Assembly (NCBI GenBank): GCA_021796535.1
Contig: JAKABW010000005.1
Span: forward strand, 1 to 64,000
From: Actinomycetes bacterium
GTDB taxonomy: Bacteria > Actinomycetota > Acidimicrobiia > Acidimicrobiales > Bog-793
Length of the DNA: 64,000 nt
Reading direction: 5' to 3'
The notes beneath the pieces were generated by a model. That model saw only the letters and a program-made list of their open reading frames with translations, ran no database searches and had not been told where the DNA came from. The position numbers and the translations under genes are program-made. Positions 1 through 64,000 of this stretch are shown piece by piece; the first letter of the stretch is position 1; each line of letters opens with the position of its first letter.

Positions 1-136
1 CTCACCAAAAGCTCTTATCGGTGTCCTAGACGCCAAAGTTGTGCTTGATAAGATCAGCGCTTTTTCTCACATACCTGTCTATCTGGTCGTGATGGTTTTT
101 GGCCCTACCGGCGGATCAAAGTATTCCTATGTCGGA

Positions 137-160
137 CATGCAACGGACTACTGTTGCATG
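137..160. repeat. Perfect 8-bp inverted repeat (hairpin)
   Basis: CATGCAAC and GTTGCATG flank an 8-base loop. There is no T-run on either side, so it is not an obvious terminator. It could be a protein-binding site or a relic of a mobile-element end. Confidence 0.4.
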
Positions 161-779
161 CGAAGATGTAAATGCCATGGTCTCTGAGCTTCGTTCGTAG
201 CCTCGGAGCCCCATAGATCTCCCGACTGGAGGCAAATACCTCTAAGAACTCGCTCTTTGAGCCTAGGCGTCGCTCACCGCCGTTTCGTAGCGTTCTCTGC
301 CGGCACTACACTGGCGCTAGTAACCAGATCACGATACCTTATATACTGCACACAGGATTTGAAGCCGAAAATCGTTTTAAGATTTCCTTCTTTATTCTGA
401 GCTGTTAGTTCTCTTTACAAAGCCTACGGTTCTCCTCTGCACAATGTCACCGACATCGCCCCCGGGGGCTTTCCTGGCCTTTTTGGCACTGCTAACTAAG
501 TTCGAAGGGTTGGCATCTACACCCCCAACTCCTCGGCACCTCTTGAGGGTTGTAGTTCTGTTCTCTACGAGTCTCGTGCATCACGTTTGAATTCCTAATC
601 AAAACTTCTTAGCGTCTTTGACACGTCTACTTCTCGTTCTCCATGTCTAGCATTCTCCTTGACCTTAGGGAGAACCGTGTCCCGGTTGGTGAGTAGGTTC
701 ACCTGACTTCATTCATGGGTGATCTATCCACTGCACCAATTGTAACAATTCAGAAGTGCGGCATGTAAGTGAGTTGATG

Positions 780-785
780 TATAAT
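780..785 (+). promoter_or_regulatory. -10 box of a probable leaderless promoter
   Basis: A consensus TATAAT ends seven bases before the ATG at 793, which puts the expected transcription start at or next to the start codon. No Shine-Dalgarno sequence precedes that ATG. Together this suggests a leaderless mRNA, which is common in Actinobacteria. No good -35 box is visible at the usual spacing. Confidence 0.45.
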
Positions 786-792
786 AATAATC

Positions 793-1971
793 ATGGAGGT
801 AAAGGATTTAGGGGCGCGTATTAAAACACTTCGTGATGGAATAGAGTCTATAGAGTTAGCAAAGGATGCAGGTATTGACCCTAGTGTGCTCTCGCTTATA
901 GAGGATGGCAAACGGCCGGCGAAGGTTGGAGAGATCGCAAAAATAGCTGAATCTTTAGGAATATCTCCATTGGCGATTCTGGAACCAGACTCTCTACTTG
1001 CACGATTGCCTGTAGCGGCAAGATCGACCACCGATGCGCTGGACAAAGAGATGAACGTTCGTCTAGTTGCTCTTGCAGAACTTCATCATCTTTTGTTTTG
1101 TGCGAGCATTAAGCCAACAATATCAATTTCAGATCTTCCGGATATAGAGGAACTGGAGTGGTTGGATCAGTCAAAAAAATTCGCAAACTGGGCTAAAGAC
1201 AATCTAAAATATAGCAACGGGGATGATCGCTTTAGCAATCTAGTTGTCAGTATAGAAAATAATCTTGGAATTGATATTGTAGTTGAGCCATATGATGATG
1301 CTCTCGGTTCTGCAATCACTGACAAAGAATTCCCGTTGATTCTCATCAATTCGCAACAGCCCAAAAATAGAGCACTGTTTACGCTTGCCCATGAATTGGG
1401 GCATATCTTATTTGGAGATGGTAGAACTATGATGGTTCACCGAAATCTTGAAGGCAAAGACCCTGTAGAACGCAGAGCTAATGCTTTTGCAGCTGAACTT
1501 CTCATGCCTGAAAGGGAAATCAAGAAAATGCTTAAAGCAGAGGAAACCGATTTGATGCGTTTCGCGAAACTGATGGCGCACTTCTCCGTGAGCTGGGAGT
1601 CTCTTATTTACCGTCTCCACAATCTGAGGATTATTAACTCAGCAGGTCGAGATCATTTACGGACTGTTGGATTTGCTGGAATTATTAGATCAGTTGACGA
1701 CAGTGAGCTAGTCAAAAAGCTGGAATTACAGCGCTCGTACCCAGAGCTACATTTTCCGAAGCAGCTGTCAGAAAGGCTAAAGCTAGGATACGTAAGTGGA
1801 ATCGTGAGTGTTAATCCGTTAGCAGGTATCCTTCATCGTGACTCTAATGAACTGCTTGAGGAACTCGAAACTGAACCAATTGCAGAAGAATATATTACCG
1901 AGGCACTTAATCCACTAGCAGACTCAGTAGAGGAGTCCCAAGATGAAGTTTACGCCGGCGAAGCGGTTTAG
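793..1971 (+). CDS. XRE-family HTH / ImmA-IrrE metallopeptidase protein
   Basis: 392 aa. Residues about 1-65 form an XRE-type helix-turn-helix (the LSLIEDGKRPAK segment is the usual recognition-helix end). Residues about 150-245 are an ImmA/IrrE (COG2856) zinc peptidase: HELGH at 200-204 is the HExxH motif and the Glu in the following FAAELLMP (about residue 235) is the third ligand. In this family such proteins cleave repressors or act as antitoxin-like regulators of a neighbouring toxin. The stop overlaps the GTG of the next gene by one base (TAGTG), so the two are translationally coupled. The pairing with a PIN protein suggests a toxin-antitoxin-like unit; that role is inferred. The start follows a leaderless-type promoter. 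Confidence 0.85.
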   Translation: MEVKDLGARIKTLRDGIESIELAKDAGIDPSVLSLIEDGKRPAKVGEIAKIAESLGISPLAILEPDSLLARLPVAARSTTDALDKEMNVRLVALAELHHLLFCASIKPTISISDLPDIEELEWLDQSKKFANWAKDNLKYSNGDDRFSNLVVSIENNLGIDIVVEPYDDALGSAITDKEFPLILINSQQPKNRALFTLAHELGHILFGDGRTMMVHRNLEGKDPVERRANAFAAELLMPEREIKKMLKAEETDLMRFAKLMAHFSVSWESLIYRLHNLRIINSAGRDHLRTVGFAGIIRSVDDSELVKKLELQRSYPELHFPKQLSERLKLGYVSGIVSVNPLAGILHRDSNELLEELETEPIAEEYITEALNPLADSVEESQDEVYAGEAV

Positions 1972-2549
1972 TGCTCACCCCCATTTTATACGATGCCGTC
2001 ACCTTAAACAATTTTGGTGCTATCGATAGCTTGAATGTGCTACAACGCCGTCACGAGAACCACCCCGAGCCTCGTTGGACTGAGCAAGTGTACGAAGAGA
2101 TAGAAAAAGGTGTAAAACTTGGATATTCACATTGTAAGAGAGTCATTGATCAGAAGCTATGGTTTGGTGAACCTGCCAAACTCAACCATAAAGAACAGAT
2201 ACAATTCTTCCAAACCCTCGCGGCTTTAAGCGATGGTACCGGCAAAAATAAAGAAGAGCCTACTGTTACAAAGAACCACGGGGAAGCCGCATCCATCTTG
2301 GTGGCGGAGCGACATGAAGGAACTTTTATGACCGATGATGCCGCCGCATACGATTTTGCTAAGAAGCGATCGGAGACAAGGAAGACAAATGTGATTGCTT
2401 CGATTGACCTTCTTCGTGAGGCAGTTGCGATGGGAGAGTTGAATAATGATAAAGCCGTAGCTCTTGCAACCGGAATTGAGGAGAAAGGTCGGTTTCTACG
2501 CCGGATACATTCGGATAAAATTCGAGATCCTAACTATTTTAGTCGGTAG
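1971..2549 (+). CDS. PIN-domain-like protein, putative RNase toxin partner
   Basis: 192 aa, starting at a GTG that shares its first base with the stop of the XRE-ImmA gene. Features of the PIN fold are visible: an early Asp in the first strand (YDAV, D8), acidic residues at about 42-45 (YEEIEK), the GEAAS motif (E105) and the TDD motif (D122/D123), in the usual order and spacing. PIN proteins are Mg-dependent RNases and many are toxins. I infer that it is the effector of the pair, with the upstream HTH-metallopeptidase as regulator. The C-terminal 40 residues are not recognised. It could instead be an inactive PIN-like regulator, but the acidic residues look intact. Confidence 0.7.
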   Translation: MLTPILYDAVTLNNFGAIDSLNVLQRRHENHPEPRWTEQVYEEIEKGVKLGYSHCKRVIDQKLWFGEPAKLNHKEQIQFFQTLAALSDGTGKNKEEPTVTKNHGEAASILVAERHEGTFMTDDAAAYDFAKKRSETRKTNVIASIDLLREAVAMGELNNDKAVALATGIEEKGRFLRRIHSDKIRDPNYFSR

Positions 2550-3337
2550 GTATGCGCTAAGAAAATCACATAAGATATTCTGTTTGTCCATGTCATAGGT
2601 AGCTAGGATTGATCTCAACTATGCCATGAGATCTTAAAATCTCTCGCTAGTTCATAAACAGTTGCACTAGACTGGTGCCGCTAAACCAACCGACTAATTT
2701 GCACAGTGATGTGCTGAATGGAACGGTTGTACATGTTTGGGTATGGTCGCCGTGGGTGAAAATCAGTGAGTTCCAAATGTTGATGTGTGGTAATAGCCCG
2801 ATTGATGGGTGACATGACCGAGTGGAGAAGAGAGAATCACAAAAGTTTTTGTATGAAAATCGCTAATCTTTGTAACATGAGGAGTAAAACTATATTAATA
2901 CAAGGTATGGGGTAAAAATTCTCTGGAGGGAGGTTCTGGTTCCCCATGTTCGCTCCTGTTATATTTTGGGAAAGAGGGTTTTGCCGATAGTTACCATGAA
3001 TAGTCATCATGCAACATTGTCTGCCACAAAAAGAGCGGTATGGAGCGTCAGGGCAGTGGCTTTCCGTGAGTCTGGAGTGCCGCCGGTATCGACTCTGGGG
3101 CACAGCCAACGGTTACCGTTTGCCGTGGTCGTTTTTAGACAGTCTTTATATGCAGCTTAAACCGTTGTAATTCAGTAAAGCCGCGGTAGTTCTCCGGCAA
3201 TTCATGACATATCTTCCAAAGATGTCGGCATATCCAAATGACTATTGATATTTGTCAGAGACTGCTAATTGATGGCAACGTTATATGCGCGGTCGGAGAC
3301 AAAGAGCTCGATTTTGTGAAAATTATGCTTTGAAGGG
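2550..3337. other. Gene-free island stretch
   Basis: About 790 bases with no supported gene. The ORFs here (2837-3109 minus, 2966-3160 plus) overlap each other antisense, have no recognisable domain and no ribosome site. I see no strong hairpin or tRNA. It may be eroded mobile DNA. Confidence 0.5.
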
Positions 3338-4171
3338 TTACCTGGCGGGAAAGCCAGTGACGCGAATAATAATCGTGTCAAACCAGCGATCCGGCAGTAT
3401 ACGGCGCAGGAAGATTATTGGTTTGGCGCCATAGCCGGCAGTGTAGCGGGTTCTTGGCCGGCGCGCCGTCACTGCCATGGCGATGACATTTGCGATGACG
3501 GAAGGTGAGGAACCGCTATACGCATTGGTGTGAGAGCCGAGCAATTTTGCCATGATGGCTGCCTGCTTGGCGTACGGACCCTTACCGGAGACTTCTTTGA
3601 GTCCCTCTGCCGCAATGTCTCCCCACTCAGTCTTAATGCCACCGGGCTCAACGACGACAATATTGATTCCGAAAGGTTTGGTTTCGATCCTCATGCAATC
3701 ACTCAGGGCTTCGATGGCAAATTTTGTCGCGTGGTACCAGCCGCCGAGCGGGGTATAGACTTTGCCTCCCATCGAGCTGATATTGACGACTGTGCCGCTG
3801 TGTTGGGCGCGCATGTGCGGGAGTACGAGCTGCGTGAGGCGTGCGGCACCGAACACATTGACATCGAACTGACGGCGGGCCTCACTCATCGGCACCTCTT
3901 CAATCGCTCCGTATGACCCGTACCCGGCGTTGTTGACCAGGACGTCGATACGGCCCTCCTTATTGATGATGTGCTCGATGCCGGAACACATCGAGTTATC
4001 GTCTGTCACATCCATTGCCAGGGTTGTGATGCCCCGATCAGCCAGAGTCTGCAATCGGTCAGTGCGACGGGCGACGCCGTAGACGGTAAAACCAATGTCG
4101 TGGAGTTTCAGTGCGGTTGCTTCACCGATACCGGAGGAGGCTCCGGTGACGAGGGCGATTTTGGCTACCAT
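3338..4171 (-). CDS. Short-chain dehydrogenase/reductase (SDR)
   Basis: 277 aa from the ATG at 4171. The ORF track starts 17 codons further up, inside the palindrome, whereas 4171 has GGAG six bases upstream and begins right before the Rossmann fold. Classical SDR features: TGASSGIG at residues 9-16 (NAD(P) binding), NNAG at 80-83, catalytic Ser in the NISS segment (about 132) and YxxxK (Y146, K150). It should oxidise or reduce an unknown alcohol/carbonyl substrate. The Arg-Arg in the loop after the second strand hints at NADP preference. The C-terminal tail (RRILPDRW) is common in actinobacterial SDRs of unknown substrate. A perfect palindrome just upstream suggests repression by a TetR-type regulator that is not present here. 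Confidence 0.88.
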   Translation of the reverse strand: MVAKIALVTGASSGIGEATALKLHDIGFTVYGVARRTDRLQTLADRGITTLAMDVTDDNSMCSGIEHIINKEGRIDVLVNNAGYGSYGAIEEVPMSEARRQFDVNVFGAARLTQLVLPHMRAQHSGTVVNISSMGGKVYTPLGGWYHATKFAIEALSDCMRIETKPFGINIVVVEPGGIKTEWGDIAAEGLKEVSGKGPYAKQAAIMAKLLGSHTNAYSGSSPSVIANVIAMAVTARRPRTRYTAGYGAKPIIFLRRILPDRWFDTIIIRVTGFPAR

Positions 4172-4182
4172 ACGTACTCCTT

Positions 4183-4214
4183 GTACTATAATGAACCAAA
4201 GTTCATTATAGTAC
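4183..4214. promoter_or_regulatory. Perfect 14-bp-arm palindrome, TetR-type operator candidate
   Basis: GTACTATAATGAAC and GTTCATTATAGTAC are separated by CAAA. On the minus strand the left arm contains TATAAT, so a bound repressor would cover the -10 region of the SDR gene, and its edge lies 11 bases from the start codon. Arms of the TGAAC/GTTCA kind are common in TetR-family operators. The transposon end begins two bases away, so the divergent regulator gene that usually sits here is missing. Confidence 0.7.
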
Positions 4215-4215
4215 G

Positions 4216-4231
4216 GTGACACCTAAATAGC
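4216..4231. repeat. IS630-type left terminal inverted repeat
   Basis: 16 bp, exact reverse complement of 5322-5337. It begins two bases after the SDR operator palindrome. Confidence 0.8.
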
Positions 4232-4270
4232 GCTCGATTGACCGACCGCTTCGAGGGCCACCCGACCTCG

Positions 4271-5273
4271 TCAGACCTTGGTGATGATCTGCTTGGCGGT
4301 CTTGGTCCGGATGAACGGAATGGGATCCTCGTTGTGATGGGCGATGTGGTCCTCGATGGCTTCGGCGACGCTACCGAAGCTACCCCGCCGGATCCTTTTG
4401 GTCGTGATCACTCCGAACCACCGCTCGACCTCATTTAGCCATGAGGAGCTCGTCGGGGTGAAGTGAAAGTGGAACCTCTTGTGCTGCTCCAGCCACGCCA
4501 TTACGTCGGGGTGCTTGTGGGTGCCGCAGTTGTCCAAGATGATGTTGATCTCCTTGCCCGGGGGACTTCACGATTGATAGGCGCAAAAAGGCCAAGAACT
4601 CTTCGTGGCGATGGAGCGATAAACACTCACCGATGAGCTCACCGGTGAGGACGTTGAGGACAGCGAAAAGCGTGGTGGTGCCGTGGCCTTGTAGTCATGG
4701 TTGACCCTGCTTGATCGGCAGGCTCGGTTGAGTGGGGTCCGGGCCTGGATCCGGGACTTCTCGTCGAAGCTGAACACGATGGCCCCGTCGGGTGGGTTCA
4801 TGTAAAGCCCCACGACGTCGATCAACTTGTCCTCAGAAGTGCGGGTCCGTCGAGATCTTGAAGGTCTTGACCAGATGAGGTTTGATCCCCCGGGCTTGCC
4901 ACTCCCGTTGGACGGTCGTGTGTGAGAGCCCGCAATGCTCGGCCATGGTGCGATTCGACCAGTGGGTGGCATCGCCCGGCGTCGTGTGCAAGGTGTCGTT
5001 GATCATCTGGTCGATCTGTTCTTGGGTGATCACCGGTTTGCGACCCCGGCCTTCATGCACCTCTCCCACCCACTCGACACCGTCTGACTCGAAGTGACTG
5101 CGCCACTTAGCACCGTTGAGCGTGAGACGTCGAGAGCCTCGGCGATGTTCCAAGTTGGCCACGCCGTCGCCAGCCATCAACAGGCCCTTGGCCTCCCTCA
5201 CCGCCCGGTAGGGCAACGACACGCTCGCTGCGATACCTTCGAGCGCAGTGCGCTCCTTCTTGTTCAGATGCAA
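4271..5273 (-). pseudogene. IS630-family transposase, multiply frameshifted
   Basis: Three minus-strand ORFs form one broken transposase. 4833-5273 gives the N-terminal HTH part, ending in KTFKISTDPHF. An extra T near 4834 then shifts the frame into the segment with VFSFDEK (first catalytic Asp). A missing base after the HDYK segment (about 4692) and further shifts near 4560-4580 lead into 4271-4537, which holds LDNCGTHKH (second Asp) and the SSWLNEVERWF segment (Glu). The DDE triad is therefore spread over three frames and no active enzyme can be made. Internal start codons of the pieces are not real starts. Confidence 0.85.
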
Positions 5274-5321
5274 CGGCGCTCAGGAGGTCGGGCCATAGGT
5301 ACATCCTACAGATATCGCACG

Positions 5322-5337
5322 GCTATTTAGGTGTCAC
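5322..5337. repeat. IS630-type right terminal inverted repeat
   Basis: 16 bp, exact reverse complement of 4216-4231. It is followed by TACACTAGT, a sequence that also follows the IS630-like N-terminal fragment near 9328. Confidence 0.8.
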
Positions 5338-5385
5338 TACACTAGTAGCACCAGGGAACAGGAGCTTCAGCTGGTCCTTCGTGTT

Positions 5386-5594
5386 TCAGCTCCAAAGGGA
5401 CTCTTGGGCTTTTTCCATCAAGAACTTGAGATCGGTATCAGACTTTGTGGTCCCGATGTGGCGGATCAGTTTCTTTTCCATACCCCGCTTTCCAGTCATT
5501 TTTCAACAATGCGGACTCCGGTGGTAGATCCCAGCTTTGACTTTTCCGAATACATGAACCAAATAGAAGGCCGGGTGACCAAGGTTTTCGCCAT
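5386..5594 (-). pseudogene. N-terminal remnant of an IS1634-type transposase
   Basis: The ATG at 5594 opens a frame with YSEKSKLGSTTGVRIVEK and then meets a stop. Just after an A-run (GAAAAATG) the neighbouring frame continues with TGKRGMEKKLIRHIGT and the TDTDLKFLMEKAQE segment. Read across the shift, this matches the start of IS1634/IS1549-type transposases, in which a short strand, a GKR turn, KHIGTA and a TD-rich helix follow in this order. Only about 65 codons remain before the IS630 element begins. Recognition is from memory of the family, without an alignment. Confidence 0.55.
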
Positions 5595-5843
5595 GCGGTT
5601 TTTATACTTACAGGTCAGGGAATTTACCTAACCTATTGAAGGGCACAATGTTACTTTTTTTGAATAACGGAGAAAGTCAGGAAGAAGGTCGGTCTCTGAG
5701 ACTTACTGCGGCCCACTTTGACGTGGATGTAAAAACTCTCCGATGGGAATTCAGGGAGGCAGACATACCTATTCGACCCCGCAGAGGCTGGGCCAACGCA
5801 GAGCATTTCTGACCAGCGGACATCCCCCGAACACAACGCCTAC

Positions 5844-7559
5844 TCAGCGTCTATCGACCGGTGCATTGAAGTACTGCTTATTTACCACAACGGTCTCTGT
5901 ATGTGGATCTAACCACCCAACAAAGTCTGAAACACCGAGTTGAACCTTCCCGAGCCTGCCCGTCGACACGAGAGTACAGCTCTTGCGAGTCCTAGTGAGT
6001 GCGACCAAGAGTTGACACACCTCGGCATTCGTGGGATCAGCGCTGCGCGGGAAATGCCCCTGATTTACACCTACGACGAAGACATGCGCCGACTGTAATC
6101 CCTTCGATCCCATTAGCGAGGTGAGCATGATGGTAGGTTCATCCGGATCCGCTTCGGTCTCGCTCGGAGAGGACGGGACAAGGAAGCCGGCAAGATCGAC
6201 CGCGTTAATTCCAAGAACAGCAGCCAACCTCTCCCTCTCGTCAAGAGAGAGCGACTCCTCTGCTTCTAGTCGTCTCACTAGCTCGACAACCTCAAGTTGA
6301 GTGTCGACGAACACTACCGACAGCAGTGAGCGAAGCGTCTCTTCACTCGCTAATGCACTTCTCACGACTGACTCCCAATCAATGGGCTGAAGAAGCTGCA
6401 GAAGAACCCGCCACCCAAGATTCGAATCTGCATCATGGACCAGAAACTGATAGCCATCTAGCAGCAAAAGCTCTGGAGGGTTATTGCTTGATGTCACGAT
6501 GTTTGTGAACTTGTCGCGAAGGTATTGCTCAATCTGCCCAAGAAATGGATTCGGACCGATGATCAGGGCAGTTGGATACTTCTTAGCCCGCGACTCCTTA
6601 ATGTCCGCTTGGCTTATCTCTCTAATTCGTCCTTCAATGTATCGCCCCATGTATGGCGCAGATTTGGTTTGGGTCGAACATTTGGCATGAACAATCCTCG
6701 GGTACTCCGTACTGTCCTGACGCTTCTCGGGGATGAAGCACTCGTACGGCTTGTCGAGTCGGCCATCCAACAGTCCCAACGCTCGTGCACGCTCTACCAC
6801 GGTATGGGTCGCATCAACTACCACCTGAGTGCAGCGGGTGCAGTACGGCAATTCGAACCGTGCAAACTCCTCCCCGGAAGCAAGCTTACGAATGGCGTCG
6901 GGTGTGGCGTCACGAAAGGCGTATAGGGCCTGGTCGTCGTCACCAACAATGAGGATGGGGCTCTTCTTGCCAAGTTCACGGACAAACTCAACCTCGAGGG
7001 GACAAAAGTCTTGAAATTCGTCAACTACCACCTGCGGGTATGAGGGGACTCGGTCTGTGTCGGCTTCCAGCGCACGGAACACTCGATAAACAGCATCGTC
7101 AAAGCTTACGGCATCGTAGTAAGAGCCACTTGACAGTACCCTACCCATGGATGGATCGTCTACCGCGAGATTTCGGAACAGTCCCCCCAGACTGAGGGCA
7201 TCAAGGGTTACGCCATCAACAATCCGTAGATCTTCAAGAAACAACTGCGTCAACGGTGTATAGTAATGAACGCCATGAGTTACTCCCGTGCCATCAATCT
7301 GGTGTAGCAAACGCCGAGCGAACCCGTGGAAAGAGTAAACATCTGTATTGGCTCCAATTGCCTCATCCAGGTCTTTGACGAGGCCTAGAAGGAACGTCAT
7401 TGCGAGCCCTCGGTCTTCGATCGCTGCAAGCACCTGTTGAAATGTGTAGGTCTTACCGGTACCCGGTCCAGCCACAATTAGCTTTTTCCGAGCGTCGCTC
7501 TCCAGAATTCTCCTCAGCGCCTCTGCCCGCCGCTCATGAAATTCCTCATCGCTCAACAT
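5844..7559 (-). CDS. UvrD/RecB-like superfamily 1 helicase
   Basis: 571 aa, last gene of a coupled three-gene minus-strand operon; its ATG directly abuts the TGA of the nuclease gene (TGAATG). SF1 motifs in order: GPGTGKT at 31-37 (Walker A), a SFHGFARR segment near 77 (motif Ia-like), VVVDEFQD at 177-184 (Walker B), GDDDQALYAFR at 206-216 (motif III), a SLMGSKGLQSAHVFVV segment near 490 (motif V) and VALTRTRKS near 540 (motif VI). It is shorter than UvrD (about 720 aa), so the 1B/2B insertions are reduced. It should use ATP to translocate on or unwind DNA. Partnership with the coupled nuclease suggests DNA restriction or phage defence, as for other nuclease-helicase pairs; that is inference. 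Confidence 0.85.
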   Translation of the reverse strand: MLSDEEFHERRAEALRRILESDARKKLIVAGPGTGKTYTFQQVLAAIEDRGLAMTFLLGLVKDLDEAIGANTDVYSFHGFARRLLHQIDGTGVTHGVHYYTPLTQLFLEDLRIVDGVTLDALSLGGLFRNLAVDDPSMGRVLSSGSYYDAVSFDDAVYRVFRALEADTDRVPSYPQVVVDEFQDFCPLEVEFVRELGKKSPILIVGDDDQALYAFRDATPDAIRKLASGEEFARFELPYCTRCTQVVVDATHTVVERARALGLLDGRLDKPYECFIPEKRQDSTEYPRIVHAKCSTQTKSAPYMGRYIEGRIREISQADIKESRAKKYPTALIIGPNPFLGQIEQYLRDKFTNIVTSSNNPPELLLLDGYQFLVHDADSNLGWRVLLQLLQPIDWESVVRSALASEETLRSLLSVVFVDTQLEVVELVRRLEAEESLSLDERERLAAVLGINAVDLAGFLVPSSPSETEADPDEPTIMLTSLMGSKGLQSAHVFVVGVNQGHFPRSADPTNAEVCQLLVALTRTRKSCTLVSTGRLGKVQLGVSDFVGWLDPHTETVVVNKQYFNAPVDRR

Positions 7560-8492
7560 TCATGCCCCCAGAAGCGAATATGCGCTAATGAATACTTCGC
7601 CCGTACGGGAAGCGTGCTGCCGCTTGCGTGTCAATAGCTCCGGTAGTCCGATCCGATCCTCCAACACGGCGCTTAGATCTCTTCCGTCCATTAGAAATAG
7701 CTTTGGTCGATTCTGAGAATATGTAGTCAATACGGACTCTTGGAAGCCATTGACGGAAAGGAAGAGTCCAAGGGTGTTCTCCAGCTTGCGACCGATCTTG
7801 CCGCTAAAGGAATCCAGGTCAGCAACGTCTGCCCAGTCCTTCCTCCATTTGGCCTCGAATAGATATTCAGTTCCTTCGAATGTGAACGCTCCGTCGATTT
7901 GCTCGCCAACAATTCGAAATGACGCCTTCGCGTCTATATCGAAGAGCACAAACAGCTCGTTAGGTAGTCTCTCTAGTGCGTAGCCACGAGCTTGATGATC
8001 TTCCAGCCGCGTGAGTTCGTAGAAAAGATCACAAAGTTCTCCGAGCTTGATGCGAATTTCGCGTTGTGCGGCCGCACGAGCCTCCTCCTCCCGTTGCCGC
8101 CGGGTCGCCTCTTCTGATTCGGTACGAAGGGCACGGTATGGTTCAACGAGGCCTCGGAGGCTCGCAAGGGCAGCGACGGCCTCTTTATACTTCCGTTCGC
8201 CGTCCTCGACTCGCTTTAGGTAGCTCGGGTCGGTGATGTCAGCCGTAGCCAAAATCAAGGTGAGTAGCTCGTCGAGATACTTACCCTGATTAGCGGCCAT
8301 CGTTTCGACAAGGCGAGCAACTATATTGCGCTTGTAGTCCGTCCAATCGAGATGACCAACTAGCCCTACGTCTGGAAGTACAACGCTCAGATACTCTCTA
8401 AGATCCTTTTTGTACCAGAAAACCAGGCTCAGAGCTTCCTTGAGAGGCTTTAAGATAGAGGTGTTTACTCGCTTTGAGGAAGCCGCTGTCAT
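7560..8492 (-). CDS. PD-(D/E)XK (Mrr-like) nuclease with helical N-terminal domain
   Basis: 310 aa. The ATG overlaps the stop of the upstream chimera gene by four bases (ATGA) and its own stop abuts the helicase start. The C-terminal half is a restriction-endonuclease fold: RGYALERLPNELF (about 169-181) is the usual first helix with a Glu, EQIDGAF supplies D200, and LFEAKW supplies E213 and K215 of the E-x-K motif. Residues about 15-85 form a helical domain (LVFWYKKDLREYL, then a DYKRNIVARLV helix) that resembles effector-associated adaptor domains of bacterial conflict proteins. Residues 95-150 are a charged coiled-coil linker rich in E, R and A. It probably cleaves DNA, guided or powered by the helicase. 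Target and trigger are unknown. Confidence 0.75.
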   Translation of the reverse strand: MTAASSKRVNTSILKPLKEALSLVFWYKKDLREYLSVVLPDVGLVGHLDWTDYKRNIVARLVETMAANQGKYLDELLTLILATADITDPSYLKRVEDGERKYKEAVAALASLRGLVEPYRALRTESEEATRRQREEEARAAAQREIRIKLGELCDLFYELTRLEDHQARGYALERLPNELFVLFDIDAKASFRIVGEQIDGAFTFEGTEYLFEAKWRKDWADVADLDSFSGKIGRKLENTLGLFLSVNGFQESVLTTYSQNRPKLFLMDGRDLSAVLEDRIGLPELLTRKRQHASRTGEVFISAYSLLGA

Positions 8493-9313
8493 AATCTAAC
8501 CCACTGCTCGTGACCGAGCGGTGCTTCGTTTAGCCGATCCCAGCGGGCTCGCCAGTCCGGCAGATGCTTGTCCATCAGCTTCGTGAAACGAGGACCGTGG
8601 CTACGTTCGAGCAGATGGGTCATCTCATGGACGGTCAAGTATTCTAGGCACTCGGGATGCTTCTTAGCCAGCTCAATATTGAGCCAGATGTGCCCAGTCT
8701 CCCGGTTACAGGAGCCCCACTTCGTCTTCATGCGGCGGATGGTCCACTTGGGCACAGTAACGCTCATCTTGCGCTCCCACCTCTCGATGAGGTCAGGGGT
8801 AGCCCGCCACAGTTGGTCGCGGTACCAGCGGCCGAGGATCTCCCGCCAATGCTTGAACGTCTTTACGCGGTAGAACTTGACGTTGCGTGCGAACCAGACC
8901 CTTTGCACCGTAGCAGAAGACACGCCCTGTGCCATGGGCATCGACCGGCACGACCAGTCCGTCTCACCCTCGGACTTTTCATGCATGATCGCTTGCACGA
9001 TCTTTGTGACCTTCTGCGGCGGGATCAACGGCTTCGGGCTCCGGCCCTTGCGAACCACACCGATCCCCTTCAGGCCGTCATCCATAAACCGCTTGCGCTG
9101 GTTGGATACCGTTGTCGGCGAAACCCCCAGTCGCACACCGATCACCGTGTCGGTGACACCGTCGGCGGATAGCAACAGTGCTCGGGCGCACTGCATATCA
9201 CGGTGTCTGGCGGTATGTAAGCGGGAGAGCTTCTCGAGCACTTTTCGCTGGCCGACGGAAAGCGGCATTGGGGCAGTAGGAGAGTGCATAGGCCATCCTA
9301 CCACAAGCCCCAC
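8489..9313 (-). CDS. Chimera: IS630 transposase HTH domains joined to YgjP-type metallopeptidase
   Basis: 274 aa in one open frame. Residues about 20-153 are the N-terminal double-HTH part of an IS630 transposase (DTVIGVRLGVSPTTV, then a linker, then a second HTH ending in VQRVWFARNVKFYRVKTFK). The DDE catalytic domain is absent. From about residue 156 the sequence becomes the C-terminal two-thirds of a YgjP/DUF45 SprT-like zinc peptidase: a WYRDQL helix, RRMKTKWGSC, HEMTH at 229-233 and the RFTKLMDKHLPDW tail. The beta-rich N-terminus of YgjP is lost. YgjP genes commonly travel with restriction systems, and the four-base overlap with the nuclease gene suggests this is the first gene of the operon. 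The junction lies near 8850. The upstream ATG at 9313 lacks a convincing ribosome site; ATG codons at residues 9 or 16 are alternatives. Confidence 0.75.
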   Translation of the reverse strand: MGLVVGWPMHSPTAPMPLSVGQRKVLEKLSRLHTARHRDMQCARALLLSADGVTDTVIGVRLGVSPTTVSNQRKRFMDDGLKGIGVVRKGRSPKPLIPPQKVTKIVQAIMHEKSEGETDWSCRSMPMAQGVSSATVQRVWFARNVKFYRVKTFKHWREILGRWYRDQLWRATPDLIERWERKMSVTVPKWTIRRMKTKWGSCNRETGHIWLNIELAKKHPECLEYLTVHEMTHLLERSHGPRFTKLMDKHLPDWRARWDRLNEAPLGHEQWVRL

Positions 9314-9327
9314 TTATTTGCGAGACC

Positions 9328-9337
9328 CTACACTAGT
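9328..9337. repeat. 10-bp repeat shared with 5337-5346
   Basis: CTACACTAGT occurs here and at 5337-5346 in the same orientation, in both cases just outside the 5' side of an IS630-like HTH coding region. It may be a shared target or a relic of duplication. Confidence 0.35.
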
Positions 9338-9488
9338 CAAGGAGGAACGGGAGCGGATCGAGATCAAGCTGTACGCCGCCAAGCAGCAACTACTCGAGAC
9401 CGCCGTCAACTAGGACACCGTCGAGGCCAACCTGACGCTGGCCATGGGGCTGGTGCGGACTGCCGACAGAGATCACAAAAAGGGTTGA
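9337..9488 (+). pseudogene. C-terminal remnant of a site-specific recombinase (probable serine type)
   Basis: A plus-strand frame reads KEERERIEIKLYAAKQQLLE, meets a TAG where Trp would be expected (VN-stop-DTVE), and continues as ANLTLAMGLVRTADRDHKKG to a TGA. A charged coiled-coil followed by an LxLALxLL-type helix with a Tyr/Asp-containing end is what the C-terminus of large serine recombinases looks like. No catalytic domain is left. Lying between the defence operon and the tRNA, it supports integration-driven acquisition of the island. Identification rests on a short stretch. Confidence 0.4.
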
Positions 9489-9503
9489 GACAACAGGAAA
9501 CTT

Positions 9504-9579
9504 TGGTGGAGGCGATGGGGCTCGAACCCACGACCTCTTGACTGCCAGTCAAGTGCTCTTCCAGCTGAGCTACGCCCCC
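9504..9579 (-). tRNA. tRNA-Ala (anticodon GGC)
   Basis: On the minus strand GGGGGCG (9579-9573) pairs with CGCCTCC to form the acceptor stem, with one G-U pair. The D arm (TAGCTCAGCTGGAAGAGC), an anticodon stem CTTGA/TCAAG around CTGGCAG (anticodon GGC), the T arm with GTTCGAGC, discriminator A and an encoded CCA (9506-9504) are all present. It reads GCC alanine codons. Its 3' end faces the accessory island, the usual geometry for integration into a tRNA gene. Confidence 0.97.
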
Positions 9580-9667
9580 GGGACTACTTCATCATATCAA
9601 TCTTTTATTGGATATAAATACTTATTCTGTACTTAATCCTGTTTTAAAAAAAGTAACCTGTATAACT

Positions 9668-12175
<2,508 letters not shown>

Positions 12176-12344
12176 TAACCGCCCGACCGGGCTCGGACAA
12201 TCGGCACCTTTATAAGCAGTCCCATGTCATCAAAATGGCTTCCGTGCGGTTTTCTCTTAAAAATTTTCTCAGCTCGCGGCGGTATAAGTCCAATTTTGCG
12301 TTCTCCAAGAACGCGGCTGCAAAAAAGTCTGTAACATTAAGGAG

Positions 12345-12416
12345 ATGTGGGCGCAAACCCAAAACCCTATTCCGATGATACGGAATAGGCATAAGCGTAA
12401 GGGGAAATTAACTTGA
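12345..12416 (+). CDS. Possible leader peptide of the GH94 gene
   Basis: A 23-codon frame starts at ATG 12345 directly after AAGGAG and ends in a TGA that overlaps the TTG start of the GH94 gene (TTGA). It spans the 12366-12389 hairpin. The zero spacing between AAGGAG and the ATG is poor for initiation, so translation is uncertain. If translated, it would couple ribosome passage to GH94 expression. Confidence 0.25.
   Translation: MWAQTQNPIPMIRNRHKRKGKLT
12366..12389 (+). promoter_or_regulatory. Hairpin in the GH94 leader
   Basis: CCTATTCCG and CGGAATAGG form a perfect 9-bp stem with a 6-base loop, about 11 bases before the GGGG ribosome site of the GH94 gene. It may be an RNA element affecting initiation or a DNA operator for a sugar-responsive regulator. 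No T-run follows, so termination is unlikely. Confidence 0.5.
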
Positions 12417-14860
12417 AATTCGGTCGCTTTGACGATGAAAATCGCGAATATGTAATCTCTGTACCCGACACGCCTCTCCCTTGGATTAATTATCTGGGAG
12501 TGGACGAAATGTACGGTATCTGCTCCAACACCGCGGGCGGATATACGTTTTACAAGGATGCCAGACTCAGACGCATAACCAGATACAGATACAACAATGC
12601 CCCGTTCGACGTGGGAGGGCGCTATCTCTACCTCAGGGACAACTCTTCGGGCAATTTTTGGTCGCCTTCCTGGCAGCCGGTAAAAAAGCCTTTGGACAGC
12701 TACGAATGCAGACACGGCTTGTCGTATACAAAAATTGCTTCTTCCCAACAAGACATTGCGACGGAAACCACCTATTTTATCCCTCTCGGCGAAACAGTGG
12801 AAATCTGGAGAACCCGCATCACCAACAACCGCTCCGACGCTGCCGATCTTTCCCTTTTTTCTTCGGTTGAGTTTTGCCTCTGGGACGCGCAGGACGACGC
12901 CACCAATTTCCAAAGAAACTTTTCCACCGGCGAAGTGGAAGTCGACGAAGGCGTTATCTATCACAAAACCGAATACCGGGAACGCCGCAATCACTTTGCC
13001 TACTTTGCCTGCTCCGAACCGTTGGCGGGCTTTGACACCCAACGGGAAGAATTTTTGGGACCCTACAGGGGCTTCGACAACCCCGCCGTGGTGGAAGAAG
13101 GCCTTTCCAAAAACTCCGTGGCTCACGGGTGGTCTCCGCACGGCTCCCACCACGTAAAGCTGCATCTGCTTCCCGGGGAAACAAAGGAAATTATTTTTGC
13201 TCTCGGTTACTCGGAAAACGACCCGGACAACAAATTCGATCCCCCTTCTTCGCAAATCATCAACAAGGCTTCGGTAAAACCCGTCATCCGCAAATGGCTG
13301 GATTCCGCTCGGGTAGAAGAGGGATTCAACGCTCTGAGACAGCACTGGACGGACCTGCTTTCGGTTCTCGAAGTACACACCCCCGACACAGACACCGACC
13401 GCATGGTCAATATTTGGAACGCTTACCAATGCATGGTTACTTTCAACATGAGCAGGTCAACGTCATTTTATGAATCGGGCATAGGCCGCGGGATGGGCTT
13501 CAGGGATTCCAATCAGGACCTCTTCGGTTTCGTGCACATGATTCCCGAAAAAGCCAAAGAGCGAATCATCGACATAGCTTCGACCCAATTGGAAAGCGGG
13601 GGCGCTTATCACCAGTATCAGCCCCTCACCAAGCGCGGCAACAACGACATCGGGTCCGGATTCAACGACGACCCGCTTTGGCTGATTTTGGGCGTCGCTT
13701 CTTACGTAAAAGAAAGCGGCGACGTTTCCATTCTGCAGGCTCCCGTCCCCTACGACAACAGATCGGGCAGCGAAACCCCGCTTTATGAGCACTTGGTAAA
13801 AAGCATCCACTACACTCTGGACAGGCTCGGCCCGCACGGCCTGCCGCTTATCGGCAGGGCTGACTGGAACGACTGTCTGAACCTCAATTGCTTTTCCACC
13901 ACCCCGGGCGAGCCTTTCCAAACGACGGAAAACCAATCCGGCGGCGCCGCGGAATCCGTCATGATCGCAGGCCAATTCGTATCGGCCGCCAAAGAGATGG
14001 CCGAGATTGCCGCCCTGCTCGGAAACGACGCCCAAAGCGCCGAATTTGCAAAGTACGCCGAAGAGATGACGGCTGCCGTCATGGAAAACGCCTGGGACGG
14101 ACAATGGTTCAAGCGGGCCTATGACTTTTACTCAAACCCCATAGGTTCTTCCGTCAACGAAGAGGGGAAAATCTTCATAGAGTCGCAGGGCATCTGCATC
14201 ATGGCCGGGATAGGCATATCGTCGGGTCATGCCGATACCGCTTTGGAAAGCGTCAATCGGCATCTGGCCACGGAGCACGGCATAGTTCTTCACCAGCCCG
14301 CTTACTCAAAGTATTACCCGGAATTCGGAGAGATATCTTCCTACCCCCAGGGTTACAAAGAAAACGCCGGAATTTTCTGCCACACCAACCCCTGGATCAT
14401 GATCTCGGAGGCGATGTGCGGCAACGGCGACAGGGCTTTTGACTACTACAAAAGAATCAACCCGTCCAAAAGGGAGTCCATCAGCGAGATACACAGATGC
14501 GAGCCTTACGTCTACGCCCAGATGATTGCGGGGAAAGACGCCCCGACCCACGGGGAAGCGAAGAACTCTTGGCTCTCCGGAACGGCCGCTCTCAACTTCA
14601 CGGCCATATCGCAGTGGATATTGGGCATCAGGCCCGCCTATGGCGGACTCACGGTGGATCCCGTCATCCCTTCGGACTGGTCCGGTTTTACGGCCACCCG
14701 CAAATTCCGCGGAGCCGTTTATAAAATAACCGTCGAAAAAGAACCCGGCTCTTCGGGAAGGGTGCAAGAGCTCACCGTAGACGGAACGGTTGTTTCGGGC
14801 AACACCGTACCGCTTGCCAAAGCGGGAGAAACCGTGACGGTGACGGCCAGAATTTCCTGA
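12413..14860 (+). CDS. Cellobiose phosphorylase, GH94 family
   Basis: 815 aa, matching the roughly 810-820 aa of cellobiose phosphorylases rather than the larger cellodextrin or cyclic-glucan types. It should split cellobiose with phosphate into glucose-1-phosphate and glucose in the cytosol. Diagnostic segments: the N-terminal beta-sandwich start with PDTPLPWINYLG, RGMGFRDSNQDLFG (substrate site), GRADWNDCLN, whose last Asp (about D487) is the general acid, and EPYVYAQMIAGKDAP with the GEAKNSWLSGTAA segment near the C-terminus. The start is TTG at 12413 with GGGG about eight bases upstream. A strong terminator follows. The HAD phosphatase downstream is convergent and could act on sugar phosphates, but no direct link is shown. 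Closely related GH94 enzymes use other disaccharides, so the substrate is likely but not proven. Confidence 0.88.
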   Translation: MKFGRFDDENREYVISVPDTPLPWINYLGVDEMYGICSNTAGGYTFYKDARLRRITRYRYNNAPFDVGGRYLYLRDNSSGNFWSPSWQPVKKPLDSYECRHGLSYTKIASSQQDIATETTYFIPLGETVEIWRTRITNNRSDAADLSLFSSVEFCLWDAQDDATNFQRNFSTGEVEVDEGVIYHKTEYRERRNHFAYFACSEPLAGFDTQREEFLGPYRGFDNPAVVEEGLSKNSVAHGWSPHGSHHVKLHLLPGETKEIIFALGYSENDPDNKFDPPSSQIINKASVKPVIRKWLDSARVEEGFNALRQHWTDLLSVLEVHTPDTDTDRMVNIWNAYQCMVTFNMSRSTSFYESGIGRGMGFRDSNQDLFGFVHMIPEKAKERIIDIASTQLESGGAYHQYQPLTKRGNNDIGSGFNDDPLWLILGVASYVKESGDVSILQAPVPYDNRSGSETPLYEHLVKSIHYTLDRLGPHGLPLIGRADWNDCLNLNCFSTTPGEPFQTTENQSGGAAESVMIAGQFVSAAKEMAEIAALLGNDAQSAEFAKYAEEMTAAVMENAWDGQWFKRAYDFYSNPIGSSVNEEGKIFIESQGICIMAGIGISSGHADTALESVNRHLATEHGIVLHQPAYSKYYPEFGEISSYPQGYKENAGIFCHTNPWIMISEAMCGNGDRAFDYYKRINPSKRESISEIHRCEPYVYAQMIAGKDAPTHGEAKNSWLSGTAALNFTAISQWILGIRPAYGGLTVDPVIPSDWSGFTATRKFRGAVYKITVEKEPGSSGRVQELTVDGTVVSGNTVPLAKAGETVTVTARIS

Positions 14861-14870
14861 TAAAATCCGC

Positions 14871-14908
14871 AACAACCCGGACCGGTTAAATCGGTCCGGG
14901 TTGTTTGT
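14871..14908. terminator. Bidirectional rho-independent terminator
   Basis: AACAACCCGGACCG and CGGTCCGGGTTGTT form a perfect 14-bp stem with a 7-base loop, followed by TTGT on the plus side. Because of the AACAAC start, the minus-strand copy ends in GTTGTT. It lies between the convergent GH94 and HAD genes and can serve both. Confidence 0.85.
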
Positions 14909-14935
14909 CACAAATACCGTGTTTTCCCGCGGAAC

Positions 14936-15622
14936 CTACCCGTCAAGGCCCATCATGGGAACGGCCCGCGATATTTCGGACAGCGAATTGAGTTGGCAGT
15001 CCGCCAGGGAAAACCTGACGTCGCTTTGCTCGTTTGCCGGCGGCACGGCAATGACTCTCATCGACGCCGCTTTGGCAGCCACGACGCCGTTCAAGGAATC
15101 TTCTATGACCACGGCATGCATGGGCAACACCCCGACCAGCGTTGCCGTTGTGATAAAAATACCGGGATGCGGTTTGCCGTATATTTCGTCCTCGGCCGAA
15201 TAGATCACGGAAAACCGATCCCTGAGATTGAATTTTTTCATGACCACATCGATGATCTCGTAATTCGATCCGGAAGCCAAAGCCAACGCAACACCTCGCT
15301 CCGCAAAGAAATTGATGGCCTCTTCCGCATACGGGATCCGGACCCCGTCTTTTTCGATGCGGTCGACGATCCCTTGGATTATCTCGGAGTAAATGGTCTC
15401 GGAGATACCTTTGTCAAAACCGAGAATTGCCTGCCAGTTTCTTATCACTTCGTCCAAACGCACGCCTTTTGTCCGGCCTCCTTCGACGAGGGAAGTGACG
15501 TCAAAACCGATCTTGGCAAAGACTTGCTTTTCGACTTCCTGCCAAAAAGGTTCTGAATCGATGATGACGCCGTCCATATCAAAGATTGCGAGTTTGACAG
15601 GTATATTGTTTTCAAAAGACAT
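14936..15622 (-). CDS. HAD-superfamily sugar-phosphate phosphatase/mutase (HxpB/beta-PGM-like)
   Basis: 228 aa from the ATG at 15622, chosen because AGGA lies six bases upstream; the ORF track start is ten codons earlier. HAD motif I is FDMDGVIIDSEP (nucleophile and acid Asp), motif II is in LALASGSNYEI, motif III Lys in YGKPHPGIF and motif IV in VVIEDSLNGV. The helical cap sits between motifs I and II (subclass I). This resembles hexitol or 2-deoxyglucose-6-phosphate phosphatases and beta-phosphoglucomutases. The substrate cannot be decided from sequence. It is monocistronic and faces the GH94 gene. Confidence 0.85.
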   Translation of the reverse strand: MSFENNIPVKLAIFDMDGVIIDSEPFWQEVEKQVFAKIGFDVTSLVEGGRTKGVRLDEVIRNWQAILGFDKGISETIYSEIIQGIVDRIEKDGVRIPYAEEAINFFAERGVALALASGSNYEIIDVVMKKFNLRDRFSVIYSAEDEIYGKPHPGIFITTATLVGVLPMHAVVIEDSLNGVVAAKAASMRVIAVPPANEQSDVRFSLADCQLNSLSEISRAVPMMGLDG

Positions 15623-15698
15623 TTGCATTCCTATCCGAACAGCCACATACAAGTGGGGCTTACTTACACGTTACAATTTACAAAATCATGTTCTCATA

Positions 15699-16571
15699 TT
15701 AGCCATTCGTTTCCCCCCGAAGATACCTTTCCAACTCTGCCGCTATTTCGTCTCCGGAGGGCAAGTTTTCATAGCTGCGATTGAGCTCTTCGTCGCCCGC
15801 ATCGACTTGCTCCTCCAGATTCCTCACCATTTCGTAGTGTTCGTCCGAAGCCGACAGCAAATTGTCGAGCTGTGAAGACAATTGGGTCTCCTCCCGGCGC
15901 AGACGTTCCAAATCCAATTCCAAGCCGCATATCCGCTCCACAACGTCCAGCAAAGCCAGTGCCGCCTGCGGATAGTACATATTGGAAACATAATGGGGAA
16001 CCTGGGCCCAGAGATTGAGAAAGTCTACCCCGGCGCGTTCCTTACACTGCTGCCCGATCACGTCGGTAATCGAAGCCGGAGCATCTATCTCTCCGTTCAG
16101 ATAACCTATTTTGCTGATCGCTTCGATATCGGAACCCGTGGCGATAACTTTTATCTGTCTGGTGTGCGGCCAGGCAAAAGGAAACGCCCCCAATCCGATC
16201 AGACGGCGGACTTTGTGTTTCTCGACCACTTTCAGTATTTCCCGACCAAACTCTCCCCACTTGTAATCCGGCTCGGGACCGGTAAGCAAAAGAATGCACT
16301 GACCCTTATGATCGCTGCAAAACTTGATGACGGGCTGAGACCACACCAGCGAAGTCAAAATGCCGTTGTGAATTTTGACCCGGGGCCTCCTTTCCCTGCA
16401 ATCCAGCAAAACGTCCGGGTCAAAAGAGTAAATGACCTCCGAACTGGTGGAATCAGCCAAGGCTTTGGCGGCCGTGGCCGCCGCGTAGCCGGAATCGATC
16501 CAGCCGTCCATGGCAATGACCATATCCAGTGAATCGGGTATATCTATATCCGGATCGTTGGCGTGCATCAC
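15699..16571 (-). CDS. PAC2-family protein (proteasome-assembly-chaperone fold)
   Basis: 290 aa from a GTG; the ATG one codon later is equally possible. The sequence follows the actinobacterial PAC2 family: a VIAMDGWIDSGYAA start, VIYSFDPDVLLDCRERRP, LLLTGPEPDYKW and LIGLGAFPFAWPHTR, then a helical, Glu-rich C-terminus (about 225-290) likely to be coiled coil. Members are common in Actinobacteria; the fold is that of proteasome assembly chaperones, but the bacterial role is poorly defined. No proteasome genes are in this window. Confidence 0.85.
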   Translation of the reverse strand: MMHANDPDIDIPDSLDMVIAMDGWIDSGYAAATAAKALADSTSSEVIYSFDPDVLLDCRERRPRVKIHNGILTSLVWSQPVIKFCSDHKGQCILLLTGPEPDYKWGEFGREILKVVEKHKVRRLIGLGAFPFAWPHTRQIKVIATGSDIEAISKIGYLNGEIDAPASITDVIGQQCKERAGVDFLNLWAQVPHYVSNMYYPQAALALLDVVERICGLELDLERLRREETQLSSQLDNLLSASDEHYEMVRNLEEQVDAGDEELNRSYENLPSGDEIAAELERYLRGETNG

Positions 16572-16732
16572 ATTACCAGGCTACAGTAAATTCCTCCCGA
16601 CCGTATGATAGTTATGTGAAGGATGACCGCAAAAATTTTTTGGCCCGCGGGCCGGCCCCTTTCGTGGGCGGTACACTTTCATCCGGGACACGCCCGGTCA
16701 AAATGGGCCCGCTCCAAACATAAAAACCGGGC

Positions 16733-18388
16733 CTATCCGGTAAGGCAGGCGCCTTTGGCGCTTGCGACAGCCTGTTTGGCATGGTAGCTGGATCTCGTCA
16801 GGGGAGAACACTCCACGTGCTCAAAGCCCAAAGAGCCGGCTTTTCCTTTCAGTGTCTCAAACTCGTCCGGGGTATACCACTTGAGGACCGGAAGATGGGA
16901 AGATGTGGGACGCAGATACTGACCTATCGTGACTATGGAAACCCCGACGTTCGACAGATCGATAAGCGTATTGAAAATTTCGTCATCCGTTTCGCCGAGT
17001 CCCAGCATCAGAGAGGATTTGGTGACCAGGCCGGCTTTTTTGGCCAGGGCCAAAACGGCAAGGCTCCTCGCGTAAGAGGCTTGGGGCCTCACGGCACCCT
17101 GAAGACGCAGAACCGTTTCCACGTTGTGGTTCAATACGTCGGGACGGGCGTCGAAAATTACATTCAGCGCTTTTTGATTTCCCTTGCAGTCCGATATCAG
17201 CACTTCCACCGTGGTGCCGGGACACTCGGACCTGATGGCTTTGACGGTCTCGGCAAACGCCGCGGCCCCGCCGTCCGGTAAATCGTCTCTGGCAACGGCC
17301 GTTACCACCGCGTGTTCGAGCCCCATTTCACGAACGGCTTTTGCCACCCTCCCCGGCTCCGTCGGATCCAAAGAAAGAGGTTTTTGCGTATCGACAAGAC
17401 AGAAACCGCACGCTCTTGTGCATCTGTCGCCGTTGATCATAAACGTCGCGGTGCCGTCCGACCAGCACTCGCTGATGTTTGGACAACCCGCCTCCTCGCA
17501 TACCGTTACCAAATTGTTGGAACGCACCGTGGCATAGGAAGAGAAAAAGTTTTTTTCGGTGGAAAGCTTGGCCTTAAGCCATTCCGGCTTTTTGGCAGAT
17601 ATCTTCACCGCCGAAGACAACTCCACCCCGGCTTTTTGCAGACGGGCGGCCGCCCTGTTTTCCTGCTCTCCGCCGTAGTTTTTTTGTTCTGAACGCAAAA
17701 CTCTCGACTGCAACGTGATGTCGAAATCGCTTCCCGTCAACTGTCCCGCTTTTGAGATAAACATTCCGGCAACTTCGTCGACATCGCAGCCGTATCCCAG
17801 CAAACGAAGGGAGGTCATTTTATAATCAGAAATTCCGCACGGCACGATATGCGAGAACATCTCCATGTCCGGCGAGACGTTGAGAGCAAAGCCGTGCATA
17901 CTTCTGCCTTTGGAAACCCTGACCCCAACGGAACAAATTTTGGTCATTTCCCCCGCCGCGCTCAAAACCCAAACGCCGGGAAAGCCTTCCCTCCTTATAA
18001 ACCTGATGCCACCGTCGTTTTTTGCGTCGCATTCTTCGCTCAATTGCCTCAAAACGTCGATGACCAAAGATTCCAGCTTGCGGACATGCTCCGGTATGGC
18101 ATTGGGAGAGAGCGCCACATCGGTAATGAAATAGCCCACGAGCTGGCCGGGGCCGTGGTAAGTGACGTCGCCGCCCCTGTCTGCTTTCACCAACTCCGCT
18201 CCCACCGAGGAGAGATCGGGCAGGAGTATGTGTTCTTGTTTGGTTCTTATCCCGGCGGTATAGACATGAGCGTGCTCAAGCAGTATGAAATAGCTGCTTT
18301 CGGATTTCCATAAGCCGTGCTGCAAAGCCAAAGCATCCCGGTATTTTGTCACCGGCAGATATCGTATGTTTAACAGTTTTTCTTTCAT
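16733..18388 (-). CDS. Fused octanoyltransferase LipB - lipoyl synthase LipA
   Basis: 551 aa from the ATG at 18388 (MKEKLLNIRYLP), preceded by GGGCGG; the ORF track GTG is 16 codons earlier and has no ribosome site. Residues about 1-230 are LipB, which moves octanoyl from acyl carrier protein to a target Lys: RGGDVTYHGPGQLVGY, KICSVGVRVSKGRSMHGF and the nucleophile Cys in VPCGIS (C184). After a linker of about 40 residues, 265-551 is LipA, a radical-SAM enzyme inserting two sulfurs: CEEAGCPNISEC (C297, C302, C308, auxiliary cluster), CTRACGFC (C323, C327, C330, SAM cluster) and the C-terminal RSSY. Both active sites are complete, so one polypeptide could do both steps of de novo lipoylation. 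It lies downstream of the lipoyl-bearing E2 and of lpd. Confidence 0.93.
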   Translation of the reverse strand: MKEKLLNIRYLPVTKYRDALALQHGLWKSESSYFILLEHAHVYTAGIRTKQEHILLPDLSSVGAELVKADRGGDVTYHGPGQLVGYFITDVALSPNAIPEHVRKLESLVIDVLRQLSEECDAKNDGGIRFIRREGFPGVWVLSAAGEMTKICSVGVRVSKGRSMHGFALNVSPDMEMFSHIVPCGISDYKMTSLRLLGYGCDVDEVAGMFISKAGQLTGSDFDITLQSRVLRSEQKNYGGEQENRAAARLQKAGVELSSAVKISAKKPEWLKAKLSTEKNFFSSYATVRSNNLVTVCEEAGCPNISECWSDGTATFMINGDRCTRACGFCLVDTQKPLSLDPTEPGRVAKAVREMGLEHAVVTAVARDDLPDGGAAAFAETVKAIRSECPGTTVEVLISDCKGNQKALNVIFDARPDVLNHNVETVLRLQGAVRPQASYARSLAVLALAKKAGLVTKSSLMLGLGETDDEIFNTLIDLSNVGVSIVTIGQYLRPTSSHLPVLKWYTPDEFETLKGKAGSLGFEHVECSPLTRSSYHAKQAVASAKGACLTG

Positions 18389-18529
18389 GAAACCGCCCGT
18401 CAACGCCGGCTGTTCTGTACTGTCCCGGAGCATCACGTCTATCGGCCCGCCTTTTGTTCGCCAACAACAACTACTTCAAATAGCGCCACCAAAAACCGAG
18501 AGACGCTAAAATCGGGGTAAACCGGGTTC

Positions 18530-20434
18530 TCAGGACAATCCCAGTTCCTTTGTAAAGTCTCTTTCTTCCAGGGCAACGGAGATATCCCGTAAAAATGCGG
18601 CCGCATAAGAAGTGTCGATCACTCTGGCGTCAAAAGCCAGACCCAGCATTCCCATTGAGTGCACTATGATCGCTTCCTCCCCTTCCACGGTCACGACGGT
18701 GGGTTTACGCTTGATGGTGTCTATGGACAACACGGCGACTTGGGGTTGAGTAATGATGGGAAATGTCAAAGCGGCACCCATGGCTCCCTGATTGCTGACG
18801 GCTATCGTCCCGTTCGTCACGTCTTCCGCTCCCAAAGAACGGGAGCGGGCTCTCGTAACCAATTTCTTGGTCTCCGTGACGAGATCGGAAAAGCTCATGG
18901 AGTCAGCCTGGCGCAATACCGGCACTATCATGCCGTCACCTTCCAAGTTGACCACGATTCCCACGTTGATATAGTGATGGACGATGAGTTCGTCTCTCCC
19001 CACGGACGCGTTCATTTTCGGATATTTGGGAAGCACGTTGAGCAAAGCGCTCAGGACAAAGGGCAGATAGGTAACATGAAAATCAAACAAAGTGTTGGTC
19101 GGCTTATTGAGAAGCTGCCTGGCCTGTTCCACTTTTTCAAAATCGACTTCTCTGGCCACAAAAGCATGCGGCGCAATCGATTTTGACCTCACCATGTGCT
19201 CCGCCGTTACCCGTCTCATGGAGGTAAAGGGAATTCTTTCGTCGTTTTTTTGGGACGAATTGGCGGCGGACCTGGGGGCGGTTTCCTGGTTTTTTCTGTA
19301 GCTTCTGACCTCTGTTTCCGCGACGGGCTGATTCTCTGCGAGGTTGTTCCACAGCTTACCCAATATACTGGCCGTTTCGCTTGACTGGGTGACCGCCACC
19401 TGATCCTGTCCGGTGGCGACATTGGTTTCCACCGGTTGCACGTTCAGCCTTTCGGCGGCTATTTCTTCGGCCTCCAAAAAGTCGTCCGCTTCTTCGCGCG
19501 GCTTCACCCGGGAAACGGCCCGGACGGGAGGCTGCTCCTCCGGGTCTTCTTCCTTGGATACGGCCGAATCGGATTCGGTCGACGCCACACGGGCCGCGAC
19601 GTCGTCTCTGGTAACCCTGCCGCCCGGGGCGGATCCCGCAATTCCGGCAAGATCCAGATTGTTTTCTTCGGCCATGCGCCTGACGAGAGGAGAGACCACC
19701 AGACCTGCGCTTTCGGCGGCATCCGGTTCGGACGCTTCGGGGGCGGGTTCCTGCAAAACTTCGTCCGGAGAAACGTCCGGCTGGCCGAAGGCCGTCGTGT
19801 CTTCTTCGGGCAAATAGGCGTCGGGATGCATGTAGCCGGGGTCGTCCTGATTCCCGTCGGCGAGACCGGGTGTCTCCACCTCATAGTCGGCCAAGCCTCC
19901 TTCCGAGAAAAATGACTCGGTCGGCACGGGCCGGACGGCGTCGCTCCCGTAGGGGTCCCCGTATTGAGGCATTGCGGGGGTGGTTTCTTCGCTTTCGTAA
20001 TTCTCCGGCAACAAAGGAAGGCCTTCTCCGGGTGCGGATGCTTCTCTGGGTGCGGGGGCGTCCGCCAATTCGGGATCGATCGTGATTTGGTCCGTATGGG
20101 CGGCCAATCCCAACGTCGCGGTGATGGAAGCGAGATCGCGGATGGTGGCCAGGGGATCGGTTTTGGAAGCGGCTTCCGACGCGTTCTCCCGGGGGGCATC
20201 CGCCCGGGTGATAACGGCGAGCGTCATGCCCACGTCAACTGTTGCGCCTTCGGGGAAAATAATTCTTTCGATTACGCCGGAGGCCGGAGAAGGAACTTCG
20301 GAGTCAACTTTATCCGTGGAAACTTCGAAAAGGGGTTCGTCTTGGGTAACGAAATCACCCTCCGACTTCAGCCATCTGATAATGGTTCCCTCCGTGACGG
20401 CTTCGCCCAATTGAGGCATTTTTACGTCAGCCAA
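18530..20434 (-). CDS. Dihydrolipoamide acyltransferase (E2) of a 2-oxoacid dehydrogenase, His-less active site
   Basis: 634 aa from the TTG at 20434, with GGGGG about seven bases upstream and an eight-base overlap with lpd. The ORF track extension of 39 codons lies inside lpd and is not plausible. Domains: lipoyl domain 1-80 with lipoyl Lys K42 in STDKVDSE; a long acidic Pro/Glu linker (about 85-255); peripheral subunit-binding domain (VVSPLVRRMAEENNLDL, then GGRVTRDDVAARV); a second linker; catalytic domain from about 405. The usual C-terminal DHRxxDG motif reads FDARVIDTS here: the catalytic His is Ala603 and the Gly is Thr608. The DNA was rechecked (GACGCC AGA). It may be a structural or lipoyl-carrying subunit, or use another residue. 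Family member is certain; acyl specificity (succinyl, acetyl, branched) is not. Confidence 0.88.
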   Translation of the reverse strand: MADVKMPQLGEAVTEGTIIRWLKSEGDFVTQDEPLFEVSTDKVDSEVPSPASGVIERIIFPEGATVDVGMTLAVITRADAPRENASEAASKTDPLATIRDLASITATLGLAAHTDQITIDPELADAPAPREASAPGEGLPLLPENYESEETTPAMPQYGDPYGSDAVRPVPTESFFSEGGLADYEVETPGLADGNQDDPGYMHPDAYLPEEDTTAFGQPDVSPDEVLQEPAPEASEPDAAESAGLVVSPLVRRMAEENNLDLAGIAGSAPGGRVTRDDVAARVASTESDSAVSKEEDPEEQPPVRAVSRVKPREEADDFLEAEEIAAERLNVQPVETNVATGQDQVAVTQSSETASILGKLWNNLAENQPVAETEVRSYRKNQETAPRSAANSSQKNDERIPFTSMRRVTAEHMVRSKSIAPHAFVAREVDFEKVEQARQLLNKPTNTLFDFHVTYLPFVLSALLNVLPKYPKMNASVGRDELIVHHYINVGIVVNLEGDGMIVPVLRQADSMSFSDLVTETKKLVTRARSRSLGAEDVTNGTIAVSNQGAMGAALTFPIITQPQVAVLSIDTIKRKPTVVTVEGEEAIIVHSMGMLGLAFDARVIDTSYAAAFLRDISVALEERDFTKELGLS

Positions 20435-21848
20435 TGTGTAACCCCCTTCCCGTAAGAGCCAGCACTGTTTCTCCGAAAGTCTCCGAAAGAGTCGGGTGCG
20501 GCTGTATGAACTGCGCCACCTCTTGGGGGGTGGCTTCCCAGTTGACGGCAAGATATGCCTGTCCCAGTTGTTCGGTAACCCAAGGACCCACCATGTGCAC
20601 GCCCAACAATTTACCGGCTTTGCCGGAAGAATCTTTTTCGCATATGACTTTCACGAATCCGTCCGTTTCACCCAAGATAATTGCCCTTCCGTTTCCTCCG
20701 AAAGGATCCTTTTTGACAAGGATATCATAGCCCACCTCCCGAGCGGCGCGCTCTGTAAGACCGACAAAGGCCACTTCCGGTGCAGAGTATATGCACCAAG
20801 GAACTTTTTGGTAATCCACGGGAAGCGCTTTTTCCCCCAAAATCTGCTTTATGACAAAAATGCCTTCGGCAAAACCGACGTGCGCCAATTGCGGCGTGTT
20901 TATCAAATCGCCTATCGCAAATACGCCTTTGGCCCCGGTCTTGAGATTCCCGTCCACCGCAACGTAACCTTTTTCATCCAGCGTGACGGCAGAGTCTTCG
21001 GAAAGCAGGGAGGCAGAATTGGGCGAGCGCCCCACCGATACGACGACCTGGTCCACTTCGACGCTGTCGCCGTCGGCAAAAGAAACCAGAACCCCTTCGT
21101 CCGAAATCACATTGTTGTTCACCTGAGCCTGTGTTTTTACAAAAATGCCTTTTCTGCGGAAAGACTTTGCCACGGTTTCGGATACTTCCTCATCGCAGCC
21201 CGGCAACAAAGTTCCGGTGACTTCCACCAGCGTTACTTTTGAACCGAAGTCGGCGAGCAGGGAGGCGAATTCGCAACCGATCGCTCCCCCGCCTATCACC
21301 AGCGACCTGCCGGGAACCGCTTTCATTTCCAGCACGTCGTCCGAAGTCAAAATGCGCGAGCCGTCAGGCACAAAACCGGGGATGCTTCTGGGACTGGAAC
21401 CCGTGGCCAGGATAATGTATTTGGCCTGCAGCAATTGCCTGTGCCCGTCGGCGGAAATAACCTCCGCGACGTTATTGGCCAACAACTTGCCCGTGCCCTG
21501 GACTATGGATATTTTCCTGTTCCGCATCAGACCTTCAAGTCCCCTGTGCAGGCGGTCCACCACCGTCGATTTGCGGCCCTGCATCACCGAAGCGTCCAGC
21601 ACCGGCGGAGAAGAGAGAACCCCGTAATCTCTGGCCTGCGAAATGGAGACAAAATTTCTCGCCGTTTCCAGCAATTCTTTTGCCGGTATGCACCCTCTGT
21701 GCAAACAGGTTCCGCCGACTTTGTCTTTTTCCACAACCGCTATTTTCAAACCGGCCGACGCCCCGTAAAGGGCGGCGGCATAGCCGCCCGGGCCGCCTCC
21801 TATGATAATGACATCAAAAAAATCTCTCGTGGTGATATCCATCGACAT
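20427..21848 (-). CDS. lpd: Dihydrolipoamide dehydrogenase (E3)
   Basis: 473 aa. FAD flavoprotein that reoxidises dihydrolipoyl groups with NAD. Visible: the N-terminal GGGPGGYAAAL FAD motif, redox disulfide GGTCLHRGCIP (CxxxxC), a second Rossmann GGGAIGCEFA for NAD, AIGDLINTPQLAH, and the C-terminal catalytic pair in HPTLSE. Length is standard. It precedes and overlaps the E2 gene by eight bases, so E3 and E2 are coupled; lipBA follows. E1 is not in this window. Confidence 0.96.
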   Translation of the reverse strand: MSMDITTRDFFDVIIIGGGPGGYAAALYGASAGLKIAVVEKDKVGGTCLHRGCIPAKELLETARNFVSISQARDYGVLSSPPVLDASVMQGRKSTVVDRLHRGLEGLMRNRKISIVQGTGKLLANNVAEVISADGHRQLLQAKYIILATGSSPRSIPGFVPDGSRILTSDDVLEMKAVPGRSLVIGGGAIGCEFASLLADFGSKVTLVEVTGTLLPGCDEEVSETVAKSFRRKGIFVKTQAQVNNNVISDEGVLVSFADGDSVEVDQVVVSVGRSPNSASLLSEDSAVTLDEKGYVAVDGNLKTGAKGVFAIGDLINTPQLAHVGFAEGIFVIKQILGEKALPVDYQKVPWCIYSAPEVAFVGLTERAAREVGYDILVKKDPFGGNGRAIILGETDGFVKVICEKDSSGKAGKLLGVHMVGPWVTEQLGQAYLAVNWEATPQEVAQFIQPHPTLSETFGETVLALTGRGLHIG

Positions 21849-22003
21849 TAATAATTGCCTCCGATCAAACGCAAACGACCAAAAACTGGCGATTCACCCA
21901 CTTGTTTCCCGGCTCAAGGGTCGTCTGTTAGCCTATTCTACTCCGATGCCAAACGGTTCCGTCAATGCGGCAAATCTCATATTATTACTTATTGGTATTT
22001 GCG

Positions 22004-22546
22004 TCATATGAATTTGTTCGTATATAAAAAAGATATAACCTCGTCGGCACATTCCTCCGGCGGCTTATACGCGGTATCGAGCGTGATGTCGGGCGAAAGA
22101 GGTTTTTCGTATATGTCGTCTATTCCGGTGAAGTGACTTATCCCGCCTCCCCGGGCCAACTTATAAAGGCCTTTCGGGTCACGCGACTCACAGGCCTGCA
22201 AAGAAGCGGCAACGTATACTTCCACAAATGCCAGATTTTCTTCGGCATGTCTTTTTTTGATAAAATCGTGCATTTCCCTGTAGGGAGTGATGATGGGGAC
22301 CAAGACCACAAAATTCTGCTTGGCAAACAGGATGGCCACTTCGGCAGCCCTGCGCACGTGCTCGGATCTGTCGGATCTGGAAAAACCGAGATCCCTGCTG
22401 ATTCCGGAACGCAAAGTGTCGCCGTCTGCCACATAACAGGCCAGGCCTTTGCGTGAAAGTTCTTCAGATATAAAATCGGCCACCGTGGTTTTGCCGGACC
22501 CGGAAAGACCGGTGAACCAAACGGTTACCCCTTTTGACGCATACAA
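22004..22546 (-). CDS. cysC: Adenylyl-sulfate (APS) kinase
   Basis: 180 aa. Phosphorylates APS to PAPS in sulfate activation. P-loop GLSGSGKTT near the N-terminus, DGDTLRSGISRDLGFSRSDR (APS-binding region), the RRAAEVA helix, VYVAASLQACESRDPKGLY and YEKP are all as in CysC. It follows cysN after a 134-bp gap that contains only a weak 7-bp inverted repeat (22647-22666). Confidence 0.95.
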   Translation of the reverse strand: MYASKGVTVWFTGLSGSGKTTVADFISEELSRKGLACYVADGDTLRSGISRDLGFSRSDRSEHVRRAAEVAILFAKQNFVVLVPIITPYREMHDFIKKRHAEENLAFVEVYVAASLQACESRDPKGLYKLARGGGISHFTGIDDIYEKPLSPDITLDTAYKPPEECADEVISFLYTNKFI

Positions 22547-22680
22547 ATCGTTCCAATCGTCCGTTTCGCAGTATGTTGGCTGCGATAAAGAGCATACAGG
22601 ACAGATGCCGTTAACGTCTCAGAATAGGGAAGATCCGAGAGGTGACAATATTTTGCGGCAAATATTACGGCAAGCGGCTG

Positions 22681-23940
22681 TTACGTGTGCGTGAGCAGCA
22701 TGCCGGCGGCGACGGTGACCTGAGTCTGCTCGTCCACCAAGACAAAACTTCCGGTGGCTTTGTTGACGCGGTATTCGTCGTAGAAAAGCGGAACGGTCGT
22801 CCTGAAACTGATGCGTCCTATGTCGTTCAGACCGAGTTCTTTCGCCGATTCGTCGCGGTGTAAAGTGTTGATGTCAAGTCTGTAGCGTATCTCATGCACC
22901 AGGGCCTTACCCCAAGCCGTATTGTGCTTGATGGCGAGCTTTGTGCCCTCTTCCAGAGGTTTTTCCGACATCCAGCAGACAGTGGCAGAGAGATCCTGTG
23001 ATATATAGGGTTTGTTGTGGGGACGGCACAACATGTCCCCTCTGGAAATATCCAGATCGTCGGCGAGTCTGATGATCACGGACATGGGAGGAAAGGCCTG
23101 CTCCAACTCTTGGTCGTAGAACTCAATCCCTTCGACCTTGCTCACAAAACCCGACGGCAAAACCATCACTTCGTCTCCGACACCCAAAATTCCCGATGCC
23201 ACCTGACCGGCATAACCCCGGTAGTCGTGCAATTGCTGCGAGCGGGGACGCATAACCAACTGGACGGGAAATCTGAGGTCAATCAAATTCCTGTCGGAAG
23301 CGATGTGCACGTCCTCCAAGTGGTGCAAAAGAGAAGCCCCTTCATACCACGGCATGGCCGTGGATCTGTCGACGACGTTGTCGCCCTGCAGAGCCGATAT
23401 CGGGATAAAAGTTATATCGGGAATTTGCAGTCTGGTTACGAACGTCTCCAGTTCGGCGCGAATTTCTTGGAAACGCTCTTTCGACCAGCCCACCAAATCC
23501 ATTTTGTTGATACAGACGACCAAATGAGAAATTCGCAGCAAAGACGCAATGAAAGCGTGGCGTTTCGTCTGTTCGGTGATACCGTTTCGGGCATCCACCA
23601 GTACCAGCACCAAATCGGCCGTGGAACAACCGGTTATCATGTTCCTGGTGTGTTGGATGTGGCCGGGACTGTCCGCAATGATGAATTTCCGCTTGGGGGT
23701 GGAAAAATACCTGTAGGCTACGTCGATTGTGATGCCTTGTTCTCGCTCAGCCCGCAAACCGTCGGTCAGCAGAGCCAAGTCCACATATTCGTCGCCTCTG
23801 TCCAGGCTTGTCTTTTCGATGGCCTCCAGCTGATCTTCAAAAATCTGTTTTGAGTCGTAAAGCAGTCTTCCGATAAGCGTCGACTTCCCGTCATCCACAC
23901 TGCCGGCGGTGGCAAACCTCAACAAATCAGTCTGGGACAT
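22681..23940 (-). CDS. cysN: Sulfate adenylyltransferase subunit 1 (GTPase)
   Basis: 419 aa from the ATG at 23940, which overlaps the cysD stop by one base (TGATG). The track ORF runs 51 codons further up through cysD and is not the start. EF-Tu-like GTPase that drives ATP sulfurylase: GSVDDGKSTL (G1), REQGITIDVAYRYF (G2 region), DSPGHIQHTRN (G3, in which the usual Glu of DxPGHE is Ile), NKMDLV (G4), then two beta-barrel domains. It lacks a CysC fusion, and a separate cysC follows. Confidence 0.95.
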   Translation of the reverse strand: MSQTDLLRFATAGSVDDGKSTLIGRLLYDSKQIFEDQLEAIEKTSLDRGDEYVDLALLTDGLRAEREQGITIDVAYRYFSTPKRKFIIADSPGHIQHTRNMITGCSTADLVLVLVDARNGITEQTKRHAFIASLLRISHLVVCINKMDLVGWSKERFQEIRAELETFVTRLQIPDITFIPISALQGDNVVDRSTAMPWYEGASLLHHLEDVHIASDRNLIDLRFPVQLVMRPRSQQLHDYRGYAGQVASGILGVGDEVMVLPSGFVSKVEGIEFYDQELEQAFPPMSVIIRLADDLDISRGDMLCRPHNKPYISQDLSATVCWMSEKPLEEGTKLAIKHNTAWGKALVHEIRYRLDINTLHRDESAKELGLNDIGRISFRTTVPLFYDEYRVNKATGSFVLVDEQTQVTVAAGMLLTHT

Positions 23941-24854
23941 CAAAAATATCCTTCCCGTTTTCTGTCTTCCATCGCGGCTTCGGAAAACTTGTCGTCCGCC
24001 CTCGTCGCTCCCCGCTCGGAAATACGGGTTGTCGATATTTCCTGGATAACCTCTTCTATGGTCTTGGCTGTGGACAAAACCGGGGAAGTGCACGTCATAT
24101 CGCCGACCGTTCTGTAACGCACGCTTGCCGTATGCACCTCTTCTTCCGGATTGGCCGGATCGGGTTGGGTGTAAGGGGTGAGGGCCAAAAGCATCTGGCC
24201 TTTTCTGAAAACTTCTCTTTCGTGCGCGAAATAGATACCGGGCAACTCTATGCTTTCATTTTCTATGTATTGCCAGATGTCCAGTTCCGTCCAATTTGAC
24301 AGGGGGAATATCCTGAAGTGCTCCCCTTTCCTGTATCTCCCGTTATAAAGATTCCACAGCTCGGGTCTTTGGCGCCTCGGGTCCCATTGTCCGAATTCGT
24401 CCCTGTGCGAAAAAACTCTTTCTTTCGCCCTGGCTTTTTCTTCGTCACGGCGGCCTCCGCCAAAAACGGCGTCAAATCTGTTTCTGGCGATCGCTTCGAT
24501 CAGACTGTGAGTCTGCAACCTGTTGCGGGATGCCCCCGGTGTTTTGTCTTCTGTCACTTCGCCGTTGTCGATGGCATCCTGGACACTGCCCACGACGAGA
24601 CGGACTCCGAGTTCGGCAACACGTCTGTCCCTGAAGTCAAGGACTTCCGGGAAATTGTGACCGGTATCTATATGCAGGACCGGAAAGGGCAATTGACCCG
24701 GCCAGCACGCCTTGACGGCCAGGTGCAGCAAAACCGCCGAGTCTTTCCCGCCGGAGAAAAGAAGACATGGTCTTTCAAACTCGGCGACAACTTCTCTTAT
24801 GACATATATGGCTTCGGCTTCGAGAGCTTCTAAATGTGAAAGTGTGTAATTCAA
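23940..24854 (-). CDS. cysD: Sulfate adenylyltransferase subunit 2
   Basis: 304 aa. PP-loop ATP sulfurylase subunit that makes APS with CysN. LLFSGGKDSAVLLHLA near residue 30 is the PP-loop; the HIDTGHNFPEVLDFRD segment, AVFGGGRRDEEKARAKERV and the C-terminal TRADDKFSEAAMEDRKREGYF region match CysD. The start is TTG at 24854, fixed by the conserved YTLSHLEALEAE N-terminus. No Shine-Dalgarno sequence precedes it; an inverted repeat sits instead two bases upstream, so initiation may be leaderless or regulated. Confidence 0.95.
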   Translation of the reverse strand: MNYTLSHLEALEAEAIYVIREVVAEFERPCLLFSGGKDSAVLLHLAVKACWPGQLPFPVLHIDTGHNFPEVLDFRDRRVAELGVRLVVGSVQDAIDNGEVTEDKTPGASRNRLQTHSLIEAIARNRFDAVFGGGRRDEEKARAKERVFSHRDEFGQWDPRRQRPELWNLYNGRYRKGEHFRIFPLSNWTELDIWQYIENESIELPGIYFAHEREVFRKGQMLLALTPYTQPDPANPEEEVHTASVRYRTVGDMTCTSPVLSTAKTIEEVIQEISTTRISERGATRADDKFSEAAMEDRKREGYF

Positions 24855-24856
24855 AG

Positions 24857-24875
24857 TATGACCATTTTAGTCATA
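24857..24875. promoter_or_regulatory. Inverted repeat at the cysD start, operator candidate
   Basis: TATGAC and GTCATA are separated by seven bases and end two bases before the cysD TTG. A sulfur-responsive repressor bound here would block the whole cysDNC-lpd-E2-lipBA direction. Short arms make chance possible. Confidence 0.4.
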
Positions 24876-24921
24876 TTTTGAGACCCTTCTCTAAAAAATG
24901 GAAATTTTATTCGCCGATATT

Positions 24922-25392
24922 TTATTTTTTGCCTTCACGGGCCATGATGTCCCTGGCCGCTTTATTGGCCAAACTGTCCGCCAATTCATTAAATGTATTG
25001 CCGGCATGACCCTTCACCCATCTAAAACTTATTTCGTTTTGGCGTTCGTCTATTGTCCGAATCAGGAGCGGCTCCCAAAGGTCCCTGTTGGCCACCGGCT
25101 CCCCTTTGGAATTGCGCCAATTGTTGGCACGCCACTTGACCCACCAACCGTCTTTGAAGCAATTGACCACATAGGCGGAATCGCTCACCACGACAAGAGG
25201 TCCGGATAAGGCATTAACCGCCATCAATACCGCAAAAAGTTCCATTCTCTGATTGGTCGTTACGGACTCGGAACCGCAGTCGTGGACGGTTTCGGAAATA
25301 ACCCACGCCCAGCCCCCCGATCCCGGGTTGCCGATGCAGGCGCCGTCCGTGTACACCGTCGTGTTGCGGGTTGTTTCTTGTCCTGACATCAT
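24922..25392 (-). CDS. rnhA: Ribonuclease HI
   Basis: 156 aa, about the size of E. coli RNase HI. It degrades RNA in RNA-DNA hybrids. Carboxylate residues: Asp in YTDGACIGNPG, Glu in RMELFAV, Asp in VVSDSAYV and Asp in ELADSLANKAA, plus His in VKGHAGN. The basic helix WWVKWRANNWRNSKGEPVAN is the substrate-handle region. It is the first gene of the minus-strand run; two adjacent ATG codons are possible starts. Confidence 0.95.
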   Translation of the reverse strand: MMSGQETTRNTTVYTDGACIGNPGSGGWAWVISETVHDCGSESVTTNQRMELFAVLMAVNALSGPLVVVSDSAYVVNCFKDGWWVKWRANNWRNSKGEPVANRDLWEPLLIRTIDERQNEISFRWVKGHAGNTFNELADSLANKAARDIMAREGKK

Positions 25393-25531
25393 ACGCGATT
25401 TTCTCCAACAAAAATTTTCCTACAAACAAGATAGCAGAAACAAAACCGCTCTCTCCGGCCTGAGGGCGGCGGCGTGTGCGCCGAACTGTTATGATGGCGT
25501 TAAAAATCTTCTCACAAAGGCGGCAACGGAT

Positions 25532-26128
25532 GTGAAAAACTCCCAAGAAACAATGCTCTCCCTGGCCGGGGAGGAAGCGGCGGACCGGCTGATCAGTCAA
25601 AACTTGTTTGCCCTGCTGATAGGGATGGTACTTGACCAGCAAATTCCCCTTGACAGGGCATTCACCGGCCCTTATCTGCTGGCAGAAAGACTCGGGATTG
25701 CGCTGACTCCGGAGGCGGTTTTGCAAACCGACACGGACAAATTCTATAAAGCCTTCACCGAAAAACCTGCCCTTCACCGCTTCCCCATCGCCATGGCGGA
25801 CAGGGTCCTGGGACTGTCCCAAATCCTGACGGCCAAATACCAAAACGATGTCTCTTCACTCATCGAAGGAGCAGAAAATGGCCGGGAACTGCTGAAACGG
25901 ATATTGGAACTGCCGGGATTCGGAACCCAGAAAGCAAAAATATTTATAGCGCTGTGCGGAAAACAGATGGGTCTGAAATGTCCCGGATGGGAAGAGGTGT
26001 CGTTCCCCTTCAGCGAGCCGGGTTCTCTCCTCTCCATTGCGGACATCAAGGACAAAGACTCCTTGGCAAAAGTGAGGGCAAACAAAAAGCTCCTCAAGGA
26101 GCAGGCAAAATCGGCCCAAAACAAATAG
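25532..26128 (+). CDS. HhH-GPD superfamily base-excision-repair-like protein
   Basis: 198 aa from the GTG at 25532, preceded by AAAGGCGG. The track ORF runs 93 codons further upstream, antisense to rnhA, and that part is spurious; the ATG at 25553 is another option. The ISQNLFALLIGMVLDQQIPLD start, the KPALHRFPIAMADRV segment and the helix-hairpin-helix LPGFGTQKAKIFIALCGK fit the actinobacterial HhH-GPD family of uncharacterised DNA-glycosylase-like proteins. The usual HhH-GPD catalytic Asp is not obvious, so glycosylase activity is unproven. The gene ends just before a strong hairpin. Confidence 0.7.
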   Translation: MKNSQETMLSLAGEEAADRLISQNLFALLIGMVLDQQIPLDRAFTGPYLLAERLGIALTPEAVLQTDTDKFYKAFTEKPALHRFPIAMADRVLGLSQILTAKYQNDVSSLIEGAENGRELLKRILELPGFGTQKAKIFIALCGKQMGLKCPGWEEVSFPFSEPGSLLSIADIKDKDSLAKVRANKKLLKEQAKSAQNK

Positions 26129-26141
26129 GTCAAATAAATAA

Positions 26142-26175
26142 GGATGCGCGGACAAAAAACATTGTCCGCGCATCC
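26142..26175 (+). terminator. Terminator-like hairpin after the HhH gene
   Basis: GGATGCGCGGACA and TGTCCGCGCATCC form a perfect 13-bp stem with an 8-base loop. The plus side continues AAATATTT without a clean T-run, so termination may be weak. Confidence 0.6.
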
Positions 26176-26561
26176 AAATATTTACCGATAACGCCTGCAT
26201 TCGCAAAAAAGGGCGGGACCGGTTCCCGGATTGCAGGCGGGCTTCCGGTCGGGATTCACCAACGGTCCGGTCAGCCGCTAGTGTCCGGACGCCTCCAGGG
26301 TCCCAAAACGTTTACTATACAGTTTGACCACCTCCTTCCTCTGGTAAAACCATTCTACAATCCGTTGTCCGGATTTGCCGTCACCTCGGACAGTTCTCCG
26401 GAACTTTGGCGGCGCCAAAGCATTTAGCGCGGCGGCGAGAACCAAAAAGCCCGGACAAAACCGGCCGGAACACGGAACGGCGCCATGGCCTTTTGGGGAA
26501 GAAACACAAAATAATTTTTACTATCGCCATAGTGGTATTTATATGAGCATAATATATAGGT
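26176..26561. other. Non-coding stretch before sufC
   Basis: About 385 bases, GC-rich at first and AT-rich over the last 60. I checked both strands for RNase P, SRP and tmRNA hallmarks and found none. The AT-rich end (ATATGAGCATAATATATAGG) probably holds the sufC promoter. Confidence 0.5.
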
Positions 26562-27329
26562 ATGACACTTGAAACCTCCGAAGCCGTGCTGAGTATAAAA
26601 GATTTGCATGCCGTCGTGGCAGAGACCGGACGGGAGATCCTGAAAGGGCTCAACCTGGAGATAGCTCCGGGAGAAGTCCATGTCATCATGGGACCGAATG
26701 GGTCCGGCAAGTCGACACTGGCAAACGTCATTGCCGGCAACCCCACCTACGAGGTCAACAAAGGTCAGATATTTTTAAGCGGAGACGAAATAACCCACTA
26801 TCCGGCCGATGTGAGGGCAAAAAAAGGTATTTTTCTTGCTTTCCAGCAACCGGAAGAAATACCTGGTGTGCCCCTCAGCCAATTTCTCCGCCAAGCCATG
26901 TCCGAACGTCAGGCATCGCCGGTTTCCGTGCTGGAAGTAAGGGTTCAACTGCAGGAATGGCTCAAGCAGCTCAACCTGGATCCGTCATTCGCAGAGCGTC
27001 AATTGAATACAGGTTTTTCCGGCGGTGAAAAAAAGCGCAACGAAATTTTGCAAATGGCTGCCTTGTCGCCGGATCTGGCGATTTTGGACGAAACGGATTC
27101 GGGACTGGACATAGACGGTCTCAAGGTGGTGGTCGAAGGCATCAACATCATCAAGGGGTCCAACCCGGACATAGCCATTCTTATTGTTACCCACTATGCT
27201 AATATTTTGAAGGATATAGAAGTAAATAAAGTGCATATTTTTACTGACGGAAAAATTGTTGAGACCGGGGACAAAAATTTGGCATCGCTGGTTGAAAAAA
27301 GCGGATACGCCAAATGGCTCACACCGTAA
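26562..27329 (+). CDS. sufC: Fe-S assembly ATPase SufC
   Basis: 255 aa ABC-type ATPase of the SUF iron-sulfur assembly system. Walker A GPNGSGKSTLAN, Q-loop FLAFQQPEEIPGV (the QxPxxIxG form is characteristic of SufC), signature TGFSGGEKKRNEI and Walker B LAILDETDSGLDIDGL. It normally works in the SufBCD scaffold, but sufB and sufD are not adjacent. First gene of sufC-sufS-sufU; only a weak AGG precedes the ATG. Confidence 0.96.
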   Translation: MTLETSEAVLSIKDLHAVVAETGREILKGLNLEIAPGEVHVIMGPNGSGKSTLANVIAGNPTYEVNKGQIFLSGDEITHYPADVRAKKGIFLAFQQPEEIPGVPLSQFLRQAMSERQASPVSVLEVRVQLQEWLKQLNLDPSFAERQLNTGFSGGEKKRNEILQMAALSPDLAILDETDSGLDIDGLKVVVEGINIIKGSNPDIAILIVTHYANILKDIEVNKVHIFTDGKIVETGDKNLASLVEKSGYAKWLTP

Positions 27330-27369
27330 CCCGGTCCGGCATATATTGTTTTGATAAATCAGGTGAAAA

Positions 27370-28680
27370 GTGGATAACATCAATTACACAACTAATACAA
27401 TAAAAGACGGCGCCGATCCCAAATTGCCGTCAGACGACGGCAATTTACTTGATGTAGAAAGCATTAAACAAGACTTCCCGATTCTTACCCGTGAAACGGC
27501 AGGCGGACGCATCCGCTATCTCGACTCCGCTTCATCTTCTCAAAAACCCGTACAAGTCATTCAGGCAATGGATGATTACTATCGCTCAACGCACGCCAAC
27601 GTCCACAGAGGCGTCTACAGAATTGCCGAAGAGGCCACGCACCTGTACGAAAGTGCCAGAGTAGCCGCCGGCAGACTCATCGGCGCCTCCCATCCCGGAC
27701 AGGAAATAGTCTTCACCAAGAACGTCACGGAGGCCATCAATCTGGTGGCCTATACATGGGGCAGGGCCAACCTCTCAAGAGGCGACGTTGTGCTCCTGAG
27801 CGAAATCGAGCACCACGCCAACTTCGTGCCTTGGCTGATGTTGGCCGAAGAAAAAGGGGTTGAACTGCGCTACATCCCCATGGGCAAAGATTACAATCTG
27901 GATTTGACCAATATTGAGCGGCTCGCCGACGGGGCAAAGCTGATGGCGGTCACCGCGGCGTCCAACGTACTGGGCTCCATAACAAACCTCCGGACGGTCT
28001 CTGCGGTCGCAAAAGCCGCGGGCGCCCGCCTTTTGGTGGACGGAGCGCAATTCGTGCCTCACAGACTTACTGACGTCAAAAGCATCGACGCCGACTTTTA
28101 CGGCTACACCGGGCACAAACTGCTCGGCCCGACCGGCATCGGCATACTTTATGCGAAAAGAGAGCTCTTGGAAGAGATGCCGCCTTTCTTGGGAGGCGGG
28201 GAGATGATCGCCGACGTGCGTCTGGACGGTTTTTCGACCACGGAAATACCGTGGAAATTCGAAGCGGGTACGCCTCCCATTGCCGAAGCCGTCGGCTTGC
28301 ATGCCGCCATTGACTACCTGGGAAAAGTGGGAATCGACAAAATAGCCAAACACGAAAGAGCTCTCACCGCCTACGCCGTCAATAAGCTGGAGGATCATTT
28401 CGGGAAAGACATAACGGTTTTTGGCCCCAAAACGGGGAGCGACGGCGACAGAGCAGGAGTCGTCTCTTTCAAGTTTGCCGACATTCACCCCCACGACGTG
28501 GCACAGGTATTAAATGAATACGACGTATGCGTGCGCGCCGGCCACCACTGCGCCAAGCCGCTCATGAGATGCCTGCAAGTACCAGCCACGACCAGAGCAT
28601 CATTTTATCTTTACAACGACGAACAAGACGTTGACGCTTTGATTCACGCTCTCGATCAAGTGAAAAAAATGTTCGGATAG
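27370..28680 (+). CDS. sufS: Cysteine desulfurase SufS
   Basis: 436 aa class V aminotransferase-fold PLP enzyme that takes sulfur from cysteine. DSASSSQKPVQVI near the N-terminus, EIEHHANFVPW (His stacking on PLP), LVDGAQFVPH (Asp), YGYTGHKLLGPTG (PLP Lys) and the catalytic Cys in VRAGHHCAKPLM are present. GTG start with AGGTG five bases upstream. The first 30 residues are a non-conserved extension. It pairs with SufU downstream, the typical Gram-positive sulfur-transfer pair. Confidence 0.96.
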   Translation: MDNINYTTNTIKDGADPKLPSDDGNLLDVESIKQDFPILTRETAGGRIRYLDSASSSQKPVQVIQAMDDYYRSTHANVHRGVYRIAEEATHLYESARVAAGRLIGASHPGQEIVFTKNVTEAINLVAYTWGRANLSRGDVVLLSEIEHHANFVPWLMLAEEKGVELRYIPMGKDYNLDLTNIERLADGAKLMAVTAASNVLGSITNLRTVSAVAKAAGARLLVDGAQFVPHRLTDVKSIDADFYGYTGHKLLGPTGIGILYAKRELLEEMPPFLGGGEMIADVRLDGFSTTEIPWKFEAGTPPIAEAVGLHAAIDYLGKVGIDKIAKHERALTAYAVNKLEDHFGKDITVFGPKTGSDGDRAGVVSFKFADIHPHDVAQVLNEYDVCVRAGHHCAKPLMRCLQVPATTRASFYLYNDEQDVDALIHALDQVKKMFG

Positions 28681-28722
28681 AGATAGGATATACTAAAGAA
28701 ATCAATGATGATGGGAGTTTGA

Positions 28723-29223
28723 ATGTCCGCCCTGGAAGACCTGTACAGAGAAATTATACTTGATCACTACCGCTCGCCGAGAAACAGAGGGGAACTGGAA
28801 TCCCCCCCTGCCGTCAAAGCCGAAGGCTTCAATCCTCTTTGCGGTGATGAAGTCATCATTTATCTTTCGACCAAAAACGGCGTGATTGAAGACATAAAAA
28901 TCAGCGGTCAGGGGTGTTCGATAAGTCAATCTTCGGCTTCCATGATGTCGGCAGCGGTAAGAGGCAAGTCTTTTGAACAGGTCAGGGAACTTATCGATTA
29001 CTTCAAACAAATGATGTCCATACACGAATCCCACCTTGACCAAAGCTCAGGTCAGGAAAGCGAAAACACGGAGATCACCGAAAAGCAGCTGGATCTGGAC
29101 AATATCGGCGAACTGGCCGCTCTTCAGGGAGTTGTCAAATTCCCGGTCCGCATAAAATGTGCCACTTTGGCTTGGAATACACTGGCTCAGGGCCTTGACG
29201 AATCAGAAAGCACCAAACAATAA
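28723..29223 (+). CDS. sufU: SufU zinc-dependent sulfurtransferase
   Basis: 166 aa. EDLYREIILDHYRSPRNRG is the family N-terminus. Zinc/sulfur ligands are Cys in NPLCGDEV (with the Asp), Cys in GQGCSISQSSASMM and Cys in RIKCATLAW. The insertion between the second and third Cys that distinguishes SufU from IscU is present (about residues 90-130). It accepts persulfide from SufS. It ends the suf cluster. Confidence 0.93.
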   Translation: MSALEDLYREIILDHYRSPRNRGELESPPAVKAEGFNPLCGDEVIIYLSTKNGVIEDIKISGQGCSISQSSASMMSAAVRGKSFEQVRELIDYFKQMMSIHESHLDQSSGQESENTEITEKQLDLDNIGELAALQGVVKFPVRIKCATLAWNTLAQGLDESESTKQ

Positions 29224-29563
29224 CCTCGGTTGCTGCAAAAAACCGCAAAGGCGCGTGGTCGGCAGCGGGCTAAGGGTTGTCGCATCGGACCTATTGGCGA
29301 TCCCGTTGCCGAAAGATTTCGCTAAAAATGCCGCAAAAAGTTTCTGCCTTAGTCCGCTTCATCAAAAACCAAAAAAACCCAAACAGTAAATTCTGTGAAA
29401 AAATTATGTCGTAAATACATGTATAACCAAGACGTGCCAATGCGGACGCTGTATCGGCGACGACCTTCGTTATCAACTTATTAACAGCAGCGAAAACTCC
29501 CCGAAAAGACGCTTGCATATGCTAGATTTGACTAGTCCTGTAAGATAAAAAGCTTGGAAGACA
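29224..29563. other. Non-coding stretch between sufU and the membrane-protein pair
   Basis: About 340 bases without a supported gene; the minus-strand ORF at 29291-29518 has no recognisable feature. The right half is AT-rich and should carry the promoter of the membrane-protein pair. I see no strong terminator. Confidence 0.45.
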
Positions 29564-31435
29564 TTGTCTATAAACATCTTTGACATAATAAAAACTAAGT
29601 CCATAAGTCTTCTCAAAAGTAGACTTTTATGGCCTGTACTTGTATATTTTTTGTTATCTGCCCTTGCCTATTGGCCGGTACAACCTTTGAGTTCTACCCA
29701 TGTGGTGACTTGCGGATGTTATGACATAGCCGAGCAAGCTTGGTTTCTGGCCTGGACACCTCATGCCATTTTGAACGGGATGAATCCATTTTTTACCCAT
29801 GCCCTGAATTATCCCTATGGGGCAAATCTGGCGTCCAATACCACCATGCCGTTGCTCTCCATACTTGTTTCTCCGATCACTTTGCTGCTTGGCCCCATAT
29901 CTTCGTTTAACTTACTGATCAGACTGGCTTTTGCTCTGAGTGCCACTTCGATGTTTTTTGTCCTCAGGCGTTATGTAAAATACGATGCCCTTTGTTTTAT
30001 CGGAGGACTGCTCTACGGTTTTTCCCCTTATATGATCGCCCAAAGTGCCCTCCATTTGAATTTGGCATTTGTGGCTTTGTTCCCACCGATCATTGTCGCC
30101 TTGGACAATCTTTTCATAAGACAGACCAATACTCCGAGACGCGACGGATTGGTACTAGGTCTTTTGGTAACGGCTCAGTACTTTATCTCTTCTGAGTTGG
30201 TGGCCGATCTTGTTTTGCTGTGTGCAATAGCCGTCGTTATTTTGGCGGTATTCAATCCGAGAAAAGCAAAAGAGAGATTTTTTTACTCTCTTTACGGCAT
30301 CTTTTGGTCAGCTGTGCCACTGGTGCTGATAGCCGGATACCCGATTGTCTTTTCTTTCAAAGGACCGGAACATGTGGCTGCGCTTCCCACGCTGAAAAAC
30401 GGAAATAAATTCATATCCGCCGACCTCCTCAGTCCCATCGTTCCCACATCCCATCAGCTGATAGGCTCGGCGACTTCCAAGCTGACGGGCGACTCCTTTA
30501 TCATGAGTCCCGGAGAAAACGGTGCCTACGTCGGCATCCCGCTTATTCTGGTGACAGGTTTTATCCTGACTTACCTCCGCAAGAATAGGGCAATCCGTTA
30601 CCTCGGAGCGATGGCCGTTGTGTCTTTTATCATCTCTCTCGGTCCTCAGCTTTATCTGGACGACACGGACCAAAATATTGCCCTGCCTTTTACCTTCCTG
30701 GAAAAAATAAAAACCCTCTCTTTGGAAGTTCCTTCCCGCTACATGCTGTTTGCCTATCTGTGCCTGGCAATGCTTTTAGCCGTGGGCCTCGCCGAAATCT
30801 ACGAAAAAGTCCGGGGACACTTGGAGAAGAAAACACCTTCTTTGCCCGCCGGAAAGCTCAAAGCGTCTCTTTTGGTCTCCCTAATAGCCATCCTGGCACT
30901 TGTGCCTCTTTTGCCCGCCCTGCCTCACAAAGAAGCAAAAGTCAATATCCCCAAATACTTTTTCACGAGTCAAGTCACCAAAATCCCTTCCGGGTCCACC
31001 GTGCTGGCCTACCCTTATCCGATGTTCACCACAAACTATGCCATGATGTGGCAGATACAGAGCAGTTTCAGATTTAATCTCTTGGGCGGCTACGTGTTCA
31101 CGCCGATTCAGACAAACGGTCCCTCGAACGCGGGCCTGGGAGGCGGAAATTTGCCGTGGACTCTCAATCCGGCATTGGTGGAGATCATGTTCGAGGAAGG
31201 TTACGGAGGCGTCCCGCACGGCGTCGCACCGCCGCCACCTCTCCCGTGGGCATTTGACCAGGTAAGCGAATTTTTCGCCAAATACAAAGTTTCGACGCTA
31301 CTGGTGAAACCCATGGGAGCCGATCCGCATCTGGTAGTCAGTTTTTTCACCCACATGTTTGGCAAACCCGATAAGTTTGGGAAAATGGATATTTGGTACA
31401 ACGTGGACACAAGAAAAATATTGCCTCAGTCATGA
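29564..31435 (+). CDS. Large multi-pass membrane protein, GT-C-like, copy 1
   Basis: 623 aa from a TTG; GGAAG is only three bases upstream, so a nearby alternative start is possible. About 10-12 hydrophobic segments fill residues 15-440. The first periplasmic loop carries CGCYDIAEQAWFLAW and then NPFFTHALNYPYGAN, reminiscent of the first-loop acidic motif of GT-C glycosyltransferases or YfhO-like proteins. A soluble C-terminal part (about 460-623) follows. The role is probably glycan or lipid modification at the envelope; the substrate is unknown. The stop overlaps the ATG of copy 2 (ATGA). The 5' 792 bp are identical to copy 2, while the C-terminal part differs. Confidence 0.65.
   Translation: MSINIFDIIKTKSISLLKSRLLWPVLVYFLLSALAYWPVQPLSSTHVVTCGCYDIAEQAWFLAWTPHAILNGMNPFFTHALNYPYGANLASNTTMPLLSILVSPITLLLGPISSFNLLIRLAFALSATSMFFVLRRYVKYDALCFIGGLLYGFSPYMIAQSALHLNLAFVALFPPIIVALDNLFIRQTNTPRRDGLVLGLLVTAQYFISSELVADLVLLCAIAVVILAVFNPRKAKERFFYSLYGIFWSAVPLVLIAGYPIVFSFKGPEHVAALPTLKNGNKFISADLLSPIVPTSHQLIGSATSKLTGDSFIMSPGENGAYVGIPLILVTGFILTYLRKNRAIRYLGAMAVVSFIISLGPQLYLDDTDQNIALPFTFLEKIKTLSLEVPSRYMLFAYLCLAMLLAVGLAEIYEKVRGHLEKKTPSLPAGKLKASLLVSLIAILALVPLLPALPHKEAKVNIPKYFFTSQVTKIPSGSTVLAYPYPMFTTNYAMMWQIQSSFRFNLLGGYVFTPIQTNGPSNAGLGGGNLPWTLNPALVEIMFEEGYGGVPHGVAPPPPLPWAFDQVSEFFAKYKVSTLLVKPMGADPHLVVSFFTHMFGKPDKFGKMDIWYNVDTRKILPQS
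29587..30378 (+). repeat. 792-bp direct repeat, copy 1
   Basis: Identical by line-by-line reading to 31437-32228 (constant offset 1850), including third codon positions. It covers the 5' part of the first membrane-protein gene. Confidence 0.9.
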
Positions 31436-33291
31436 GAATAAAAACTAAGTCCATAAGTCTTCTCAAAAGTAGACTTTTATGGCCTGTACTTGTATATTTT
31501 TTGTTATCTGCCCTTGCCTATTGGCCGGTACAACCTTTGAGTTCTACCCATGTGGTGACTTGCGGATGTTATGACATAGCCGAGCAAGCTTGGTTTCTGG
31601 CCTGGACACCTCATGCCATTTTGAACGGGATGAATCCATTTTTTACCCATGCCCTGAATTATCCCTATGGGGCAAATCTGGCGTCCAATACCACCATGCC
31701 GTTGCTCTCCATACTTGTTTCTCCGATCACTTTGCTGCTTGGCCCCATATCTTCGTTTAACTTACTGATCAGACTGGCTTTTGCTCTGAGTGCCACTTCG
31801 ATGTTTTTTGTCCTCAGGCGTTATGTAAAATACGATGCCCTTTGTTTTATCGGAGGACTGCTCTACGGTTTTTCCCCTTATATGATCGCCCAAAGTGCCC
31901 TCCATTTGAATTTGGCATTTGTGGCTTTGTTCCCACCGATCATTGTCGCCTTGGACAATCTTTTCATAAGACAGACCAATACTCCGAGACGCGACGGATT
32001 GGTACTAGGTCTTTTGGTAACGGCTCAGTACTTTATCTCTTCTGAGTTGGTGGCCGATCTTGTTTTGCTGTGTGCAATAGCCGTCGTTATTTTGGCGGTA
32101 TTCAATCCGAGAAAAGCAAAAGAGAGATTTTTTTACTCTCTTTACGGCATCTTTTGGTCAGCTGTGCCACTGGTGCTGATAGCCGGATACCCGATTGTCT
32201 TTTCTTTCAAAGGACCGGAACATGTGGCAGGATCCGCTTATTCCTCAGGAACGATGAGTGCCTTTCACACCGACCTCCTCAGTCCCATCGTTCCCACATC
32301 CCATCAGCTGATAGGCTCGGCGACTTCCAAACGAACGGCAAACCTGTTTGTCGGCGGAAGCAAATCGGAAAACGGCGCCTACGTCGGCATCCCGCTTATT
32401 CTGGTGACAGGTTTTATCCTGGCTTACCTCCGCAAGAATAGGGCAATCCGTTACCTCGGCACAATGGCCGTTGTGTCTTTTATCATCTCTCTCGGTCCTC
32501 AGCTTTATCTGGACAACACGGACCAAAACATTGCCCTGCCTTTTACCTTCCTGGAAAAAATAAAAACCCTCTCTTTGGAAGTTGTGTCCCGCTACATGCT
32601 GTTTGCCTATCTGTGCCTGGCGATACTCTTGACCGTGGGCCTCGCCGAAATCTACGAAAAAGTCCGGGGACACTTGGAGAAGAAAACGCCCTTGGTACCC
32701 GCCGGAAAGCTCAAAGCGTCTCTTTTGGTCTCGATAATAGCCGTCCTGGCACTTGTGCCTCTTTTGCCCGCCCTGCCTTACAAAGAAGCAAAAATCAATA
32801 TCCCCAAATACTTTTTCACGAGTCAAGTCAACAAAATTCCTTCCGGATCCACCGTACTGACCTACCCCTATCCGGTAATCACCACAAACTATGCCATGAT
32901 GTGGCAGATACAGAGCGGTTTCAGATTTAATCTCTTGGGCGGCTACGTGTTCACGCCATTTTTGCCGACGACACCCAATGCCAAAATCACCGGCGGAGGG
33001 TTCGGCCCCGTGATCTTCGAAGGAGGAACGGTGCCGGTAGTGCTCTTTGAGCAGGCCTATGCCGGACCGCCCAAGTCGGGCCCGAACGTTATCCCTCCGC
33101 TCCCCTGGGCGTTCGCCCAATTGAAGACCTACCTTGCCGCATACCATGTCAATGTGATTATCGCCGCCAGAGTCGGCAAAGACCCCGGATATGCCACTGT
33201 CTTTTTATCAAAAGCCCTGGAAATGAAACCTGAGCATTTCGGCAACGTCGACATCTGGTTCAACGTCGGCCGCTCGCCGTTATTGAAATAG
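31432..33291 (+). CDS. Large multi-pass membrane protein, GT-C-like, copy 2
   Basis: 619 aa from the ATG at 31432, which shares four bases with the stop of copy 1 (ATGA); the track start at 31393 lies inside copy 1. Topology is the same as copy 1. From the KTKSIS segment to about residue 266 the protein is identical, then residues around 267-300 differ strongly, the middle is about 95% identical by eye, and the last 110 residues diverge again (LPTTPNAKITGGG here against QTNGPSNAGLGGG in copy 1). The divergence pattern suggests two related specificities. No clear terminator follows. Confidence 0.65.
   Translation: MRIKTKSISLLKSRLLWPVLVYFLLSALAYWPVQPLSSTHVVTCGCYDIAEQAWFLAWTPHAILNGMNPFFTHALNYPYGANLASNTTMPLLSILVSPITLLLGPISSFNLLIRLAFALSATSMFFVLRRYVKYDALCFIGGLLYGFSPYMIAQSALHLNLAFVALFPPIIVALDNLFIRQTNTPRRDGLVLGLLVTAQYFISSELVADLVLLCAIAVVILAVFNPRKAKERFFYSLYGIFWSAVPLVLIAGYPIVFSFKGPEHVAGSAYSSGTMSAFHTDLLSPIVPTSHQLIGSATSKRTANLFVGGSKSENGAYVGIPLILVTGFILAYLRKNRAIRYLGTMAVVSFIISLGPQLYLDNTDQNIALPFTFLEKIKTLSLEVVSRYMLFAYLCLAILLTVGLAEIYEKVRGHLEKKTPLVPAGKLKASLLVSIIAVLALVPLLPALPYKEAKINIPKYFFTSQVNKIPSGSTVLTYPYPVITTNYAMMWQIQSGFRFNLLGGYVFTPFLPTTPNAKITGGGFGPVIFEGGTVPVVLFEQAYAGPPKSGPNVIPPLPWAFAQLKTYLAAYHVNVIIAARVGKDPGYATVFLSKALEMKPEHFGNVDIWFNVGRSPLLK
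31437..32228 (+). repeat. 792-bp direct repeat, copy 2
   Basis: Identical to 29587-30378. Identity stops abruptly at the CATGTGGC where the two proteins diverge. Confidence 0.9.
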
Positions 33292-33659
33292 CGGCGGACC
33301 GGTCTTCCCGAGCCGATCCCGGATGCGGGAACGGTCAGAACCGGCGAAGTAACATGTCCTCCGAAAGCCGTCTCGCCAACGAATTCTGTTTCTTCCCGCC
33401 GGTCTCGGAAAGCTCCGAGAGGAGTTCCCGGCGAAAGCCGCTCACGAAACTGGCGACAAAAGGCGGACAACGACCGGACCTGCTTCGGCCTCGGGTTCCG
33501 CCGCAACAATTTTCTGGCCACACCTCCGCCGCCTAAGTCAAATATTTCCCCCAAGATCTCCGCCGACAGGAGCGACGGATTCCCGCGGCGGGATTGTCAA
33601 AGAACGAAAAACCGGCAGTTCCCGTCGGGAATCGCACCATACCGCCCAAATAACGGATT
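33292..33659. other. Non-coding GC-rich stretch
   Basis: About 370 bases between the convergent membrane-protein pair and the TSUP gene. ORFs here are short overlapping shadows. A small hairpin, TTCCCG/CGGGAA around 33619-33632, is the only structure seen. Confidence 0.45.
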
Positions 33660-34421
33660 TTATCCGTACACCCCGTACATCATCTTTGCAAAAAGCAGGA
33701 TCAAAAAGACCGTGTACCCGTAGTTTATGTATTCTGATTTTATTTTCTTGCCCAGCATGAGCAAAGCCCCCGCGCGGGCTCCCGCGATTACGGCGAGCGA
33801 CAGAGAAGCAACAAATATCCATGAGGCATGCAGATCGCCCAAACGTCCCGCCAGGCCCGACAGGGAATTCAAAACAACCAAAAAAGAGGAGAGAGCCGCT
33901 GCTTTTTTACCCGGGTAGGAGAGAAGGAGGAGGACTGGAACCAAAAGAGATCCCCCGCCCAGTCCCACCATTGCCGAAAAAAAGGATATACCCACGACGG
34001 CAAACAACAAATAAACGAATTCCTTTTTGTCAAAGACGAGCGAACTGCTTGGGTCAGGTTTTTTTATCTTCAGGGACATCGCTGTGCGAATAGCGACAAA
34101 CAATACCGCGGCGGCAAATATCTGAATCATTGCCTTATCCGGTACATACCTCGCCGCATAGCCGCCCAGCAAAGCGGCCGACACCGCCGGAAGCGCCACT
34201 TTCAATGCAATCGGCCACTCTGTCATGGATCGTCTCGCATACGTGAATGCCGCCGTGGCCGAAGTCAGTCCGGTCAGCACAAGTGCCGTGGGTTGAGCGA
34301 CGGATTTTATGGCATAGCCAAAAAAAATCATTGCCGGAACATAAAACATCCCGCCGCCCAGACCGAGCATCGCAAAAAAAACAGAGGATACAAATATTAC
34401 CAGAACAAGCAAAAACAACAT
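33660..34421 (-). CDS. TSUP (TauE/SafE) family membrane transporter
   Basis: 253 aa from the ATG at 34421; the track ORF starts 24 codons earlier within the FmdE gene. About eight transmembrane helices. The two halves each begin with the signature loop, FFAMLGLGGGMFYVPA and FFSAMVGLGGGSLLVPVL, as in TauE/SafE sulfite/organosulfonate exporters. It should export a sulfur oxyanion or sulfonate; the substrate is not determined. It lies seven bases after the FmdE-like gene, so the two are one transcription unit behind the 35051-35088 palindrome. Confidence 0.88.
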   Translation of the reverse strand: MLFLLVLVIFVSSVFFAMLGLGGGMFYVPAMIFFGYAIKSVAQPTALVLTGLTSATAAFTYARRSMTEWPIALKVALPAVSAALLGGYAARYVPDKAMIQIFAAAVLFVAIRTAMSLKIKKPDPSSSLVFDKKEFVYLLFAVVGISFFSAMVGLGGGSLLVPVLLLLSYPGKKAAALSSFLVVLNSLSGLAGRLGDLHASWIFVASLSLAVIAGARAGALLMLGKKIKSEYINYGYTVFLILLFAKMMYGVYG

Positions 34422-34428
34422 AAAATAT

Positions 34429-35046
34429 TTATGATATAAACATTTTATTAGCACATGGTTGACAATAATCTTTTCCGTCGTAAGAAACGACATATGACGT
34501 CACGACGGCTTCTCCGCAGGATTCACATATTACGGCTTCGAATAAAGACTGCTTTTGTTGTATCGGATAGCCCTCCATGCGCTTATATGAGAACAATTCG
34601 GTGTCGCTTGCCTCCAAAACACCGTTGACAACAAAATCTATATCTTCCTGCGGCAATTGATTCGGGGGAACTTTGTTCTTTCTCATTTTGAAAAAGTTCG
34701 TTTCCATAAAACCCATCAGCACTTCGCTTCGCAGCAGGACGCGCACGGCTTTCTTGGATGAGGGCTGGATGAGGGTAAAGGCGAATTTTCCCAACGGATT
34801 TTTGGAAATGTTGTCTTTGCCGAAAGTGGTGCCGGCCGCATACTGCACGCCGTCACCGAAGCAATTGGCAAAGTGGCTGTTTCCTGTTTCCACTATTCCG
34901 AGCAGTTCGTGGTCTTTGGCTCTTTCGGTATTCAACAATTCTAAAGCCAGATACCCGGCTCTTAAACCGTAAAGGGAGGCGGGACAGCGGTGACCGTGAA
35001 AGGCAGCCAAAGATTCCAAGGTTTTTTCGTTTACATATTGCGGCAT
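34429..35046 (-). CDS. FmdE-family protein with C-terminal zinc ribbon
   Basis: 205 aa from the ATG at 35046, which has AAAGGAG six bases upstream; the longer track start lies across the palindrome. LAAFHGHRCPASLYGLRAG with the HxHxC arrangement and NCFGDGVQYAAGTTFGK are the FmdE (formylmethanofuran dehydrogenase subunit E-like) domain, and CESCGE with CQPCA at the C-terminus is a zinc ribbon. Bacterial members occur near molybdopterin and sulfur metabolism genes, but their activity is not established. Coupling to a sulfur-exporter-like gene suggests a sulfur-compound stress role; this is inference. Confidence 0.85.
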   Translation of the reverse strand: MPQYVNEKTLESLAAFHGHRCPASLYGLRAGYLALELLNTERAKDHELLGIVETGNSHFANCFGDGVQYAAGTTFGKDNISKNPLGKFAFTLIQPSSKKAVRVLLRSEVLMGFMETNFFKMRKNKVPPNQLPQEDIDFVVNGVLEASDTELFSYKRMEGYPIQQKQSLFEAVICESCGEAVVTSYVVSYDGKDYCQPCANKMFIS

Positions 35047-35050
35047 GAGG

Positions 35051-35088
35051 TACTCCTTTATATTGATAACTATCGATATAAAGGAGTA
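35051..35088 (-). promoter_or_regulatory. 38-bp near-perfect palindrome covering the FmdE ribosome site
   Basis: Two 18-base arms (TACTCCTTTATATTGATA and TATCGATATAAAGGAGTA) with one mismatch flank AC. On the minus strand the 3' arm contains the AAAGGAG ribosome site of the FmdE-like gene. As DNA it resembles an ArsR/SmtB-type operator (ATA-n-TAT core); as RNA it would fold the ribosome site into a hairpin. Confidence 0.75.
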
Positions 35089-35160
35089 TAGGATGATCTG
35101 TCGGCCTTGATGAGTGTCCAAAGACCCTAAGTGCCGCACTGATTTTGTCGGCAGATCTTT

Positions 35161-36003
35161 TTATGCCGATAGGACTTTTATCCCGTCGACATCGGGCAAC
35201 AGCAATTCCGATTTGCCGTCAAGCCCGGATTCGGCCAGCACGGCTGCTCCCTTTTCACAAACGCGCCCCGCCGTCGTTTTCTCACAGATTCCCAGTATCG
35301 CCGAACCCGCCCCCGACCAGCAGGCCGCCAACGCTCCGCCTGCCACCAATTGGGACATCAAATAATCGGCTTCCGGAAACAGCTTAGCTCTGTATCGTTG
35401 ATGCAGACGGTCTTCACAGGCTTCCTGCATAAGATTGTCGATATCGGCAAAACCGGCTATCAGCATCGCCATCCTGCCCAAGTTGAATATGGCATCCTCG
35501 CGCATAATCATTTCCGGCAAAACCGACCTGGCCTCTTTGGTGGTAAGTTCTTTGTCCGGTATGAGCAACACAAAAGCGAGCCTGTCGTCAAGGGGGAGTC
35601 TTCGCACCGCCGCGTCGCCGGCCACGGCCACCAGGCCCCCGTGAAAAGAAGCTGCGGCATTCTCACCGTGTCCTTCAAATCCTATGGCGACGGACAAGGG
35701 GTCCCGTGCTCCGCAGGCGGCGGCGACCCCGAGGGCAAGGGCAGCCGAAGATCCCAGGCCTCTGGCAAGAGGAATTTCTGAGGAGATAACAATTTCCGCG
35801 TCGGTGTGACCCAAAACCTCTCCGACCACACGCGCCGCCAAATGCGATTCGTCCGCCGGCAAATGACTTCCTTCGCCAAAAGAGAGTATGGAGAGTCTGT
35901 TGGCCGGCTTTACTTCAACTTCCATATACTTGCCCAGCGCCACGGCCAGCACGTCAAAACCGGGGCCCAGATTGGCAGACGAAGCGGGAACTCTTACTTT
36001 CAT
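35161..36003 (-). CDS. thrB: Homoserine kinase
   Basis: 280 aa from the ATG at 36003, with AGGTG seven bases upstream; a GTG three codons earlier is the alternative. GHMP-family kinase for threonine synthesis: VRVPASSANLGPGFDVLA at the N-terminus, the ATP loop IPLARGLGSSAALALG and the glycine-rich C-terminal motif ACWSGAGSAILGI. It stands apart from thrA/thrC. It is 29 bases downstream of the D,D-carboxypeptidase gene, probably in the same transcript. Confidence 0.93.
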   Translation of the reverse strand: MKVRVPASSANLGPGFDVLAVALGKYMEVEVKPANRLSILSFGEGSHLPADESHLAARVVGEVLGHTDAEIVISSEIPLARGLGSSAALALGVAAACGARDPLSVAIGFEGHGENAAASFHGGLVAVAGDAAVRRLPLDDRLAFVLLIPDKELTTKEARSVLPEMIMREDAIFNLGRMAMLIAGFADIDNLMQEACEDRLHQRYRAKLFPEADYLMSQLVAGGALAACWSGAGSAILGICEKTTAGRVCEKGAAVLAESGLDGKSELLLPDVDGIKVLSA

Positions 36004-36031
36004 ATCAAACACCTGTCTCTTGAAGCATGCG

Positions 36032-37582
36032 TCAGCCCTTCGCCGTTATGAACTTATAGTCGACGGGAAGTCCTGCGATCGGAGATAAATTGATGACCGG
36101 AACACGTTTTATCACATTCCCGGCAACGGCCAAATTCAAATACCCCACCGTAGAAAACTTATGTCTCCCCGGCAAGGCAAAGTTGGGTACGGACAGCGAA
36201 AGGTTGATCCTCATATGGGGCCAGGCGGCAATTTTGACTGGATGCCTGGAGGTGCGCAACAATACTCTGGATGTGATCCATTTCGGCAAGACATAACCTA
36301 CCAATCTGTTTTTTTCCGGAATCACATAGGGCACCAGAACTTTTTTTGCCTGTCCCAGCAGCTGCTCATCGGCGGCTGCCGCCTGATAAAGACCGTTGGG
36401 CTGTCCCGTGACGCCGGTGACCACCAATACGTTTTGCGTCCCCACCTTGGTATAGGCGGCAGTCACCAGACAACCTCCGGCATGACCGGTAAAGCCGGAT
36501 TTGACTCCTATAATTCCGTCCCTCCCGAGAGCGGGATTATAATTCGTGATGGTTCCCACCACCGGAAAAGGCAGCGAAGCGTTGCGGACGATGGACCTGA
36601 CGGCCTGATTGGCCATAAGTATCGAGGCCAGCTTGACCTGATCGGCCGCCGTGGATTCAGAACCGCGGTTCACTCCGTTGGTGTCCACGTAGTGGGTTCC
36701 CGTCAGACCGAGCACCCGTGCCTCGGCATTCATTTTGGCGACAAAAGCGGGGATGCTGCCTGCATCCCATTTGGCCAAAACATCTGCTATGTTGTCGCCG
36801 GACGGGATCAAAAGCGCCTCCAAAAGCTGTCTTTCGGTCAGCAATTCGCCGTTTACAACTTTTACGTTGCTCAAGTCGTTTTGGTCGTCATAAATATATT
36901 CGGCGACATCCGCCTGATTGATCCTGACGGCCGGACCGCTTTCGTTCGGTCGGAGAGGATGATCCTTCAGAACGATATAAGCCGTCATCATTTTGGTAAG
37001 ACTGGCTATCGGCACCGTCTTTTGCACGGGCGAAGAAGACACCAGCCCTTCTCCCATCACATAAACAGCACCCTCCCCGGTTTTTGGCCAGACGAAGCGG
37101 GAGGGAGCGCCTTTTACCACCAACAAGTTTCTCACCGTAAGACGGGCTCCGGAAGCCTTGGCAAATACCTTGTGATATTTGATGGATCCCGAAGATCCCA
37201 CCACCGCACTCGTCAGATAAGCCGGCAAAAAAATAAAAATAAAGAGCACGGAACCGGCCATTATTCTGTTTCGCCTTATTTTTTTCCGTCTGAGGGCGCG
37301 ACGTCTCTCGATTTCGGCCAGTCTCTTGGGCGAAAGGGGCGGTCGGGCCAATACGGAGCGGTCTCCGGACACCGCTTTTGGCTTAAGGGAAGCGGGGGGT
37401 TTCTGGCCGTAACGGACGCCCCTCACCACCCTGTCCGATCCCGCCGCGACGCGAACGACGTCTCTCGGAACGGCTCCCGCCGGGCGGGCCACGTCTTTTC
37501 GCACCGGTCCTTTCGTCCCCGGCACGCTCCGCCGCTGAGCCGGGCGGTAACCTCCCGGATCCGAATCGAAACTACCTGACAC
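36032..37582 (-). CDS. D-alanyl-D-alanine carboxypeptidase (S11, PBP5-type)
   Basis: 516 aa from a GTG overlapping the end of ftsK by 11 bases. The first 100 residues are basic, Pro/Arg-rich and cytosolic, followed by one membrane anchor at about 105-127 (MAGSVLFIFIFLPAYL). The extracellular S11 domain has SxxK in IASLTKMMTA, SGDN in LIPSGDNIAD and KSG in GVKSGFTGHAGGC. It trims the terminal D-Ala of peptidoglycan stem peptides. A beta-rich C-terminal region (about 410-516) follows. The position after ftsK suggests a cell-wall/division context. Confidence 0.9.
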   Translation of the reverse strand: MSGSFDSDPGGYRPAQRRSVPGTKGPVRKDVARPAGAVPRDVVRVAAGSDRVVRGVRYGQKPPASLKPKAVSGDRSVLARPPLSPKRLAEIERRRALRRKKIRRNRIMAGSVLFIFIFLPAYLTSAVVGSSGSIKYHKVFAKASGARLTVRNLLVVKGAPSRFVWPKTGEGAVYVMGEGLVSSSPVQKTVPIASLTKMMTAYIVLKDHPLRPNESGPAVRINQADVAEYIYDDQNDLSNVKVVNGELLTERQLLEALLIPSGDNIADVLAKWDAGSIPAFVAKMNAEARVLGLTGTHYVDTNGVNRGSESTAADQVKLASILMANQAVRSIVRNASLPFPVVGTITNYNPALGRDGIIGVKSGFTGHAGGCLVTAAYTKVGTQNVLVVTGVTGQPNGLYQAAAADEQLLGQAKKVLVPYVIPEKNRLVGYVLPKWITSRVLLRTSRHPVKIAAWPHMRINLSLSVPNFALPGRHKFSTVGYLNLAVAGNVIKRVPVINLSPIAGLPVDYKFITAKG

Positions 37583-40214
37583 GGCTCTTCATCTCTTCGA
37601 ATTCTTCCCTGCTCATCAAAACGGAACGGGCTTTCGATCCTTCCGCCGGACCCACGACGCCCTTTTGCTCAAGCAGATCCATCAGCCGACCCGCCCGGGC
37701 AAAACCCACGCGCAGTTTCCTCTGCAACATCGAAGTTGAGCCCATTTGAGCCTGCACGACCAATTCCATCGCCTTTTCCAGCAATTCGTCGTCCGTGCCA
37801 GCGACGGAATCGAGATCGTCGGACGGCAAAGCGCCCTCTTCCCCCTGGATCCCCTCCTGATATTTCGGTTCGCTCTGATTCAGCCAGAATTTGACGGCTT
37901 CCCTGACTTCTTCTTCGGAAACCCACGGACCCTGGATTCTCCTCGGTACGCTGGAGGTGGCCGACAACAGCAAAAGATCCCCTCTGCCTATCAGTCTCTC
38001 CGCCCCCGGCTGGTCCAGAATGACCCTGGAATCGGCCAGAGAAGACACCGAAAAGGCAAGACGGGAAGGAATATTGGCTTTGATGACACCCGTTATCACA
38101 TCAACCGAAGGGCGCTGGGTGGCAATCACCAAATGGATGCCTACGGCCCTTGCCATCTGGGCTATCCGACATATCGAGTCCTCCACGTCCCTGGCCGCCA
38201 CCATCATCAAATCGTTCAGCTCGTCCACGACAACGAGAACGTAGGGAAGCGGCTCAGGAAACGAATTGTCCGATTCTCCGAAATCTCTGCCGGACTGGGC
38301 AAAGACCGGATTACCGTCTTTTGAATCCGAAAGAGGAGCGCCGTACTCTTTTCCCGGGGAAAATACGGTTTCCGGTTCGTCTGCTTCCCCGGGGATGAAC
38401 TTGGCGACAATTGCGTCCATTCTCTCCGCACCCGCGTCGTATTTAAAAAGAGTGCCTTCCAAAATAGCCTGATTGTAGCCCGTGATATCTCTTACTCCGG
38501 CTTCGGCAAGGAGGTCGTAACGCCTTTCCATCTCGGCCACAGCCCAGTTCAAAGCGTTGGCGGCCTTCTTGGGATTGACCACAACGGGGGTCAGCAAATG
38601 AGGCAAGCCGTTGTATTGACCGAGTTCCACACGTTTCGGGTCCACCAGGATCAGGCGGACCTGGTCCGGCGTGGAACGCATCAAAATGGAGGTAAGCAGA
38701 GAATTGATACATGAGGACTTGCCGGCGCCGGTGGCTCCGGCTATAAGCAGGTGCGGCATCTGTGCCAGATTGACCATAACGGCCCTGCCCGCTATGTCCC
38801 TGCCGAGTGCCACGTCCAAAGGATGCGTGGATCTTTTGGCCTCGGGGGAAGAAAGGACCTCCCCCAAAGTCACCAAATGCCGATCCTCGTTGGGAACCTC
38901 CACCCCTATGGCGGATTTCCCGGGGATCGGCGCCAAAATCCTGACATCCGGAGAAGCCATCGCGTAAGCGATGTCTTTGGCCAGACTCGTCACCCGAGCC
39001 ACCTTGACGCCCGCTCCCAACTCGAGTTCGTAGCGCGTGACCGTGGGGCCGGCGGTAAAGCCGGTGAGATGCGTTTCCACCCCGTGGGATGCCAGAGCCG
39101 CTTCCAGCGCCAGTCCCCTCGAGCGGATGGCCTGCCTGTCGATATCTTGTTTGTCCCCCATCTTAAGCAATTTCAATTTGGGCAGCCGCCAAAGAGTCTG
39201 CTTCTTGGCAAACGACAGCAACGAAAGCTGCTCGCCGTGTTCCGCCTCCGCCGACGGCTTTGCTTCGGCGGAAAGAAACGGCTCTTTGCCGCCCGGGAAT
39301 GCGGCGGACGGGAAGTCTCTGTCTTCCCCGGCGGGGGCCGGCAATGCGGTTTCCTCAGCCGGAAAGTCTTGCACGGAAGAGCTCCCGTCGGAAACCCCCC
39401 CGGACAGATCGTCGTCAAAAGCGCCCAAAAACACCCGCGGCGCACTCTTGGAAACGGCGGCGGTATCCGGAGTCGGTCCCGGCAAAACCGGATCGCGCAA
39501 ATAAGCTTCCGCATCTTCCTCCCCGGAGGGTTTTTCGCTTGGCTCCCTCAAAGAAAGAGAGCTTTTGGCCCCCTTTATGACCCCAAAGAACCTTTTGCCA
39601 AATCCCTTGGATACCGATCTGGCCTGCATGGAAACGGATCCGGCGGCGGAAAGAAAAAATACCAGCGCGAAAACAACGGCTGCTCCCGCCGTTCCTATCA
39701 GCGAAGCCGCTCCGACGGCCAAAGCGGATCCGACATAGCCCCCGGCGCCGCCCAAATGCGGAGCGGCGACGGAAAGACGGGGGGATCCGGCGGCAATTGC
39801 CGCCAGTCCGTCTCCCGCGATCCACAGGAAAAACAGGGAGAAAAAGATTCCGGCCAGTCCTCTTCTGGGTTTTTTTGCCGTCAGTGTGATGCCGGAAGCA
39901 AGCATGGACACGGGCAAGATATCCGCGCCCCACCCGAACGCCAGAGCGCCGTACTGACGCAAAAATCTGCCGGTCGGACCCAAAACGTCCAGATAAATTC
40001 CCAAAATAAAGAACAGGGCCAGAATAATTAAAACCCAGCCGGCGATTTCGTCTCCGGCTTTTGAGCGGTTGGGGTCCGCCCGCAAAAATCCGGCTTTTTC
40101 TTCCGAAGGTTTGGCTTTGGCGTTGGGGAGAGTCCTTTTTGCGGCAGACGATGCCCGAGAGACGGATGCGCCCGAAGCCGAGGCTACTGTTTTCTTATTG
40201 GCCCGTCCTGTCAT
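37572..40214 (-). CDS. ftsK: DNA translocase FtsK
   Basis: 880 aa from the ATG at 40214 (MTGRANKK); the track start adds 27 codons unlike the family. Four membrane helices lie in residues 45-200, then a variable acidic linker (about 220-370). The motor follows: GAGVKVARVTSLAKDIA, Walker A AGATGAGKSSC (about 490), ARDVEDSICRIAQMARAVGIH and Walker B VVVDELND (about 663), then the QRPSVDVITGVIKANIPSR segment. A gamma winged helix ends the protein (about 810-880, SMLQRKLRVGFARAGRLMDLLE). It pumps chromosome DNA at the septum. A polar insertion of about 60 residues lies just before Walker B. Confidence 0.95.
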   Translation of the reverse strand: MTGRANKKTVASASGASVSRASSAAKRTLPNAKAKPSEEKAGFLRADPNRSKAGDEIAGWVLIILALFFILGIYLDVLGPTGRFLRQYGALAFGWGADILPVSMLASGITLTAKKPRRGLAGIFFSLFFLWIAGDGLAAIAAGSPRLSVAAPHLGGAGGYVGSALAVGAASLIGTAGAAVVFALVFFLSAAGSVSMQARSVSKGFGKRFFGVIKGAKSSLSLREPSEKPSGEEDAEAYLRDPVLPGPTPDTAAVSKSAPRVFLGAFDDDLSGGVSDGSSSVQDFPAEETALPAPAGEDRDFPSAAFPGGKEPFLSAEAKPSAEAEHGEQLSLLSFAKKQTLWRLPKLKLLKMGDKQDIDRQAIRSRGLALEAALASHGVETHLTGFTAGPTVTRYELELGAGVKVARVTSLAKDIAYAMASPDVRILAPIPGKSAIGVEVPNEDRHLVTLGEVLSSPEAKRSTHPLDVALGRDIAGRAVMVNLAQMPHLLIAGATGAGKSSCINSLLTSILMRSTPDQVRLILVDPKRVELGQYNGLPHLLTPVVVNPKKAANALNWAVAEMERRYDLLAEAGVRDITGYNQAILEGTLFKYDAGAERMDAIVAKFIPGEADEPETVFSPGKEYGAPLSDSKDGNPVFAQSGRDFGESDNSFPEPLPYVLVVVDELNDLMMVAARDVEDSICRIAQMARAVGIHLVIATQRPSVDVITGVIKANIPSRLAFSVSSLADSRVILDQPGAERLIGRGDLLLLSATSSVPRRIQGPWVSEEEVREAVKFWLNQSEPKYQEGIQGEEGALPSDDLDSVAGTDDELLEKAMELVVQAQMGSTSMLQRKLRVGFARAGRLMDLLEQKGVVGPAEGSKARSVLMSREEFEEMKSRVR

Positions 40215-40317
40215 ATTTGTTCTGCTTTTCGGTGCGTTCGTCACAATAACATTAAAACTTACACTATTTATAACCTGATATTGAGTTATATACAAGCACC
40301 CGCGGCAAAAGATAACC

Positions 40318-42288
40318 TCAATTGCGCAAGATGATGTCCAGAGGGTTTTTGATGGTGGGCATCACCAGAGATACCTGAATCGGATTTTTCCACATCAAAA
40401 TTCTGTAAGGACCGTCCGTCATTTGAGTCTTGGGTACTCCGTATGTTTTCTCCGCTGACAGCGTGTTTACTTTGCGCCAAGGCTGGTAAAGGTTGTAAAT
40501 AAAGAATTGGAATTGATGCCCGGCGTACCAATTCTCGGTGGACTGACGCCCGTAACGTCGCAGTCTGTCGGCGGCGGCGTTCGTGACGGGTCTTATGGCG
40601 ACTCTGCCTTTTGATTCCACGGTGACGATGGAGGAAACCCAATAAGCGCCCACCCCTTGGGTCAGTCCTTTTGCCTCCAGGTAAGTTACCAGCCCTTTGA
40701 GAGGCTGGGAAGCTGCCGGCAGAGCCATTTCGTTTTTGACCTGCACGGCGCCGGCGATAAGCGACAGAAAGGTGACCAACGGTATTATTGCCACAAAGGA
40801 ATACCTAAAAAACTTTTTCCCAAAAAAACTTTTTGTGCGATCCGCGCCGCGTGCCGGATTCTGCCCGGCCGGTTCTTTTTCCAAATGCATGGGGGTTTGC
40901 TCCGGCTCGAACAGGGAAGAAGTCTGAGGTTCGCTTTGTCCGACATCTGACAGATAATCATTTTGTGCGGCAAGCGGGTAGGAAAACCCGTCGCCCGCCC
41001 CGACCACGGGAAACACGCCCACGGCAGAAGAAACGGCGGATTGCCGTGAGGAAACACTTTTTGCCGCCACAGCCCGGATGGGGCGCAAAGAGGAAAAAGA
41101 GTGCGACGGGAAATGACTTTCCTGTCTTTTGTCTGAAATAGCCGCCAAGGCATAACCGAGCACCCTCCCGGTCAGGACGACGGCAAAAAATATCGCCGGA
41201 TCCATGTACTTTGAATACTGGGTATTGTTGCTGGTCGCCCCTCCGATAAAAGTCACGAAGTCGGCGAATATACCGAGCAAAAGCAGGTCGTTGAAGTGCC
41301 ATTCCTTGGGATCTGCGTTGAAATTGCCTTTATTGCCCCTGAAAATCGCAACCACAGTGTTGCCCAAAGAAAACAACACGACGGCACATATCACAAACAG
41401 CATCACGGCGCGCAAAACTTCCGGAAGCAGGTCGGCATTGGAAGGAGCGGAGGAAATGGAACCGACGCCGAACATGGCCGCCATGCGTCTCGGGATATAA
41501 CCTACGTTTGCGCCGATTTGCGACAACTTCAACGGTATGTTTCTGTTGACCAGTTCAAAAGTACCGAAAACATCGGCCAAGAGACGCAACCCTATCGCCA
41601 GCGGCATGCTGAGCAAACCGGCAAAAAATGTTTTGGAACCGGCAGAAAACTTCCTGCTCCGCAGCATGGCCACTATCCCGCTTATGACAATTGCAGAAAC
41701 GCCGAAATCCACCAAAAGCAGGTCACCCAGCAGCGCTATTGCCAAAATAAAAGTGGCCAAAACCGCCGAAGGCCAAGTTTGCCGCCTGCCGAGTAAGGCA
41801 AATGCCGCCAGACAATACAGCACGGTGGCCACGTGCCAGGGCCCCTGCAGAAAGTAGTAACTAAGATCCGGACTCGGCAAGGCCAGACAGATCAGCACCA
41901 AAAGCGGACCGAAGAACCCAACCGGCTTTTTGTCCGGTCTGTAGACCAGCAAAACCGCGGCCGCTATCGTCATCGCGGCGATAAAAGACGGCGTCAGGGT
42001 CAGCAGTGCCGGCCCGAAGCCCACTATTTTAATCAAAAGTGCGTTAAACATCGCGTCCAGAGTCCAAAAAGAATCCAGCGACATGGACCAGCCGCGCAGC
42101 AACCAATTGCCGCGCGAGATGGAGAGACCTTCCAAAATGACGGTGGCCCCGTCCGAGTCACCGGGAACATACCTTGTGGATATGGCGTTTAGAAAAGGGG
42201 TCAGTACCGCCGTGATGGCAACAAAAGTGAAAAGCCTGTAGAAAAAAATCTTGAGCTTGGCTTCCCCGGCGGACACATCACGGTTCAT
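40318..42288 (-). CDS. Large multi-pass membrane protein of unknown role, GT-C-like
   Basis: 656 aa; its ATG overlaps the rnj stop by four bases. About ten transmembrane helices fill residues 15-380. The first loop has YVPGDSDGATVILEGLSI with acidic residues after helix 1, as in GT-C glycosyltransferases. A low-complexity Ser/Glu/Pro cytosolic segment (about 385-490) is followed by one more helix and an extracellular C-terminal domain of about 140 residues. I do not recognise a specific family. It is related in general design to the 29.5-33.3 kb pair, but sequence identity is not evident by eye. Confidence 0.55.
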   Translation of the reverse strand: MNRDVSAGEAKLKIFFYRLFTFVAITAVLTPFLNAISTRYVPGDSDGATVILEGLSISRGNWLLRGWSMSLDSFWTLDAMFNALLIKIVGFGPALLTLTPSFIAAMTIAAAVLLVYRPDKKPVGFFGPLLVLICLALPSPDLSYYFLQGPWHVATVLYCLAAFALLGRRQTWPSAVLATFILAIALLGDLLLVDFGVSAIVISGIVAMLRSRKFSAGSKTFFAGLLSMPLAIGLRLLADVFGTFELVNRNIPLKLSQIGANVGYIPRRMAAMFGVGSISSAPSNADLLPEVLRAVMLFVICAVVLFSLGNTVVAIFRGNKGNFNADPKEWHFNDLLLLGIFADFVTFIGGATSNNTQYSKYMDPAIFFAVVLTGRVLGYALAAISDKRQESHFPSHSFSSLRPIRAVAAKSVSSRQSAVSSAVGVFPVVGAGDGFSYPLAAQNDYLSDVGQSEPQTSSLFEPEQTPMHLEKEPAGQNPARGADRTKSFFGKKFFRYSFVAIIPLVTFLSLIAGAVQVKNEMALPAASQPLKGLVTYLEAKGLTQGVGAYWVSSIVTVESKGRVAIRPVTNAAADRLRRYGRQSTENWYAGHQFQFFIYNLYQPWRKVNTLSAEKTYGVPKTQMTDGPYRILMWKNPIQVSLVMPTIKNPLDIILRN

Positions 42289-43937
42289 TCCATCACTACC
42301 ATCGGTATGACTATCGGCCGGCGCTTGGTGTATTCGTAAATCAATTTAGAAATTTCGCGCTTGATGATTCTCTTTATTTCAACGGGGTCGGCACTTTGAG
42401 CCACAAGGGCATACGTTACGGCTTCTCTGATTACGCCGAGTGCCTGTGGCAAAAAAATTTCCTCCTCTCCCGCACCCAGCCATCCGCGAGAGGTTATGCA
42501 CGGCTCGCCTACTATTTTCTCTCCGGAAACCGCCACAGCAATCGTCACGACGCCGTCCGATGCCAAAAACCGCCTGTCGCGCAAAACGTCTTTCATTTCG
42601 CCTATGGTCCCGTCGACATACACATAAGGGGCGGGAATTTTATTGACTATCTTTACGCTGTCGTCTTCCAGCAAAACCTGATCGCCGTCCTCGCAAATCA
42701 CTATATTTTCTTGCTTTACCCCGGCCTCCGCGGCAAGACCGGCGTGAGCCAGCAAATGTTTGCGTTCCCCGTGAACAGGTATGAAACAGCGGGGTGCCGC
42801 TATATTGAGAAGAGTCGCCAATTCGCCCCTGCTGGCGTGCCCGCTGGCATGCACATGAGCTACTTCCGAATCTATGACTTCTACATTCTTTCTGGCCAAA
42901 TTGTTCATTACTTCAGCGACCGACCATTCGTTACCGGGAATAACATGCGATGAAAGTACAACCAAATCATTGTCGGTAAGTGTTATGTTTTTGTTTTCTC
43001 CGGATGCTAAAAGAGTTAAGACTGACATGGGTTCGCCCTGCGAACCCGTAGAGATGACGCAAATTTCGCCCGGTTGGTAATTGCCAGCCGATTCGATGTC
43101 TATCAGTACGTTGCCGGGGATATCGATAATGCCGATCTCTTTTGCTATGGATACGCTTCTCAACATAGAGCGGCCCACCAGAGCGACCTTGCGTCCGCTC
43201 TTTACGGATGCGTTGATCAATTGCTGTATCCTGTGGATGTGGGAGGCAAAACACGCCACGATGACTCGCATGTCGGCGTGTGCCATAAAAATGGCTTCCA
43301 GGACTTTCCCCACGCCGGACTCGCTGTCCGTAAAACCGGGTTTGTCGGCATTTGTGGAATCTGCAAGCAGCAGCGTGATGCCTTCTTCTTTGGCAATCTG
43401 ACCTATGCGGCCCAAATCAATTTTCCTGTTGTCCACCGGGGAAAGATCTATTTTAAAATCTCCCGAGTGGAGTATGACCCCCGAATCGGTGTGAACGGCC
43501 ACGGCAAATGCACAGGGGACAGAATGGGTAACGGGAATGAATTCCACGTCAAAGGCACCTATGATCCGTCTTTCTCCGTCTTTTACCACAACAAGCTTAT
43601 CGTGCAAAGAAATACCGGCTTCTTCGATCCTGCCCCGCGCTGTTTCCAAAGTAAAAGCGGATCCGAACAGCCTGGTGTCAACGTTTTTTAGCAGATATGG
43701 CAAAGCCCCCACGTGGTCTTCGTGTCCGTGTGTCAGCACGATGCCGTCAATGTTGTCTTTCCGCTCCAAAATATACGAAAAATCCGGCAACACCAAGTCC
43801 ACTCCGGGCATGTCGGGATTGGGAAACATGATTCCGCAATCCAATATCAAGAGACGCCCGTTTTTTTCCAAAACAGCGCAATTCCTGCCTATTTCCCCCA
43901 AACCGCCCAAAAATGTTATTTTGATCTCTTTGTTCAA
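42285..43937 (-). CDS. rnj: Ribonuclease J
   Basis: 550 aa from the TTG at 43937, which overlaps the dapA stop (TTGA) and has GGACAG six bases upstream; the ATG at 44000 in the track would overlap dapA by 67 bases. Metallo-beta-lactamase RNase: FLGGLGEIGRNC start, HGHEDH at 70-75, the HSGDFKID segment, the beta-CASP domain with HASGHASRGEL and FIPVHGERKHL, then a C-terminal domain. It does 5'-3' exo- and endonucleolytic RNA processing. The dapA-rnj order is the actinobacterial one. Confidence 0.95.
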   Translation of the reverse strand: MNKEIKITFLGGLGEIGRNCAVLEKNGRLLILDCGIMFPNPDMPGVDLVLPDFSYILERKDNIDGIVLTHGHEDHVGALPYLLKNVDTRLFGSAFTLETARGRIEEAGISLHDKLVVVKDGERRIIGAFDVEFIPVTHSVPCAFAVAVHTDSGVILHSGDFKIDLSPVDNRKIDLGRIGQIAKEEGITLLLADSTNADKPGFTDSESGVGKVLEAIFMAHADMRVIVACFASHIHRIQQLINASVKSGRKVALVGRSMLRSVSIAKEIGIIDIPGNVLIDIESAGNYQPGEICVISTGSQGEPMSVLTLLASGENKNITLTDNDLVVLSSHVIPGNEWSVAEVMNNLARKNVEVIDSEVAHVHASGHASRGELATLLNIAAPRCFIPVHGERKHLLAHAGLAAEAGVKQENIVICEDGDQVLLEDDSVKIVNKIPAPYVYVDGTIGEMKDVLRDRRFLASDGVVTIAVAVSGEKIVGEPCITSRGWLGAGEEEIFLPQALGVIREAVTYALVAQSADPVEIKRIIKREISKLIYEYTKRRPIVIPMVVME

Positions 43938-44845
43938 CGGCTGCTGTCCGTCCTGCTTTGCATATCGCTCAAGATATCCCCGGCCAGGTCCGGAAGCCAT
44001 GGCTCATAGGCGCCCAGAGGCAAACGACAGGGTCCGGAGGGAAGACCCATTGCCTTCAGCATGGCTTTGGTGGGAAGAGGGTTGGGATGCACTTCCCCAG
44101 TCTCAAACTCATAAGACGGAATCAGCAATTGGTTCAGGCTTACGGCTTTCTCGATATTGCCGGACATGAATTGTCCGATCATCTCCTTCATGATGACACC
44201 GCACCAGTGCGAAGCGACGCTTATCACGCCGACGGCTCCCACGCTGAGAAGGGGAAGCGTCAAAGCGTCGTCGCCGGAGTAACAAAAAAATCCCCCGGGT
44301 GCATCCTTTATCAACTTGGCGGTCTCCCCGACATCCTGGGCGGCGTCTTTCAGGCAGGTAATATTTTTTGCCTCTTTGGCCAGCCCCAGGATCGTCGCCG
44401 TCGATACTTTTCTGCCGGTGCGGACCGGGATGTCGTAGATAATGACTTCCAGATCCCCTGCCGCTTCTGCAACAGCCAGGAAATGGCTTTTTATGCCGCT
44501 TTGATTGGGACGCGAATAATAAGGAGCCACCGCCAAAATACCTGCCGCTTTCGTTGCGTGAACCGCTTTTGTCAGTTCGACGGAATGGCGGGTATCGTTG
44601 GAAGTGGAACCGACGATCACCGGCACGGTGACGGCTGCGCTGACGGCTTCGTAAAGATCCGTTCTTTCTTTGTCGTCCAAAGTGGAAACTTCGCCCGTCG
44701 TGCCGGTTATGGCCAAGGCATCGCTTCCGTTTTCGCCCAGATAACGGGCAAGCCGCACCGCACCGTCGATATCCAAATCTCCCGATTCAAGAAAAGGAGT
44801 TGCCATTGCAGTTATTACTTGTCCAAAAAAAGGATGAGTCCGCAC
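43934..44845 (-). CDS. dapA: 4-hydroxy-tetrahydrodipicolinate synthase
   Basis: 303 aa from a GTG with GGTGG upstream. Aldolase that condenses pyruvate and aspartate semialdehyde in lysine/diaminopimelate synthesis. Schiff-base Lys K166 in NITCLKDAAQ, Tyr Y137 in IIYDIPVRTG and ITGTTGE near residue 47 are all present. It is followed by rnj with a four-base overlap. dapB starts divergently about 200 bases away. Confidence 0.96.
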   Translation of the reverse strand: MRTHPFFGQVITAMATPFLESGDLDIDGAVRLARYLGENGSDALAITGTTGEVSTLDDKERTDLYEAVSAAVTVPVIVGSTSNDTRHSVELTKAVHATKAAGILAVAPYYSRPNQSGIKSHFLAVAEAAGDLEVIIYDIPVRTGRKVSTATILGLAKEAKNITCLKDAAQDVGETAKLIKDAPGGFFCYSGDDALTLPLLSVGAVGVISVASHWCGVIMKEMIGQFMSGNIEKAVSLNQLLIPSYEFETGEVHPNPLPTKAMLKAMGLPSGPCRLPLGAYEPWLPDLAGDILSDMQSRTDSSR

Positions 44846-45052
44846 TTCACCACCAAACTTTGCTACATCTGTTTATTGCCAGCCTATCAGGAAACGGGCT
44901 TGAAAAATTTTATCTTTTGTATTCCCAGATCAACTTTTGCCAAAAGCCGCTTGAACTGCGCTCTGCGGCCCCGGGGTCGGAATAAGGTATAAAAGCCGAA
45001 ATCAATTGCACAAATTGACGTGGCGCCCTTCTCCAAAACTTAGAATACAACT

Positions 45053-45901
45053 ATGACACTTAAAGTAGGCATAAACGGGGTTGCGGGCAAAATGGGCTCG
45101 ACAACAAAAGCGGCGCTGCAAAAAGAGCCGTCGCTGGAACTTAGATGCGAAATAGATCAGAGGTTTTCCGGCAAAGAAAGTTCCCCGGCGGACGCTTACG
45201 GAAGCGGCGAGAAATGTCTCCAAGCCGCTTCGCTCGATAACCTGGAGAGGCTTTGTGTCGCAAACAACCAAAACCCGCGGGATATGATGGATATTCTGAT
45301 AGATTTTACCGATGCCGAGACTCTTTTTGCCACGGCACTGTGGTGCGTAAAAAGCGGCGTCCATCTGGTTTCGGGCAGCACGGGGCTCTCCGAAGAAAAA
45401 ACAGCACACCTGGAAGCACTTTTTGCCGACCCAAAGGCGCCCAATTGTGTTCTGGCCCCGAATTTCTCAATTTCGGCTCTTGTGCTTATGCATCTCGCCA
45501 AAGTTGCCGCCCCCTACTTCGACAGCGTCGAAATCATCGAATTGCACCACGACGAAAAAAAAGACGCTCCCTCGGGAACGGCTGTCGCGACGGCACGCCA
45601 CATTGCAGGGTCACTGGAAAAAGCGGGGGTCTCTTTGCGGCCGGATCCGACGGAAACGGAAAAAATACAGGGAGCCAGAGGCGCCGAAGCGGCTCACGGG
45701 ATCAAAATACATGCGGTGCGCTTACACGGATTGGTGGCGCACGAAGAAGTGCTTTTCGGCAGCACCGGGCAAAGCCTCACCCTGAGGCAGGACTCCTATG
45801 ACAGAACTTCTTTTATGCCCGGCGTGATGCTGGCGGCAAAATCGGTATCTGAAACACAGGGGATGACCCTGGGCTTGGAAAAATTGCTCAATCTCTCCTG
45901 A
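45053..45901 (+). CDS. dapB: 4-hydroxy-tetrahydrodipicolinate reductase
   Basis: 282 aa. Uses NAD(P)H for the step after DapA. INGVAGKMG is the dinucleotide loop (Val replaces the more usual Ala/Arg), LVSGSTGLS and LAPNFSISALVL are conserved, and ELHHDEKKDAPSGTA carries the catalytic His (165-166) and Lys (170). An insertion around residues 40-75 makes it somewhat longer than usual. Divergent from dapA, convergent with the M16 peptidase gene (8 bases between stops). Confidence 0.95.
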   Translation: MTLKVGINGVAGKMGSTTKAALQKEPSLELRCEIDQRFSGKESSPADAYGSGEKCLQAASLDNLERLCVANNQNPRDMMDILIDFTDAETLFATALWCVKSGVHLVSGSTGLSEEKTAHLEALFADPKAPNCVLAPNFSISALVLMHLAKVAAPYFDSVEIIELHHDEKKDAPSGTAVATARHIAGSLEKAGVSLRPDPTETEKIQGARGAEAAHGIKIHAVRLHGLVAHEEVLFGSTGQSLTLRQDSYDRTSFMPGVMLAAKSVSETQGMTLGLEKLLNLS

Positions 45902-45909
45902 ACAGGGAT

Positions 45910-47136
45910 TTAGCTGTAGCCGTGCCAGTCTTCTTCGACAAAAGGTCCCACCACCGAAAGAGACTTCGGTTGACTGAATATGTCCCGGCTAACCCTGATG
46001 GCGTCTTCCAAAGTGGTGGATTCGATGCGCTTGACGATCTCTTCGACACTCAACACGTCGTTGTGCAAAAGCAAAGACGCCCCCACCCGTGACATGCGGG
46101 ATCCGGAATCTTCTATATTCAAAAGCGTTTCGGCGCAAAGATGTTTTTTTGCCGCGTCCAATTCGTGCCGGTCGATCTGCCCGTTAGCCATCAAATCCAG
46201 CTCGACGTTGAGAAGTTCCAAGACCTGACCCGCATTCACGGGGTTGGTGCCCAGCGAAACTATAACCGCTCCCGTGTCTTCGAAAGCCACTCTCTCCGAA
46301 CCTATCGAGTAGGCCAGCCCTTTTTCTTCCCTGATTTTTTGGAAAAGTCTGGAAGCAAGACCGCCTCCCAGAATTTGATTGATCGCGGCAAGGGCGTACC
46401 TGTCCGGTGAATGTCTGTCTATGGCTTTGATGCCGACGGCAATCTGTGTCTGTTCGGTGTCGCGTTCCAGAACTTTCAGAGGTACGGACGGCGTATCCGG
46501 CGTAAAGCGCTTGGGCTTCTCCCCGCTTCCCCCCGCGTCAAAACAGTCTTTGATGCGTGAGGCAATTTTTTCGTGGTCGAGATTACCGGCGGCGGAAAAA
46601 ACCATGTTTTTGGGAAGATAGTATTTTGAAAAAAACGACCTGATCTCTTCGACTTCAACCGAGGAAATCACGGAAGGTATTCCCAAAACGTCGCGTCCCA
46701 AGGGATGACCGGGGTAGAGAGCCTCGAAAAGGTGCTCGATCACCAAATCGGACGGTTCGTCCAGATGCATCAGCACCTCTTCTAGGATCACCTGACGTTC
46801 CGAGGCAACTTCATGTTCCAAAAAAGAAGGGTCGGTCAATATGTCGCACAATATGTCGAGGCCCAGGTCAATGTCTTCGGCCAAAAGCCTTATATAAAAT
46901 GCCGTGTACTCTTTGGTGGTGAAAGCATTCATATCCCCGCCGACGCTGTCGATTTGCTCGGCTATGTCTTTGGCAGTTCTGGATGAAGTGCCTTTGAAGA
47001 GCAGGTGCTCCAAAAAGTGCGACACTCCGGCCAGAGTCTCCGACTCGTCACGGGAACCGATGCCGACCCAAAAACCCAGACAAAGGGCATCCGAATACGG
47101 CATATGCTCGGTGACGACGCGTATGCCGCTTTCCAA
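45910..47136 (-). CDS. M16-family zinc peptidase (PepR/mitochondrial-processing-peptidase-like)
   Basis: 408 aa from a TTG 14 bases after the pnp stop, so it is in the rpsO-pnp transcript. The inverted zinc motif HxxEH is in GVSHFLEHLLFKG (H40, E43, H44) and the distal Glu in EVASERQVILEE. GLAYSIGSERVAFEDTG and the second, inactive half-domain complete a normal-length subunit. The rpsO-pnp-pepR order is typical of Actinobacteria; the substrate is unknown. Confidence 0.92.
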   Translation of the reverse strand: MESGIRVVTEHMPYSDALCLGFWVGIGSRDESETLAGVSHFLEHLLFKGTSSRTAKDIAEQIDSVGGDMNAFTTKEYTAFYIRLLAEDIDLGLDILCDILTDPSFLEHEVASERQVILEEVLMHLDEPSDLVIEHLFEALYPGHPLGRDVLGIPSVISSVEVEEIRSFFSKYYLPKNMVFSAAGNLDHEKIASRIKDCFDAGGSGEKPKRFTPDTPSVPLKVLERDTEQTQIAVGIKAIDRHSPDRYALAAINQILGGGLASRLFQKIREEKGLAYSIGSERVAFEDTGAVIVSLGTNPVNAGQVLELLNVELDLMANGQIDRHELDAAKKHLCAETLLNIEDSGSRMSRVGASLLLHNDVLSVEEIVKRIESTTLEDAIRVSRDIFSQPKSLSVVGPFVEEDWHGYS

Positions 47137-47150
47137 TTCAGAACAGGTTA

Positions 47151-49574
47151 TCAGCGCCTCTGCCCGCCTCTTCTGCCCGGACCGCCCGGCCTGAAATTCC
47201 TCTTAGGCGCCATAAAGGGCTTCTCGTTGACATAGCCCAAGTCGCCGAGTTCGGAGGATATTTCCTGGCTGAACTCATCTTCAAAAGTAACGTATTGAGA
47301 ACCCGTCTGCTGTTCGGTCTTATTCGAAACGGCCTCTTCGCCGCCGTCGAAAGACTGTCTGTCGCGGGATGGTTTGAACCCGGAATCTTCATCGGAGTCT
47401 TCCGAATCCCCGGCGGCTCTCACCAGAGAAATTTTACCCTGGTCGTCTATGTCGAGCACTGTTACTTTCACTTCTTCACCCATACTCAAAACGTCCTCAA
47501 CGCGTTCCACTCTTTTGGTGGACGACAGCTTGGAGATGTGCAGCAAACCGTCTCGCTGCGGCAAGATATTGATGAAAGCGCCAAACTTGGTGATGCTGAC
47601 GACCTTGCCCACATAGGTGGCACCTATTTCTGCCACCGGGGGATTCAAAATCATGTCTATACGCTGTTTGGCTTCGTCGACGGCTGCGGAATCTTTGGCC
47701 CCGATAATCACTTTTCCTACCACACCGTCGTCGTCTATCGTGATCTCGGCACCCGTATCCTGCTGCAAAGTATTGATCGTCTTGCCTTTTGGACCGATGA
47801 TCTCTCCCACTTTATCTATCGGGACTTCGAAGGTGATGATCTTGGGGGCGATGTCTTTCACTTCTGACCTGGGTTCGGCTATGGCCTGACGGATGACTTC
47901 CAGGACTTTCAGTCTGGCTTCTTTGGCCTGTTCCAGGGCGGAGGCCAAAACCTCGGCCGGCAAGCCGTCTATTTTGGTGTCCAGTTGCAGCGCCGTCACC
48001 ACGTCTTTGGTGCCGGCCACTTTGAAGTCCATGTCACCGAAAGCGTCTTCCGCTCCCAAAATATCGGTGAGGGTAATGAAGTGACCGTCATCGGAAATAA
48101 GACCCATCGCTATACCGCCCACGGTGTCTTTGATCGGCACACCGGCATCCATCAGAGAAAGAGTGGAGCCGCAAACGGATGCCATGGAGGTCGAGCCGTC
48201 GGAAGAGATCGCTTCCGATACCAGTCTCAGCGTGTAAGGAAAGTCTTTTTCGGGCGGGATAACCGGGAGCAGGGCGCGCTCGGCCAAAAGACCGTGCCCT
48301 ATCTCACGCCTCTTGGGCCCGCGCATGAATCCCACGTCACCGGTGGAGTAAGGAGGGAAGTTGTAGTGATGAATATAGCGCTTGTGCTCCTCCGTGCCGA
48401 TTGAATCCAGCAATTGATTCATTTTTGGCATGCCCAAAGTGGCAATATTGAGGACCTGGGTGTCGCCGCGCTCAAAAAGACCGGAGCCGTGGGCGGTTGA
48501 AATCAAGCCGACTTCGGCACTCAGGGGTCTGATGTCTCTTACCCCTCTCCCGTCTATGCGGATGCCCTCTTCGAGGATCCTTTTCCTGACCAATTTCTTG
48601 GTGTAAGAACGGGCTGCGGCGGCAATTTGGCGCTCCGCCGCCGGGAAGGTTTCCGCCAGCAATTCCTGTACTTTTTTCGTGGCGGCAGCCAGGGCATCCG
48701 AGCGCTCGTGCTTGACGGTAATGGCGTTGGCCTCTTTGATAAGATCGCCGCCGGCTTTTGTTACCGCTTCGTAAATCTCATCGGAGTAGTCGCTGAAAAG
48801 CTCGTAGGCGATTGTCGGTTTTGCGCCGGCTTTTTCCGCCAGCTTTTTCTGCAATTCTATGGATTCGCTTATCCATGTTTTTGACGCTTCCAGGCCTTCC
48901 GCTATCACCTGTTCGGTGACTTTGGGAGAACCCTGTTCAAAATTGTCAAACGCCTGCTCGGTGGCTCCCGCCTCTACCATCATGATGGCTATTTCGTCTT
49001 TGCCGTTCTTTTGAACGGCCCTCCCGGCGACCACTATTTCAAAAGAAGACGCGTCCCCCTCCTGGTAAGTGGGGTTGGGAATCCAGGTGCCTGCTGCTGT
49101 GTAAGCCAGCCTTACCGCCCCGACGGGACCGTCAAAAGGTATGCCGGAAATCATCAAAGCAGCCGAAGCTCCGTTGATGGCCAAAACGTCATAAGGATTT
49201 TCCTGATCCGCGCCGAAGACAGTCGCCACCACGTGAACGTCGTTGCGAAAGCCGTCCGGGAAACAGGGTCTGAGCGGTCTGTCCGTGAGCCTGGCGGTCA
49301 GGGTCGCTTGATCCGTGGCTCTTCCTTCTCTGCGGAAAAACGATCCGGGGATTTTGCCGGCCGCGTACATTCTCTCTTCCACGTCCACAGTGAGAGGGAA
49401 AAAGTCCTGCCCCTCTTTAACGGATCTGGAAGCTGTGGCGGCGACCAGTACAACCGTTTCGCCGACTTGGACGACTACGGATCCGTCCGCTTGACGGGCC
49501 AGTTTGCCCGTCTCAAATGTCAATGTTTTGTCCGTCCCGGAAATTGGTGACGAGACTGTGATGGCTTCAGCCAT
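47151..49574 (-). CDS. pnp: Polyribonucleotide nucleotidyltransferase (PNPase)
   Basis: 807 aa. Phosphorolytic 3'-5' exoribonuclease. Two RNase PH domains surround a helical domain: FFPLTVDVEERMYAAGKIPG in the first, RGDTQVLNIATLG and the FPYTLRLVSEAISSDGSTSM segment with DFKVAGTKD in the second. The KH domain has the GxxG loop IIGPKGKTIN (about 598) and the S1 domain VGKVVSITKFGAFINI (about 655). An acidic, Gly/Arg-rich C-terminal tail (730-807) is unconserved. ATG start with a good AGGAG site. Confidence 0.97.
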   Translation of the reverse strand: MAEAITVSSPISGTDKTLTFETGKLARQADGSVVVQVGETVVLVAATASRSVKEGQDFFPLTVDVEERMYAAGKIPGSFFRREGRATDQATLTARLTDRPLRPCFPDGFRNDVHVVATVFGADQENPYDVLAINGASAALMISGIPFDGPVGAVRLAYTAAGTWIPNPTYQEGDASSFEIVVAGRAVQKNGKDEIAIMMVEAGATEQAFDNFEQGSPKVTEQVIAEGLEASKTWISESIELQKKLAEKAGAKPTIAYELFSDYSDEIYEAVTKAGGDLIKEANAITVKHERSDALAAATKKVQELLAETFPAAERQIAAAARSYTKKLVRKRILEEGIRIDGRGVRDIRPLSAEVGLISTAHGSGLFERGDTQVLNIATLGMPKMNQLLDSIGTEEHKRYIHHYNFPPYSTGDVGFMRGPKRREIGHGLLAERALLPVIPPEKDFPYTLRLVSEAISSDGSTSMASVCGSTLSLMDAGVPIKDTVGGIAMGLISDDGHFITLTDILGAEDAFGDMDFKVAGTKDVVTALQLDTKIDGLPAEVLASALEQAKEARLKVLEVIRQAIAEPRSEVKDIAPKIITFEVPIDKVGEIIGPKGKTINTLQQDTGAEITIDDDGVVGKVIIGAKDSAAVDEAKQRIDMILNPPVAEIGATYVGKVVSITKFGAFINILPQRDGLLHISKLSSTKRVERVEDVLSMGEEVKVTVLDIDDQGKISLVRAAGDSEDSDEDSGFKPSRDRQSFDGGEEAVSNKTEQQTGSQYVTFEDEFSQEISSELGDLGYVNEKPFMAPKRNFRPGGPGRRGGQRR

Positions 49575-49679
49575 GGTTCTCCTTTATGGCATGTGGGCAT
49601 TCATACCTTAAAACACCATTTCCGGGTAGGAGTTTGTAGCACTCGGAATATGGGCAAAGGATAAAGAGGCCGCTTTTTG

Positions 49680-49710
49680 GTAATAAGACAGCCACAAACA
49701 GCGGCTGTTC
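49680..49710 (-). terminator. Hairpin between rpsO and pnp
   Basis: On the minus strand CAGCC and GGCTG flank GCTGTTTGT and are followed by TCTTATT. It may be a weak terminator/attenuator or an RNase processing site, as is usual between rpsO and pnp. Confidence 0.35.
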
Positions 49711-49718
49711 GGACGTGT

Positions 49719-49976
49719 CTAGCGGCGTATGCCTAAGCGCGCTATCAAAGAACGATAGCGCTCGACGTCGTTTTCTCTGGTGTAATCTAAAAGCTTTCTC
49801 CTGTGACCTATGAGTTTCATCAGGCCCCTGCGGGTGTGGTGGTCTCCTTTGTGCACTTTCAAGTGCTCGGTCAGGTGGTTGATTCTGTCAGTCAACAATG
49901 CCACCTGCACTTCCGGCGAACCGGTATCGGTCGGATGCAGCTTATAATCGCTGATAATATTTGCTTTGTCTTGCAT
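49719..49976 (-). CDS. rpsO: Ribosomal protein S15
   Basis: 85 aa from the ATG at 49976; the track start is 12 codons upstream, and S15 proteins are about 89 aa. [35 protein letters not shown] and the C-terminal [13 protein letters not shown] are classic S15. It binds the 16S rRNA central domain. First gene of the rpsO-pnp-M16 unit, with 145 bases before pnp. Confidence 0.96.
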
Positions 49977-50099
49977 CAGTTGCAAACCTTCACTCCTAAA
50001 TAATTTATACAATATTATTTATACTACTTATTTTGCCTATTTTAAGGTCAAAATCAATTGTTTGCACCCCAAAACCGCTTCGGAAAAACAAGTGTCCGC

Positions 50100-52010
50100 C
50101 TATACGTCATTCGGATCCACCGAGACTTTGACGTTTTTTCTGGGAAGAGAAGCCTCCTTCAGAATTAAAGCCAGTTCTTCTTCGTCTTTGGCTCGCAACA
50201 AAAAAGAGCCTTGGCCATATTCTGCCACCTCCAGGCGTCCCTCCAACTCCCGCACCGCTTCTTTGGCCGCCGAGCCGGAAACAAGGGCCAGGGCCGAATA
50301 GGGAGGAAGCCTCAATTGTTCCCGCAGCCGCTTCTCCTGTTCCCAGAACAAAGACGGATCCCCCGCCGCCGCAGCCAGAATTACGGGATGATCGGGGATT
50401 CTGGTCTGTATGACAATGCGCCTTTTTAAATTCCTTTCGCCGGAAGTAAAAGATCTGGGGGTCAGCAGCCTGGCGGCGGAGGCCAATTGTGACAAAACTT
50501 TTTCCCCGCTTTTATATTTAGGACGCAAAAGATCTTGGTCTATATCCAGGAATACCACGACGGAAGCCCGCCGAACTGCATAAAGGACGGCTTCCGTGCC
50601 TATCAGCACCCGTCCCGTTTCGGCCTCGGCGGGAGAGTCTGCCGTAATTTCGTTCACCTGTCTTCCCAACAGCGACGAAAGCTCTCCGGCGACCTTGTTT
50701 ACCCCGGGCTGAATCGTACTGAGCCCCGTGGAGCCGCAGGCGGCACAGACTTTGGGTCTTTGCCTGCCGCACAGTTTACACGACAAAAAATCGGTATAGA
50801 CCGCATCCGCAAAAGGCTCTTCTCGCTCCCCTCCGACTTCGTTTCTCTTCTTTGGCTTCCCCGTTACCTCACAGGCCCCCCGACAAAACTCGCAACGCAC
50901 GACTTCCCCGCACTTTTGACATGCCAAAAGCCTGTCGCGCCCTTTTCTGTTGTAGAAGAACACCGCCGGCATATCCGGCTCTTCTTTCAGCCTGGCATCC
51001 ACCAAAGACCTGAGCGCGGGGGAATAAAGTCCGGTTCTCGGATCGTCGGGTCTTCTGTCCATTACCTGGACGTAAGGCCAAGCTCCGACGGCTGCCGCTT
51101 TCGGCAGGGAAATGCTTTGCGCCCCGGGTTCCGGAGCAGGAATCGGCGATATCAAAATACAGGCAGCGCCGGCAGCGCGGGCCCGCTCAACAGCCAGCCG
51201 CGTGGCTTTCCAAGTGGGCGTCCTCTCCTCCTGATAGGCTTCGTGGTGTGCGTCGAATACGACGACGGCACCCAAATCCCGTACCGGTGCCAAGACGGAG
51301 CGCCTGTTGCCGAGCACAATTTCCGCTCCGCTTGCCGCAGCGGCCCAGTCGCCGGGAATGTCGGCCACGCCGATGTTTCTTTTCCTGAGATACGCGGAAA
51401 GATTCCTGGCGTCTTTCCTGAAGGCGGTGAGCACAAGACAGGTTTTTCCCGGGGCGGTGCGGTCCGGATGCCCGTCAGCCGCTCCTGTTTCTTTTTCCCT
51501 CAGGAGGAGATGGATGAGGAGCATAACGTGCGAGCGGAGAAGCAGGGGCGGAATCTCCAAGAGAGTGACGCCCCCTTCCAGTGCCGTTCGCAGGCGGACA
51601 ACTATCTTTTCCAGCAAAGGGCTCTCTTGAAGAAGAGAGGAGACATCGGCCGCCGGAGTTTTGGGACGGGCCGCCGGGGTTGCCGGAGACTTTACGAGCA
51701 CCGGCGGTTTGGCCGAAACAAGAAAAGGCCTGAGTCCCCCGCAATACAGAGAGGCCCCGAAACGGCAAAGTTCGACAACTTCCGGCGGCGGACCGAGCGA
51801 AAGAAACTTCTCGATCGGCAAAAGAGTGAATTCGCTCGCTTTGGTGTCAATATCAAGCACGAAACCCCTGACGGATCTGTGTTGCAGGCTTATCCTCACT
51901 ATCGAACCCACCCGTACGGAGTCTTCCATTTCCGGGGGTATCAGATAGTCGAAACATTTGTCAAAACCTGCCACGTCCGGCAAGACTGTTGCCACCTTCG
52001 GTGCAGACAT
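50100..52010 (-). CDS. priA: Primosomal protein N' (PriA), helicase-degenerate actinobacterial form
   Basis: 636 aa. The N-terminal 3'-binding domain (VLPDVAGFDKCFDYLIPP, then RVGSIVRISL and RGFVLDI) and the zinc module (CQKCGEVVRCEFC, later CKLCGRQRPKVCAACGS) are present. Where PriA has its Walker A GSGKT the sequence is EGGVTLLEIPP, and the DEEH box is FDAHHE, so ATP hydrolysis is unlikely. Actinobacterial PriA proteins are known to be degenerate in this way, and may still load the primosome. Position after metK and coaBC is the conserved one. A non-conserved basic/acidic insertion sits inside the zinc module. Confidence 0.9.
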   Translation of the reverse strand: MSAPKVATVLPDVAGFDKCFDYLIPPEMEDSVRVGSIVRISLQHRSVRGFVLDIDTKASEFTLLPIEKFLSLGPPPEVVELCRFGASLYCGGLRPFLVSAKPPVLVKSPATPAARPKTPAADVSSLLQESPLLEKIVVRLRTALEGGVTLLEIPPLLLRSHVMLLIHLLLREKETGAADGHPDRTAPGKTCLVLTAFRKDARNLSAYLRKRNIGVADIPGDWAAAASGAEIVLGNRRSVLAPVRDLGAVVVFDAHHEAYQEERTPTWKATRLAVERARAAGAACILISPIPAPEPGAQSISLPKAAAVGAWPYVQVMDRRPDDPRTGLYSPALRSLVDARLKEEPDMPAVFFYNRKGRDRLLACQKCGEVVRCEFCRGACEVTGKPKKRNEVGGEREEPFADAVYTDFLSCKLCGRQRPKVCAACGSTGLSTIQPGVNKVAGELSSLLGRQVNEITADSPAEAETGRVLIGTEAVLYAVRRASVVVFLDIDQDLLRPKYKSGEKVLSQLASAARLLTPRSFTSGERNLKRRIVIQTRIPDHPVILAAAAGDPSLFWEQEKRLREQLRLPPYSALALVSGSAAKEAVRELEGRLEVAEYGQGSFLLRAKDEEELALILKEASLPRKNVKVSVDPNDV

Positions 52011-52065
52011 CTCCTTTAAAAGCCGGACGGAAAGACAGGCATTGCCATAAGAATAAGAATGCGCC

Positions 52066-53268
52066 CTAAAGGCCGAGTGCTCTGCGCAAATCGTCGGCTT
52101 TCGGCACCGCCTCCCAGGTCATGTCCGGATCGTTGCGGCCGAAGTGGCCGTAAGCGGCGGTTTTGGCGTAAACGGGTCTGCGCAAATTCAGATCGGCTAT
52201 GATGGCGGCCGGTCTCAGGTCGAAAAGCTCTTCCAGGACGGAGGATATTTTGGCGGGATCCGCTTTTTCCGTGCCGAAAGTATCCACCATGACCGACACG
52301 GGCCTCGCAACGCCTATGGCATAAGCTATCTGTATTTCGCAGCGTTCGGCGGCTCCCGCCGCCACCACATGCTTGGCTACCCATCTGGCTGCATATGCGG
52401 CAGAGCGGTCTACTTTGGAAGGGTCTTTTCCCGAAAAAGCTCCGCCTCCGTGCCGGGCCATGCCGCCGTACGTGTCGACTATGATTTTCCTGCCGGTCAG
52501 ACCGGCGTCGGCCTTCGGGCCTCCGAGTTCAAAACGACCGGTCGGGTTGACAAACACTTTATAGCCGGCGGTATCCAGGTTATCTGGCAGTACCGGTTTA
52601 ATGACGTGCTCTATGATATCGGAGTACAGTCTGCCGCCGGGGAAAACGTCCACATTCGCATCGTGCTGGGTGGAAATCACTATGGTGTCGACCGCCACAG
52701 GCCTGTTGTCTTCGTAGCGGATGCTTACCTGAGTTTTGCCGTCCGGGCGCAGATAGGGAAGTACGTTTTGTTTTCTGACTTCGGCCAGTTTGTGCGCCAG
52801 TTTGTGCGCCAACCAAATCGGAAGCGGCATCAAGTCGTTGGTTTCGTCCACGGCAAAACCGAACATCATTCCTTGGTCGCCGGCCCCCTGACTGGAAATC
52901 ACGTTTTCTGACTCAAAACCGGCTCTTACTTCGTATGCCTGGGATACGCCCTGGTCTATGTCGGGAGATTGCTCACCTATGGAAACGATGACGCCGCAGA
53001 CGTTTCCGTCAAAGCCGGCCGCGTCGTTGTCGTAACCGATATTGCAAATCGTCTCTCTGGCAATACGGCTGATGTCGACATATGTGGAAGTCGTAATCTC
53101 GCCTATGACGGCGACGAGGCCCGTTGTCAGAGCCGTCTCACATGCCACTCTTCCGTTGGGGTCATTGGCCAGTACGGCATCCAGCACGGAGTCCGATATC
53201 TGATCGGCTACTTTATCGGGATGACCCTCGGTAACGGACTCTGAAGTAAAAATAAAACTGCTGGCCAC
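52066..53268 (-). CDS. metK: S-adenosylmethionine synthetase
   Basis: 400 aa from the GTG at 53268 with a strong GGAGG site; the track extension of 21 codons is not family-like. [20 protein letters not shown] (ATP and Mg binding), [31 protein letters not shown] and [19 protein letters not shown] are the signatures. It makes SAM from methionine and ATP. It may supply SAM to the LipA domain, but this is a general link. Confidence 0.97.
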
Positions 53269-53404
53269 GCTTTCTCCTCCAAATTGCAACCCGCCGGGAA
53301 GGGCTGGCGACGAAAATAATCTTTCGGACAACTATAGTCTATTATGCCATACGCAAAGGCAAAGCACCGGCACTTAACTTTAGCCTATCACCGAAAAACT
53401 AGCG

Positions 53405-54799
53405 TCAGGATGCGGGCGACATCGGATAAAATTGTTCCAAGAAGTCCAAGATTTTTTCCGATATTTCGGATTTTGGCAAACGGCCGATCGCAAGCGAAGC
53501 GCCCGACTTTTCATAAACCGAGACTTCGTTCGCATCCGCGTCAAAACCTATGTCTTCTCTGGAAATATCGTTGACGACAATCATGTCCAGTTTTTTTGCC
53601 AAAAGCTTTTGTTTTCCCCTGACCGACAGATCTCCTTTTCCGCTTTCGGCGGCAAAACCCAAAACAAATTGGCCGGGGCGCCGTATGGCGGTGCAGGCGG
53701 ACAAAATATCTTCGGTCTCCTCAAAGTCCACGGTCAATATGCCGTCTTCTTTTTTGTATTTGCCCTCATATGTTTTTTTCGGCCTGAAATCCGCCACGGC
53801 GGCTGCCATGATCAAAACGTCGCCGTCCGCAAAACGGGACAAAACGGCCTTTGCCATATCGGCCGCCGTCCGTATCAAAATGACTTCGACGGGACCCGGA
53901 AGACCTCCTCCCGACAGAGTGCCGCCGGAGACGCCGCTTTGATCCCCCCGCAAAAAGACAAGACCATAATTCGTTACGGCCGACTCCACGGCATACTCCG
54001 GGGCCACCAGGGTTACTTTTGCCCCTCTTTGTGCCGCGGCCAGAGCCAGGGATATCCCCTGCTTTCCGGAAGAACGGTTTCCGATGTATCTCACCCCGTC
54101 GATCGGCTCTTTTGTCCCTCCGGCGGTCACCAGCACGTTTTTGGCGCGCAAAAGAGATTGTTTCCCGGATACAAACCAGCTTTCCGGAGCATCTCCGGAA
54201 ACGGCCCGCTTTTGAGTCGGCTGTTCCGAAAGCGCGTTGTTGCGGGCTCCGACGGCAAATATTTGAGCGGCGGCGGCCACGATCTTGTCGGGATCGGAAA
54301 AACGGCCTTTCCCGATGTCTCCGCCGGCAAGGCGCCCGGTCTCCGGACCCACAAAGGCTACTCCGGCCTCCGTCAGTCTTTTGACGTTGGCCTCCACCAA
54401 AGGATGCTCCCACATCTCCGTGTGCATGGCGGGACACACCAATACGGGGGCTTTGGTCGCCAACAGAAGGGAGACCAAAAGGTCTCTCGAAACGGCATTG
54501 GCGTACTCGCCTATCAGTCTGGCCGTCGCCGGGGCGACAATGACCAAATCGGCGGCTTTGGCAAGAGAGATGTGAGGCGCCGCCAAAGAGTCGTCAAACA
54601 GATCGGTTTTGGCCGGTTCGCTGGCCAAAGCGGAGAAAGTTCTCGCATCGACAAAGCGGCCGGCCGCTTTCGTGACCACCGGTATGACATATGCCCCTCG
54701 GACGACAAGTTCTCTGCAAAGCTCCACCGCTTTGTAAGCCGCTATGCTTCCGCAGACACCGAGGACAACAGTCTTGGATCGAAATAAATCATCTGACAT
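53405..54799 (-). CDS. coaBC: Bifunctional phosphopantothenoylcysteine decarboxylase/synthetase (CoaBC)
   Basis: 464 aa from the ATG at 54799 (GGA eight bases upstream; another ATG lies five codons earlier). The CoaC flavoprotein half has GVCGSIAAYKAVEL, the catalytic His in APHISLAKAADL and CPAMHTEMW. The loop that carries the catalytic Cys in E. coli reads GRLAGGDIGKGR, with Gly instead. The CoaB half starts at about 215: TAGGTKEPIDGVRYIGNRSSGK, MAAAVADFRPK and the VVNDISREDIGFDAD region. Coenzyme A synthesis. The 25-residue insertion before TKNVLVTAG-like sequence is unconserved. Confidence 0.94.
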   Translation of the reverse strand: MSDDLFRSKTVVLGVCGSIAAYKAVELCRELVVRGAYVIPVVTKAAGRFVDARTFSALASEPAKTDLFDDSLAAPHISLAKAADLVIVAPATARLIGEYANAVSRDLLVSLLLATKAPVLVCPAMHTEMWEHPLVEANVKRLTEAGVAFVGPETGRLAGGDIGKGRFSDPDKIVAAAAQIFAVGARNNALSEQPTQKRAVSGDAPESWFVSGKQSLLRAKNVLVTAGGTKEPIDGVRYIGNRSSGKQGISLALAAAQRGAKVTLVAPEYAVESAVTNYGLVFLRGDQSGVSGGTLSGGGLPGPVEVILIRTAADMAKAVLSRFADGDVLIMAAAVADFRPKKTYEGKYKKEDGILTVDFEETEDILSACTAIRRPGQFVLGFAAESGKGDLSVRGKQKLLAKKLDMIVVNDISREDIGFDADANEVSVYEKSGASLAIGRLPKSEISEKILDFLEQFYPMSPAS

Positions 54800-54904
54800 A
54801 GGCAGTTCCAGCATACCTTACGGCAGAAACCCACAGAGGAAAAGCGCGGCATTCATATCCGCGCCGCAAGATACAGATTTTGTGACAACAATAAAAGAAA
54901 GGGG

Positions 54905-55297
54905 CTATGCCTCTTCTTCGGGAGAAGCGGCATCGACGGCTTGATCCGGCGTCGGGGTTTCCCCGACCGATACGGCAAGCGGATCACCGGCACCGTCTTC
55001 TCCGTCATGGGCTGTCTCTTCAAGGGTTGCGTCGGCCGGCTGTTCGTCTTCTCCGTCTCTTACCGGCAAAACTTTCCCCTGGGCAATTTCTTCGAGAGCT
55101 ATCGTCAAAGGCTTCCTGGCGATCGAAGTCACCTGAGGAGGCACTATCGAACCGAGTCCCTCTCCCAGTTGGTTAAAATACGCGTTGATTTGTCTGCCCC
55201 GCTTGGAAGCAAGCGTGACCAAAGAAAACTTGGAATTCGTGACTTCCAAAAGCTCCTCGATGGGAGGATAGATCATCGTGTTCCGCTGCTCTGACAT
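54905..55297 (-). CDS. rpoZ: RNA polymerase omega subunit
   Basis: 130 aa from the ATG at 55297 (GGAG 11 bases upstream); the track start adds 12 codons. [39 protein letters not shown] and [16 protein letters not shown] are the omega fold, which helps assemble RNA polymerase. The C-terminal 55 residues are an acidic low-complexity tail. In most Actinobacteria gmk precedes this gene; it is absent here. Confidence 0.93.
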
Positions 55298-55403
55298 ATA
55301 CTTTAAACTCCAAAATTTCCAAGTACCAAGCATCTTATTGTAACAGCTTTATGCCGCCGAAAAGAAGGCTTGGTCATATTCACGCGGTTTGACTCATGAA
55401 AAA

Positions 55404-55436
55404 CAGATGGGAACTCATCATCTCAGTTCCCATCTG
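55404..55436 (-). terminator. Rho-independent terminator after mihF (distal)
   Basis: CAGATGGGAACT and AGTTCCCATCTG form a perfect 12-bp stem with a 9-base loop. On the minus strand TTTTTCATG follows, a terminator signature. It separates mihF from rpoZ. Confidence 0.85.
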
Positions 55437-55442
55437 GAATGT

Positions 55443-55471
55443 GCCCTTATCAGCCTTTGGCCGATAAGGGC
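55443..55471 (-). terminator. Second hairpin after mihF (proximal)
   Basis: GCCCTTATC and GATAAGGGC pair, with an inner GCC/GGC extension across one mismatch. Only six bases separate it from the next hairpin, giving a double stem-loop before rpoZ. Confidence 0.7.
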
Positions 55472-55586
55472 AAGGACATATATATCGAGTCAAAACCTGA
55501 GCCGTACTTTTGCCTGTAAAAGCGCGAAACTAAGGTCTGCGCTCTTCACAAACCCGATAAATCGCCCGGCTGCCCGAAGGCTACCG

Positions 55587-55904
55587 TTACTTTTGAGTAA
55601 GCTGCAGAACCTGCTCTTTTTGGTTTGAGCCGAGGCCCTGGAGGCGCCTGGCCTCACTGATGCCTATCTGCTCCATAAGTCGTCTGGCCTTGACTTTGCC
55701 GATACCCGGCAAAGACTCCAATACGGCCAGCACTTTCATTTTTCCTACGATTTCGTCCTTCTCTGCTTTTTCGAGAAGTTCTTTTAAAGTCACCCTTCCT
55801 GTCTTCAGGTGATCTTTAATTTCGGCACGTTCTTTGCGTGCTTTGGCCGCTTTCTCTAGTGCTGCGGCTCTCTGTTCTGGTGTAAGGCTTGGTGGTTGTG
55901 GCAT
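55587..55904 (-). CDS. mihF: Integration host factor, actinobacterial type (MihF)
   Basis: 105 aa. LTPEQRAAALEKAAKARKER is the basic N-terminal helix; GRVTLKELLEKAEKDEIVGK and the helix-two-turn-helix VLESLPGIGKVKARRLMEQ with IGISEARRLQGLG are the DNA-binding part. It is a nucleoid protein restricted to Actinobacteria. The gene is monocistronic, ending in two terminator hairpins. It fixes the lineage of the window more than any other gene. Confidence 0.95.
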   Translation of the reverse strand: MPQPPSLTPEQRAAALEKAAKARKERAEIKDHLKTGRVTLKELLEKAEKDEIVGKMKVLAVLESLPGIGKVKARRLMEQIGISEARRLQGLGSNQKEQVLQLTQK

Positions 55905-56005
55905 GGTGTTTTACGTTAGCGCAGCAAATCGCTTTTTGCATGGACTAAATGGAATTATTTTTAGAAATTCGATTTTTTTTTCTTAAAATTTCACCAAGTG
56001 CAAAA

Positions 56006-58195
56006 TTATTTTTTGCCGCTTTTACCAAAAGCCCAGTTTTCAGGGGTTATCGCACCCGAGGGCCCAAATCCGATAAAACCCGTCAAATCTTTTTTGGCCT
56101 GCACCAAATCCTCTGCCGGAGTCGGTTCGTACAGGACGGGCAAGTCGTTTCCCAGGAAGGACAGATACTGCTTTGCCGCGGCGGAATCTGTTCCGGACAA
56201 AAGCGACGACAGTAACGATTGATAATTGGGGTTGGTAAAATTTGAAGCATTGGCACTCGAACCGGCGTCAAGCAAAGACTTGGCCGTCGGGGCGTAAGAA
56301 AGAGCGTAGCTCCAGCCGCCAAAGTAAGCGACGGAAAAATCGCAAGAGGTCTCCCGCAACGTACAGCCTCCGAGGTTTGCCAACAGCTGGCCGGCGGAGA
56401 GCGGCGTGAGGCCCATTTCTATGCCAGCCGCGGCAAAAGACTTGGCTTCCAGTTCCAGTTCGTCCTGAATGGTCATATCTCCCGACAGATACTCTATTTG
56501 CAGCTGCAATTGCGTCCCCTGGGGAACCGACGTCCCGCATCCGGCTTTTGCCATACAGACGTCCACTCCGCCCTTATTTATTTTCCAGCCGTGACTGACA
56601 AGTATCCCAACCGCTTTGCTCTGATTGTAGACGTAAAGCGGCAGGTCCCGATATTTCGGGGTGCCGTAAACTAAGTTATAGCCCGGGATAAGGTTATAAG
56701 TCGGTTTGGCGAAGCCGCCGTAAACGTTTTTGACGATGGCATTCTGATCGATCAGGTACTGCAAAGCTTTTCTGACGTAAGGCAGACGCAACAGTTTCCC
56801 AGACAAAGAGCCGTTTTGGTCAAAGTTGTAAACGGCAAAATCCACATTGTTGTCGTAATTTACGATCTGGCGGTAACCGGCGTGCACCTCCGACAAAATA
56901 ACGGAATTTGACAAATTCGAGACGACCTGCCCGGAAGAAGAAGTGACCGGAACCGTGACGGTAGTCGTTGTCCCGGTTCCCGAAGATCCGCTGTTATAGA
57001 CGGGGGGCGGCAATACGAGATACCCCAAAGACAACTGCCCCAGGGACAGAGCCACCAATTCGTTGTCGTAAGAAGTAAAAGGAATCTCCACAAACTCGGA
57101 CACTTTGGCCTGCACCGGACCGGAATAACGGTTATTGGGCCGGAAAACGGCTTCCCCCGGTGGCATCATCGCTGAAAGCCTCCAGGGGCCGTCGACGACC
57201 TGCCAAATGGGATCGGAGGCAAACGACAGATATGCCGACCTTTCGTACCTGTTGGCCATGGGTTCGTAGCCGGACTGCTGAGCCAAAAACTCATAGACCG
57301 CTTCGCAGGCGTCGGCCCCGGCTGAGGAGGGCAGGTTCTGAGCGTTTAGCGTTACGGAAGAAAATCCCGCCGAGGCGCACCCACCCTGGCCGGGGGGTTC
57401 GTTCTGGTCATCCACATCCCACGCCGCAGGCAACGGAACGATTTGGGAGAGCTCGTCGTCGGTGAAAATTGACGGGTTGGTCGGAACGTAGAGAGTCAGT
57501 CTGATCACCGAAGGGGACACTATCGTGACGCCGCTTACGTCCGCCGGTATTCCCGTGGCTGAATAAGGGGCAAAACGGTGTTGTGGCCCTTCTATTTTAA
57601 CCAAATTCAGCCAAAAAGCCACGTCTTCGGCATTGACCTTTTCACCGTTTGACCAGGACCACATCTTCATTTTTATGGTTACCACTCTGTCCCCCGAAGA
57701 AAAGACCGGCGGATAGGCCAGGGAAAGGCGCTCGTTCAGCGTCGGTTTGGCGGCATTGGAAAACCAGTAAAGCGGCCTGTACATCAAATAGTCAAACTGT
57801 TGGTAATTCGTCGTATTAAAGACTCGCGGACCCTGAATCGGAAAAATAAAATCGGGGATTTTGTTGACCTGCTCGGCAAAAGTGATTACGGCATGCGAGC
57901 GGGCGGTTCCTGCGGATTTTTTGGCCCTGTGTTTGGATTTTCCGGAAGTGCGCAGGCTTATTTTTGACGACAGGGACGCTTTGGCCGCGCCGAGGCCTAC
58001 GTTCGGGCGGGAGAGACCGTAACGGGGCAAAAATGGCTTTTTGCGGGAATATACGACCGCTGTCCGGTGAGTTGTCGCGTTGCCGTTTTTGGAGAAAATA
58101 CCGCCGCCGCCGGGGGGAATAAGCATAATAACGAACAGCGCGACGGTCGGCAAGAAAAACTTTCTTTTCACAAATGTCGGTTTGGTATTTGTCAT
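56006..58195 (-). CDS. Family-5 extracellular solute-binding protein (oligopeptide/nickel ABC type)
   Basis: 729 aa, longer than the usual 520-600. An N-terminal hydrophobic segment (FFLPTVALFVIMLIPPGGG) is a signal/anchor with no clear lipobox. A basic Ser/Arg stretch (about 45-105) precedes the SBP_bac_5 fold, recognisable by the MWSWSNGEKVNAEDVAFWL segment, the DGPWRLS segment, the LLRLPYVRKALQYLIDQ helix and VDVCMAKAG near the second lobe. A Thr/Ser-rich insertion (GTGTTTTVTVPVTSSS) sits near residue 420. No ABC permease or ATPase is adjacent, so it is an orphan binding protein with an unknown peptide-like ligand. Confidence 0.82.
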   Translation of the reverse strand: MTNTKPTFVKRKFFLPTVALFVIMLIPPGGGGIFSKNGNATTHRTAVVYSRKKPFLPRYGLSRPNVGLGAAKASLSSKISLRTSGKSKHRAKKSAGTARSHAVITFAEQVNKIPDFIFPIQGPRVFNTTNYQQFDYLMYRPLYWFSNAAKPTLNERLSLAYPPVFSSGDRVVTIKMKMWSWSNGEKVNAEDVAFWLNLVKIEGPQHRFAPYSATGIPADVSGVTIVSPSVIRLTLYVPTNPSIFTDDELSQIVPLPAAWDVDDQNEPPGQGGCASAGFSSVTLNAQNLPSSAGADACEAVYEFLAQQSGYEPMANRYERSAYLSFASDPIWQVVDGPWRLSAMMPPGEAVFRPNNRYSGPVQAKVSEFVEIPFTSYDNELVALSLGQLSLGYLVLPPPVYNSGSSGTGTTTTVTVPVTSSSGQVVSNLSNSVILSEVHAGYRQIVNYDNNVDFAVYNFDQNGSLSGKLLRLPYVRKALQYLIDQNAIVKNVYGGFAKPTYNLIPGYNLVYGTPKYRDLPLYVYNQSKAVGILVSHGWKINKGGVDVCMAKAGCGTSVPQGTQLQLQIEYLSGDMTIQDELELEAKSFAAAGIEMGLTPLSAGQLLANLGGCTLRETSCDFSVAYFGGWSYALSYAPTAKSLLDAGSSANASNFTNPNYQSLLSSLLSGTDSAAAKQYLSFLGNDLPVLYEPTPAEDLVQAKKDLTGFIGFGPSGAITPENWAFGKSGKK

Positions 58196-58221
58196 GGAAG
58201 CAATCTCGTTTACGTTTTGAA

Positions 58222-58251
58222 ATTTTTGCTATCCAACACGTTAGCAAAAAT
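58222..58251. promoter_or_regulatory. AT-rich inverted repeat upstream of the binding-protein gene
   Basis: ATTTTTGCTA and TAGCAAAAAT (perfect 10-bp arms, 10-base spacer) lie 26 bases before the start of the binding protein on the minus strand. As DNA it could be an operator. It could also terminate transcripts arriving from the ietAS side, since TTTTT follows the stem in that direction only as part of the arm. Confidence 0.5.
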
Positions 58252-58546
58252 ACCGGCGCCGCAAGCGACGGCTGCCGAGACACAAAACTTTGTCGGTGAA
58301 ACCCGTTTCCCTCTAAGGCATGCCGAGCCGTACTCTCCGCCGGACGGCGACAACTCCGAAAAATCTGAGTTGCGACTTTTCCTCTCTTTTGGCTTTGACG
58401 TCCCTGGTCAAGACATCGCCGGGCGGCACTTATATGGACAGCAATTTGACACGATCGGGTATGCCGGCATCTTTCAGACTATGTCTACTGCGGGGCTCGT
58501 AAAGAGATCGGCTGACCATACCCAGGCAAGCATCTGTTGATAGCGA
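58252..58546. other. Gap between the binding protein and ietS
   Basis: About 295 bases with no supported gene. The plus-strand ORF 58067-58540 is antisense to the binding-protein start and has no recognisable domain. Confidence 0.45.
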
Positions 58547-60820
58547 CTACTCAAATATTAGCTCCTCTTGCAGTTTATGATAAATATCTATCTTGACGTC
58601 GATATCTATCTCGCTGACCAACCAACCGGCCATTTGTGCTTTTTGCTTAAAGTCGTAAATTCTGTTTACACCTTTTATTTCTTTGAGCGTTACGACCAAT
58701 CCAAACTTGATACCATGGTCAGACCGCTTTCCCAAACGTTCTTTTGCCTTAACACTGATACCCCACATACCTCGTTCTGAATAGACTTTCCTTGCTTTAA
58801 GATGTTCTCCGTATTGCTCCCTTATATGCTTCGTATTGTCCCACTTGCGAAACGATTTTCTGGCCTCCGCCTCGTATGTATAGTGCCCTTCGACATTTTG
58901 CATATTCTTATTTATGGGTCTTATGCCTTTGTTTGGGTCGAATCTTCCCAAAGATACGTCAAGTTCGGTATTGGTATAGTCGACACCCTGCTTGAAGGAG
59001 CAGTCGGGAAAGTAGCAAAGGGTGGCTTTTGCCACAAAGGTGTGCTCGCCTTTGACAACCGGAACGGGAATACTATAAGTATAAGTATCGTATTGCAGCG
59101 ATTCACCGTTTATAACAAACTTTATTTCATGGTCTTTTGATCTTACAATGTTTTCAATTCTTCTCGGCACGACCCCGTGTCCGACCAGAGGCGCCAATTT
59201 TGAGTTATTTCCGGTATCATTCCAATCAGCGGCGGCATCCACTATCAAGGCCTTCGCCACTTCACGGCTGAGTCCCAACACCTCCGTCAAGTATGCCAGT
59301 TTGCGGGCAATCCACGGTGCGGCAAATGACGTGCCTGCCGTCAATTTATAACACGAAGTCGATTCGCATACCTGTATCAGTGTTTCGCAGTTTTGGCCGT
59401 CACCGCCAAATGTACTGACATCAGGTTTATTGAAAAAAGAAAGGACCCTGCCTCTTCTGGAATAAGACGCGGGGTTGCCTTTACTGTCGACAGAATTGAC
59501 CACAATTGCATTGATGGAGTCAGCGGGAGCACCGATCAACATCTCTTCTCTGTCGTCAGAGAGTTTATTGGTGCCGGCTATTACAAAAATAATGTCATTT
59601 TCGAACTGCAATCTGTCCAATACCGACGCCTCCGGAGAAATAAAGTTTTCATGTACTTCCAGCGGCGAGCCCAACGACAGGTTCCATACTTTAATATCGG
59701 GGTTGGCGGAAACTATTTCTTTTAGAAGATTCATCACACTAAAAGAACTGTATTTCCCGCCCTTGGCTACTCCAAAATGTCTCACCCTAAAACGACCGCA
59801 CCCATCGTCCAATGCGGGATTCAATTGAGGGCCGTCCACTATGATCGACGATACCGCCGTTCCGTGCCGGTAATCGCCATCGTCTTCCGGTATTTCCGGA
59901 TCGGTTTTGTCATGATATTCTACCCAATCGCCAAAATATACAGATTTGTCAAACAACGTATCGATGACTCCGATCACCGGCTCGTCGGCAGGCATGTCAA
60001 TGGAAAAAGACGGGCCGGATTCCGCATCCGCAGTAAAATCTTCCAGACTTAGATTATTTATATCTTCTAAAGCCATAGCAATAAGATACGGGGCCTTATT
60101 CTGAAGGAGTTCTATTGCTTTTGGCTGTAGCAGCATCATGGTATTGGTGTCGTAAAACATTTTATAATCTGTTGAGGCTATCCCAATATTTCTTAAAATC
60201 ACATCCATATCCTCATCAGTTGCATATAAAGTGACAACCTGTCGAGTGCCGGGATTCGCACTTTGATGTGGGATGCCGAAACTTTTTATGTAGTATGAAT
60301 CGACAATGATCTGTAAAAAATTTGATTTCGAGATGGCGTAATCAAGAAACTCAATACCGTGAGAGGCTCCATTAGCACCTATATCTTCTTCTATACACTT
60401 CTCGGTAATGCCGTTGCTAAAATGCTCGTCCAGGATTTTGATACTGTTTTCGATATTGGTAACGGTATTCCGAACTACCTCACGCATAACGTAATGAGTA
60501 ATTACATGTTTCGGATTTTTTACATCTGTATTGTCAAAACGGGCACCCACAACAGACTCATTTGGCGGTTTATCATTTTTTAAGTATGCGCTTATTCTAT
60601 TGCTCTTTGCCATGACACCTATATAGTGTACGTCTATCAGGATACCCTTGATAAGTCTCTCACCGTTCCAGTATTGTTGAATATCTTTTAAGTCGTTTAG
60701 TAACTTTCTCAAGTGGGTAGAAGTGACCGGTTTTGCGTTTTTCGGAAGCCTCGGGGGACCCGGCCTACCGGTATTCGGTCTGTGATTTAAATTACCTTTC
60801 AGCTGCAAAATATTGTTCAT
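58547..60820 (-). CDS. ietS: Subtilisin-like serine protease of an IetAS module
   Basis: 757 aa, no signal peptide, so cytosolic. The N-terminal 280 residues are not recognised in detail. The S8 domain (about 280-560) has Asp in VIGVIDTLFD (D287), His in DYRHGTAVS (H319), oxyanion Asn in IAGTNK (N418) and Ser in TAGTSFAAPW (S498), all in order and intact. A C-terminal region of about 200 residues follows. Its ATG lies four bases after the ietA stop, so the two are coupled. A subtilase paired with an AAA ATPase is the IetAS arrangement, described as a plasmid stability toxin-antitoxin system in Agrobacterium and later as an anti-phage system. The protease is the presumed toxin. The gene is visibly more AT-rich than its neighbours. 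Confidence 0.85.
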   Translation of the reverse strand: MNNILQLKGNLNHRPNTGRPGPPRLPKNAKPVTSTHLRKLLNDLKDIQQYWNGERLIKGILIDVHYIGVMAKSNRISAYLKNDKPPNESVVGARFDNTDVKNPKHVITHYVMREVVRNTVTNIENSIKILDEHFSNGITEKCIEEDIGANGASHGIEFLDYAISKSNFLQIIVDSYYIKSFGIPHQSANPGTRQVVTLYATDEDMDVILRNIGIASTDYKMFYDTNTMMLLQPKAIELLQNKAPYLIAMALEDINNLSLEDFTADAESGPSFSIDMPADEPVIGVIDTLFDKSVYFGDWVEYHDKTDPEIPEDDGDYRHGTAVSSIIVDGPQLNPALDDGCGRFRVRHFGVAKGGKYSSFSVMNLLKEIVSANPDIKVWNLSLGSPLEVHENFISPEASVLDRLQFENDIIFVIAGTNKLSDDREEMLIGAPADSINAIVVNSVDSKGNPASYSRRGRVLSFFNKPDVSTFGGDGQNCETLIQVCESTSCYKLTAGTSFAAPWIARKLAYLTEVLGLSREVAKALIVDAAADWNDTGNNSKLAPLVGHGVVPRRIENIVRSKDHEIKFVINGESLQYDTYTYSIPVPVVKGEHTFVAKATLCYFPDCSFKQGVDYTNTELDVSLGRFDPNKGIRPINKNMQNVEGHYTYEAEARKSFRKWDNTKHIREQYGEHLKARKVYSERGMWGISVKAKERLGKRSDHGIKFGLVVTLKEIKGVNRIYDFKQKAQMAGWLVSEIDIDVKIDIYHKLQEELIFE

Positions 60821-60824
60821 ATAC

Positions 60825-61856
60825 TTATTCTTTCAATTCACGGGATACCTGACTTTTTGAAACACCTGTCAAAATTTCTATATCGCGGACAGAAAACCCT
60901 TCTTGTTGAAGCTTTTTTAAGTCACTGCTTGTCTGGTGTATGGCTTCGTATAGCTTTTTCAAATAATCGAATTCACTCGATGAATCACTGAAAGCCATCG
61001 CCCTTTTTATTATATTTTTCAGTTCGCCGGGATAAGGGATATCGTTCATGGTAGCCATGATTTTCCTGAACAAATTTATATTGCGTCCGGCAAATTTAAA
61101 CTTTGGCAACAAACTATTGACAATTGATTCGGCAACTTCCATGAGGTCTTCTCTGCTGTATCTGTTAAAATTGATGACAGCATCAAATCGTCTTGTTAAA
61201 GCTTTGTCAAAGCGATTATACAGGTTCGTGGTAGCCACAAGCACGACACTGTCGCTTAGTCTGTCAAGACCTTTGAGGACTGATGAAGTGACCCGCCCCA
61301 TTTCTCGCAAATCGTTAGAGTTGACGCGATCCATGGCTATTGCATCTATTTCATCAAATAAGATAATCACTTGATCCGGATTTGGCAGAGCATATACCTC
61401 TTGGAATAACGATGCAATATTCTTTGAAGTTTGACCAAGTTTACTGTCAATAATACTGTCGAAATTAACGGCATACAGGTCACGCTTCAGTATGCGTGCT
61501 ATCTGTTTTGCAGTTTCGGTCTTACCTGTACCCGGATCGCCTTCAAATAAAAACTTGTTCATCCCGCCATTGTAATTAATTGAATTAATAACACCCAACA
61601 CATCATTTTTGATCAAAACAGGAAGCGGTAACGGGGTGGCATCCAAATTTATCTTACAGAAAAAGGACGATTCGTATTCGCTGCTTTGCGGCAGAAAAGT
61701 ATTGACGCCGGAAAGCAAGGCCATTATATATTCAGCCAGTTGTGAATCACCGCTCTGATCAAACAAGCGCGCTATGATGTAAGCTTCGTTTCTGAAACCG
61801 GCCTCGTTATTCTCAGAGTGGTACTTTATAAGATTGAGTATGTTTCTTTTGCGCAT
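60825..61856 (-). CDS. ietA: AAA ATPase of an IetAS module
   Basis: 343 aa from the ATG at 61856, preceded by GGCGGA; the track GTG at 61916 lies inside the regulatory repeats, lacks a ribosome site, and adds 20 residues. The N-terminal helical part (RKRNILNLIKYHSENNEAGFRN) resembles the family start. AAA core: GDPGTGKTETA (106-113), IILFDEIDAIA (165-172), sensor VLVATTN (Asn211) and an arginine pair in LTRRFD (222-223). The C-terminus (GFSVRDIEILTGVSKSQVS) is a helix-turn-helix, which could bind the repeats upstream and autoregulate. In the known system this protein is the antitoxin-like partner of the protease. Confidence 0.85.
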   Translation of the reverse strand: MRKRNILNLIKYHSENNEAGFRNEAYIIARLFDQSGDSQLAEYIMALLSGVNTFLPQSSEYESSFFCKINLDATPLPLPVLIKNDVLGVINSINYNGGMNKFLFEGDPGTGKTETAKQIARILKRDLYAVNFDSIIDSKLGQTSKNIASLFQEVYALPNPDQVIILFDEIDAIAMDRVNSNDLREMGRVTSSVLKGLDRLSDSVVLVATTNLYNRFDKALTRRFDAVINFNRYSREDLMEVAESIVNSLLPKFKFAGRNINLFRKIMATMNDIPYPGELKNIIKRAMAFSDSSSEFDYLKKLYEAIHQTSSDLKKLQQEGFSVRDIEILTGVSKSQVSRELKE

Positions 61857-61882
61857 TTGTTCCGCCACAAGCCCATCATAAC

Positions 61883-61899
61883 AACCTTGGGACAAGGTT
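61883..61899. promoter_or_regulatory. Inner inverted repeat in the ietA leader
   Basis: AACCTTG and CAAGGTT flank GGA: perfect 7-bp arms between the AT-rich repeat and the ietA start. It is a candidate operator for the ietA HTH tail. Confidence 0.5.
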
Positions 61900-61933
61900 A
61901 CAATATTTTGGGACACAAAGTCATAATATTGTA
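61899..61933. promoter_or_regulatory. Outer AT-rich inverted repeat in the ietA promoter
   Basis: TACAATATT and AATATTGTA are perfect 9-bp arms 17 bases apart. On the minus strand the upstream arm (TACAATATTATG) can serve as a -10 region, so a bound regulator would block the promoter. Confidence 0.5.
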
Positions 61934-62063
61934 TTCTCTCTGTGTGCTATACCATCTTCCATGGATATTATCGCCACGCTTTTTATGAAAACACGCCACA
62001 TTACAACAGTCTTATTAGCGGCAACCCACAAATGTCCATCGGATAACGGAACAAGAAATACCG

Positions 62064-63011
62064 CTAATCGCGACAGGCTGCCCCCACAATATCGCTCAGC
62101 TTTTCTATGCCGTTGGCCAGACAGAATTTCCCGATTTCGCGCAAGACATTGAGAGTGGCCTTGGGGTTGGCCAAGGTCGCCGTCCCCACTTCCACGGCAT
62201 TTGCCCCGGCCATCATCATGGCTATGGCATCTTCGCCGTGAGAAATTCCTCCCACGCCTATGATCGGAGCCCCAGGAAAAGCTTTGCGGCAATCATAAAC
62301 CGCCTTTATGGCCACCGTATGCAGAGCCCGGCCGGAAAGTCCGCCCGAAATACCGCCCAATTTGGGCTTTCTTTCAAGAATGTCGATCGCCATGGCCGGC
62401 ATGGTATTTACCAGCACCAGTCCTTCCGCCCCGTTTTCCAAAGCGGCTGCGGCGACTCGCGTCAATTCGCTTGCCGCCGGCGAAAGCTTGACAAAAAACG
62501 GCAGACCGAAATCTTTCAGTGCCGCCGCGATCTCTCCCGTCTTGAGCGGAGAGTACGAAAAAAGTTTGCCGGCATCCTCCACGTTGGGACAGGATACGTT
62601 AATTTCCGCCGCCAGCAGATCGTCTTTTACGGAAACCAGTTTTTCTGCCGCAGCGGCAAAATCCGCCACCGTTTTGCCCCAAACGGAACAGATTACTTTG
62701 GCTCCGCTCCGTTTCAGGGCGGGCAAATCCGTTTCCAGCCATGAGTCGATGCCGTCTCCCTGCAAGCCCACGCTGTTCAGCATCCCGACCGTCAGTGGCA
62801 CAAGCCTGGGGGCTTTGTTGCCTGGCGTCGAAAATACGGCCACAGACTTTGTCACGACGGCCCCGAGCAAAGAAATATCGAAATAGTCCGCCAACTCGGC
62901 AGCGTGACCGGCCGTGCCGGAAGCCGTCAACACCGGATTCTCGAGATGCACGCGGCCGAGCTCACAGGATAAATCCGGGCCGGCCGGCAGAATGTCTTTC
63001 TTATTTTTCAA
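62064..63011 (-). CDS. pyrD: Dihydroorotate dehydrogenase, class 1B catalytic subunit
   Basis: 315 aa from the TTG at 63011, overlapping the carB stop by 11 bases, with GGGGCG eight bases upstream; the track extension lies in carB. FMN barrel: ENPVLTASGTAGHAAELADY, the KSVAVFSTPGNKAPRL segment, catalytic Cys in EINVSCPNVEDAG (Cys is typical of class 1), the Lys in FFVKLSPAA and GVGGISHGEDAIAMMMAGA for FMN phosphate. Class 1B uses NAD through PyrK; pyrK is not in the window. Confidence 0.94.
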   Translation of the reverse strand: MKNKKDILPAGPDLSCELGRVHLENPVLTASGTAGHAAELADYFDISLLGAVVTKSVAVFSTPGNKAPRLVPLTVGMLNSVGLQGDGIDSWLETDLPALKRSGAKVICSVWGKTVADFAAAAEKLVSVKDDLLAAEINVSCPNVEDAGKLFSYSPLKTGEIAAALKDFGLPFFVKLSPAASELTRVAAAALENGAEGLVLVNTMPAMAIDILERKPKLGGISGGLSGRALHTVAIKAVYDCRKAFPGAPIIGVGGISHGEDAIAMMMAGANAVEVGTATLANPKATLNVLREIGKFCLANGIEKLSDIVGAACRD

Positions 63012-64000
63012 GTTGGTTCGCCCCGGTAAAAAAATGCATTTCCTGCAGCGGGACGACATCCAAACCTTTGGAATTGACTTCACCGATGCTGGAGGCGGCG
63101 GCCTTGGCCGCCGAAACCGTCGTGATGAGGGGTATGTGATTCACCTGCGCCACATGCCGTATGTACTGCCCGTCGGCGTGCGGACCGCGCCCTCTCGGGG
63201 TGTTGATCACCAGATGCACCAGCTTTTGCTCTATCAAATCCACCGCCGTGCCGAAATAATGCCTGTCGGAAGTGTCCGATTCCGCTTTGCCGTCCATGGA
63301 GAGTTTGGCCACCAAAATATCCGGAGCAACGCCGTTCTCCGACAGGTAGTCATAAGTGCCGCTCGTGGCAGCTATTTTGAAACCGTTTTCTTGCAATATT
63401 TTGGCGACTTTCAAGCCCTGAGGCTTATCGTGGTCCGCCAGGGACATGAATACGCCGCCGGAACGCGGGATGGTATTTGACGCCGCCAGTTGGCTCTTGT
63501 AAAAAGCCAGACCGAAGTTGGGAGCTATCCCCATCACTTCGCCGGTGCTACGCATTTCCGGGCCCAGCAGGGCATCCACATCAGGAAAGCGGTCAAAGGG
63601 CAAAACCGCTTCTTTTACGCAGACAAACTCACTTTGCCTGGCGCTTGCCGCGGTCGGCGTGTCGCGGGTCCAGTCTTTTCCGAAGACGTCAACGCCTTCC
63701 GGTATGATGCCGGAACCGGTCAGTTCCGCTATGGACTCGCCGGCGATGACCCTGGCAGCTATTTTGGCAAGCGGCACACCGGTGGCTTTGGCCACGAACG
63801 GCACGGTTCTGCTGGCTCTGGGGTTGGCTTCTATCACAAACACTTTGCCGTCTTTTACGGCGTATTGAACGTTGAGAGGTCCGACGACCGCAAGGGCCGC
63901 CGCAATTCTAAAAGTATAGTCTTTTATCACGGCAACGACGTCTTCCGGAAGCGTGGGAGGAGGCGTCGCACAGGCCGAGTCGCCGGAATGGATGCCCGCT
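63001..64000 (-). CDS. carB: Carbamoyl-phosphate synthase large chain, 3' part
   Basis: Partial: the frame continues past the right edge (AGIHSGDSACATPPPTLP is readable at 63938-64000). The segment covers the end of the second ATP-grasp half (VFVIEANPRASRTVPFVAKATG) and the C-terminal allosteric MGS-like domain (FGLAFYKSQLAASN, VAKILQENGFKIAATSGTYDYL, VHLVINTPRGRG). With the small chain it makes carbamoyl phosphate for pyrimidine and arginine synthesis. It overlaps pyrD. Confidence 0.97.
   Translation of the reverse strand, partial: AGIHSGDSACATPPPTLPEDVVAVIKDYTFRIAAALAVVGPLNVQYAVKDGKVFVIEANPRASRTVPFVAKATGVPLAKIAARVIAGESIAELTGSGIIPEGVDVFGKDWTRDTPTAASARQSEFVCVKEAVLPFDRFPDVDALLGPEMRSTGEVMGIAPNFGLAFYKSQLAASNTIPRSGGVFMSLADHDKPQGLKVAKILQENGFKIAATSGTYDYLSENGVAPDILVAKLSMDGKAESDTSDRHYFGTAVDLIEQKLVHLVINTPRGRGPHADGQYIRHVAQVNHIPLITTVSAAKAAASSIGEVNSKGLDVVPLQEMHFFTGANQLEK

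Follow-up and report, generated by a model that had tools for sequence, protein, structure and literature searches.

An IetAS-type protease-ATPase module of a cross-phylum subfamily, with a conserved, predicted TGTCCC operator, inserted beside pyrD in an actinobacterial chromosome

Subtilisin-like proteases held in check by AAA ATPases are known from both chromosomes and mobile elements. In the mycoplasma system TA132/3, the AAA-ATPase A132 neutralises the subtilisin-like protease T133, and deletion of the antitoxin alone is lethal; M. hyorhinis is named as one of the carriers of this system (PMC8562856). In the sgiAT pair of SGI1, too, the toxin is a subtilase and an AAA ATPase neutralises it. 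This pair and the ietAS pair of pTiC58 are described as acting in incompatibility and in the stability of plasmids or islands, and when sgiAT was expressed from its own promoter in E. coli there was no post-segregational killing (PMC5006074).

We analysed a pair of this kind in an actinobacterial genome (G000). The window, i.e., the whole stretch of DNA that was analysed, spans 64,000 nucleotides. We consider with fairly good confidence that the pair is a horizontally acquired, self-contained toxin-antitoxin module of the IetAS type, probably anti-phage, which belongs to a distinct cross-phylum subfamily and is autoregulated by IetA. The features of the locus are the following.

56006..58195, minus strand: gene for a family 5 extracellular solute-binding protein (SBP), the downstream neighbour (profile match, relatives' loci)
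58547..60820, minus strand: ietS, a subtilase of 757 aa, the toxin by kind (ORF, Pfam, PADLOC, alignment, structure model)
60825..61856, minus strand: ietA, an AAA ATPase of 343 aa, the antitoxin by kind, from the probable, corrected start ATG 61856 (the listed ORF extends to GTG 61916)
60837..60920, minus strand: codons of the C-terminal helix-turn-helix (HTH) of IetA, residues 313-340 of 343 (AlphaFold helices, invariant residues)
61875..61903, minus strand: predicted ietA promoter, with -35 TTGTAA at 61903-61898, a 17-bp spacer and -10 TATGAT at 61880-61875
61889..61915, minus strand: predicted operator, a tandem TGTCCC-N15-TGTCCC in a 21-bp register (alignment of upstream regions, census)
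62064..63083, minus strand: pyrD, the upstream neighbour and a host core gene (profile matches, relatives' loci)

The two genes lie on the same strand, ietA before ietS, with a gap of four bases, as the ORF list had first indicated. Both proteins matched the PADLOC profiles of the system (IetS with PDLC02197 at 4.3e-65, residues 256-745; IetA with PDLC02196 at 1.5e-45, residues 120-362). With the genes adjacent in the order A then S, and the triad and Walker A/B motifs intact, the likeness to IetAS proposed in the earlier note holds at the level of kind. The scores against the NCBIfam equivalogs were below threshold, with 160.6 bits for IteS (NF042956, cut-off 900) and 123.6 bits for IteA (NF042959, cut-off 510). 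Because both proteins fall far under these cut-offs, we class the pair, on sequence similarity, as of the IetAS kind but in a divergent subfamily. By analogy with systems of the same kind, for which others have shown these roles, the toxin here would be the protease, with the ATPase as its antitoxin. The lack of post-segregational killing by sgiAT in E. coli counts against this reading.

IetS matched the Pfam family Peptidase_S8 (7e-33, residues 280-540). The complete D287-H319-S498 triad that had been read from the sequence does not vary among 27 homologues drawn from many phyla, and neither does N418, the likely oxyanion residue. The structure model (pLDDT 80) comprises an N-terminal region (residues 1-252), a catalytic domain (about 276-545) and a C-terminal beta domain (about 565-714). 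A search of PDB sequences with IetS gave no match at 0.001. The best fold match of the model was an archaeal pro-subtilisin (ProN-Tk-SP), and the top five included an unautoprocessed pro-subtilisin E. Because residues 178-252 follow the b-a-b-b-a-b order of the subtilisin propeptide, ahead of a low-confidence linker that leads to the catalytic domain, the model points, short of proof, to a pro-domain within IetS itself.

IetA matched the Pfam AAA family (1e-24), and its Walker A and B motifs, sensor Asn and arginine pair (RR222-223) are invariant in the 27 homologues. Its fold neighbours are Rix7, TRIP13 and the proteasome ATPases. The HTH tail initially proposed for this ATPase appears in the AlphaFold model as a C-terminal tri-helix (residues 313-318, 323-330 and 334-340), in which R324, E327, K334, S335 and R339 are invariant (343-aa numbering). 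The reading frame first given for ietA is present, but its start had been placed about 20 codons too far upstream, at GTG 61916, which falls at the predicted promoter and operator. The common start of the homologues, which begin M(K/R)KKNILNLIKY, corresponds to ATG 61856. In TM7 and other homologues, in-frame stop codons close the frame upstream of this ATG, so ATG 61856 is probably the true start, giving a protein of 343 aa.

The genomic context shows an insertion at the pyrD-SBP site. A congener (G001; JAKBPI01, Actinomycetes bacterium LSA5.bin10) has the same pair at this position, flanked by pyrD and the SBP gene. G002, a congener more distant than G001, provides the empty site that the earlier note had proposed to look for: some 300 bp separate pyrD from the SBP gene there, and the module is absent. 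The SBP gene also adjoins pyrD in several module-free members of the family. Full-length homologues were found in two of the 98 relatives searched, i.e., the genome of the window and G001. In the order as a whole, four of 397 genomes gave matches of same-subfamily strength, and the match in one of these (G148) probably comes from a misbinned contig. The GC content of the pair is 0.405/0.436, against 0.53-0.57 for pyrD, carB, SBP, coaBC, metK and priA, and it is about 0.42-0.43 in both G000 and G001, where core genes are at about 0.55 and 0.49. Presence in all relatives with a core-like composition, named at the outset as the pattern that would speak against transfer, is not what we find. The transfer first suggested from AT-richness is further indicated by the empty site in G002, by the lack of the pair in the remaining members of the family that were searched and by its position in the tree described below. 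The exact junction was not found, because the intergenic region of G002 has diverged too far from those of G000 and G001 for alignment, and there are no conspicuous flanking repeats.

The site had also been described as one where pyrimidine genes usually lie. The pair does adjoin pyrD, but it did not replace pyrF, because pyrF lies apart from pyrD in the congeners too. In the genome of the window pyrF is some 60 kb from the module (C35:122747); it is also separate from pyrD in G001, G002 and G005, and lies beside it in G016, G021 and G045. The SBP gene (56006-58195, minus strand) separates the pyr genes from mihF here and in other members of the family.

The window and G001 are 73.5% identical for IetA and 61% for IetS, compared with 77% for pyrD and 71% for the SBP. 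Their comparison gave dN values of 0.28 and 0.18, with dS about 2 or saturated, and the neighbouring genes behaved alike. Because both genes are under purifying selection between the congeners, the sequences indicate that the module has been kept since before G000 and G001 split. G001 also has a second, distant IetAS pair at the end of a contig (G001:C24:571-3391, L040), with an IetA about 30% identical.

This inheritance bears on whether the pair is purely an addiction or stability module, selfishly maintained and with no anti-phage role. We regard this as the most serious alternative, though a rather unlikely one. The ietAS of pTiC58 and the sgiAT of SGI1 do serve stability and incompatibility (PMC5006074), and close relatives of the window pair are found on plasmids. 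Yet the pair is chromosomal, lies among core genes and has been kept since two species diverged, which favours a benefit, and both PADLOC and NCBIfam list systems of this kind as anti-phage. The toxin-antitoxin module that we favour would probably also act in phage defence.

The region upstream of ietA has a common layout in the aligned relatives: a TGTCCC repeat, the -35 box (TTGACA, or TTGA in many), a second TGTCCC within the spacer, TATAAT, a short leader and the ATG. The predicted operator of the window is TGTCCCAAAATATTGTAACCTTGTCCC (61915-61889). Its -35 TTGTAA stands between the two TGTCCC repeats, and a TG precedes the -10 TATGAT. We found the tandem TGTCCC-N14/15-TGTCCC in 32 of the 36 subfamily loci, from about seven phyla, 23 of them exact; this census allowed at most one mismatch and a spacing of 20 or 21 bp, and a match that good occurs in 0.04% of shuffles. 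For one locus (L076) the census scan covered a larger stretch, and its operator is nonetheless just upstream of its ATG. This conserved operator is new here and absent from the first description. Neither the operator nor autoregulation was found described in the literature searched, a scope that did not include Yamamoto 2009 (pTiC58).

We scanned eight whole genomes for the tandem. G001, G148, G255, TM7 and the Magasanikbacterium each have a single copy, located at ietA, and the 2.0-Mb genome of the window has two, at ietA and at one coding site. The tandem is absent from the G002 and L075 genomes, the site of L075 having one mismatch, and a reversed control pattern had zero occurrences in the eight genomes. 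The second tandem of the window's genome (on C13) was rejected as an operator: it is inside a glycosyltransferase-like gene and without a -35 box, and we attribute it to chance. Out of sample, the operator was found on a Carnobacterium plasmid and, by the pattern alone, upstream of ietA in the viral contig L167 and in G255. The scan of viral contigs, with a pattern of 15 fixed bases, returned about 120 stretches, of which one (L167) was upstream of ietA; with so few fixed bases, most of what such a scan returns is noise.

Of the four loci without the operator, three encode an IetA with a missing or modified HTH. In M. hyorhinis, IetA has no recognition helix and the operator is also gone, and in two Macrococcus plasmids the recognition helix has SIS for SKS and there is no TGTCCC tandem. 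The locus L091 has a near-normal HTH and no tandem, which counts against the pairing of IetA with the operator. Upstream of its ietA there is instead a half-site in reverse, GGGACA. Among 15 distant IetA loci, only that of Enterococcus durans is within one mismatch of the operator, and its helix is also SKS. Because these loci with a defective or changed HTH also lack the operator, IetA is probably both the antitoxin and the autorepressor of its own promoter, acting through its HTH on the TGTCCC repeats. The locus has the two elements expected of an autoregulated toxin-antitoxin operon, i.e., an antitoxin with an HTH, and a promoter with a conserved site.

It is improbable that the repeats are instead the site of a host regulator or part of the coding sequence of a longer IetA. 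The frame through them is open in the window from GTG 61916, but stop codons break it in TM7 and other homologues. Moreover, the repeats are conserved in phyla whose host regulators are unrelated, keep a fixed register to the -35 and -10 boxes, and disappear where the HTH is lost or changed. In the autoregulated module that we propose, IetS would be an intracellular subtilisin-like protease toxin kept harmless by the AAA ATPase IetA, whose HTH would bind the two repeats around the -35 box and repress the operon. The loss, sequestration or titration of IetA, e.g., upon phage infection or loss of the module, might then derepress the operon, and free IetS would cleave host proteins and growth would stop.

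In a collection-wide search, IetA matched about 30 relatives, and identity was 58-74% for most of them; they come from Saccharibacteria, Magasanikbacteria, other Patescibacteria, Fusobacteria, Clostridia, Bacilli, a spirochaete, Elusimicrobia and a mollicute. In complete homologues ietS adjoins ietA, always in the order A then S, and the pair is found on virus contigs as well as plasmids. The window pair is 71.5% (IetA) and 61% (IetS) identical to that of the oral TM7 HOT-348, and the congener G001 is no closer (73.5% and 61%). A host housekeeping protease-unfoldase devoted to quality control is therefore a very improbable reading of the pair: an AAA protein with a protease resembles the logic of FtsH and the proteasome, the fold of IetA matches Rix7, TRIP13 and proteasome ATPases, and selection has been purifying since the congeners' split, but full-length homologues are limited to two of 98 relatives and about four of 397 genomes of the order, the site is empty in G002, relatives in other phyla are as similar as the congener's copy, and the pair occurs on plasmids and virus contigs.

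The tree of the two proteins places this horizontally acquired module more precisely. G000 and G001 are sisters (100/99) in a clade of six (100/100). The remaining four are TM7 HOT-348, L094 (of the same class as TM7, judged by matching coordinates), the copy in G255 and the one on the G148 contig; the wider clade otherwise consists of Patescibacteria and two further bacteria. The G255 copy is sister to TM7 HOT-348 (100/98), and we take it as truly actinobacterial because it adjoins PhoH and BldD-like genes. A single clade of actinobacterial copies was rejected (AU p=2e-4), as was a single clade of patescibacterial copies. G148 was not retained as a further actinobacterial carrier: its second TatC is closer to the TatC of Saccharibacteria than to the other TatC of the genome, and the contig is probably misbinned. 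That contig (G148:C26, L102; about 114 kb) carries the Saccharibacteria-like second TatC, the IetAS pair and a SIR2-like gene.

In this phylogeny the nearest relatives are in Saccharibacteria, and the actinobacterial copies nest in a mainly patescibacterial clade. In our interpretation the module moved between Saccharibacteria and Actinobacteria two or more times, within the limits of rooting, sampling and draft genomes. Because the actinobacterial copies nest inside, transfer into Actinobacteria is the more likely direction. Known Saccharibacteria live on Actinobacteria as epibionts. Conjugation-type machinery has been described in Patescibacteria and is a possible route, not evidence for transfer (PMC12102498). 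Upstream of ietA in G255 (G255:C26, L229) there is what looks like a decayed IS605-type OrfB/TnpB gene, with a zinc-ribbon motif recognised by eye, which might be a vehicle.

More tentatively, the IetAS subfamily could be a cross-phylum cassette with its own promoter and an IetA-bound operator, and could have crossed between Saccharibacteria and Actinobacteria two or more times, leaving an episymbiont lineage and the phylum of its hosts with a shared protease-based suicide or defence switch. The conserved operator, not found where the HTH has been lost or changed, provides IetAS with a testable control circuit, and it could explain how the module functions in many phyla without host regulators. 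The TGTCCC tandem provides a DNA signature for members of the subfamily, and the sharing with Saccharibacteria makes the module a candidate case of genes moving between the lineages of a parasite and its host. Elsewhere in the window (793-2549, plus strand), a GC-poor segment (about 0.43) encodes an HTH and ImmA/IrrE-type (Peptidase_M78) protein matching PADLOC capP and RmrA, followed by a 192-aa ORF without family; these are a candidate toxin-antitoxin or defence pair.

Compared with the described systems, the window pair is chromosomal, whereas pTiC58 ietAS and SGI1 sgiAT ride on mobile elements; these two are likened to it by description, not by sequence. The iteA-iteS pair of the Acidovorax plasmid p1-T1, encoded beside a Shedu gene, has the same domains, gene order, catalytic residues and PADLOC profiles. 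Its IetS is 25% identical to that of the window over the catalytic and C-terminal part, the N-terminal regions being unmatched, and its IetA is 39% identical over 125 residues of the AAA core. Unlike the window subfamily, IetAS of the p1-T1 type have no TGTCCC tandem. TA132/3 resembles the window pair in its antitoxin-toxin order, in protein size (353/757 aa, against 343/757 aa), in being chromosomal and in its horizontal spread. The IetS of M. hyorhinis, which we compared instead of the M. mycoides sequence, is 43% identical to that of the window over its full length. The two differ in their control: M. hyorhinis is without the HTH recognition helix and the operator, whereas the window has both.
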